Assembly: GCF_002256775.1 (NCBI RefSeq)
Contig: NZ_NCII01000043.1
Span: 1-35,661 of the forward strand
Length of the DNA: 35,661 nucleotides
Source: Novosphingobium sp. 17-62-19
Lineage (GTDB): Bacteria > Pseudomonadota > Alphaproteobacteria > Sphingomonadales > Sphingomonadaceae
Direction: 5' to 3'
Under the pieces are notes generated by a model, which had not been told where the DNA came from, ran no database searches, and was given only the letters and a program-made list of their open reading frames with translations. How positions within the stretch are numbered: position 1 is the stretch's first letter; each line of letters begins with the position of its first letter. Shown piece by piece: positions 1 to 35,661 of this stretch. The translations under genes and the position numbers were made by a program.

Positions 1-1
1 G

Positions 2-1064
2 ATCGACGAAGTGGGCGCGATGCAGATGCTGGTGCCGCCTTCGAAGCGCAAGAAGACCATCACCGCGCGCGAGATCGAACAGGTCATCGCCACGATGGCG
101 CGCATCCCGCCCAAATCGGTGTCGAGCGACGACAAGAAGGTGCTCGAACATCTTGACCGGGATCTGAAGCGTCTGGTGTTCGGACAGGATCGCGCCATCG
201 AAGTGCTGTCTTCGGCCATGAAGCTTTCCCGCGCTGGCCTGCGCGATGCGGACAAGCCCATCGGCTCGTTCCTGTTCAGCGGCCCGACTGGCGTCGGCAA
301 GACCGAAGTGGCGCGCAGCCTTGCCCAGATCATGGGTATCCCGCTGCAGCGCTTCGACATGTCCGAATACATGGAGCGCCACTCGGTCTCGCGCCTGATC
401 GGTGCGCCTCCGGGCTATGTCGGCTTCGATCAGGGCGGGCTGCTCACCGACGCCATCGATCAGCAGCCGCACTGCGTGCTGCTGCTCGACGAGATCGAGA
501 AGGCGCACCCCGATCTGTTCAACATCCTGCTGCAGGTGATGGACAACGGACGCCTGACCGACCACCACGGCAAGACGGTGGATTTCCGCAACGTGGTGCT
601 GATCATGACCACCAACGCGGGCGCATCGGACATGGCGCGTCAGGGCATCGGCTTTGGCGACGTGTCGAAGGCCGACGCGGGCGATGAAGCGGTGAAGAAG
701 ATGTTCACCCCCGAATTCCGCAACCGCCTCGATGCTGCAGCTGGAACTGCAGCTGGCCGACCAGAACGTGCATATCCAGTTCGATGCCGATGCGCGCGCT
801 TGGCTGGCCAAGAAGGGCTATGACAAGCTTTATGGCGCAAGGCCCATGGCCCGCCTGATTCAGGAGAAGGTCAAGAAGCCGCTGGCCGAAGAACTGCTGT
901 TCGGCAAACTGGCCAATGGCGGCGAAGTCCACGTCAGCCTGAAGGAAGACGCGCTCTCGTTCGAGCTGACCCCGGCCGCGCCGAAGCTGGTCAAGAAGAA
1001 AGCCCGCAAGGGCAAGGCTGGTTCTGCCGCTGTCGAACAGCCTAACACCGACGAAGCTGAATAA
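2..1064 (+). pseudogene. clpA: ClpA, ATP-dependent Clp protease ATP-binding subunit, C-terminal part, frame-disrupted
   Basis: This is the 3' part of the AAA+ unfoldase that feeds substrates to ClpP; the start lies upstream of the window. The reading frame from base 2 covers the end of the D1/D2 linker and the second ATPase domain: Walker A GPTGVGKT at 281-304, Walker B VLLLDEIEKA near 478-507 and the TTNAG sensor near 610. After FTPEFRNRLD the frame breaks at about 734. The C-terminal D2 small domain resumes in another frame with LQLELQLADQNV and KGYDKLYGARPMARLIQ, ending at 1064. Against the family layout (E. coli ClpA from memory) about 20 residues are missing at the junction, which fits a loss of about 59 nt. 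Read as it stands, the upstream frame ends at 823 with an unrelated tail and no C-terminal domain. It is either a real lesion or an assembly error. Confidence 0.85.
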
Positions 1065-1087
1065 GCTTCGGCTTGCTGGCAAAGATC

Positions 1088-1120
1088 AAGGCCTGCCTCT
1101 CGGGGTGGGCCTTTTTCTTT
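1088..1120 (+). terminator. Rho-independent terminator after clpA
   Basis: A ten-pair stem (1088-1097 with 1104-1113, including two G-T pairs) with a six-base loop runs straight into a T-rich tract (ctttttcttt). It lies 24 bases after the clpA stop codon on the same strand. Confidence 0.8.
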
Positions 1121-1130
1121 GAAAAGAAGG

Positions 1131-1252
1131 GGTTTCGCGCAGAGGCGCAGAGGAAGCAGAGAACGCAGGGAAGGAAAAAGCTGCCTATGGCGCAGCCGTT
1201 CCAATTCTGCTTCTCCGCGCTCTCTGCTTCCTCTGCGTCTCTGCGCGAACCA
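1131..1252. repeat. Imperfect long inverted repeat, interspersed-repeat type
   Basis: Two arms of about 33 bases (1131-1164 and 1219-1252) are near-perfect reverse complements. Each is built from short cgcagag/gcagag units, around a spacer of about 54 bases. It fills most of the gap between the clpA terminator and the nuclease gene and holds no credible coding frame. The look is that of an interspersed palindromic element; mobility cannot be judged from one copy. Confidence 0.7.
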
Positions 1253-1330
1253 CTTTTCTAACTGAAAGTTGCGCCGCGCGACTTCACGGCATGAAGGGCA
1301 CTGGAACCCAAAGGCCGAACCGTCCATTTC

Positions 1331-2344
1331 ATGACGATGGCCCCGCCCTTCTCCTGGCTCAAACCCGAACCTTTCGGCCTCCACATCGTCCCCGCCGACG
1401 CGTGGATTGATCCCGCCCGCGCAGTGGATACGGCGCTGGTCACCCACGGCCACGCCGATCATGCGCGCGGCGGCCACGGCCTCACCGTCGCCACGCCTGA
1501 AACGCTGGCGATCATGGCGCTGCGCTATGGCGTTCTCGAAACCGGCTCGACGCCCGTGGCCTATGGCGAGACGGTCACGCTTAAGGGCGGCGTGAAAGCC
1601 ACCTATGTCCCCGCTGGCCACGTGCTCGGCTCGGCTCAGATCCTGCTCGAACACGCAGGCGAGCGGGTGATCGTGACGGGCGATTACAAGCGCCGCGCCG
1701 ATCCCACGTGCCCACCGTTTCAAGTCACCCCCTGCGACGTCTTCGTGACCGAGGCGACCTTTGGCCTTCCCGTCTTCCGCCATCCGCCGATTGCCGATGA
1801 AATGGCCAAACTCCTCGCCGCGCGAGAGAACGACCAAGGCCGCTGCGTCCTCGTCGGCGCCTATGCCCTGGGCAAGGCACAGCGGGTGATCGCCGAATTG
1901 CGCGCGGCGGGTTTCGCCGACACGATCTGGCTCCACGGCGCGATGGAGCGCATGTGCCGCCTTTACGAAGACCACGGCGTCGATCTCGGCGATCTGCAAC
2001 CCGTCGCCGGCGTGCCCAAGGCTGCGCTGGCCAACAGCATCGTCATCTGCCCGCCCTCTGCCCTGAACGACCGCTGGAGCCGCCGCCTGCCCGATCCAGT
2101 CACCGCCATGGCGTCAGGCTGGATGCGCGTGCGCCAGCGTGCCCGCCAGCGCGGCGTCGAACTGCCGCTGATCATCTCCGACCATGCCGACTGGGACGAA
2201 CTGACCCAGACCATCACGCAGGTGAACCCCACCGAGACCTGGGTCACCCACGGCCGCGAGGAAGCGCTGCTGCGCTGGTGCGAACTCACCCAGCGCAAGG
2301 CCCGCGCGCTGGCTCTGGTGGGGTATGAGGATGAGGACGACTGA
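1331..2344 (+). CDS. Ligase-associated DNA exonuclease, metallo-beta-lactamase/beta-CASP fold
   Basis: A 337-residue nuclease of the metallo-beta-lactamase superfamily. The metal-binding signature THGHADH lies at residues 38-44, followed by GHVLGSAQ, a GDYKRRADPTCPPF segment, the beta-CASP motif SDHADWDEL and a C-terminal THGREEALLRWC. This motif set and length match the bacterial exonuclease family found next to an ATP-dependent DNA ligase, thought to process DNA ends in repair. The stop codon TGA shares one base with the ATG of the ligase gene, so the two are probably translationally coupled. The start is the first ATG of MTMAPPFSW. A nearby alternative at the second Met would change only two residues, and no strong ribosome binding site is seen. 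Confidence 0.88.
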   Translation: MTMAPPFSWLKPEPFGLHIVPADAWIDPARAVDTALVTHGHADHARGGHGLTVATPETLAIMALRYGVLETGSTPVAYGETVTLKGGVKATYVPAGHVLGSAQILLEHAGERVIVTGDYKRRADPTCPPFQVTPCDVFVTEATFGLPVFRHPPIADEMAKLLAARENDQGRCVLVGAYALGKAQRVIAELRAAGFADTIWLHGAMERMCRLYEDHGVDLGDLQPVAGVPKAALANSIVICPPSALNDRWSRRLPDPVTAMASGWMRVRQRARQRGVELPLIISDHADWDELTQTITQVNPTETWVTHGREEALLRWCELTQRKARALALVGYEDEDD

Positions 2345-3948
2345 TGGAGCGCTTCGCCGCCCTGCTCGACGCGCTCGCCCTCACCCCATCGCGCAATGCC
2401 AAGCTGGCACTGCTGGCCGATTACCTGCACGAAACGCCCGACCCTGACCGGGGCTGGGCGCTCGCCGCGCTGACCGATGGGCTGGACTTCCCCGCCGTAA
2501 AAGCCAGCCTGATCCGCAGCCTGATGGCCGAGCGGGTCGATCCGGTGCTGTGGACGTTGAGCCGCGAATACGTGGGCGATACGGCCGAAACCGCCAGCCT
2601 GCTCTGGCCCGAACCTTTCGGCGAACGCCTCGCCGCCCCCACCGTGGCCGAAGTCGTCGCCACGCTCCACGCCACCACCCGCACCACCGCGCCGACGATT
2701 CTGGCCGACTTGCTTGACCGTCTTGACGTCAACGGTCGCTATGCTTTGCTGAAGCTTGCGACCGGCGCCATGCGCATCGGCATCTCCGCGCGCCTCGCCA
2801 AAGTCGCATTTGCGCAGGCCTTCACCGTCAGCGTGGAGGACGTTGAGGAATACTGGCACGGCCAGTCACCGCCCTATGCCCCCCTGTTCGACTGGGCCGC
2901 GAACGGCGCGCCCCCGCCCCGCACCGATCTGCTCCCGCTGTTCCGCCCCTTCATGCTCGCCCACCCGCTCGAAGCCGAAAGCCTCGACCTTTCCCAATAT
3001 GCCGCCGAATGGAAGTGGGACGGCATCCGCGTTCAGATCGTCCATGTCGCAGGAGAAACCCGCGTCTATTCGCGCAGCGGCGATGACATTTCCGCAACTT
3101 TCCCCGAAGTCACCGCCGCGCTCACCACCCCCTGCGTGCTGGATGGCGAACTGCTGGTGCGCGGCGCGCATCAGGGCGGCGAAACCGGCGGCGCGGCCAG
3201 CTTCAACGCGCTGCAACAGCGCCTTGGCCGCAAGATCGTATCGAAGGCGATGCTGGCCGAAGCCCCCGCTTTCGTCCGCCTTTACGACCTGCTGATCGAA
3301 GACGGCGAGGACCTGCGCGAATGGGCGTGGGAGCAGCGCCGCACCCGATTGGAAGCGCTCGTCCCGCGTCTTGACGCCACCCGTTTCGACATATCGCAGG
3401 TCATCCCCGCCAAGGACTTCGACGATCTGGCCGAAATCCGCAGCCGCGCGCGCGATGAGGCCATCGAGGGCGTCATGCTCAAACGCCGCGATTCGCCCTA
3501 TGTCGCAGGCCGCCGCACGGGCTTATGGTACAAATGGAAGCGTGATCCGCTGCTGATCGATTGCGTGCTGATGTATGCGCAGCGCGGCAGCGGAAAGCGC
3601 TCGTCGTTCTATTCCGATTTCACCTTCGGTTGCTGGAATGGCGATCCCGATGCCGGGGCCGAACTCCTGCCGGTGGGTAAGGCCTACTTCGGCTTCACCG
3701 ACGAGGAGCTGAAATTCCTCGACCGCCACGTCCGCCAGCATACCGTGGGCAAATTCGGCCCGGTGCGCGAGACCGACAAGTCGCTGGTGTTCGAAGTCGC
3801 GTTCGATTCGGTCCACACCAGCAAGCGCCACAAATCGGGCGTCGCCATGCGCTTCCCCCGCATCAGCCGAATCCGCACCAGACAAGCCCGCGCACGAGGC
3901 GGACCGGCTCGATACGCTGAAAGCCCTGATCGCAGATTGAACCGCTGA
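2344..3948 (+). CDS. ATP-dependent DNA ligase (exonuclease-linked family), C-terminus frameshifted
   Basis: A 534-residue DNA ligase that seals nicks using ATP through a lysine-AMP intermediate. Residues 1 to about 200 form the helical DNA-binding domain. The nucleotidyltransferase core has motif I EWKWDG with catalytic Lys224, motif III VLDGELL, motif IV EGVMLKRRDSPY and motif V LWYKWKRDP, followed by an OB-fold domain. It is coupled by a one-base overlap to the upstream nuclease. The last 22 or so residues are out of frame. After RISRIRT the +1 frame reads DKPAHEADRLDTLKALIAD and stops at 3940, which is the ending I expect for this family. A single extra base near 3880 explains it. Catalysis should be little affected. 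In other bacteria this pair often sits with an Lhr helicase and a metallophosphoesterase; neither is seen here. Confidence 0.88.
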   Translation: MERFAALLDALALTPSRNAKLALLADYLHETPDPDRGWALAALTDGLDFPAVKASLIRSLMAERVDPVLWTLSREYVGDTAETASLLWPEPFGERLAAPTVAEVVATLHATTRTTAPTILADLLDRLDVNGRYALLKLATGAMRIGISARLAKVAFAQAFTVSVEDVEEYWHGQSPPYAPLFDWAANGAPPPRTDLLPLFRPFMLAHPLEAESLDLSQYAAEWKWDGIRVQIVHVAGETRVYSRSGDDISATFPEVTAALTTPCVLDGELLVRGAHQGGETGGAASFNALQQRLGRKIVSKAMLAEAPAFVRLYDLLIEDGEDLREWAWEQRRTRLEALVPRLDATRFDISQVIPAKDFDDLAEIRSRARDEAIEGVMLKRRDSPYVAGRRTGLWYKWKRDPLLIDCVLMYAQRGSGKRSSFYSDFTFGCWNGDPDAGAELLPVGKAYFGFTDEELKFLDRHVRQHTVGKFGPVRETDKSLVFEVAFDSVHTSKRHKSGVAMRFPRISRIRTRQARARGGPARYAESPDRRLNR

Positions 3949-3961
3949 CGCCAACTCACCC

Positions 3962-4032
3962 CCGCTCATCCTGAGCCTGTCGAAGGATGCTGACCCGGTG
4001 CGAGCATCCTTCGACAGGCTCAGGATGAGCGG
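3962..4032. repeat. Perfect 30-bp inverted repeat, interspersed repeat family copy 1
   Basis: Bases 3962-3991 and 4003-4032 are perfect 30-base reverse complements around an 11-base loop. The core is tcgacaggctcaggatgag. A diverged second copy lies at 4807-4884. No T-tract follows, so it is not a typical intrinsic terminator, though a stem this strong could stabilise or end transcripts from the ligase operon. Confidence 0.9.
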
Positions 4033-4096
4033 AAGCGGGGCAGGAACCTCGGCTAACCATTCCCGTTGTGCAGTAAACAACGGGGAGAGAACGAAA

Positions 4097-4285
4097 ATGT
4101 ACAGCATCCTGCTGGCCGCGCCTGCTTTGGCTCTGGGCAAACTGGCTTGGGTTTCACTGCGCACCGGCAGCGAATGGACCCGCCATCACCAATGGGATGC
4201 CGTGGCCACCAACCTCGCGCTTGGGGCAGTGTTTGGCGGTATGGCGGCAAGTCTCGCGACAAAGGCGCTTCCAACCAGCAATTGA
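4097..4285 (+). CDS. Small membrane protein, 62 residues
   Basis: A short frame starting at ATG 4097 behind a good ribosome binding site (ggggagag, spaced about seven bases). The product begins MYSILLAAPALALGKLAWVS and has two hydrophobic stretches, residues about 2-19 and 38-56, with a charged middle (RTGSEWTRHHQWD). It looks like a small inner-membrane protein with two segments. I do not recognise a family. The next gene, a truncated haemoglobin, starts 70 bases downstream on the same strand, so the two may share a transcript, but no functional link can be claimed. A longer in-frame start near 3998 would read through the inverted repeat and is less likely. Confidence 0.55.
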   Translation: MYSILLAAPALALGKLAWVSLRTGSEWTRHHQWDAVATNLALGAVFGGMAASLATKALPTSN

Positions 4286-4355
4286 CACCGGTCAATGTCG
4301 CTTTGCGCACTAGGCGGCACAGCAAAGACTCCCGATTCCCAGCCGGAGCAGACCC

Positions 4356-4751
4356 TTGGCCACACAAGCAGAAGCAGCCTCACCTTATGACCGTATCGGC
4401 GGCAGCGACGTCTTGCGCCGCATCACCGACCGCTTCTATGACTTGATGGACAGTGACCCGGCCTACAAGGCCCTGCGCGCCATGCACGCGGCAGATCTTG
4501 CCCCCATGCGCGAATCCTTGCCCGGTTTCCTTTCAGGCTGGTGCGGTGGCCCGCGCCAGTGGTTCGAGGCGAACCCCGGCAAATGCATGATGTCGATGCA
4601 CAAACCCTTTCCGATCACACATAAGACCGCTGGCCAGTGGGCCGATTGCATGGCCCGTGCCATTGCCGATGCGGCACCTGACAATCGCGAAATTGCCGAC
4701 GCCATGACGGACGTCTTGGCGCGCATGGCCAAAGGCATGGCGCTGGATTGA
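4356..4751 (+). CDS. Group II truncated haemoglobin (trHbO type)
   Basis: A 131-residue haem protein of the 2-on-2 globin fold. Supporting features are the N-terminal YDRIGGSDVLRRITDRFYDLM (B10 region, Tyr28), the proximal histidine in MSMHKPFPIT (His82, F8 position) and the tryptophan in AGQWADCMARA (Trp95, G8 position), which is characteristic of group II. Such proteins bind oxygen or NO or act in peroxide chemistry; the role here is not known. The start is TTG at 4356, supported by a cggag element about nine bases upstream; no in-frame ATG precedes the conserved N-terminus. It is cytoplasmic. The gene and the small membrane gene before it lie between two copies of an interspersed hairpin repeat. 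Confidence 0.87.
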   Translation: MATQAEAASPYDRIGGSDVLRRITDRFYDLMDSDPAYKALRAMHAADLAPMRESLPGFLSGWCGGPRQWFEANPGKCMMSMHKPFPITHKTAGQWADCMARAIADAAPDNREIADAMTDVLARMAKGMALD

Positions 4752-4806
4752 TCTGCTCAATCCCGTCTATGCACCGCTCACAAAATCAGATTCAGATTGT
4801 TCAATT

Positions 4807-4884
4807 CCCGCTCATGCTGAGCTTGTCGAAGCATCTGGCACTTGAGTCGCGCTATCACCCTTCGACAGGCTCAGGGTGAGCGGG
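4807..4884. repeat. Interspersed inverted repeat copy 2 (diverged)
   Basis: Arms at 4807-4834 and 4858-4884 share the cccgctca...tgagc...tgtcgaag core of the repeat at 3962-4032, with several mismatches between arms and a spacer of about 23 bases. It occupies the gap between the haemoglobin gene and the DUF1275 gene, where no coding frame is credible. Confidence 0.8.
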
Positions 4885-4921
4885 CTTTGTTGTAACTGGA
4901 GTGTAGGATAAGCTTGCTCCC

Positions 4922-5575
4922 ATGATCCAGTACGATCGCCCGCGCCGCCTTTTTGCCATCGCCCTTGCCGCAATGGCCGGGTTCATCGATGCGGTGGGGT
5001 TCCTCTCTGCGGACGGTTATTTCGTCTCGTTCATGTCGGGCAACTCCACGCGCCTTGGTGTCTCGCTCGGCACAGATCCGGCGCGTGCAGCCATGCCCGC
5101 TGTTCTGATCGCGGGCTTCCTTGGTGGCGTCACGGGCGGCGCGCTGCTGTCGCGCTGGGCAGGCACCTTGCGCAAACCCGTGGTGCTGGCATTTGTAGCG
5201 CTCATGCTGCTGGCGGCAGCGTGTGGGCGTATGCTGGGCCTGCCCGTGCTGCTGCTGGGTGGCATGGTTGTGGCCATGGGCGCGCTCAACAACACATTCC
5301 AGCGCGGTGGTGAGGTCAGCGTGGGCCTTACCTACATGACCGGCGCGCTGGTCAAGCTGGGTCAAGGCCTTGCCAACGCCCTCGCCGGTCAGCCAAACAG
5401 CGGGTGGACTTCCTGGGCGAGCCTGTGGGGCGGATTGCTCGCAGGCGCAGTGTTGGGCGCGTTTCTGCAGGATCGCCTGCCGATGGGCTGCCTGTGGCTT
5501 GCCGCTGCCTATTGCGCCGGCATGGTAGCCATCGCGTTCAGGCTTCCGTCTGATGTCAGTCTTGGGGAATCCTGA
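4922..5575 (+). CDS. DUF1275 (YoaK-like) family membrane protein
   Basis: A 217-residue integral membrane protein with about six hydrophobic segments, starting at residues 12-30 and ending at 180-205. The family signature is visible in AGFIDAVGFLSADGYFVSFMSGNSTRLG near the N-terminus (Gly-Phe-Ile-Asp-Ala and Met-Ser-Gly-Asn), and in the NNTFQRGGEVSVGLTYMTGALVKLGQ segment. DUF1275 proteins are widespread inner-membrane proteins, often labelled YoaK, without an agreed function. The 3' end overlaps the convergent DUF167 gene by 20 bases. Start ATG 4922 puts the first membrane segment close to the N-terminus, as in the family. The ribosome binding site is weak (aggata). Confidence 0.82.
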   Translation: MIQYDRPRRLFAIALAAMAGFIDAVGFLSADGYFVSFMSGNSTRLGVSLGTDPARAAMPAVLIAGFLGGVTGGALLSRWAGTLRKPVVLAFVALMLLAAACGRMLGLPVLLLGGMVVAMGALNNTFQRGGEVSVGLTYMTGALVKLGQGLANALAGQPNSGWTSWASLWGGLLAGAVLGAFLQDRLPMGCLWLAAAYCAGMVAIAFRLPSDVSLGES

Positions 5576-5840
5576 ACAGCTTCTCGCGCGAAGTTGCGCC
5601 GCGCAACATTTCGATCTTTGAAGGCGCAACCCCCAGCGCCTGTGCCAACAATGCCAGCACCGCCGCGCTGGCCTTGCCGTCCTCCGGTTTAGTGCGGACT
5701 TTCACCAGCACCTTGCCGTCAACGATCTCCACACCCTCACTGCGCGCGCCCGGCGTCACGCGCACCGCCAGCCGCCCCTCGCCATCGGCCAGCGCCAACA
5801 GCGCGGCGGCGGTGGGCAGATCAGCCTTCGGTCGTGCCAA
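5556..5840 (-). CDS. DUF167 (YggU-like) family protein
   Basis: A small protein, about 94 residues, of the DUF167/YggU family: GRLAVRVTPGARSEGVEIVDG, then KVLVKVRTKPEDGKASAAVLALLAQALGV and a closing KIEMLRGATSREKLFRI. These give the usual beta-alpha fold with a conserved P-x-D-G-K-A motif. The function of the family is unknown. The chosen start is TTG at 5840, with an AAGG ribosome binding site eight bases upstream. Its first bases then overlap the 3' end of the upstream carbonic anhydrase-like gene by 20 nt. An upstream ATG at 5876 would give a larger overlap and has no ribosome binding site. Confidence 0.8.
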   Translation of the reverse strand: MARPKADLPTAAALLALADGEGRLAVRVTPGARSEGVEIVDGKVLVKVRTKPEDGKASAAVLALLAQALGVAPSKIEMLRGATSREKLFRIPQD

Positions 5841-6384
5841 GTACGGCTGCCTTATGCGCCTGCCCATTGAGGACATAATGCTGCACCCCGCGCTGCATAT
5901 CCACCAGCGCCGCGTCGGTCAGATCGCGCATATAGGCCGCCGGACGCCCGCCCCACAGTTGCCGCGCGCCAATGCGCTTGCCCCCGGTCAGCATCGCGCC
6001 TGCCGCCAGCATCCCGTCGCTCTCGATCACCGCACCGCTCATCACGATGGCGCCGAGCCCCACGAAACCGCGATCCTCAATCACGCAGCCATGCACCATC
6101 GCCAGATGGCCGATCAGCACATCCTCACCGATGATCGTGGGAAAGCCATCGGGCTTGCCCGGCGCGGGGCTATCGACATGGATCACGCTGCCGTCCTGCA
6201 CATTGCTGCGCGCGCCGATGCGGATGTGGTTCACATCCCCGCGCAGCACGCAATTGTACCAGATCGAAACTTCCGGCCCGATCTCCACATCGCCAATGAT
6301 CCGGCATCCCGGCGCAATGAAAGCCGATTCATGGATACGCGGGGTCTTGCCGTTCAGCGTGATGATCGAAACATCGGAATACAT
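5821..6384 (-). CDS. Gamma-carbonic anhydrase family protein (left-handed beta-helix)
   Basis: A 187-residue protein made of hexapeptide repeats (IGDVEI-GPEVSIW, HIRIGARSNVQDGSVIH, IIGEDVLIGHLAMVHGCVI), the signature of a left-handed beta-helix trimer. Three histidines fit the zinc ligands of gamma-carbonic anhydrases: His69 in SVIHVDS, and His93 and His98 in LIGHLAMVHGC. Bacterial homologues of this YrdA/PaaY-like length bind metal, but catalytic carbonic anhydrase activity varies, so the enzyme label is provisional. It ends on Ala/Gly-rich sequence that overlaps the downstream DUF167 gene and starts five bases after the hemB stop. The gene is therefore likely cotranscribed with hemB, in the order hemB, this gene, DUF167. 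Confidence 0.88.
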   Translation of the reverse strand: MYSDVSIITLNGKTPRIHESAFIAPGCRIIGDVEIGPEVSIWYNCVLRGDVNHIRIGARSNVQDGSVIHVDSPAPGKPDGFPTIIGEDVLIGHLAMVHGCVIEDRGFVGLGAIVMSGAVIESDGMLAAGAMLTGGKRIGARQLWGGRPAAYMRDLTDAALVDMQRGVQHYVLNGQAHKAAVLGTTEG

Positions 6385-6388
6385 CGCT

Positions 6389-7417
<1,029 letters not shown>

Positions 7418-8959
7418 TCACCGGATTGAATTCGCCCGGATCGCCGTGACTTGCGCCAGCTTGGATTTGAACGCGGCCAGTTGCGCCGGATCGACGGTAG
7501 CGCGCTGGGTAATCGACGTCATCGACAGCGGGTTCACCGTGCGGCCATTGCGGTACATCTCGTAATGCAGGTGCGGCCCGGTGGACAGGCCAGTGGAGCC
7601 GACATAGCCGATCACTTGCCCGCGCCGCACGTTCATGCCCGATGACACTGCAATGCGGCTCATGTGCGCATAGCCGGTACCGATGCCGCCGCCATGATCG
7701 AGCCGCACGTAATTGCCGTGCCCGCCATGCCATCCGGCAATGCTCACGCGGCCATCGGTGGCGGCATAGATCGGCGCGCCAAAGCCCGCGCCGAAGTCTA
7801 CCCCGGCGTGCATCCGCACATAGCCAAGGATCGGATGGCGGCGTGCGCCGAAGTTCGATGTGATGCGCCCATTGACCGGGGAACCAAGGAATCCTGTCGT
7901 TTCCTGCGAACCTTCGGCCATGCCCTGTGGCGAATAGAACGCGCCGTCCTTGCCCCAGCGCAGCAGTTGCAGCACCGGCTTGTTCGCGCGGACCACACCG
8001 GCATAGATCAGATCGCCCGCCTGCTGCTCACCATCGGCGGCGCGGCGATTGGCGAAGACAAGGTCGAATTCATCGCCCGGTGCGATTTCCTCGAAGCCCA
8101 TGTGATCGTCGATCGTGCGCAGATAGTCCTGCACCGCGGACGGCGGCGCACCGGCGGCGCGGGCCGAGCGGTAGAGGCTGCCGCCAACAATCCCACGAAT
8201 GCGCATCGGCGCGGAGTCTACTGCGATGGCGTTGGTGGCGAGTGCCAAGCCGCCGCTGCTGCGTTTCACGTGAAGCGCGAGGTCGAAGCGAGGGCGGAAG
8301 GTCAGTTCCTCCAGCGGACGCGGCTGCGCAGGCGATGTGCGCGCGCCGAGGCGGATGGCAAAGCGGGTGCCGGGCGGGATCGTGCCCGGCTTTATCTGTC
8401 CGCCAACAAGATCAAGCACTTGCACGATGTCACTGCTGGCAAGGCCCGCCCGCTGCAACATGCGCGGGAAGCTGTCGCCCGCGCCCAGCGTCGCGGTCAG
8501 ATCAATGCTCGGCCGCTCCGGCGCGGCGGCAAGCGGGATGACGGCTTGGGTCGCGGTCATGCGGCGACCATTGTCTGCGCCGAGGCTCAGAGGGCGAATT
8601 CCCTGGACGCGGAATTCATCAATGGACGATTCGTCGAGCGCGGTGAGCGGTGCGGCCTGGAGCGGCGCGAAGTTTGGCCACATCAGGACGGCGGCTGCAC
8701 CCAGCGCGAGCATCGTGCCAAAGCCGCGAAACCAGCGCGCGCTGCCGATGTCCTCGGCAAGGTCCGGTGCGAGGTCTTTGGTGGCGCACCAGCGTTCGAT
8801 TGCGGCGGTTAAGGTGCGTTTAGGTGCATTTAGGTGCGTTTTGGTGCTGTTCGGATTTGCACCCGATTCCGGCACAACTGGTGGCACGGTGCGCAGGCCA
8901 AAGCCGCTGCCCCCTCCCGCTCCGGCAAACGCCATCATCTGATCACGCGGTGTAAACAC
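7418..8959 (-). CDS. M23-family peptidoglycan peptidase, membrane-anchored
   Basis: A 513-residue envelope protein. An N-terminal cytoplasmic stretch of about 75 residues precedes one membrane segment (about 78-96, FGTMLALGAAAVLMW), so the rest should be periplasmic. The C-terminal catalytic domain is a LytM/M23 metallopeptidase: MHAGVDFG (His and Asp zinc ligands), GTGYAHMSR and HLHYEM. The middle holds OapA/LysM-like beta-rich sequence seen in related cell-wall endopeptidases. The likely role is cutting peptidoglycan cross-links during growth. Start GTG 8959 is preferred because an AGGA element sits six bases upstream. A TTG at 9001 is in frame but lacks one. A 10-bp tandem repeat lies in the N-terminal coding part. 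Confidence 0.9.
   Translation of the reverse strand: MFTPRDQMMAFAGAGGGSGFGLRTVPPVVPESGANPNSTKTHLNAPKRTLTAAIERWCATKDLAPDLAEDIGSARWFRGFGTMLALGAAAVLMWPNFAPLQAAPLTALDESSIDEFRVQGIRPLSLGADNGRRMTATQAVIPLAAAPERPSIDLTATLGAGDSFPRMLQRAGLASSDIVQVLDLVGGQIKPGTIPPGTRFAIRLGARTSPAQPRPLEELTFRPRFDLALHVKRSSGGLALATNAIAVDSAPMRIRGIVGGSLYRSARAAGAPPSAVQDYLRTIDDHMGFEEIAPGDEFDLVFANRRAADGEQQAGDLIYAGVVRANKPVLQLLRWGKDGAFYSPQGMAEGSQETTGFLGSPVNGRITSNFGARRHPILGYVRMHAGVDFGAGFGAPIYAATDGRVSIAGWHGGHGNYVRLDHGGGIGTGYAHMSRIAVSSGMNVRRGQVIGYVGSTGLSTGPHLHYEMYRNGRTVNPLSMTSITQRATVDPAQLAAFKSKLAQVTAIRANSIR
8811..8850. repeat. Four-unit 10-bp tandem repeat inside the M23 peptidase gene
   Basis: Four consecutive ten-base units, each close to ttaggtgcgt, run in register from 8811 to 8850. 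They fall in the codons for the poorly conserved cytoplasmic N-terminus of the M23 peptidase. Because ten is not a multiple of three, loss or gain of one unit would shift the frame. Confidence 0.85.
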
Positions 8960-9050
8960 GCCCGGTCCTGTAGCCTCTTCGCAACCGAACTGCACGGACA
9001 AGGTTAATGTTCGGTGAAATCGCGCCTCAGCGCCAGATGTGCGGCATAAG

Positions 9051-9080
9051 AAAAGGGCGGAGGTTGCCCCCCGCCCTTTT
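9051..9080 (-). terminator. Intrinsic terminator downstream of ftsH
   Basis: A perfect ten-pair stem (9051-9060 with 9071-9080, aaaagggcgg/ccgccctttt) with a ten-base loop lies 19 bases after the ftsH stop codon. On the minus strand the stem runs into TTTTCTT, giving a clear rho-independent terminator. T bases also flank it on the plus strand. Confidence 0.85.
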
Positions 9081-9098
9081 GTTTGACTTGACCAAAGA

Positions 9099-11033
9099 TC
9101 AGGCCGGTTGCGGGCTGGCTGAACCGCCGAATTTCTTGCCAGCGCGGGGCACGGCGGAGCCTTGTGCCGTTACCGGACGGGCCGGGCCGCTGGGCGATTG
9201 CGGGCGGTCCAGCTTGCCGTTTTCCAACAAGTCCTTGATCTCATCGCCGGTCAGCGTCTCGTATTCGAGCAGGGCCTGGGCGAGGAGGTGCAGCTTGTCT
9301 TCGTTGGTCTTGAGAATATCGGTCGCGCGGGCGTGTGCGGTATCGACCAAGCCGCGGATTTCGCTGTCGATCAGCTTGTTGGTCTCGTCCGAAGCAAACA
9401 GGCGCGCTGAGCCGCCCATGCCGAGATAGCCTTCCTGCTGGTCTTCGTACTGCAGCGGCCCGAGCTTTTCGGACATGCCCCACTTGGTGATCATCGAGCG
9501 CGCCAGCGAGGTGGCGTACTGGATGTCGGACGAAGCGCCGGACGATACCTTGTCATGCCCGAAGATCAGTTCTTCAGCCACGCGCCCACCCATCGAGACC
9601 GAGAGGTTGGCGTGCATCTTGTCGCGGTGGTACGAATAGCTGTCCCGCTCAGGCAGGCGCATGACCATGCCCAGCGCGCGGCCGCGCGGAATGATCGTGG
9701 CCTTGTGGATCGGATCGGACGCCGGTTCCTTGACCGAGACGATGGCATGGCCCGCCTCGTGATAGGCGGTCATCTTCTTTTCGTCGTCAGTCATGACCAT
9801 CGAGCGGCGTTCCGCCCCCATCATGACCTTGTCCTTGGCGTCTTCGAATTCCTGCATGGCGACCAGACGCTTGTTGCGGCGTGCGGCAAGCAGGGCGGCT
9901 TCGTTGACGAGGTTGGCCAGATCGGCGCCCGAGAAGCCCGGGGTGCCGCGTGCAATGGTGCGCGGATTCACGTCTGGTGCCAAGGGCACCTTCTTCATGT
10001 GAACCGAAAGGATTTTTTCGCGGCCTTCGATATCGGGGATCGGCACCACGACCTGACGGTCAAAGCGGCCCGGACGCAGCAGCGCCGGATCGAGCACATC
10101 GGGGCGGTTGGTGGCCGCGATGATGATGATGCCTTCGTTGGCTTCAAAGCCGTCCATTTCGACCAGAAGCTGGTTCAGCGTCTGTTCGCGTTCATCGTTG
10201 GAATTGCCGAGGCCGTGGCCGCGATGACGTCCGACCGCGTCGATTTCATCAATAAAGACGATGCACGGCGCGTTTTTCTTGGCCTGTTCAAACATGTCAC
10301 GCACGCGGCTTGCACCGACGCCGACGAACATTTCCACGAAGTCCGAACCCGAAATGGTGAAGAACGGCACGCCTGCTTCACCCGCGATGGCGCGGGCCAG
10401 CAGCGTCTTGCCGGTGCCGGGCGAGCCGACCAGCAGCGCCCCCTTGGGGATCTGGCCGCCAAGCTTGGAAAAGCGTGAAGGATCGCGCAGGAATTCGACG
10501 ATTTCTTCCAGTTCTTCGCGCGCTTCATCGATACCGGCAACGTCATCGAATGTGACTTTGCCCGAACGTTCGGTCAGCAGCTTGGCCTTCGATTTGCCAA
10601 AGCCCATCGCGCCCGAACCGCCGCCCTTCTGCACCTGACGCAGCGCGAAGAACGCGACGCCGAGGATCAGCAGGAACGGCAGCGAATTGGCGATGATCCA
10701 CATCAGCATATTGGGCTGTTCAGCCGCCTTGCCAGCGTATTGGACACTGTTTTCCTGCAGCAGGCGCGGCAGATCGGAATCGCCGGGAACCGGAACCGTG
10801 GTGAACTGCCCACCGTTCTTGAGCGTGCCGGTGATCCGGTCAGGCGCGATCTCTACCGCGCGCACACTGCCATCAGCCACCTGGCTGCGGAAAGCCGAAT
10901 AAGGAATGGTCGTGGATGCCTGATCGACGCGCGAGCCGAACATCGAGACCACCAGCAGGAGGGCAAGGAAGATACCGCCCCATACAAGGAGGCTCTTGAT
11001 CCACGGGTTGCCCTGAGGCTGGTCGTCGTTCAT
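9099..11033 (-). CDS. ftsH: ATP-dependent zinc metalloprotease FtsH
   Basis: A 644-residue membrane-bound AAA+ protease that degrades misfolded membrane proteins and regulated cytoplasmic substrates. Two membrane segments (12-32 and 109-131) flank a periplasmic domain. Walker A is at 203-210 and reads GSPGTGKT, with Ser where Pro is usual. Walker B is IVFIDEIDA (258-266) and the second region of homology runs from [20 protein letters not shown]. The zinc-binding HEAGH is at 425-429. Start ATG 11033 (MNDDQPQGN) has a GGAAAG site about eight bases upstream; an in-frame ATG at 11057 is less likely. It is the last gene of the cpoB-tilS-ftsH run and is followed by a strong terminator. Confidence 0.96.
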
Positions 11034-11147
11034 CGGTGGTCTTTCCGCATTCGCCAAAACGGCGCTGTCCCGTTCAATGTAGGGCTGACCGGGTAAATCG
11101 CAATATAACGCGATTAGGGAATTTCAGCGACCTGCCCTGAAGGCGGA

Positions 11148-12115
11148 TCAGCCTTTGTCGTTTCGTTCTGGCGTGCGGGTGAAACGCCACGGCGTGCGGC
11201 GGCCATCACCCTTGATTCCGCCGAGCGTGGCGACGCCCCCTTCTTGTAGAGTCGCCAGCCAGCGGACGAGGCTTGGTCCACGTGGGAAACATCTGCCAAA
11301 GGCGGCGAGGATGCGTTCCAGCACCCGCATGGCGATGACTTGCGGCAGGCCGGGCGGAGGGTTCCACGTGAAACCCTCTGCGGTCTGTTGCACGTCCTGC
11401 CAGATGTTATCGACTGCCCATTCGAGCGCGCCATCTGCCTGTGCCAGATGGCGGGCACTGTCGGCAAAGCCATTGGTGATGAAGGCATCGGATGACGACA
11501 AGGCGGCGCGAATGCGAACCCTTTCGAAAGTGGAATCGCGATTGGAGGGATCGTCTGCGGCCGTAAGCCCGGCAGCCTCGACGACTGCAAGCAGATCTGC
11601 CCGTCTCCAGTCCAGCAGGGGGCGCAGCAAGGACAGGTCTGCACAGCCGGGGACTTTTGCGCGCGAGCGCATTCCGGCAAGACCACGCAAACCGGCCCCG
11701 CGATTGAGGCGCATGATCATTGTTTCGGCCTGATCATCTGCATGATGCGCAGTGATGAGCGCAACGAGGCCCTGTTCATGGCACCATTGCCCGAGAACGG
11801 CATAGCGAGCGGCGCGGGCACGTTCCTGCACGGCGCTGCCCCTGGCCAGCGCGAGCGCGAATGTGTGGTGGGGAATGCCGCGCGCCGCACAGTGCGCGGC
11901 TACCATCGCAGCCTCGTCAGCAGCTTCGGGACGCAATCCGTGATCGACCGTGGCGACGGCGAAGTTGCGCGGCGCAACTTCGTGGAACAGCAGCAGGAGG
12001 GCGAGGCTGTCTGGCCCGCCAGAGACAGCAAGGCCGACTTTTCCGGCAGGAGCGACCGCCTGCCACTGTGCGGCAAAGCGCGCAGCAGCGGCGGTCAGCG
12101 TATTTCCGAGACCAT
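11148..12115 (-). CDS. tilS: tRNA(Ile)-lysidine synthetase, frame broken near the start codon
   Basis: TilS converts the C34 wobble base of tRNA-Ile(CAU) to lysidine using ATP; the reaction is essential in most bacteria. The ATP pyrophosphatase PP-loop LAVSGGPDS, followed by VDHGLRPEAADEAA, TAHHADDQAETMIMRLNRGAGLRGL and the DPSNRDSTFERVRIR segment, identifies it. The C-terminal part holds the tRNA-binding region. The open frame runs from 12098 to 11148 but has no ATG, GTG or TTG before the PP-loop. The natural start appears to be the ATG at 12115-12113, which overlaps the cpoB stop (TAATG). In the given sequence it is one base out of frame and hits TGA after six codons. A single missing base between 12112 and 12098 would repair the gene. 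Automatic annotation from TTG 11936 would lose the PP-loop. Confidence 0.85.
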
Positions 12116-13053
12116 TACTTGCACTTCACGGACGCGCGGGCAGCGTCATACTGGGTTTTCAGGCGACCGATGACCACTTCAGGATAAGTGGCGGCCATTT
12201 CCGCATAGGCACCGCAGGCCTTTTCCGTATCCTTCAGCTTGACCATGGCATTGCCGAGATAGAGCAGGCTGTCGGGCGCGCGCAGGCCCTTCTTGTCAGC
12301 CAGATAGTTCTGCAAAAAGAACTGCGCGGCGGTGCCGGGCTTGCCATCATCGAGCCATGCGCGACCCAGCAAGTTGCGACCATGGCTGATCAGCTTATGC
12401 TTGGGATAGCGGTCAACGAAGATTTGCAACTGCTGCTGCGCTTCGGGATAGAACTTGGCTTCCCACAGGCGGAAACCGTACATGTATTCGTTTTCGCCTG
12501 CATCGGCAGTGGTCGGCTTTTCGATAGCCTGAACAGCGGCGACGCGTGACGCGGGTGGCGTGGCTGGCTTTGCAGCGGGAGGCGTTGCAGGCTTGGGCGT
12601 GCTGACAACCGGAGTTGCTGCAACCGGCGTGGCCGTACCGCTAGGCGGTGAAACGGCATCTGACGGGGGCGCGGCAGCCGCTTCGAGCCGGGCGAGGCGC
12701 TCTTCCAGTTTGGCCGCCCGGTTCTGGCTTTCCTCGACTTGCGCGGTAAGCCGGGCCATCTGCGCTTCCATCGCATCAATCCGTGCGAGAATATCGGTAA
12801 CCGCAGAGGCGGCAGGCGTGCCGGTGATCGTGCCTGGCGTTTGCCCGGCGGTGATTTCGGGAACGAAGGTTTTGCCCGCGCCATCGGGGAACACCTTGCG
12901 CTGGAGCGCGCGCAGTTCCGCCTCAATCCGGCGCATACGCACTTCGGAATCGGCCTGGGCTGACGATTGCGCAAAGACCGGGGCCGCGACCGGAGCCGCA
13001 AGGCTGAGGAAAAGCGCGGTGAGCGGCAGCGTGCCGCGAAGTTTGAAAGTCAT
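12115..13053 (-). CDS. cpoB: CpoB/YbgF-like periplasmic TPR protein of the Tol-Pal system
   Basis: A 312-residue exported protein. A signal peptide (MTFKLRGTLPLTALFLSLAAP, ending near VFAQ) is followed by a coiled-coil trimerisation segment, RMRRIEAELRALQRKVF. Next comes a second heptad-rich stretch (DAMEAQMARLTAQVEESQNRAAKLEERLARLEA), then a Pro/Ala-rich linker. C-terminal TPR repeats (YMYGFRLWEAKFYPEAQQQLQ, LLYLGNAMVKLKDTEKA) complete the YbgF/CpoB layout. CpoB links outer-membrane constriction to peptidoglycan synthesis at division. Start ATG 13053 has GGGA six bases upstream; ATG 13059 is adjacent to that site and so less likely. No tolQRAB-pal genes are in the window. The stop overlaps the presumed tilS start as TAATG. 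Confidence 0.87.
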   Translation of the reverse strand: MTFKLRGTLPLTALFLSLAAPVAAPVFAQSSAQADSEVRMRRIEAELRALQRKVFPDGAGKTFVPEITAGQTPGTITGTPAASAVTDILARIDAMEAQMARLTAQVEESQNRAAKLEERLARLEAAAAPPSDAVSPPSGTATPVAATPVVSTPKPATPPAAKPATPPASRVAAVQAIEKPTTADAGENEYMYGFRLWEAKFYPEAQQQLQIFVDRYPKHKLISHGRNLLGRAWLDDGKPGTAAQFFLQNYLADKKGLRAPDSLLYLGNAMVKLKDTEKACGAYAEMAATYPEVVIGRLKTQYDAARASVKCK

Positions 13054-13111
13054 CGTCATTCCCGTTTCACAGGCCTGTTGCAAAGGCACACACGATCCCT
13101 GCGCGCGCCTT

Positions 13112-13135
13112 CAAACCGTTTGGCAAACCGTTTGG
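13112..13135. promoter_or_regulatory. Tandem pair of 11-bp palindromes upstream of cpoB, operator-like
   Basis: The 12-base unit caaaccgtttgg occurs twice in direct succession (13112-13123 and 13124-13135). Each unit contains CAAAC-C-GTTTG, a perfect dyad around one base. The pair starts 59 bases upstream of the cpoB start codon, a position suited to a promoter-proximal operator. A close relative, gtttggcaaccgttt, lies at 14251-14265 upstream of the RodZ-like gene. The binding protein is unknown. Confidence 0.45.
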
Positions 13136-13187
13136 CGTTAACCGTGCTGCATCAATGCCCCAGAGCGCGCGGCAAGTCGAGATAGGC

Positions 13188-14222
13188 TCAACGCAATCCG
13201 GTGGATGCGGGGGGATTTTCGATAGCGGGCGCTTCAGCAGAGGCAGTCTGAACGTCGCCTCCGGCAGGCGCAGCGGCCGGGGTGACCGTGCGATTGCTGG
13301 TGACAGGCGTGCGAGGGCGAGGTGCCCGGCTGGCGGTCGCTCCCGCTGAAGCCGGCGCGGTTGCAGGCGTTGTAGATGAAGCAGCAGGCGCAGGCGCAGG
13401 CGCACCGCGTGCAAGCAGTGCCGCAGCGCTGACCGGCACGTTTTTCACAATGCCTTCGCGTTCAGCAATCTTGGGCACTGGCTGACCGCCGATGGTGATG
13501 TTCAGCGCATCGGGGCGGCCGGTCCACAACTGCGGGTTCTGCGCGGTTTCGGGCACGGTGAAGCTTTCACCCATCGCAAGCTGCTTTTGCAGGATCTGCT
13601 GGCCCGGCCCGTCATAGAATTTGACCCAGATCGCCTCTTCGGTGGAGGTGAACACCACCGGGCCTGATGGGGCAGCGTTGGGCAATGGCACGACGGCAAC
13701 CTGGCCCGATGCAGCGGCGGCAGGTTCCTCGTCCGCGCCGACCAGCGATGGCAGATCGGCGGATGGCATGTAGTAGCTGCGCCAGAACACCAGCCCGGCC
13801 AGCGCAATCATGATGGCGAGGCCAAGCGCCAGCCAAGTGGTGATGCGCGTTGGCGTTTTGGCGGGATCGCCGACTTCGAACTGGTTAATCACGCGCGGCG
13901 GCGGAGGCGGGGCCTGGGTGTCGAGTTCGGCCCGGATGGCATCGGTTACGGTGTTCGCATCAAGGCCAACCGCGCGGGCATAGCTTTTGCCGAAGCCCAA
14001 GGCATAGGGGCGCCCGGGAAGCGCGGCATAATCGCCGCTTTCCAGCGCTTCAAGATGTCGACTGGTGACGCGGGTGCGCTGCGACAACTGCTTGATGTCG
14101 AGGCCCGCTGCTTCGCGCGCGGCACGCAAAGTATGCCCCACGGCGGTGCGTTTCGGCTCGCCTGCGGGGATCGGGGTGTCACTCGTACTGGTAATGGCCT
14201 GCAGACCGCCGGCTTCGGTCAA
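13188..14222 (-). CDS. RodZ-like helix-turn-helix membrane protein (DUF4115)
   Basis: A 344-residue protein with the RodZ layout. An N-terminal Xre-type helix-turn-helix occupies about residues 28-95 (VGHTLRAAREAAGLDIKQLSQRT and VTSRHLEALESGDYAALPGRPYALGF). A Pro-rich stretch, one membrane segment (about 128-147, TTWLALGLAIMIALAGLVFW) and a periplasmic DUF4115 beta domain follow (about 185-265, EAIWVKFYDGPGQQILQKQL to NITIGGQPVPKI). The C-terminal 80 residues are a low-complexity Ala/Pro/Thr tail. RodZ links MreB to the cell-wall elongation machinery; whether this homologue does so is inferred. The start is TTG 14222 with GGGAG about seven bases upstream. It lies between ptsP and cpoB on the same strand. 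Confidence 0.85.
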   Translation of the reverse strand: MTEAGGLQAITSTSDTPIPAGEPKRTAVGHTLRAAREAAGLDIKQLSQRTRVTSRHLEALESGDYAALPGRPYALGFGKSYARAVGLDANTVTDAIRAELDTQAPPPPPRVINQFEVGDPAKTPTRITTWLALGLAIMIALAGLVFWRSYYMPSADLPSLVGADEEPAAAASGQVAVVPLPNAAPSGPVVFTSTEEAIWVKFYDGPGQQILQKQLAMGESFTVPETAQNPQLWTGRPDALNITIGGQPVPKIAEREGIVKNVPVSAAALLARGAPAPAPAASSTTPATAPASAGATASRAPRPRTPVTSNRTVTPAAAPAGGDVQTASAEAPAIENPPASTGLR

Positions 14223-14250
14223 AACGCGACTCCCGTTATTTTCACTTAGT

Positions 14251-14265
14251 GTTTGGCAACCGTTT
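14251..14265. promoter_or_regulatory. Single copy of the cpoB-upstream motif, upstream of the RodZ-like gene
   Basis: The sequence gtttggcaaccgttt matches the centre of the tandem palindrome pair at 13118-13133 (gtttggcaaaccgttt) except for one missing A. It lies 29-43 bases upstream of the TTG start of the RodZ-like gene. It may be a shared control site or a coincidence. Confidence 0.3.
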
Positions 14266-14352
14266 ATGAAGGCTTCGCTGCAATGCCGCGAAAGTCAACG
14301 GTGTTAACGGAAAAGTGGCAGATTTCGGCGATGAATTGCCCTTTTGGTCCCG

Positions 14353-16632
14353 TCAATCGCACTCGATGCCGCGTTCGGACGCCCATGCGGCGAGCGTAGC
14401 GCGCATGTCGTGCGGCGGTTCGGCAAGCCACCGGTTCATCGCGCTCTGAATCTCGGCCATATCAACCTTGCGCACCAGTTCCTTGACCGGACCGACAGCT
14501 GCGGGGGTGATCGACAAGCGTGTGATGCCAAGGCCGAGCAAGGCCAAAGCTTCCAGCCGCCGCCCGCCCATCTCGCCACAGACGGTGACATCGGTGCCGA
14601 ACGGCGCAACCGTGGTTACCACGCGGCGCAGGAAGCGCAGGATGGCGGGGCTGAGCCAGTCGTAGCGCTCGGCTAGCTTGGGATTGGCGCGATCGGCGGC
14701 GAAGAGGAACTGCGTAAGGTCGTTGGTGCCAATCGACAGGAAGGACAGACGCGGGGCGAGGACGTCGAGCCATTCGGCCAGCGCCGGGACTTCGAGCATC
14801 GCGCCATAGCGGATCGCTTCGGGCAGGACCTTCTTGCGCTGGCGCAGGAAGGCAAGCTGGCCATCGAACACGGCCTTCGCAGCATCGAATTCCCACGGTT
14901 CGGTGACCATCGGGAACATCACATTGAGCGTCTTGCCGCCAGCTGCTTCTAGCAGTGCGCGGGCCTGCACTTTCAACAGACCATCGCGTTCGAGTGCGAC
15001 ACGCAGCGCACGCCAGCCCATGGCAGGGTTTTCTTCGGCCTCACCCTCGTTGTGGCGCAGATAAGGCAGTACTTTGTCGCCGCCGATATCGACCGTGCGG
15101 AACACCACCGGCTTGTCTCCGGCAGCATCAAGCACATCGCGGTAGAGCCGGGTCTGGCGTTCACGCGAAGGGAGTGTGGCCGAGACGAGGAACTGGAATT
15201 CGGTGCGGAACAGGCCGATGCCGTCCGCGCCGGTGAGGTTCAGCATCGGCGTATCATCACGCAGGCCCGCGTTCATCAGCACGGTGACGCGGGTGCCATC
15301 GCGGCTGAACGGCTCAACCTCGCGCATGGTGGCGTAGTGTGCCTGCCTTTCGCGATTCTTGGCAAAGCGCGCTTCGAAGGCCTCGATCAGTGTCGGCGCG
15401 GCGCGTACATCGACCACGCCCTGATCGCCATCAAGCAGCAGGTGATCGCCATCGCGGATCTTGCCGCGCAATGCGCGCATCCGGCCGACCACCGGAATGC
15501 CCATGGCGCGGGCGACGATGACGACGTGCGCGGTAAGCGAACCTTCTTCGAGAATGACGCCCTTCAAGCGCCGCCGGTCATATTCCAGCAGTTCCGCCGG
15601 ACCGAGGTTGCGCGCGATAAGGATGGCATCGCCCTTCAGATCCATTGTGGCGGCGGTGCCCAACTGGCCTGAAACGATGCGCAGCAGTCGGTTCGACAGA
15701 TCCTCAAGATCGTGCATCCGGTCTGCCAGCAGAGGATCATCGATCTGGCGCATCCGCATACGGGTGCGCTGCTGGACACGCTCTATCGCAGCTTCGGCGG
15801 TAAGGCCGGAATCGATCGCTTCATTGATGCGGCGTGACCAGCCTTCGTCGTAGGCGAACATGCGGTAGGTTTCGAGAACCTCCTCATGCTCACCACCCAT
15901 GCCGAATTCGGCCTGGCTGGCCATGCGATCAATCTGTTCGCGCATCTTGTCAAACGCGAGGTAGACGCGCTGGCGTTCAGCCTCGGTATCTTCGGCGACG
16001 ATGTGTTCGATGGTGACGCGGGGCTGGTGGAACACGGCCACGCCGCTGGCGAGGCCCTTGACCAGCGTGAGGCCGGTGAGGCGATCTGGCCCGGTGAGGT
16101 GTGCAGGAACGCCCAGCGCTTCTTCATCATCAATCAGTTCGGCATTGGCGATCAGTTCGGACAGGACCATCGCCACGGTCTGCAGCGCCTCAATCTCCAC
16201 TTCTTCATAGCGGCGCGGTTCGACATGCTGGACGGCGACGACGCCGACTGCACGTTCACGCCGGACGATGGGCACGCCTGCGAACGAATGGAACTTTTCC
16301 TCACCCGTTTCGGGGCGGAAGGCAAAATCAGGGTGTGCGGCGGCTTCGGCAAGGTTGAGTGTTTCGACATTGCCCGCAATCGTGCCCACCAGACCTTCGC
16401 CCGTGGCGAGGCGCGTGACGTGAACGGCCGCCTGATTGAGGCCGCGCGTGGCGAACAGTTCAAGCATCCCTTCGCGCAGAAGGTAGATCGAGCACACCTC
16501 GGAATCGAGGTTTTCGCCGATCACTTCGACGATCTGGTTGAGCTTGGCCTGAGCACCGGCGCGTGAGGCCATAACCTCGTGCAGGGAGGTGAGAATCTGA
16601 CGGGCGGCGGTAACGGCGCTGAGCATGGGCAT
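14353..16632 (-). CDS. ptsP: Phosphoenolpyruvate-protein phosphotransferase, nitrogen PTS (EI-Ntr)
   Basis: A 759-residue cytoplasmic enzyme that takes phosphate from PEP and passes it to NPr in the nitrogen-related phosphotransferase system. Residues about 20-165 form the N-terminal GAF domain typical of EI-Ntr rather than sugar EI. The helical HPr-binding region follows, then the phosphohistidine domain with GSLTAHVVIVARAMGIPVVG (active His369). The C-terminal PEP-binding TIM barrel has FRTVDIGGDK, MFPMVTEPWEF, LSIGTNDLTQF and CGEMGG with the catalytic Cys. The length matches the family. The partners ptsN and ptsO are not in the window. The start is ATG 16632; the Met two codons later is possible. 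Confidence 0.95.
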   Translation of the reverse strand: MPMLSAVTAARQILTSLHEVMASRAGAQAKLNQIVEVIGENLDSEVCSIYLLREGMLELFATRGLNQAAVHVTRLATGEGLVGTIAGNVETLNLAEAAAHPDFAFRPETGEEKFHSFAGVPIVRRERAVGVVAVQHVEPRRYEEVEIEALQTVAMVLSELIANAELIDDEEALGVPAHLTGPDRLTGLTLVKGLASGVAVFHQPRVTIEHIVAEDTEAERQRVYLAFDKMREQIDRMASQAEFGMGGEHEEVLETYRMFAYDEGWSRRINEAIDSGLTAEAAIERVQQRTRMRMRQIDDPLLADRMHDLEDLSNRLLRIVSGQLGTAATMDLKGDAILIARNLGPAELLEYDRRRLKGVILEEGSLTAHVVIVARAMGIPVVGRMRALRGKIRDGDHLLLDGDQGVVDVRAAPTLIEAFEARFAKNRERQAHYATMREVEPFSRDGTRVTVLMNAGLRDDTPMLNLTGADGIGLFRTEFQFLVSATLPSRERQTRLYRDVLDAAGDKPVVFRTVDIGGDKVLPYLRHNEGEAEENPAMGWRALRVALERDGLLKVQARALLEAAGGKTLNVMFPMVTEPWEFDAAKAVFDGQLAFLRQRKKVLPEAIRYGAMLEVPALAEWLDVLAPRLSFLSIGTNDLTQFLFAADRANPKLAERYDWLSPAILRFLRRVVTTVAPFGTDVTVCGEMGGRRLEALALLGLGITRLSITPAAVGPVKELVRKVDMAEIQSAMNRWLAEPPHDMRATLAAWASERGIECD

Positions 16633-16800
16633 GTGATTAGCCTACACTGTGCGATTTGGGAATGTTGCGTGAAATCCGATGCGGTGCGGAAAGTTTTACG
16701 GATAGGTATTTGTTGCCTGATGGGTGAGCAAGCCGCAGCCATGGCTTGCAGGGAGCGGGCCGGTGCCGCCAGCCTTTCGCGGATGCGAATGGCGTACCAA

Positions 16801-16830
16801 ACAAAAGAGCCGCCCAATCGAGGGCGGCTC
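16801..16830 (-). terminator. Intrinsic terminator after the minus-strand DUF465 gene
   Basis: A perfect nine-pair stem (16807-16815 with 16822-16830, gagccgccc/gggcggctc) with a six-base loop leads into TTTTGT on the minus strand. It lies 28 bases after the stop codon of the DUF465 gene. Confidence 0.85.
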
Positions 16831-16858
16831 CGTGTGTTGCCTCAGGAAGGCGGCGCGA

Positions 16859-17017
16859 TCAGTGGAGACCGGTGATCTCTTCCTTAATCTTCAGCTTCTT
16901 TCGTTTGAGCTGAGCCACCAGCGTTTCATCAGGGAGGGGCCGGGACATTTCCATCTGGATCTGTCTTTCGAGACCGGCGTGCTTGTTCTGGAGAGCGCTG
17001 ATGTGCGTCGATTCCAT
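16859..17017 (-). CDS. DUF465 (YdcH-like) small helical protein
   Basis: A 52-residue protein, MESTHISALQNKHAGLERQ followed by MEMSRPLPDETLVAQLKRKKLKIKEEI. The pattern is the DUF465 one: a helix with an L-x-x-K/R-H-x-x-L-E/D motif, a turn with P-D-x-x-x-x-x-L-K-R/K-x-K-L and a Lys-rich end. It probably forms a helical hairpin. The family is common in Proteobacteria and its function is not settled. The start at ATG 17017 is decided by a perfect AGGAGG seven bases upstream; longer frames from 17125 lack support. It is followed by a strong terminator, so it is probably monocistronic. Confidence 0.85.
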   Translation of the reverse strand: MESTHISALQNKHAGLERQIQMEMSRPLPDETLVAQLKRKKLKIKEEITGLH

Positions 17018-17024
17018 GCGTTTT

Positions 17025-17030
17025 CCTCCT
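17025..17030 (-). promoter_or_regulatory. Perfect AGGAGG ribosome binding site for the minus-strand DUF465 gene
   Basis: On the minus strand the six bases read AGGAGG and end seven bases before the ATG at 17017, which fixes the start of this 52-residue protein and predicts strong translation. A seven-pair hairpin (17054-17060 with 17073-17079) lies upstream in the likely leader. Confidence 0.8.
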
Positions 17031-17271
17031 TTAGGGAATGCCCCCTTCAGATACCCGCACAAGGCCATCCCCGTGCGGGGCGGCGGCGCCTGATATGCCT
17101 TCGTTGCTGATTGTTTCCGACTCAATCAGGCGGCGCGTTGTCATGGTCCCACAATCGCCGTATCTTGCAAGCCAAACCACGTCGGGACGTCCGCGTTACG
17201 GGTTCGACCGTAGGCCGCGCGCAAGACCCGATTCAGCGTGGCCGGTCTTGAATCTAGGAGTTGGGCGTACA

Positions 17272-17469
17272 GTGACCGAAGAGGAAATGCGCAAGCGACT
17301 GGCTGCGCTGAGCATCGAGCACCGTGATCTTGATGCGGCAATCGATGCGCTGACGCTGGCAGGGGCGCGCGACCAATTGCAGATCGCCCGGCTGAAAAAG
17401 CGCAAATTGCTGCTGAAAGACCAGATCGCGATGATCGAGGACTACCTTATCCCTGATATTATCGCCTGA
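17272..17469 (+). CDS. DUF465 (YdcH-like) small protein, second copy, divergent
   Basis: A 65-residue helical protein, beginning MTEEEMRKRLAALSIEHRDL and including LQIARLKKRKLLLKDQIAMI. It has the same family plan as the 52-residue DUF465 protein on the other strand: S-I-E-H-R-D-L-D in helix one and L-K-K-R-K-L-x-L-K-D-Q-I in helix two. Start GTG 17272 has a taggag element 11 bases upstream; ATG 17287 is an alternative. The gene is divergent from the first DUF465 gene with about 254 bases between starts, and precedes the RcdA-like gene by 78 bases. The two copies share the family pattern but are clearly not recent duplicates. Confidence 0.82.
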   Translation: MTEEEMRKRLAALSIEHRDLDAAIDALTLAGARDQLQIARLKKRKLLLKDQIAMIEDYLIPDIIA

Positions 17470-17547
17470 TTTCATTGGGATAAGTCGATCAACCCCAAGG
17501 CCCGACCTGTCCCGTTAAGATACGTTCAGGAAAGGGACAGTTACAGA

Positions 17548-18069
17548 TTGGTTGCAGCCTTGGCGAACCGCCGTGCCGCAGCCTATGCGCTGTTCATGGC
17601 CTTACTGCCCAGTCTGAACCCGCGCATCGTCGAAGCGCTCTATGCCGAAGCTCTCGGCCTTGCTGAAACCGTGCGCCTGCGGTTTGAGCGCCTGCGACAG
17701 GACACCGCGCGTGCCACTGGTGCGGATGACGAGGACTTGCGCCGGGTACAGGTGAGTTGCGAGGCCCTGCGCACCACCACGCGGGTGATGCATTGCCTTG
17801 CATGGCTGCTCAATCACCGCGCGCACTTTGCAGGCGAGCTTTCCGAACTGCAACTGCGCCGCCATGGGCGCTTGATTGCCAACTTTCCTGCGAGCGAGGC
17901 CGCGGTGGTCGATACGCTGCCGATGGACGTGCAAGTGCTGGTCCATGAAAGTGAGCGGCTTTACCAGCGTATCCAGCGACTGGAGCAATCATGGCGCACG
18001 CAGGGTATCAGTGGCGATAGCGCGGTGCGGCGCTTGCGCGAGCGGCTTTCGCACGCGGTTGGCGCGTAA
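17548..18069 (+). CDS. DUF1465 family protein, RcdA-like
   Basis: A 173-residue helical protein, with no membrane segment or signal peptide. Features are SLNPRIVEALYAEALGLAETVRLRFE at the N-terminus, a central CEALRTTTRVMHCLAWLLNHRAHFAGEL and a C-terminal heptad-rich VLVHESERLYQRIQRLEQSW. This is the pattern of the DUF1465 family, which includes Caulobacter RcdA, an adaptor that helps ClpXP degrade the cell-cycle regulator CtrA. The family link is from memory of the sequence pattern, and the function in a sphingomonad is inferred. Start TTG 17548 follows an aaaggga element about ten bases upstream. It is convergent with glpD, with 29 bases between stops. Confidence 0.72.
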   Translation: MVAALANRRAAAYALFMALLPSLNPRIVEALYAEALGLAETVRLRFERLRQDTARATGADDEDLRRVQVSCEALRTTTRVMHCLAWLLNHRAHFAGELSELQLRRHGRLIANFPASEAAVVDTLPMDVQVLVHESERLYQRIQRLEQSWRTQGISGDSAVRRLRERLSHAVGA

Positions 18070-18098
18070 TTACCTGATTTTGCACGGCCTGTTTGACG

Positions 18099-19577
18099 TC
18101 ATGATGCCGCTGGCAACATGCTTTCGAGCAGCGCCACTTCCTCTGCACTGAACCACAAGCCCAGCTTTGAGCGCCGCCACAACACGTCCTGCGCGGTTTG
18201 TGCCCATTCGCGGGTAACAAGATGGTCCAGTTCGGCCTCGGTAAAACCCTGCCCGATCGCCCGCCCCATATCCCCCCGGACGAAACCCAGCGCTTCGGTG
18301 CCATAAGCGCGGGCAAGCCGATGGATCGTGGCGCGTGACAGATTCTGCGCCTGAGCGTGGATTTCCTGTTCGAGCGGGGCGAGATTGTCGGCCTCATCCA
18401 GTCCATCGGGCTGGAAATCACCACCGGGAAGCGGGGCGGTGGCCGTCCATCCCGCATTGTCCATCAGGCCGAGGCGTTCGAGCGCGGCTTCGGCCAGCGT
18501 GCGGTGCGTGGTGATCTTGCCGCCGAGCACCGATAGCAAGGGCGCGCTGTGGTGATCGCTGCCCCGATCCAGTTCAAAGCGATAGCCGCGTGTGGCAGCT
18601 TCCGCCTTGCCGTTGCCATCGTCTGCCAACATCCGCACCCCTGCGAAAGTCCAGACCACGTCATCGCGGGAAAGCTGGCGACGGAAGTGACGGTTGGCGG
18701 CATCGAGGAGGTAAGTGATTTCCGCCTCACTGATCTGTGGCGGATCGGCGTCGACCTCCTCCTCGCTGTCGGTCGTGCCGATCAGCGTGAAGGCGTGCTG
18801 CCACGGGATTGCAAAGCACACGCGGCCATCGGGCAATTGCAGGAAAAGCGCGCGCGGATCGTCATGCAGGCGCGGCACGACGATGTGCGAGCCACGCACC
18901 TTGCGCAGCGTGGCGGGTTTTGGAGCGTGAGCGATGCCGAGCAATTCGCCCACTTGCGGGCCTGCGGCGTTGATCGTCATGGCGGCGTGGAATGTTTCCG
19001 CTCCCGCTTCGATGCGCCAGAGATGCCCTTCGCGGCGCAGCGCGGTGACCGGGCAGCGGGTGCGCACTTCGGCGCCCCGATCCGCCGCATCGCGGGCAAG
19101 CAGCACGACCAGCCGCGCATCGTCCACCCAGCAATCGGAGTATTCATAGCCGCGCCGGATTTCAGATTGCAGCCCCATGCGGCCTTGCAGCTTTACGCGC
19201 TTTGCCGGCGGCAGCAGCTTGCGCCCGCCGATCCTGTCATAGAGCCAAAGCCCGGTGCGCAGCATCCACCAGGGGCGGCCTTCGGGCACGAAAGGCAGGA
19301 CGAAGCGCATCGGCCAGATGATGTGCGGAGCTTGGCGCCACAGGATTTCGCGTTCGTGCAAGGCTTCGGCCACAAGCGCGAATTCGCGATGCTCAAGATA
19401 GCGCAACCCGCCGTGGATCAGCTTGGTCGAGGCCGAGGACGTGCCCTGCGCCAGATCGCCGCGTTCCAGCAGCAGGACCGAAAGGCCACGCCCAGTTGCA
19501 TCGCGTGCAATGGCCGCGCCGTTCACCCCGCCGCCGATGACGGCGAGATCGTATGGCACGTCGATTGCGCTTTCCAT
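18099..19577 (-). CDS. glpD: Aerobic glycerol-3-phosphate dehydrogenase
   Basis: A 492-residue FAD enzyme that oxidises sn-glycerol-3-phosphate to dihydroxyacetone phosphate and passes electrons to quinone at the inner membrane. The N-terminal FAD-binding motif is LAVIGGGVNGAAIARDATGRG (11-31), followed by the family stretch GTSSASTKLIHGGLRYLEHREFALVAEAL. Further conserved segments are the SDCWVDDARLVVLLARDAADRGA region, GSHIVVPRL, LIGTTDSEEE and LLSVLGGKITTHRTLAE. A C-terminal helical domain ends the protein. Start ATG 19577 lies after an AGGGTGG element; the long upstream extension in frame is not family-like. No glpK, glpF or glpR is in the window. It is divergent from the metallo-hydrolase gene by 72 bases. 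Confidence 0.94.
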   Translation of the reverse strand: MESAIDVPYDLAVIGGGVNGAAIARDATGRGLSVLLLERGDLAQGTSSASTKLIHGGLRYLEHREFALVAEALHEREILWRQAPHIIWPMRFVLPFVPEGRPWWMLRTGLWLYDRIGGRKLLPPAKRVKLQGRMGLQSEIRRGYEYSDCWVDDARLVVLLARDAADRGAEVRTRCPVTALRREGHLWRIEAGAETFHAAMTINAAGPQVGELLGIAHAPKPATLRKVRGSHIVVPRLHDDPRALFLQLPDGRVCFAIPWQHAFTLIGTTDSEEEVDADPPQISEAEITYLLDAANRHFRRQLSRDDVVWTFAGVRMLADDGNGKAEAATRGYRFELDRGSDHHSAPLLSVLGGKITTHRTLAEAALERLGLMDNAGWTATAPLPGGDFQPDGLDEADNLAPLEQEIHAQAQNLSRATIHRLARAYGTEALGFVRGDMGRAIGQGFTEAELDHLVTREWAQTAQDVLWRRSKLGLWFSAEEVALLESMLPAAS

Positions 19578-19649
19578 CACGCCACCCTGATACGCGCGGT
19601 CAGATTGTGCAAGGTTGCATGGGAGCAGGACAATGCCCATACCGGATGC

Positions 19650-20567
19650 ATGGCCCAAATGCCCCCCATACCCGATCGCAGCGAATGGCCCGTTGGCCGC
19701 TCTGAACAGCTCGAACCTTTGGTGCGGCGCGTGCTCGCGCCCAATCCTTCGCCGTACACGTTCACCGGCACGCAGACGTATATCGTTGGCGCGGGGGCTG
19801 AAGTGGCAGTGATCGATCCGGGGCCTTATGGAATAAGCGACGCCATCGGCATGGAAAGCGAAGGCCATGTAGAGGCAATCATTGCGGCAGTGGGCGATGC
19901 CAAGATCGCGGCGATTGTCTGCACGCATACGCACCGCGATCACAGCCCGGCCTCGCGCCCCTTGCAGGCAGCGACCGGCGCCCCGATCATCGGTTGCGCG
20001 CCGCTGACACTGAATGATGACGGCCCGCGCGCCGATGCCGCCTTTGACGATGACTATGTGCCTGACCGCGTTCTGGCCGATGGCGAGCGGCTTTCTGGCG
20101 ATGGCTGGACGCTGGAAGCGGTGGCCACTCCGGGGCACACCAGCAACCACTTATGCTATTCGGTGCTGGAAAGTGGCGCTCTGTTTACTGGTGATCACGT
20201 GATGGGCTGGTCAACTTCGGTGGTTTCCCCGCCGGATGGGGACATGGCGGCCTATATGGCAAGCCTGCAGAAGCTCTATGATCGCGAAGATCGCGTGCTC
20301 TATCCGGCTCATGGGCCGCAGATCGATAATCCGCGCCAGCTGGTGCGCGGCATGATGGGGCATCGGCGGCAGCGCGAGCGCCAGATCCTGCGGCTGCTGG
20401 AGGATGGCGGACCGCATTTCATCCCTGAATTTGTAAGCGCGATGTACAAAGGGCTGGACCCCCGACTGCATGGCGCAGCCGGGCGTTCAGTGCAGGCGCA
20501 TCTGATTGATCTGGAACGGCAGGGCCGCGTGACCGTTGAGGGTGAACGATGGATGATCCCCGCCTGA
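19650..20567 (+). CDS. Metallo-beta-lactamase-fold hydrolase with C-terminal winged helix (LACTB2-like)
   Basis: A 305-residue cytoplasmic hydrolase. The metal-binding motif is THTHRDH (92-98), followed by TPGHTSNHLCYSV and LFTGDHVMGWSTSVV, the remaining ligand segments of the metallo-beta-lactamase fold. The C-terminal part (PEFVSAMYKGLDPRLHGAAGRSVQAHLIDLERQG) fits the small winged-helix domain attached to this subfamily, as in LACTB2-like endoribonucleases; the actual substrate is not known. The start is ATG 19650; a Met three codons on is possible. The 3' end overlaps the DUF4230 gene by 19 bases, which suggests coupled translation. Confidence 0.85.
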   Translation: MAQMPPIPDRSEWPVGRSEQLEPLVRRVLAPNPSPYTFTGTQTYIVGAGAEVAVIDPGPYGISDAIGMESEGHVEAIIAAVGDAKIAAIVCTHTHRDHSPASRPLQAATGAPIIGCAPLTLNDDGPRADAAFDDDYVPDRVLADGERLSGDGWTLEAVATPGHTSNHLCYSVLESGALFTGDHVMGWSTSVVSPPDGDMAAYMASLQKLYDREDRVLYPAHGPQIDNPRQLVRGMMGHRRQRERQILRLLEDGGPHFIPEFVSAMYKGLDPRLHGAAGRSVQAHLIDLERQGRVTVEGERWMIPA

Positions 20568-21202
20568 ACGCTTCGCCCACCCCTGCCACAAAGCGCGAGA
20601 CTTCGCTGGCGCGGGTCTCATTGCTGCCGTGGGCGCTGTTTCTGGTGGCGCTGTCCACTGCCGTGTTCTTTGCGTGGAAGTGGTGGCAGCCCGAAGACAT
20701 CGGCGACCCGCTGGTAACCAGCCTTGTTGCCTTTGAAAAGCAGGACAAGCTGACGGTGTTCAGCGCCGAGCTTGCGCCGGTGGTTTCCAGCAACGATTCA
20801 CGCATGTTCGGGCTGGTAAATTCCAAGCAGGTTGCGGTGATCCCGGCACGGGTGGACTATACCATTGATCTTTCCAGGGTTGGGCGCGAGCGGCTGAGCT
20901 GGAATGCGGAAACGCAGACATTGGGTGTGAAGCTGCCTCCCCTGACAGTAAGCCGCCCGAACCTCGACGAAGCGCGGGCGCAGTACTTGCGCGATGGCAT
21001 CTGGATCACGCGCGAGGCACAGGACAAGCTGACGCGTGACAACACCCGCTTGGCCGAAGCGCAGGCGGTGCAGCAGGCAGCCAATCCCATCCTGATGAAC
21101 CTTGCCCGGCAGGCGGCAAAAGAGGCGATCAGCCAGAACGTGTCGATCCCGTTGCAGGTGGCGGGCTATGGCAAAGCGAAGGTCAACGTCACTTTCGAAT
21201 AA
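20549..21202 (+). CDS. DUF4230 family membrane-anchored protein
   Basis: A 217-residue protein with a short cytoplasmic N-terminus, one membrane segment (about 24-44, LLPWALFLVALSTAVFFAW) and a presumed periplasmic remainder. Its layout is that of DUF4230: EKQDKLTVFSAELAPVV, then ARVDYTIDLSRVGRERLSWN, LGVKLPPLTVSRPNLDEAR and a helical C-terminus with ANPILMNLARQAAKEAI. The function of this family is unknown. The start ATG lies within the end of the upstream hydrolase gene. nadA starts 81 bases downstream on the same strand, so the three may form one transcript; no functional link is evident. Confidence 0.8.
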   Translation: MDDPRLNASPTPATKRETSLARVSLLPWALFLVALSTAVFFAWKWWQPEDIGDPLVTSLVAFEKQDKLTVFSAELAPVVSSNDSRMFGLVNSKQVAVIPARVDYTIDLSRVGRERLSWNAETQTLGVKLPPLTVSRPNLDEARAQYLRDGIWITREAQDKLTRDNTRLAEAQAVQQAANPILMNLARQAAKEAISQNVSIPLQVAGYGKAKVNVTFE

Positions 21203-21283
21203 CCAACGCTATTGCGAGACGCCGGACTGCCGCTTAAGTCCGCGCGTGATCCCGGCACAACTCGCCGGTGGAGGAATGCCGCG

Positions 21284-22282
21284 ATGACTGCCCAGCCGAC
21301 CAACCTTACCGGACTTGACCTGCGTGCCGAGATCGACCGTTTGCGCAAGGAGCGCAATGCGGTGATCCTTGCGCACTATTACCAGCGCCCGGAAATTCAG
21401 GATCTGGCCGATTTCGTCGGCGACAGTCTGGAGCTTTCGCGCAAGGCGGCTGCGACCGACGCCGACGTGATCGCGTTTTGCGGCGTGAAGTTCATGGCCG
21501 ATACGGCCAAGATCCTGTCCCCGCAGAAAATCGTCGTGCTGCCCGACATGGACGCCGGGTGCAGCCTTGAGGATTCATGCCCGCCCGACAAGTTCAAGGC
21601 ATTCCGCGAGGCGCACCCCGATCACATCGCGCTGACCTACATCAACTGCTCGACCGAGGTGAAGGCAATGTCGGACGTGATCGTCACATCATCGAGCGCC
21701 GAGACGATTCTTGCGCAGATCCCGCCAGAACAGAAGATCATCTTCGGCCCCGACCGGCACCTTGGCGGATACCTGAACCGCAAGTTCGGACGCGAGATGC
21801 TATTGTGGCCGGGCGTGTGCATTGTGCACGAGGCGTTCTCGGAAACCGAGCTGCTCAAACTGATGGCCCAGCATCCCGGTGCGCCGGTGGCGGGCCATCC
21901 TGAATGCCCGCCGCACATCATCGACCACTGCGACTATGTGGGATCGACCAGCGGCATCCTGCAATTCGCCAAGACCTTTACCGGCGATACCCTGATCGTG
22001 GCGACAGAGCCGCACATCATCCACCAGATGCAATTGGCGATCCCCGAAAAGACTTTCATCGGTGCGCCAGGGGCTGACGGCAACTGCAACTGCAACATCT
22101 GCCCCTACATGGCGCTCAACACGATGGAAAAGCTGTACATCGCGCTGCGCGATCTGCAGCCGCGCATCGAGCTGGATGAAGACCTTCGCATCGCCGCCAA
22201 GAAGAGCCTCGACCGGATGCTCGAAATGGCCAGCGGCACGGTGGGGCTGGGCGATCTGGGGGCGCGGCCTTTCGGAAGCTGA
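21284..22282 (+). CDS. nadA: Quinolinate synthase A
   Basis: A 332-residue iron-sulphur enzyme that condenses iminoaspartate with dihydroxyacetone phosphate to form quinolinate, the first pyridine of de novo NAD synthesis. It shows the triplicated fold with VILAHYYQRPEIQDLADFVGDSLELS at the N-terminus. Cluster cysteines are Cys93 (DAGCSLEDSC), Cys208 (GHPECPPH) and Cys273 in the NCNCNICPYM segment. Start ATG 21284 follows GGAGG nine bases upstream; a longer frame from 21212 is not family-like. nadB and nadC are not in the window. The 3' end is two bases from the convergent EamA transporter gene. Confidence 0.95.
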   Translation: MTAQPTNLTGLDLRAEIDRLRKERNAVILAHYYQRPEIQDLADFVGDSLELSRKAAATDADVIAFCGVKFMADTAKILSPQKIVVLPDMDAGCSLEDSCPPDKFKAFREAHPDHIALTYINCSTEVKAMSDVIVTSSSAETILAQIPPEQKIIFGPDRHLGGYLNRKFGREMLLWPGVCIVHEAFSETELLKLMAQHPGAPVAGHPECPPHIIDHCDYVGSTSGILQFAKTFTGDTLIVATEPHIIHQMQLAIPEKTFIGAPGADGNCNCNICPYMALNTMEKLYIALRDLQPRIELDEDLRIAAKKSLDRMLEMASGTVGLGDLGARPFGS

Positions 22283-22284
22283 GC

Positions 22285-23178
22285 TCAAGCCGCCTTGCCC
22301 TCGCCCAGTCGCGCCAGCACCAGCGCTGCGCCGACCAGCGCCATGCCGATCGCGTCGGGCAGGGCGAGGACTTCGTTGAAGGCCAGCCAGCCGACCAGAA
22401 CCGAGACGGCGGGCTGGGTGAGCAGGACGAGGCCGATCACCAGCGGGGGGAAGTGGCGGAGCGAGTAGACCAGCAGGCCTTGGCCTACGATCTGGCTGGC
22501 GAACATCAGGCCGATCACCGGCCACCAGTTGGTGGGCCAGACCGGTTCGCCCAGCGCGATCGCTGTAACGAGCATCACCGGAACGCCGGCAAGGCTTGAC
22601 CAGAACAGCAGGCTCCACGAACCGAAGCGTCCACGAATGCCCTGCACCAGCAGGATATAAACGACGTAAAACAGCCCGGCAAGGATACAGAACAGGTCTC
22701 CGGCAAGGGTGCGTGCATCGATCTCCATCGAGCGGCCAAGCAGCAGGCCCGCGCCGCCGAGCGCCATCGCCACAGCGGCAAACTCGCGCAGGTGCGGGCG
22801 GCGGTGCATCGTCACCAGGCCCCACACCATCAGGATCACGCTGCCCGAATTGCCGAAGAGCGTGGCATTTCCGAGCTTGGTCAGTTCGATGCCGACATGC
22901 CAACTGGCCAGATCGAGTGCGAAAACGACGCCCGCAGCCACGATGATCCACCAGTCCTTGCGGGGATAGCCCCACATCGGTTCGCGACCGCGCAGCGCAA
23001 AAGCCGCCAACAGCGGGAGCGCGAGGGCGAGCCGCCACAAACCCGCGGACACTGGCCCTGAATCGGCAATGCGCACGAACCACGGCCCCAAAGCCAGCGC
23101 AATGTTTCCTGTCAGCAGTGCAAGGAAATGCTTCGGGCCGGGGCGAAATGACAAGGCTGGGTCACTTGAATTCGTCAT
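22285..23178 (-). CDS. DMT superfamily (EamA) transporter
   Basis: A 297-residue inner-membrane protein with about ten hydrophobic segments arranged as two repeated EamA domains. The first runs from residue 16 (HFLALLTGNIALALGPWFVR) to about 145, the second from about 155 to 290. Such drug/metabolite transporters export or import small metabolites; the substrate cannot be read from the sequence. The motif PVSAGLWRLALALPLL in the first repeat and the conserved PLVIGLVLLTQPAVSVLVGWLAFNE near the end are typical. Start ATG 23178. It is convergent with nadA and divergent from the Old Yellow Enzyme gene (74 bases between starts). Confidence 0.88.
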   Translation of the reverse strand: MTNSSDPALSFRPGPKHFLALLTGNIALALGPWFVRIADSGPVSAGLWRLALALPLLAAFALRGREPMWGYPRKDWWIIVAAGVVFALDLASWHVGIELTKLGNATLFGNSGSVILMVWGLVTMHRRPHLREFAAVAMALGGAGLLLGRSMEIDARTLAGDLFCILAGLFYVVYILLVQGIRGRFGSWSLLFWSSLAGVPVMLVTAIALGEPVWPTNWWPVIGLMFASQIVGQGLLVYSLRHFPPLVIGLVLLTQPAVSVLVGWLAFNEVLALPDAIGMALVGAALVLARLGEGKAA

Positions 23179-23252
23179 TGCCGCGCCTTAATCCAGTTGC
23201 AAAGCGAAACCCAGTGCGTTTCGCCGATATTCAAACGAAAGGCCTCCTACCC

Positions 23253-24356
23253 ATGCATGACCCGCTGTTCCAGCCCGTGCGACTTGGCGCAATCGAAGCG
23301 CCCAACCGGATTATCATGGCCCCGCTCACCCGTGGCCGCGCCACTAGCGAAGGCGTGCCTACGCCGATCATGATCGAATACTATCGCCAGCGCGCCAGCG
23401 CCGGGCTGATCATCACCGAAGCCACCGGCATCAGCCGTGAAGGCCTTGGCTGGCCCAGCGCGCCGGGCATCTGGAATGACGAACAGACCGAAGCGTGGAA
23501 GCCCATCGTTGAGGCGGTTCATCAGGCAGGCGGGCGCATCGTCCTGCAAATGTGGCACATGGGCCGGATCGTGCATCCAGACTTTCTGGGCGGGCAACCC
23601 CCAGTCTCAGCATCAGCCACGCGCGCGCCCGGTCAGGCGCATACCCCCACCGGCAAACAGGATTTCGCCACCGCACGGCCGCTGACTCTCGACGAGATGC
23701 CGCGCCTGATCGACGATTATGGCCGCGCTGCCGAGAATGCGAAAAAGGCCGGGTTCGATGGTGTGCAACTCCACGCAGCCAATGGCTATCTGATCGACCA
23801 GTTCCTGCGCGATGGCACGAACCTGCGCGATGACGAGTATGGCGGCAGCCCGCAGAACCGCGTGCGCCTGATGCGCGAAGTGGTGGAGCGCCTGATCTCG
23901 GTCTGGGGCAAGGAGCGCGTATCGATCCGCCTTTCGCCCAACGGCGATTCGCAAGGGGTAGATGACAGCAACCCTGCCGCCACCTTTGGCGAGGCAGCCC
24001 GGGTGTTGCAGGAAGTGGGCGTGAGTTTTGTCGAACTGCGCCAGCCGGGGCCAGAGGGCACCTTTGGTCAAACCGACGTGCCGCAGCAGGACAGCGTGAT
24101 TCGCGCGATCTACACCGGCCCGCTGGTGCTCAACAGCGACTACACGCCCGAACAGGCCGCCGCTGACGTTGCTTCGGGCCGGACCGATGCGATCAGCTTT
24201 GGCCGTCCGTTCATATCCAACCCCGATCTGGTGGACCGCATCCAGAAGGGCGCGCACATCAATCCAAATAAGGGGGTGCCACAAACGTGGTATTTTCCGG
24301 GCGAGGTCGGCTATACCGACTACCCAACGTTGGCGGAGGAAACTGCCGCAGCGTGA
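23253..24356 (+). CDS. Old Yellow Enzyme family alkene reductase (NADH:flavin oxidoreductase)
   Basis: A 367-residue FMN-dependent TIM-barrel enzyme that reduces activated C=C bonds, such as enones or nitroesters. Conserved segments are PNRIIMAPLTRGRATSEG (18-35), WHMGRIVHP, the substrate-binding pair His174 and Asn177 with Tyr179 in QLHAANGYLIDQFLRDGTNLR, YGGSPQNRVRL and the flavin-phosphate-binding end AISFGRPFISNPDLV. It resembles NemA and other classical OYE members. The physiological substrate is unknown. Start ATG 23253 (MHDPLFQPVRLG) has an AAAGG element upstream. A gene for a CoA-ester lyase starts 18 bases after its stop, so they are likely cotranscribed. Confidence 0.93.
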   Translation: MHDPLFQPVRLGAIEAPNRIIMAPLTRGRATSEGVPTPIMIEYYRQRASAGLIITEATGISREGLGWPSAPGIWNDEQTEAWKPIVEAVHQAGGRIVLQMWHMGRIVHPDFLGGQPPVSASATRAPGQAHTPTGKQDFATARPLTLDEMPRLIDDYGRAAENAKKAGFDGVQLHAANGYLIDQFLRDGTNLRDDEYGGSPQNRVRLMREVVERLISVWGKERVSIRLSPNGDSQGVDDSNPAATFGEAARVLQEVGVSFVELRQPGPEGTFGQTDVPQQDSVIRAIYTGPLVLNSDYTPEQAAADVASGRTDAISFGRPFISNPDLVDRIQKGAHINPNKGVPQTWYFPGEVGYTDYPTLAEETAAA

Positions 24357-24374
24357 TTTGAGGAGAACCGCCAC

Positions 24375-25256
24375 ATGCCGCCAAGATCATGGCTCTTTGT
24401 CCCCGGTGACAGCGAAAAGAAGCTGGGCAAGGCCATGTCCACCGGCGCGCATGTGGTGATTGCCGATCTGGAAGATGCAGTGGCCCCAGCGGCCAAGCCG
24501 CAGGCGCGGGTGCTGGCGCGCGATTGGTTGGCAATCCACCGCCAGCACGTGACGGAAAATCGCCCGCTCGGTCGCTGGGTGCGCATCAACGCGATCGACA
24601 CTGGCATGTGGCGCGATGATCTGGCCGTGGTCATGGCAGGCGCGCCCGATGGCGTGATGCTGCCCAAGTGCGAAGGGCCGGATCAGGTCCGCATGGTGGC
24701 GGCCGAGATTTATGAACTTGAACAGCGCCACCGCATTCCCAACGGAACCACGCACATTCTGCCGCTGGTGAGCGAAACGGCAAGGTCCGCGCTGACCATT
24801 CCAAGCTATGTCGATTCCGCCATGCCGCGGCTGGCCGGGCTGACGTGGGGCGCTGAGGATTTGTCCGCCGTGCTGGGCGCGAGCCGCAAGCGCGATGCCA
24901 ACGGCGGGTGGACTGACGCTTTCCGCTTCATCCGCGCGCAATGCCTGCTGGTAGCCCATGCCTGCGGAATCTGGTCGATCGACACCCTGCACGATGATTT
25001 CCGCGATGAAGCGGGGACCATGCGCGCCGCGCAGGCAGCGCGGGCCGACGGATTCACCGGGATGTTGGCAATTCACCCGTCACAGGTGCAGATCATCAAC
25101 GCGGCCTTTGCACCGAGCGCAGAGGAACTGGCCGAAGCCGAAGCGATTGTTGGCTTGTTTGCGCAAAGCCCGAATGCCGGGACGCTGCAATACAATGGCC
25201 GGATGATCGATCAGCCACACCTGCGGATGGCCAGGCAGCTACTCGGTATCGCGTGA
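24375..25256 (+). CDS. HpcH/HpaI aldolase/citrate lyase family CoA-ester lyase
   Basis: A 293-residue cytoplasmic enzyme of the CitE-like family. The N-terminus SWLFVPGDSEKKLGKAM, the metal-site stretch VIADLEDAVAP, RINAIDTGMWRDDL, LPKCEGPDQVRMV and TWGAEDLSAVLGA are the family's hallmarks, with Asp/Glu ligands for Mg. Members cleave or hydrolyse malyl-, citramalyl- or citryl-CoA; which one applies here is unclear. Start ATG 24375 is supported by a ttgaggagaac ribosome binding site. It follows the Old Yellow Enzyme gene closely. The last 18 bases overlap the convergent lipoprotein gene. Confidence 0.9.
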   Translation: MPPRSWLFVPGDSEKKLGKAMSTGAHVVIADLEDAVAPAAKPQARVLARDWLAIHRQHVTENRPLGRWVRINAIDTGMWRDDLAVVMAGAPDGVMLPKCEGPDQVRMVAAEIYELEQRHRIPNGTTHILPLVSETARSALTIPSYVDSAMPRLAGLTWGAEDLSAVLGASRKRDANGGWTDAFRFIRAQCLLVAHACGIWSIDTLHDDFRDEAGTMRAAQAARADGFTGMLAIHPSQVQIINAAFAPSAEELAEAEAIVGLFAQSPNAGTLQYNGRMIDQPHLRMARQLLGIA

Positions 25257-25526
25257 TTCGGCAGCCGGAGCTGGCGCAGGAACGTCAGCTTCGGCTTCCT
25301 CGCTATCAGCGTCGTTAGCATTGTCGGTTGCTATCTTCTTCGTCGCTGAAGGCTTTACCGGTGCGAGCGGCGGTGCTGCGGTCGAGGTGTCCAGATCGAT
25401 CATGTCGTCCGAGATCGACCCGGGCAGCACTTCACCCGATGCCGCAGCGGCTTTGCCCTGTTCAGCCTGCTGGTTGCAAGCCGCGAGCGCAAGGCAGATC
25501 GCCAGCGTTAAAGGTCTTCTGATCAT
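25239..25526 (-). CDS. Small putative lipoprotein, 95 residues
   Basis: A short protein with a lipoprotein signal: [17 protein letters not shown], where LAAC is a good lipobox, so it is probably acylated at Cys17 and anchored in an envelope membrane. The mature part is acidic and low in complexity ([40 protein letters not shown]) and likely disordered. I recognise no family. Its ATG overlaps the stop of lipB as ATGA, so translation is probably coupled and the two are one operon. The 3' end overlaps the convergent CoA-ester lyase gene by 18 bases. A longer start near 25682 would run through lipB and is rejected. Confidence 0.65.
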
Positions 25527-26206
25527 GCAGCCTCCGGTGGCGTTGTTGCGGCAGGACATGGCGTGTCGAGTTTTGCCAGAAATCCGTCGAAATGGGCAAG
25601 CAGCGCCTCGTCCCACATATCCGCGCTGACATCGTGGCCCAACGCGGCGAGGCTGGTGACGCCGAATTCCTCGATCCCGCACGGGACGATGCCGCCGAAG
25701 TGCGACATATCCGGCGCGAGATTGACCGAGAAGCCGTGCATCGTCACCCAGCGGCGAATGCGCACGCCGATGGCACCGATCTTGGCTTCACGACCATCGG
25801 CATCCCGCGTCCAGATGCCGACGCGACCGTCAGCGCGCCAGGATTCCACGCCAAAATCCGCCAGGGTATCGATCACCCAGCCTTCAAGCGCGTGGACAAA
25901 GCCACGCACATCGCGCGCGCGTTTGCGCAGATCGAGCAGGACATAGCCGATGCGCTGGCCGGGACCGTGATAGGTATAGCGCCCGCCACGCCCGGCTGCG
26001 ACCACTTCAAAGCGCGGATCGAGCAGTTCATCGGGCGAGGCGCTGGTGCCTGCGGTATAGACCGGCGGATGTTCGAGCAGCCAGACCAGTTCCTGCGCGG
26101 TGTCATCGGCAATTGCGGCGTTGCGCACGGTCATTTCATCGAGCGCCGTGCGATAAGGCACTTGTGCGGCTTCGCGGCGGATTTCGATGGTGTGATGATC
26201 CGGCAT
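25523..26206 (-). CDS. lipB: Lipoyl(octanoyl) transferase
   Basis: A 227-residue cytoplasmic acyltransferase that moves octanoate from acyl-carrier protein to lipoyl domains, the first step of lipoate cofactor synthesis. The active-site lysine is Lys142 in [11 protein letters not shown] and the catalytic Cys is Cys176 in [15 protein letters not shown]. Other family segments are [34 protein letters not shown] and [16 protein letters not shown]. Start ATG 26206 (MPDHHTIEI) matches the family length; ATG 26254 would add 16 residues, and neither has a strong ribosome binding site. lipA is not in the window. It is coupled to the lipoprotein gene downstream. Confidence 0.92.
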
Positions 26207-26308
26207 GACCCCCGCATGGCGCAGACGGCCCGGATCATCAAGGGGGAGCGTCATCGCCCATGATGGTAGGGTTCGACACGAGCGGGTTTGCGCTGCTAGA
26301 GGAGCGCC

Positions 26309-27130
26309 ATGACCGTCCGCCTCGACAGCAGCCTTGCCTGGAAAACCGCCACGCGCCTTGTCGCCACCAACCGTGATGTGCTGATCGCGATTGCGGGGGT
26401 GTTCTTCTTGCTGCCCAGTCTTGCGTTCTCGGTGTTCGTGCCTGAACCACAGATGGCACCGGGCACACCGCCGGGCGAAATGATGGAAAAGATCGCCGAT
26501 ATGTGGACGGCCTCGATGCCCCTCCTGATCGTCGTTACGCTGCTGCAAATGGCTGGCACCGTCACCATGCTGATTGTGATGACGGACCGCGCCCGCCCGA
26601 TGGTGGGACAGGCGATTCGCCGGGGCTTTCTGGCGCTCGGTCCCTATGTGCTGGCGCAGATCATGGTTGGCGCAGCACTTGGCATGGGCTTTCTTGTACT
26701 GGTGAGCGCGGCAGCGCTGACCGGGCAACAAGCGATTGGAGCCATTGTCATCATCGGCGCGTTCATCGCGATGATCTGGTGCAGCCTGCGCATGGCGTTG
26801 GTCGCGCCGGTGCTGGCGATTGAGGCAGAGCGCAACCCGGTGCAGGCACTGAAGCGGTCGTGGGCGTTGACCAAGGGCAATTCCGGCCGGATGCTGGCCT
26901 TCTTCATGCTGGCAGGGCTGCTATTCGCCGTCGTCTATGGCCTTGCCATGATGCTGGTGGGCGTGGTGCTGGTGCTGACCACTGACGGCGGGATCCAGCA
27001 AGTGTTGACCGCAGCCGTTTCCAGCACGCTGACGGCAGGCGCACTGGTCTATTTCGTGGCGATACTGGCGGCGGTATATCGGCAACTGGCCGGCGACACT
27101 GCTGACGAAATTGGCGACATCTTCGGCTGA
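26309..27130 (+). CDS. Multi-pass membrane protein of unknown function
   Basis: A 273-residue integral membrane protein with about six hydrophobic segments (around 25-43, 68-90, 107-135, 140-165, 195-222 and 235-260). The segment [32 protein letters not shown] is typical of proteins resembling the membrane domain of glycerophosphoryl diester phosphodiesterases and related DUF families. No catalytic domain is attached. Start ATG 26309 follows a clear agaggagcgcc ribosome binding site. It is divergent from lipB by about 100 bases and convergent with the methyltransferase gene (19 bases between stops), so it is probably a single-gene unit. The role cannot be assigned. Confidence 0.75.
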
Positions 27131-27149
27131 AGTGCCAGAAGCTGGAAGA

Positions 27150-27776
27150 TTATTCCTTCCAGCCCCAGCTGATCACGCAGGGCGGCACGTTGACCGGTTC
27201 GAACCCCTTGTCGATGCGGCGGAAGAACTGGCCCATCAGATCGCGCGCACGCGCCGTGTACTGATAAACGAGGAACGCGCCACCGGGACGCAGCACACGA
27301 TGCGTGGCACCCATGATGGCTGGGCCGACACCTTCAGGAAGGTTCGAGAAGGGCAGGCCCGAAAGCACATAGTCGGCATGATCGAAGCCGTTTTCCCGGA
27401 CGATCTCTTCCACGTCGGACGCCGAACCATTGACGGCGATGAATCGGCTGTCACCGATGGTCTTCTGCAGATACTCGATGAAATCCGGGTTGGTATCGAT
27501 CACGATCAACCGGCCATCGCGGCGCAGCTTTTCCAGCACCGGGCGGCAGAATGTGCCCACGCCGGGGCCGTATTCCACGAAAAGGCGGCATTCTTCCCAA
27601 TCAACCACCGACAAAACCCGCTCAATCGTGCGGTTTGACGACGGGACAATCGCGCCGACCATCGCCGGGTGCTTGAGGAAGCCCTTGAAGAAGATTCCGG
27701 CTGGGCCGAGCAGGCGTTCCGCCTTGCGCTTTGCCCGCTGGAGAAGGGGTTCGCGCGCAACCTGGGTCGAAGTCAT
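27150..27776 (-). CDS. PmtA-like SAM-dependent methyltransferase
   Basis: A 208-residue Rossmann-fold methyltransferase. SAM motif I is FVEYGPGVGTFCRPVLE (66-82), followed by LIVIDTNPDFIEYLQ (acidic SAM-binding Asp), a DYVLSGLPFSNLPEG motif in place of NPPY, and VLRPGGAFLVYQYT. The N-terminus FFKGFLKHPAMVGAIVPSSNRTIERVL is the signature of the small phospholipid N-methyltransferase group (Rhodobacter PmtA type). That group turns phosphatidylethanolamine towards phosphatidylcholine. The substrate remains inferred. Start ATG 27776 is chosen; an ATG at 27827 would overlap the divergent MFS gene. A perfect eight-pair hairpin (27141-27148 with 27156-27163) spans its stop codon, without a T-tract. 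Confidence 0.78.
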   Translation of the reverse strand: MTSTQVAREPLLQRAKRKAERLLGPAGIFFKGFLKHPAMVGAIVPSSNRTIERVLSVVDWEECRLFVEYGPGVGTFCRPVLEKLRRDGRLIVIDTNPDFIEYLQKTIGDSRFIAVNGSASDVEEIVRENGFDHADYVLSGLPFSNLPEGVGPAIMGATHRVLRPGGAFLVYQYTARARDLMGQFFRRIDKGFEPVNVPPCVISWGWKE

Positions 27777-27825
27777 TGCAGGAAGATGTCCTCTGCCGGT
27801 CAGAATAGCTGCTGCAGGATCGGAC

Positions 27826-29157
27826 ATGAACGAAGGCCCAATACGCCTGCCGAAGGAGCGAATGGCGCTACTGTTTGCGGTCATGCTGGTGACGGCGGCA
27901 GGCAATACTGCGATGCAATCGGTCATGCCTTCAATCGGCACGCGGCTCGGCATTGCCGACGTTTGGGTGAGCCTTGCCTATTCATGGTCGGCGCTGTTGT
28001 GGATGCTGATGGCCCCGTTCTGGGCACGCCGATCAGACCGGCGCGGGCGCAAGGCAATGATGGCACTGGGGGTGATCGGGTTCATCCTCTCGTTCACGTT
28101 GTGCGGCATAATTCTCCATTTCGGTCTCAATGGTTGGTTCAGCGCGGTTATGACGATGAGCCTGTTTGCGCTGGCACGATCATTTTACGGACTGCTGGGT
28201 TCAGCCGCGCCGCCTGCGGTTCAGGCCTACGTCGCCAGCCGCACCGGACGCGCGGATCGCACGAAGGCGCTTTCGCTCGTGGCCTCAAGCTTTGGCCTTG
28301 GCACCGTGCTTGGCCCCGCGTTGGCGCCGCTGATGATTCTGCCGGGTATGGGACTGGTAGGGCCATTCGTGATTTTTGCAGCGATGGGCGTGATCGTGCT
28401 GGTACTGCTGCGCACACGCCTGCCCAATGATGACCCTCGCTTTGCGGCGCGGGGCGAAGTTATGGCGGCACCATTCAGTGCATCATCCAACCCGCGAATG
28501 CCCGATGATGATGAGGGGCACCCCGACGGATCGCCCGATGAACTGCCCGCCGCCGAACCGCTACATGCCGGTGCTGACCGGCTACGCTGGTCGGATCGCC
28601 GCCTGCGCCCGTGGTTGTTGGCGGGGCTGATCGGTGGCCATTCACAAACCATGGTGCTGGGCGTGATTGGCTTTCTGCTGCTCGACCGTCTGGGTCTGCG
28701 CGGTGATCCCGATGCGGCAGCAGGACCAGTCGGGCTTGTGCTGATGGCAGGCGCAGCAGCGACTTTGCTGGCACAATGGGGGCTGATCCCGATGCTGAGC
28801 ATGGGGCCGCGCACATCGACGCTGTGGGGCATGGGGCTGGCCGCATTTGGCATCCTGCCCATCGCGGTCGGCCAGGATCTTCACACCATTGCAGTCGGCT
28901 TTGCCATTGCATCACTGGGCTTCGGAATGTTCCGCCCCGGCTTTACATCGGGCGCAAGCCTTGCGGTAAGTCCGGGCGAACAGGGTCAGGCGGCGGGGGT
29001 TGTGACTTCAGTCAACGGCGCGGCCTATATTGTGGCTCCGGCTATCGGCGTATTGCTCTACAATCACTCACCTTGGGTTGCGTGGGGTGTGATGGAAGCG
29101 CTGGCGATTTCGGTGGTGATCTTGTGCGTGTTCACACTACGCAAGGACCAGGTGTAA
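27826..29157 (+). CDS. MFS transporter
   Basis: A 443-residue inner-membrane carrier with about 12 hydrophobic segments in two halves. The MFS loop signature between segments 2 and 3 is visible as APFWARRSDRRGRKAMMALG, and the antiporter-like segment 5 motif as GLGTVLGPALAPLMI. A long acidic central loop (MPDDDEGHPDGSPDELPAAEP) joins the halves, as is usual, but is enlarged. The arrangement resembles drug-efflux or multidrug carriers of the 12-segment group; the substrate is unknown. Start ATG 27826 follows AGGAT. It is divergent from the methyltransferase gene, with 49 bases between starts, and precedes the flippase gene by 41 bases. Confidence 0.88.
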   Translation: MNEGPIRLPKERMALLFAVMLVTAAGNTAMQSVMPSIGTRLGIADVWVSLAYSWSALLWMLMAPFWARRSDRRGRKAMMALGVIGFILSFTLCGIILHFGLNGWFSAVMTMSLFALARSFYGLLGSAAPPAVQAYVASRTGRADRTKALSLVASSFGLGTVLGPALAPLMILPGMGLVGPFVIFAAMGVIVLVLLRTRLPNDDPRFAARGEVMAAPFSASSNPRMPDDDEGHPDGSPDELPAAEPLHAGADRLRWSDRRLRPWLLAGLIGGHSQTMVLGVIGFLLLDRLGLRGDPDAAAGPVGLVLMAGAAATLLAQWGLIPMLSMGPRTSTLWGMGLAAFGILPIAVGQDLHTIAVGFAIASLGFGMFRPGFTSGASLAVSPGEQGQAAGVVTSVNGAAYIVAPAIGVLLYNHSPWVAWGVMEALAISVVILCVFTLRKDQV

Positions 29158-29198
29158 CGCTTGCAAACCTTGGCGTTTAGCGCCAAGCGGCGCGCGCC

Positions 29199-30683
29199 AT
29201 GGCGCAAGAGAACAGCTCCCAGAAAGTCATCGCGCGCGGGGCTGGCTCCAACGCGCTGAGCTTCGTGATCCGTTTCGCGGCTCGGGCAGGGTTTCTCTAT
29301 ATCGGCGCGCGGCTCTATGGCGCAGCGAACTATGGCGTGTTCACGATGGCGAGCGCGATGGTGGAACTGGCCGTTCCAGTCGCCAGCCTTGGCCTGAAGC
29401 GCATGATCTTCCCTTGGCTGGAGGAAGAGACACCCACTGGCAAACGGGCCACGCATGTCCTGCTTGACGCGCTGATGCTCGCACTGGTTGCAGGCGTGGC
29501 GGTATCGCTGATCATGATCTGCGGCGCTATGTTGCTGCCGCAAGGCGCGGTATCGGATGCGTTGCGGCTTGCCATCATGCTGCTCGCTCCCTCCGTTCTT
29601 GGCCAGATCACCGGAGACATCGCGCTCGCTGCCACACGCTGGACGCACAAGATGCGTTACGAAGTGATCGGACGCGGTTTGGTCGAACCTTATGCGCTGA
29701 CGGGCGTCGCGCTGGTAGCGTGGCACTTGGGGATGAACGACACCGGTATGCTGCTCGGTTATTGGGCCGGGTCGATTGCACTCGCAGTATTTTCGTTGTG
29801 GAGCGCTAGGGACTGCCTCGGCTCGCTGCATTTACGGCAGTGGCGGCCAAGCCCAGCAGCGCTGATTCGGCATGTGCAGGCCCTGATACCGGCGAGTGGC
29901 AGCGATTTCCTGACCACGCTGGCGCAGCGCATCGATCTCTACCTCGTCGGCTTCCTGCTGGGTGATGCGCCTGCGGGCGTCTACGGCGTGCTGCGCCAGT
30001 TGCGCACGCCGATACTGCAAGTGCGGCAGGCCTTTGACGGCATCCTGACCCCACTGACCGCGCGGACCATGCGCAGCGATGGCGATGTGGTGACCGGTGA
30101 AGCCACTGCCGCCGCAACGCGGGTTGTCCTTACGCTGCAACTGGGTGTTGTGCTGATGATGGCCGCAACTGGCGACTTGCTGCTCAGCCTGTTTGGAGTG
30201 CACCAGCCGGGTGCCTATGTAGCGCTACTGGCGATGCTGCTGGCCGAGACCGTCAACGGCGCGTTCGGGGTGTCCGAACTGATCCTATACTACCGTCGCC
30301 CAGCCCTCGCGCTTCAGGTCAACCTTGTCCTGATAGCAACAGCCGGTCTCGCCATCCCGCTCCTGACGCCTGACTATGGCATCGTCGGCGCGACAATTGC
30401 CATGTTGATTGCGGCACTGTTTGCGGCGGGCCTACGCCGCCATTGGTTGGTTGGGCTAGGCGTCAGACCACCGCTGCTTCATGCGTCTGTGCCCATTGCA
30501 GCGGCGAGCATCGCGGTGCTGATCGGCCGACAGAGTGCAACCATGCTGCCGCCATCATGGCCCGATCCCCTACGCGATGCTGCGCCTGCCCTCATCGCGC
30601 TGGCCCTCTACGCCTTGTTCGTAACCGCGTGGCGCAAAGCGCGGCCCGGTGTGCTTTCGCTCAACCAATATCGGATCAGCTGA
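29199..30683 (+). CDS. Wzx-like polysaccharide/lipid-linked flippase
   Basis: A 494-residue multi-pass membrane protein with about 12-14 hydrophobic segments. The N-terminus (GSNALSFVIRFAARAGFLYIGARLYGAANYGVFTMASAMVE), the repeated arrangement and the segment RIDLYLVGFLLGDAPAGVYGVLRQL are those of the MOP superfamily flippases (Wzx/RfbX, MurJ relatives) that move lipid-linked oligosaccharides across the inner membrane. No glycosyltransferase, polymerase or ligase gene is nearby, so it stands alone in the window. Its 3' end overlaps the convergent CDP-alcohol transferase gene by eight bases. Start ATG 29199. The substrate is unknown; nearness to the inositol-phosphate genes makes a lipid substrate worth considering. 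Confidence 0.83.
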   Translation: MAQENSSQKVIARGAGSNALSFVIRFAARAGFLYIGARLYGAANYGVFTMASAMVELAVPVASLGLKRMIFPWLEEETPTGKRATHVLLDALMLALVAGVAVSLIMICGAMLLPQGAVSDALRLAIMLLAPSVLGQITGDIALAATRWTHKMRYEVIGRGLVEPYALTGVALVAWHLGMNDTGMLLGYWAGSIALAVFSLWSARDCLGSLHLRQWRPSPAALIRHVQALIPASGSDFLTTLAQRIDLYLVGFLLGDAPAGVYGVLRQLRTPILQVRQAFDGILTPLTARTMRSDGDVVTGEATAAATRVVLTLQLGVVLMMAATGDLLLSLFGVHQPGAYVALLAMLLAETVNGAFGVSELILYYRRPALALQVNLVLIATAGLAIPLLTPDYGIVGATIAMLIAALFAAGLRRHWLVGLGVRPPLLHASVPIAAASIAVLIGRQSATMLPPSWPDPLRDAAPALIALALYALFVTAWRKARPGVLSLNQYRIS

Positions 30684-31644
30684 ACGCCGCCGATGCTGGC
30701 GGCGGCGGACCGTCCAGCCGCGAGGCTGTGGCCATTGCCGCACGATTATGCAGCTGGACCGAGATCACCAGCAGCACGTTCAGCACCACTGCCTGATAGA
30801 AGAAGTACCACACCGGGCTGCCAGCAATCATCGCAAAGCCCAGCACAATGGCGCGGGGATTCGGGCCAAGCAGCTTCAGAAAGCTTAGCAGCGGCTTCTG
30901 TTCGCGCGCCACTTCGGCCCGTATTGCCGCCAGCCGCGTGTCATCGCCCGATGCCATCGCCGCGCTGACCGCCGCGTCGATCTGGCGGGCGTGGGGGGTC
31001 ATCCCGGCAGCAAGGTGAAGATAACCGCGCGCAATCGGTTCGAACACGCGGGCGAAGATACCGCCCGAACCGAACAACCCGGAGCCGTTGTCCTTGGAAT
31101 TGTTCAGCCACGGCACGCCATAAGTCCAGTACTGATAGAACCGGCGCTGCACTTCGACATGGTTGGACTGCACGATGTGCGAAGCACCGGCCGCCAACGT
31201 CCAAGCCCATGCTTGCCCCGCGCCAATCTCCCGTGTCAGCACGAACGCCAACAGCACGTACAGCACGATGTGGCTGGCATAATCGCAAATTCCGTCGACC
31301 ATCTCGCCGATCGGGCTGGACCGCCCGGTGATGCGCGCCAGATCGCCGTCTGCGCCATCGACCACGTGCCAGCTCATGTGCAGCAGCAGCCCGAGCATCG
31401 CACCCCACGGCCAGCCGAGCGCCCAAGTACCGCCGGTGGCGTCCATGTTGAAATAGACGACGCCTGCTGCCACGACCAGCAATCCGCCGAACACTGACAC
31501 CATGTTGGGTGTCAGCGGGGTGTGCGCCAGCACCCGCGCCAGCCGCCATGCAAGCGGATGATAGAGGTGGAAATTCAGGCCATCCTGCATTTCGCGCGGG
31601 CGCTTTGGACGTTCGATCGTCCCCGCCCGTTTTGCCACGTTCAC
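30676..31644 (-). CDS. CDP-alcohol phosphatidyltransferase family enzyme 1
   Basis: A 322-residue membrane enzyme of the CDP-alcohol phosphotransferase family. The family signature is intact: D96-x2-D99-G-x2-A-R104-x8-G113-x3-D117-x3-D121, read as DGADGDLARITGRSSPIG followed by EMVDGICD. These Asp residues hold two metal ions and the CDP leaving group. About five or six hydrophobic segments follow LTPNMVSVFGGLLVVAAGVVYF. The C-terminal stretch (HARQIDAAVSAAMASGDDTRLAAIRAEVAREQKPL) is a soluble helical insert. Start GTG 31644 has a GAGGG site nine bases upstream. It is divergent from the second such enzyme (98 bases apart). The alcohol donor and acceptor are unknown. Confidence 0.85.
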   Translation of the reverse strand: MNVAKRAGTIERPKRPREMQDGLNFHLYHPLAWRLARVLAHTPLTPNMVSVFGGLLVVAAGVVYFNMDATGGTWALGWPWGAMLGLLLHMSWHVVDGADGDLARITGRSSPIGEMVDGICDYASHIVLYVLLAFVLTREIGAGQAWAWTLAAGASHIVQSNHVEVQRRFYQYWTYGVPWLNNSKDNGSGLFGSGGIFARVFEPIARGYLHLAAGMTPHARQIDAAVSAAMASGDDTRLAAIRAEVAREQKPLLSFLKLLGPNPRAIVLGFAMIAGSPVWYFFYQAVVLNVLLVISVQLHNRAAMATASRLDGPPPPASAAFS

Positions 31645-31742
31645 CCTTGCGATCCCTCTGCGATTGCCGTCTTGGCGCAACCGGTAGCCGTGTCTATAGC
31701 CCGTGGGAAGGGCTGGCGACGCACAGTAAAAGGCATACGCGC

Positions 31743-32840
31743 TTGATACCTCCGTTTTTCGTCGCAATTCCAGCAAGTTCGTATCTGAGGCGCCGAATTG
31801 GCGGCCTGACCGGAATCGCGCGCGGCGTGATTCTTGCTGATCTTGTGGGCGCGCAAGGCGTGTTCGTGATTGCTGACGGGCATATTGAAGAGGACTGGCA
31901 CAAGAGCTTTGCCCTGCGCGTTCGCCCCCTGCCGCAGGTAACTGTCATAGCCACACCAGCCGATATTCCGCCCGGCACCGCCCTTCTCCCGGCAGACGCG
32001 CTACCAACCAAGGCTGCGCTTGAGGCGCTGGTTCAAAATCCGGCGCTCGTGCTTGTGCGCGGTGACCCCCGCCTGATCCGCGAAGCAAACGATCACGCCA
32101 CGGTCATGACGCTGCTGCGCGCAACGCTGAAACCCACGGAAGGCCCGGTCGGCCGCTGGATCAACCGGCCAATCTCGTTTCGCATGTCCGCACTCGCGCT
32201 CAGGCTTGGCATTGGCCCTGACCCGATCACATGGTTCACGCTAGCACTGGCAATGGTCATGGCAGTGGTCCTTGGGCAGGGTGGCATGGAGTGGCTCGCG
32301 CTGGGTGGATTGCTGTTTCAGATCGTATCGGTCACCGATTGCGTCGATGGCGATATCGCCCGCGTTTCATGGGCGATGAGCAGACGCGGTGCCCTGCTTG
32401 ATACCGCTTGCGATACCGTGGCCAATCTCGGCTTCGTGATCGGGCTGATGACTGGTGTGATGCGGACATATGGGCTGCAATATGCGTGGATCGCGTTGGC
32501 TTGCGTGGTCCTGCTGGTTTGCGGAATCGTGGCGATGAGCATTCTCGTGCGCATTGGCCCGAAGCGCGGAAGCTTCGACGTTTTGCGCGCCGCGCTCACC
32601 CGCAGGCTGGAAGGGCGACCAATGTTGCAGGCCGTAACGCTGACAATCGAACGCCTGTTCAAACGCGATGTCTATGTGTTGGTTGCCTGTGGCTTTTGCC
32701 TTTCGGGCCTCGCCTGGGTACTGCCGGGAATGCTGCTGGGGGGCTTGTGCATCTGGCTTGGCGCGGTGGCATGGTGTGCACCGCTGATCGTGGCGGATAC
32801 CGAGGGCCTGCTGCTTCCGCCGCACATGCGCCAGTTATAA
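31743..32840 (+). CDS. CDP-alcohol phosphatidyltransferase family enzyme 2, with nucleotidyltransferase-like N-terminus
   Basis: A 365-residue protein with two parts. Residues about 130-365 are a CDP-alcohol phosphotransferase domain with five or six membrane segments and an intact signature: D199-x2-D202-G-x2-A-R207-x8-G216-x3-D220-x3-D224. The linker LLRATLKPTEGPVGRWINRPIS matches the one that joins the two halves of fused inositol-phosphate cytidylyltransferase/DIPP synthases. Residues 1-125 (RRRIGGLTGIARGVILADLVG, VFVIADG, IPPGTALLPADAL) look like a nucleotidyltransferase remnant lacking the AAGxG/K catalytic loop. A separate nucleotidyltransferase lies downstream. Start TTG 31743 is the only reasonable codon (AAGG 11 bases upstream), and the first in-frame ATG falls near residue 122. 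Confidence 0.83.
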   Translation: MIPPFFVAIPASSYLRRRIGGLTGIARGVILADLVGAQGVFVIADGHIEEDWHKSFALRVRPLPQVTVIATPADIPPGTALLPADALPTKAALEALVQNPALVLVRGDPRLIREANDHATVMTLLRATLKPTEGPVGRWINRPISFRMSALALRLGIGPDPITWFTLALAMVMAVVLGQGGMEWLALGGLLFQIVSVTDCVDGDIARVSWAMSRRGALLDTACDTVANLGFVIGLMTGVMRTYGLQYAWIALACVVLLVCGIVAMSILVRIGPKRGSFDVLRAALTRRLEGRPMLQAVTLTIERLFKRDVYVLVACGFCLSGLAWVLPGMLLGGLCIWLGAVAWCAPLIVADTEGLLLPPHMRQL

Positions 32841-32960
32841 GCGCTCACCTGCAAGATTGGCGTAACAGAAAGCCATCATAGTCTCTCCCCCCTTGCAGGA
32901 TGCCAAGGGTTCCCCCAAATTGGCGGTGATTTGATCCGCAACCGGGAACCGAGGCAACGA

Positions 32961-33671
32961 ATGATAGGCGTGATCCTGGCTGCGGGCCGCGGAAGCAGGC
33001 TTGGCGATGCGACTGAATCCCTGCCCAAGCCGCTGATGGCCGTGGCGGGGCGAACCTGCCTTGATTTTGCGATTGAGGCCCTGCTCGCAGTGGTGGAAAA
33101 TGCCGTTGTGGTCACCGGCTATCGCGCCGAACTGATCGAAGCTCACATCACGCGTGAATGGGCAGGTGCGCCGGTGCGCACCGTGCGAAACACCCAGCTT
33201 GAAGCCGGCAATCTGACATCGCTTGGCGCTGCACGGCCGTTGATCGGCACGGACGCGTTTGTGCTGACCAACGCCGACCACTTGTTTCCCGGCGACATGT
33301 ATACGCGCCACTTCGTCCCGTCGGCACAAGGGATCGGCATCGCCTGCGAACGCGAACGCCCAGTGCTGTCTGATGAAATGAAGGTGATCGAAAAGGACGG
33401 CCATCTCGTCGCGATCTCGAAAACCCTGCCAAGGTATGACGGGGCCTACATCGGTACGACTTTCGTCGCACAGGGCAGTCTTGGCGCATATTGGGACGCT
33501 TTTGACCGCGTGCAGCACAGCAGCGATACCGCGTCCGCCTCGGTCGAAATGGTGCTCGACGAGCTTGCGCAGACCGATGCGCCGCAAATCCATTGGCTAT
33601 CAGGCCTCAAATGGTTCGAGGTGGATACCCCCGAGGATCTGGCCGTTGCGCGCGAAAGCCTGACCGTATGA
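32961..33671 (+). CDS. Nucleotidyltransferase, candidate inositol-1-phosphate cytidylyltransferase
   Basis: A 236-residue soluble Rossmann-like nucleotidyltransferase. The nucleotide-binding loop is VILAAGRGSRL (4-14) with Lys23 in SLPKPLMAVAGRTCLD. The metal-binding Asp is Asp106 in VLTNADHLFPGDMY. The closing segment WFEVDTPEDLAVARESL is typical. This compact architecture is shared by phosphocholine cytidylyltransferases (LicC) and inositol-1-phosphate cytidylyltransferases. CDP-inositol is the favoured product because of the CDP-alcohol transferases before it and the inositol-phosphate synthase after it; that is inference. Start ATG 32961 has GAGG six bases upstream. Its TGA overlaps the next gene's ATG (ATGA), so the two are translationally coupled. 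Confidence 0.82.
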   Translation: MIGVILAAGRGSRLGDATESLPKPLMAVAGRTCLDFAIEALLAVVENAVVVTGYRAELIEAHITREWAGAPVRTVRNTQLEAGNLTSLGAARPLIGTDAFVLTNADHLFPGDMYTRHFVPSAQGIGIACERERPVLSDEMKVIEKDGHLVAISKTLPRYDGAYIGTTFVAQGSLGAYWDAFDRVQHSSDTASASVEMVLDELAQTDAPQIHWLSGLKWFEVDTPEDLAVARESLTV

Positions 33672-34351
33672 CGGCTGACGCTGCCAGTGCAGAAATAAAA
33701 GTGCTGGTATTCGACCTGGACGGCACACTTGTGCCGACGATGGAAGACTATGCAGACCATGCCGCACAGCTGATGGAAGAGGCTTTCGGCACACCCTTTG
33801 TGCAAGCGCGACGTTCATACTTCGCCACGTCCGGGCTGCCTTTCGAACGCCAACTACGCCAACTCTATCCGGGGCAGGAAACCGATTCCGTGGCCGAACG
33901 GTTCGAAGCGTGGAAGGACGGCTACCTTTCGGGAATCGCCATTTCGCCAGCGGTTGCAAACCTGCTGGAGGGTTGGCGCAATGAAGGCCTGCTGGTCGCA
34001 ATCTCATCCAACAACCTCGAAGTCTATGTTGAACGTCTGGCGCAAGACTGGCCGGTCGATTGCGCATTTGGCTATCGCGCCGCCTGTGAAGGTGATCCAG
34101 GCTTTGCCAAGGGCGAGGCGCATTTTGCTGCGCTCGAAAAGCGCTTTGGCATTTCCCGCTCTGCATTCTTGTTCACCGGAGATTCACCCAACGACGCGCA
34201 AATCGCCGCAGCGGCCGGGGTGCGGTTTCGCGCATTGCTGACCGATGCGTTCTGTGCGGACGATTTCGAGAAGGCTGTGTCGGGAACCCGCACGATCTCC
34301 TCGCTTGCGGAGATTGGTGGCATATTTGCCACTGTTATGGCAAACGGGTAA
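33668..34351 (+). CDS. HAD-family phosphatase
   Basis: A 227-residue haloacid-dehalogenase hydrolase. Motif I is VFDLDGTLVP with nucleophile Asp16 and acid/base Asp18. Motif II is the ISSNN serine near 113, motif III is Lys148 in GFAKGEAHF, and motif IV is FTGDSPNDAQIA with Asp172 and Asp176. The helical cap between residues 25 and 95 is of the phosphoglycolate-phosphatase/beta-phosphoglucomutase type. It is cytoplasmic. Its ATG overlaps the nucleotidyltransferase stop by four bases (ATGA), so the two proteins are made together. In an inositol-phosphate pathway it could dephosphorylate a phosphorylated transfer product or an inositol phosphate; this is inference from context only. Confidence 0.85.
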   Translation: MTADAASAEIKVLVFDLDGTLVPTMEDYADHAAQLMEEAFGTPFVQARRSYFATSGLPFERQLRQLYPGQETDSVAERFEAWKDGYLSGIAISPAVANLLEGWRNEGLLVAISSNNLEVYVERLAQDWPVDCAFGYRAACEGDPGFAKGEAHFAALEKRFGISRSAFLFTGDSPNDAQIAAAAGVRFRALLTDAFCADDFEKAVSGTRTISSLAEIGGIFATVMANG

Positions 34352-34635
34352 CAGTTTGCGATTGGTATGTGGAAACGCACTATCGCATGGTGCATTTTTC
34401 GGTTAAGGGCCGCGTCCCATCGGAAGATGCTGTCTCTTGCGCGCCTGCCTGTCAGTGCTGCGCAGGGCACAGGGTGCGGACAAGGAGCGCGGAAAACACG
34501 ATCGGTATCGCCGGTCTATCTCGCGTTTCCTCATGACCAACTGAGGAATCGGCTTGCATTCGATGGCATTTCGGTATTTTGAGGCAGTTTGATTACAGAC
34601 GCTCTGATGCGCCTGTCTGATAGGGATCGTTATTC
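34352..34635 (+). other. Leader region before the inositol-phosphate synthase gene
   Basis: These 284 bases have no credible gene; a 71-codon frame at 34367-34582 looks spurious (Arg/Ser-rich, no family features). A weak promoter candidate is ttgcat at 34554-34559 and tatttt at 34575-34580, with a short 15-base spacer. I saw no riboswitch or terminator I could support. It is the longest gap between genes in the window and suggests that the synthase gene has its own control. Confidence 0.35.
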
Positions 34636-35661
34636 ATGAAGCCAATCAAGGTCGCCGTGATCGGCGTGGGCAACTGCGCTAGCTCGCTGGTGCAAGGTGT
34701 AGCCTACTATCGCAACAACAATTCGTCGCAAGGGCTCATCCACGACCGTATTGGCGGGTATGGCGCCGGTGACGTCGATTTCGTGCTCGGCGTAGATGTC
34801 GATGCACGCAAGGTCGGCAAGGACATTGCCGAAGCCATCTTCGCAGCTCCGAACAACACCACCGTGTTCCAGGCCAATGTGCCTATGACCGGTGCGAAGG
34901 TCATAATGGGCCGCGTGTCGGACGGTGTTGCCGCGCACATGACCACGGTCGGCGAAAAGGGCTTTATCGTTGCTGACGAAGCCGAAGCCACCCAAGAGAG
35001 CATCGTCAAGGCCCTGAAGGAAACCGGCGCCGAAGTGCTGCTCAACTTCCTCCCCGTCGGGTCGCAGGAAGCCACCGAATTCTACATGGAATGTGCGCTT
35101 GAAGCCGGCGTTGCCGTCGTCAACTGTATGCCGGTGTTCATCGCTTCGACCCCGGAATGGGAAGCGAAGTTCCGCGACAAGCGTATCCCGATCGTGGGTG
35201 ATGACATCAAGGCACAGGTTGGCGCCACGATCGTCCACCGCGTTCTTTCCAGCCTGTTTGCGGCACGCGGCGTCAATGTCGAGCGCACGTACCAGCTCAA
35301 CACCGGCGGCAACACCGATTTCATGAACATGCTCGACCGTCAGCGTCTGGGCAGCAAAAAGGAATCGAAGACCGAAGCAGTGCAGGCCATGCTGGCCACG
35401 CGCCTGGCGGACGAGAACATCCACGTTGGCCCTTCGGACTATGTTCCTTGGCAGAAGGACAACAAGCTGTGCTTCATCCGCATGGAAGGCCAGCAGTGGG
35501 GCAACGTTCCCATGAACCTCGAACTGCGCCTCTCGGTTGAAGACAGCCCGAACTCGGCGGCGTGCGTGATGGACGCGATCCGTTGCTGCAAGGTTGCGCT
35601 TGATCGTGGTGAAGGTGGTGCGCTGATCGGCCCGTCGGCCTACTTCTGCAAGCACCCGCCG
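34636..35661 (+). CDS. ino1: myo-Inositol-3-phosphate synthase, partial at the window end
   Basis: The frame opens at ATG 34636, with an agggat ribosome binding site, and runs open to the last base (342 residues so far). It therefore lacks a stop and continues outside the window. The enzyme turns glucose-6-phosphate into inositol phosphate with NAD. It shows the NAD-binding start KVAVIGVGNCASSLVQGV, then GDVDFVLGVDVDARKVGK, EVLLNFLPVGSQEATEFYME, VNCMPVFIASTPEW, the catalytic KRIPIVGDDIKAQVGATIVHR, LNTGGNTDFMNM and SYVPWQKDNK-like segments. The size and motifs fit the shorter archaeal and actinobacterial type rather than the long eukaryotic form. It follows the transferase/nucleotidyltransferase/phosphatase genes on the same strand. 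Confidence 0.94.
   Translation, partial: MKPIKVAVIGVGNCASSLVQGVAYYRNNNSSQGLIHDRIGGYGAGDVDFVLGVDVDARKVGKDIAEAIFAAPNNTTVFQANVPMTGAKVIMGRVSDGVAAHMTTVGEKGFIVADEAEATQESIVKALKETGAEVLLNFLPVGSQEATEFYMECALEAGVAVVNCMPVFIASTPEWEAKFRDKRIPIVGDDIKAQVGATIVHRVLSSLFAARGVNVERTYQLNTGGNTDFMNMLDRQRLGSKKESKTEAVQAMLATRLADENIHVGPSDYVPWQKDNKLCFIRMEGQQWGNVPMNLELRLSVEDSPNSAACVMDAIRCCKVALDRGEGGALIGPSAYFCKHPP

Follow-up and report, generated by a model that had tools for sequence, protein, structure and literature searches.

Inositol lipids are rare in bacteria. For some Bacteroidetes, the accessible part of a 2022 study (PMC9246714) proposes, as an unproven prediction, that an NTP transferase makes CDP-inositol for use by a CDP-alcohol transferase. 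A CDP-inositol route to inositol phospholipids is also credited to Jorge, Borges and Santos 2015 in the accessible text of PMC10191378, which cites them. In Caulobacter, CpgD has an inositol-1-phosphate cytidylyltransferase as its best structural match, yet it acts on phosphoglycerate (PMC12275187, excerpts). Lastly, N. acidiphilum is reported to have a phosphoinositol-dihydroceramide-like lipid for which, according to the same accessible part of PMC9246714, no genes are known. Here we analyse a Novosphingobium locus that the original prediction named its best candidate for an undescribed system, a term that is too strong because PMC9246714, in its accessible part, had already proposed such a route for some Bacteroidetes.

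Results

Gene content of the locus

The window, the whole stretch of DNA analysed (35,661 nucleotides), is an entire contig (G000:C79) of a Novosphingobium genome. Five genes lie at 30676-35661, as first observed: AT1, AT2, NTPT1, HAD and MIPS. AT1, a CDP-alcohol phosphotransferase and the core gene, is on the minus strand at 30676..31638 (ORF 30676-31776; PF01066, E=1e-9). The other four are on the plus strand: AT2, a second, accessory CDP-alcohol phosphotransferase (31713..32840; ORF 31509-32840; PF01066, E=3.1e-9); NTPT1, a nucleotidyltransferase that is a rare accessory and a paralogue of NTPT2 (32961..33671; ORF 32931-33671; PF12804, E=1.9e-16); HAD, a HAD-superfamily phosphatase (33668..34351; ORF 33593-34351; PF00702, E=1e-13); and MIPS, an inositol-3-phosphate synthase (34636..35661; PF01658, E=3.3e-36; TIGR03450, E=1.5e-120). 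The starts of AT1 (31638) and AT2 (31713) are guesses from conservation, which place this divergent pair about 75 bases apart; their long ORFs overlap because mechanical starts were used. A Wzx-like flippase of the polysaccharide biosynthesis family occupies 29199..30683 on the plus strand (PF01943, E=3.3e-9). MIPS is cut by the contig end; the next contig, C123, shares 85 identical overlapping bases, and MIPS is 366 aa long once read on into it. A second nucleotidyltransferase, NTPT2, comes next on C123, outside the window (L033:15268-16020, minus strand).

The co-directional arrangement of four of the five genes was verified, as was the ATGA at 33668-33671, where the NTPT1 stop overlaps a HAD start. 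Catalytic motifs were also found by eye in four of the genes: AT1 and AT2 both retain D-x2-D-G-x2-A-R-x8-G-x3-D-x3-D, and LAAGRGSRL and DLDGTL are present in NTPT1 and HAD, respectively. Besides AT1 and AT2, the window's genome holds two further PF01066 proteins (four in all), one PgsA and one that has no NCBIfam name. Gene order, proposed as a check of the prediction, is conserved in three relatives (G018, G028 and G009) and partly in other loci, and the clustering is thus more than chance.

AT1, MIPS and NTPT2 form the constant core

The constant part of the cluster is AT1, MIPS and NTPT2, all present in 64 of 99 Novosphingobium genomes. When six AT1 matches no better than E=7.6e-7 were scored absent, 65 of the 99 had AT1 and MIPS, none AT1 alone, 4 MIPS alone and 30 neither. 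NTPT2 (E<=1e-30) was detected in 64 of the 65 genomes with both; in G056 it runs off the contig end. At the threshold used, 118 of 195 Novosphingobium genomes have NTPT2 and 77 do not.

Across 296 genomes sampled from the whole order, 78 had AT1, 101 had MIPS and 76 had both; in 60 of the 76, the two genes lie no more than 8 kb apart on one contig. Eight genomes were drawn from the 16 that do not show this linkage: NTPT2 was found in seven (E<=7.3e-38), and none was found in G066, though AT1 and MIPS are present there. Twelve genomes with MIPS and no AT1 gave no NTPT2 beyond weak matches (best 4.5e-11), in a search that covered 8 of the 25 order-sample genomes with MIPS alone. AT1 is nested within MIPS-bearing genomes (65/65 in Novosphingobium, 76/78 in the order sample), including genomes where the two are unlinked. 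Fisher tests of the association gave 2.3e-21 and 8.5e-46, respectively, values in which independence is overstated, the genomes being related.

Among 80 named loci (80 of 249 relatives), nearly all from Sphingomonas, 77 show the order AT1-MIPS-NTPT2, and the trio recurs in other lineages of the order as well. NTPT2 is not strictly tied to AT1, since a nucleotidyltransferase adjoins MIPS in G093, a 71% complete genome in which AT1 was not found; at L260, NTPT2 is present with neither AT1 nor MIPS in the 8 kb preceding. All together, co-occurrence and gene order support the predicted CDP-inositol pathway as tied to MIPS and kept in relatives. The idea of a five-gene unit holds for the AT1 and MIPS core and fails for AT2 (26 of 64 Novosphingobium loci) and for NTPT1 with HAD (6 of 64), which are accessory.

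NTPT2 is the better cytidylyltransferase candidate

Judged by sequence, NTPT2 is a better candidate for the inositol-1-phosphate cytidylyltransferase than NTPT1. Its top three PDB matches, 2xme (E=5.8e-14), 4mnd and 4jd0 (E=5.8e-12), indicate similarity to IPCT enzymes, and the stretches N(G/A)xS, (V/I)Dxx-A-T/S, IGK and DxG, common to NTPT2 and known IPCTs, may contact inositol phosphate. Against NF041135, NTPT2 scored 88.1 of 580 bits (E=5.8e-25), below a cut-off that a single-domain protein is unlikely to reach, this model spanning two fused domains. The substrate cannot be read from family rank alone, because CpgD acts on phosphoglycerate (PMC12275187, excerpts).

NTPT1 also matches PDB 2xme (E=3e-13). 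NTPT1 keeps GNxxSL and the lysine at IGK (as ISK) and lacks the VDxxAT and DxG stretches, thus retaining fewer known-IPCT motifs than NTPT2. It was found in 6 of the 64 Novosphingobium loci plus G066, with HAD wherever it occurs; on that count, NTPT1 was set aside as the core cytidylyltransferase. In G066, it is NTPT1, not NTPT2, that sits beside AT1, which suggests that NTPT1 can serve AT1, and NTPT1 with HAD seems to stand in for NTPT2 in this one relative. The original prediction, which had made NTPT1 the CDP-inositol maker, is weakened by the altered motifs of NTPT1 and the better candidacy of NTPT2, although G066 speaks in part for it. In a tree of 85 rows, NTPT1 separates from NTPT2 (support 99/97); 3 of 83 sequences were dropped (start pattern absent) and more distant NTPT1-like matches were also not included. 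The tree is uninformative on substrate because the three reference enzymes sit on very long branches (2.5 to 9.6 changes per column).

AT1 as the proposed lipid transferase

We propose that AT1 would be a CDP-inositol:lipid inositolphosphotransferase. Residues 45-345 of its ORF align at 26% identity with a Bacteroides finegoldii transferase that adjoins MIPS and an NTP transferase (308-column alignment; E=4e-15 in the plasmid collection, and 3.8e-27 when just seven proteins were searched). AT1 scored 28.7-39.6 bits against phosphatidylinositol-phosphate (PIP) and archaetidylinositol-phosphate synthase models with cut-offs of 170-180, including 31.3 against the 170 of NF045883 (CDP-diacylglycerol-dependent PIP synthase). 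With the predicted AT1 model (pLDDT 86), the best solved fold in Foldseek was AF2299 (TM 0.49, E=1.9e-4), followed by PIP synthases and cholinephosphotransferases, which indicates the fold family only. Comparison of sequence and fold gave no clear preference for CDP-polar-donor or CDP-diacylglycerol enzymes.

Accessory genes and neighbours

AT2 was matched in only one of the 80 named loci, and matches above 50 bits are missing from 38 of the 64 Novosphingobium loci, of which G043 and G369 carry a weak second CDP-alcohol transferase. Residues 202-333 of the AT2 ORF match NF041135 (E=3.3e-16; PDB matches 4o6m and 4mnd), so that AT2 consists of a membrane part like that of DIPP synthase behind a diverged N-terminal part. 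Its scores, 59.3 of 580 bits for NF041135 and 46.1 against the 170 of NF045883, are below both cut-offs. Four AT2-type proteins, each from a different genus, had the DIPP-synthase half of NF041135 as their best NCBIfam match. By eye and analogy the N-terminal part may be cytidylyltransferase-like; the GxGxR motif was not seen in it by eye, giving no sign of a fused active cytidylyltransferase. When the profiles of AT2 and NTPT2 were compared, the probability was only 14.5, with 9 of 26 AT2 sequences dropped by too strict a pattern, and the predicted AT2 model is poor (pLDDT 48, two-sequence alignment).

Because most clusters examined lack HAD, with no relative of it in the sequence retrieved for 58 of the 64 loci, the HAD protein is suggested not to be needed for the last step. 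Twelve of the 64 Novosphingobium loci have a Wzx-like flippase beside the cluster (matches above 240 bits). In some relatives, the cluster's neighbours include flippases, glycosyltransferases and a KpsM/Wzt-like exporter.

Discussion

The probable product of the cluster is a membrane lipid that contains inositol and is made by way of CDP-inositol, and among the products first envisaged such a lipid is supported as the likeliest. MIPS would convert glucose-6-phosphate to inositol phosphate, as established for its family. From family, motifs and linkage, NTPT2 is predicted to couple inositol phosphate and CTP into CDP-inositol. AT1 would then pass the inositol phosphate of CDP-inositol on to a lipid alcohol; with diacylglycerol as the presumed acceptor the product would be phosphatidylinositol, and with ceramide it would be phosphoinositol-ceramide. 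AT2 and NTPT1 with HAD, as putative accessory modules, may add a second CDP-alcohol-dependent transfer. More speculatively, the Wzx-like flippase beside some clusters might bring this lipid to the other side of the membrane, or do so for a glycan assembled on it.

A narrower, tentative reading is that AT1 is a CDP-inositol:ceramide inositolphosphotransferase, which would make phosphoinositol-ceramide in one step, with neither a phosphatidylinositol intermediate nor an Aur1-type synthase, while AT2, NTPT1 and HAD would make a second inositol phosphodiester in phosphorylated form and then trim it. A PAP2_3 search of seven genomes returned no match in four, including the window's own and one core-bearing Sphingomonas, which is consistent with this reading; two further genomes gave matches below the cut-off, and the clear match in cluster-bearing G028 counts against it.

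It is unlikely that the product is instead an inositol phosphodiester in soluble form (a solute akin to di-myo-inositol phosphate) or in glycan-linked form (a surface polysaccharide bearing inositol phosphate), with AT2 as its main maker alongside a cytidylyltransferase and HAD completing it. The two halves of NF041135, matched by AT2-type proteins and NTPT2, would fit such a product, as would the flippases, glycosyltransferases and exporter noted above; however, AT2 is missing from most loci, HAD is rarer still, and the constant transferase, AT1, is a different one. Moreover, di-inositol phosphate is known from thermophiles. Di-myo-inositol phosphate was thus set aside as main product, and a solute of this kind, entertained in the original prediction, is unlikely as a general one because AT2 and NTPT1 with HAD are accessory.

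We consider it quite improbable that the pathway is the one known from mycobacteria and B. thetaiotaomicron, with AT1 or AT2 in the role of the CDP-diacylglycerol-dependent phosphatidylinositol-phosphate synthase and HAD in that of the phosphatase. AT1 and AT2 match the PIP and archaetidylinositol-phosphate synthase models weakly, but so far under the cut-offs that this route was set aside; furthermore, it would make a cytidylyltransferase superfluous, yet NTPT2 accompanies AT1, and it requires a phosphatase, of which the sequence retrieved for 58 of 64 loci holds no HAD relative, so that an unlinked gene would have to supply it. That NTPT2 and AT1 act on another alcohol phosphate, the MIPS link reflecting a different use of inositol, is very doubtful: the breadth of the nucleotidyltransferase family and the CpgD precedent (PMC12275187, excerpts) would allow it, but AT1 stays nested in MIPS-bearing genomes even when unlinked, and the best NTPT2 matches are inositol-phosphate enzymes.

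If the membrane-lipid reading is right, the cluster could explain the inositol-containing sphingolipids of some sphingomonads, and it offers candidate genes for the phosphoinositol-ceramide-like lipid of N. acidiphilum. This link stays a candidate because, at the threshold used, NTPT2 is missing from 77 of the 195 Novosphingobium genomes; the 80 named loci (of 249 relatives) include neither N. acidiphilum nor S. paucimobilis. Among the matches listed in our literature search, only PMC9246714 treats inositol lipids of sphingomonads; a term search of the accessible text of PMC13318209 and PMC13028669, on Novosphingobium or Sphingomonadales glycosphingolipids, found no mention of inositol. The three-gene core, conserved in Novosphingobium, Sphingomonas and other lineages, is a compact and testable gene set.

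Comparison with known systems

CpgD, which makes CDP-glycerate for ceramide diphosphoglycerate, differs in substrate from that proposed for NTPT2; by its description in the accessible part of PMC12275187, it likewise activates the polar group of a bacterial sphingolipid. With respect to the archaeal IPCT/DIPP synthase (NF041135; 2xme, 4mnd) and AF2299 (4o6m), NTPT2 resembles the cytidylyltransferase half and AT2 the transferase half; the sphingomonad system differs by its two separate genes, its lineage, which is not known to be thermophilic, the added AT1, the diverged N-terminal part of AT2 and scores far below the family cut-off. The route of Jorge, Borges and Santos 2015, likened here by citation, also builds an inositol lipid with CDP-inositol as the donor, in hyperthermophiles and with dialkyl ether lipids in the wording of the accessible part of PMC9246714.

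The Bacteroides vulgatus-like alternative cluster (MIPS, NTP transferase, CDP-alcohol transferase and HAD; PMC9246714, accessible part) was compared through B. finegoldii and two other Bacteroidetes rather than B. vulgatus itself. The window's cluster showed no LPG-synthase-like gene, unlike the Bacteroides one; HAD is usually absent from the sphingomonad cluster, and AT2 is extra in 26 of 64 loci. At E<=0.01, the sphingomonad HAD profile (7 sequences) did not match the HAD of B. finegoldii, and MIPS (23% over 256 aa) and the nucleotidyltransferase are only distantly similar. Nevertheless, here too MIPS has an NTP transferase and a CDP-alcohol transferase close by, the Bacteroides CDP-alcohol transferase is homologous to AT1 over most of its length, and the two clusters are alike in logic and in the kinds of genes they contain.

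Composition of the cluster

Open reading frame and family searches recovered all five genes on which the original prediction was built (30676-35661): two CDP-alcohol transferases (AT1 and AT2), a nucleotidyltransferase (NTPT1), a HAD phosphatase (HAD) and an inositol-3-phosphate synthase (MIPS). The window is the full contig C79 of a 3.8 Mb genome in 149 contigs, and a second contig, C123, overlaps its end by 85 bases, supplies the rest of MIPS and then carries a second nucleotidyltransferase gene, NTPT2. A stretch equivalent to this join was found on a single contig in three genomes (G018, G028 and G009). Upstream of the cluster (26309-27953) lie genes for a membrane protein whose score for the GDPD membrane domain only just passes the cut-off, and for a methyltransferase that may be a phospholipid N-methyltransferase; this DNA is similar in G018 and G028, and partly in G009.

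Of the 65 Novosphingobium genomes in which AT1 matched strongly, 64 were surveyed at the locus (G038 was left out; G022 was also fetched, but its AT1 match was weak). MIPS exceeded 240 bits inside the fetched stretch at 57 of the 64 loci. In G361, G371, G354, G355 and G373 it shares a contig with AT1 at a distance of about 8 kb; in G353 it sits on a different contig, and in G351 it is cut by the contig end. About 7 kb separate AT1 and MIPS in G050 and G020 (loci L108 and L109); read by eye, the intervening genes (nadA-like, MFS, ene-reductase-like) resemble flanking chromosomal genes, an arrangement suggestive of the inversion of an adjacent block. The constant part of the cluster is AT1, MIPS and NTPT2. 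When neighbourhood conservation was checked across relatives, the predicted five-gene set held only in part: AT1 and MIPS were constant together with NTPT2, but AT2 (above 50 bits) was present at 26 of the 64 loci (in 8 as the long form found in the window, in 18 as a short form), and NTPT1 with HAD at six (G000, the genome of the window, G018, G028, G009, G384 and G368), all with a long AT2. A flippase gene was found at 12 of the 64.

Co-occurrence and distribution of the core genes

Among 99 Novosphingobium genomes, 65 carried AT1 and MIPS, none AT1 alone, four MIPS alone and 30 neither; all three core genes were present in 64 of the 99. NTPT2 was detected at E<=1e-30 in 118 of 195 Novosphingobium genomes. 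In an order-wide sample of 296 Sphingomonadales genomes, AT1 was found in 78, MIPS in 101 and both in 76, lying at most 8 kb apart on one contig in 60 of these 76; the two genomes with AT1 only were 83% and 69% complete. The MIPS family search also matched 6 of 14 control genomes, including Bacteroides ihuae, Thermotoga maritima and Corynebacterium glutamicum.

A follow-up search for NTPT2 covered 20 chosen genomes: eight, drawn from 16, whose AT1 is distant from MIPS, and 12 with MIPS without AT1 (8 of 25 from the order-wide sample and all four from Novosphingobium). NTPT2 was present in seven of the eight and in none of the 12, save three weak matches (4.5e-11 to 5.0e-10). The pairing of NTPT2 with AT1 is not a strict rule, because in G093 (71% complete, no AT1 found) a nucleotidyltransferase adjoins MIPS. 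MIPS without adjoining AT1 or NTPT2 was seen in L275 (7605-10309) and in loci L184 (G025), L185 (G037) and L186 (G366); on a Sphingomonas sp. LK11 plasmid it is followed by a mechanosensitive channel gene.

The sole genome of the eight in which the search returned no NTPT2, G066 (95% complete), carries AT1, NTPT1 and HAD in a single run, with MIPS on a separate contig. Judging from this gene content, NTPT1 and HAD seem to stand in for NTPT2 there, which makes it likelier that NTPT1, too, takes part in inositol transfer even though its motifs are changed: it falls in the same families as NTPT2, but its VDxxAT ... IGK ... DxG stretch is altered.

In a scan of named genomes, the best 80 of 249 relatives were kept, nearly all from Sphingomonas (including S. 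koreensis, S. parapaucimobilis, S. sanguinis and S. yabuuchiae), and 77 of these 80 loci showed the order AT1-MIPS-NTPT2. As for the exceptions, L197 is truncated at its contig's start, NTPT2 comes first in L258, and L260 has NTPT2 only, AT1 and MIPS both being absent from the preceding 8 kb and the contig ending just beyond. Sphingomonas-type clusters also appear in two records assigned to Arthrobacter sp. TPD3018 and Microvirga sp. SRT01 (L200 and L230), which are probably misnamed.

Elsewhere in the order, all or most of the three core genes were seen alongside either a flippase gene or genes for glycosyltransferases and a KpsM/Wzt-like exporter. Core genes adjoin glycosyltransferase and exporter genes in G200 (L158, 5590-14790) and G108 (L155); the neighbours in G200 include, by Pfam and NCBIfam, a Wzz-like protein and a KpsM/Wzt-like exporter, and those in G108 were read by eye alone. 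These neighbours hint that an inositol lipid or phosphate may be linked to surface polysaccharide.

A putative route to an inositol phospholipid

NTPT2 matched NF041135, the NCBIfam model of a fused IPCT/DIPP synthase (E=5.8e-25), and the PDB entries 2xme (E=5.8e-14), 4mnd (E=3.3e-13) and 4jd0 (E=5.8e-12); AT2 matched the DIPP-synthase half of the same model. A profile of 52 AT1 sequences best matched choline/ethanolaminephosphotransferases (E=3.2e-8), with AF2299 (PDB 4o6m) a close second (1.6e-7), and AF2299 was the best structural match of an AlphaFold2 model of AT1 (pLDDT 86). An excerpt of PMC4634129 describes AF2299 and the archaeal DIPP synthase AfDIPPS as having an N-terminal cytidylyltransferase-like domain and a pocket that fits soluble CDP donors; the N-terminal part of AT2 may be a domain of this kind.

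MIPS, a member of a well-defined family, would produce inositol phosphate. On the basis of family, linkage and co-occurrence, NTPT2 would then form CDP-inositol and AT1 an inositol phospholipid. Ceramide is an attractive candidate acceptor for AT1, since PMC10626005 (in excerpt) names Novosphingobium as a sphingolipid producer and, according to PMC9246714, a phosphoinositol-dihydroceramide-like lipid occurs in N. acidiphilum, a species without homology to both known clusters. Diacylglycerol would also fit: phosphatidylinositol is listed among the polar lipids of Pseudoblastomonas, of the same order (PMC12210278, in excerpt).

Comparison with the Bacteroidetes clusters

The suggestion of an undescribed system proved too strong: the cluster is not categorically new, because the same logic was already proposed for Bacteroidetes in 2022 (PMC9246714, in the part consulted), a route that a review excerpt treats as predicted and not yet fully characterised (PMC10191378). 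No paper describing the sphingomonad version was found among the literature matches listed.

Searching a plasmid collection returned AT1 relatives in four records, from Bacteroides finegoldii, Parabacteroides distasonis, Phocaeicola massiliensis and S. parapaucimobilis; the three from Bacteroidetes, although filed as plasmids, resemble chromosomal fragments. In P. distasonis (L271, 5810-8743), the AT1 relative shares a run with genes for an SDR, a lysophospholipid acyltransferase and a member of the adenylyltransferase/cytidyltransferase family, which together may form a phosphoethanolamine-lipid module; we infer from these neighbours that the AT1 family may use CDP-activated headgroups. In B. 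finegoldii, the order MIPS, NDP-sugar synthase (NTP transferase), hypothetical, CDP-alcohol transferase, LPG-synthase-like and HAD agrees with the alternative inositol lipid cluster as excerpted from PMC9246714. Its CDP-alcohol transferase aligns over most of AT1 (E=4e-15 in the plasmid collection), whereas its MIPS and NTP transferase are related only distantly to the sphingomonad ones and its HAD was not matched by a profile of the sphingomonad HAD. The sphingomonad version differs from that of Bacteroidetes in the MIPS and the cytidylyltransferase; HAD is usually absent from it, and a second transferase or a flippase is often present.
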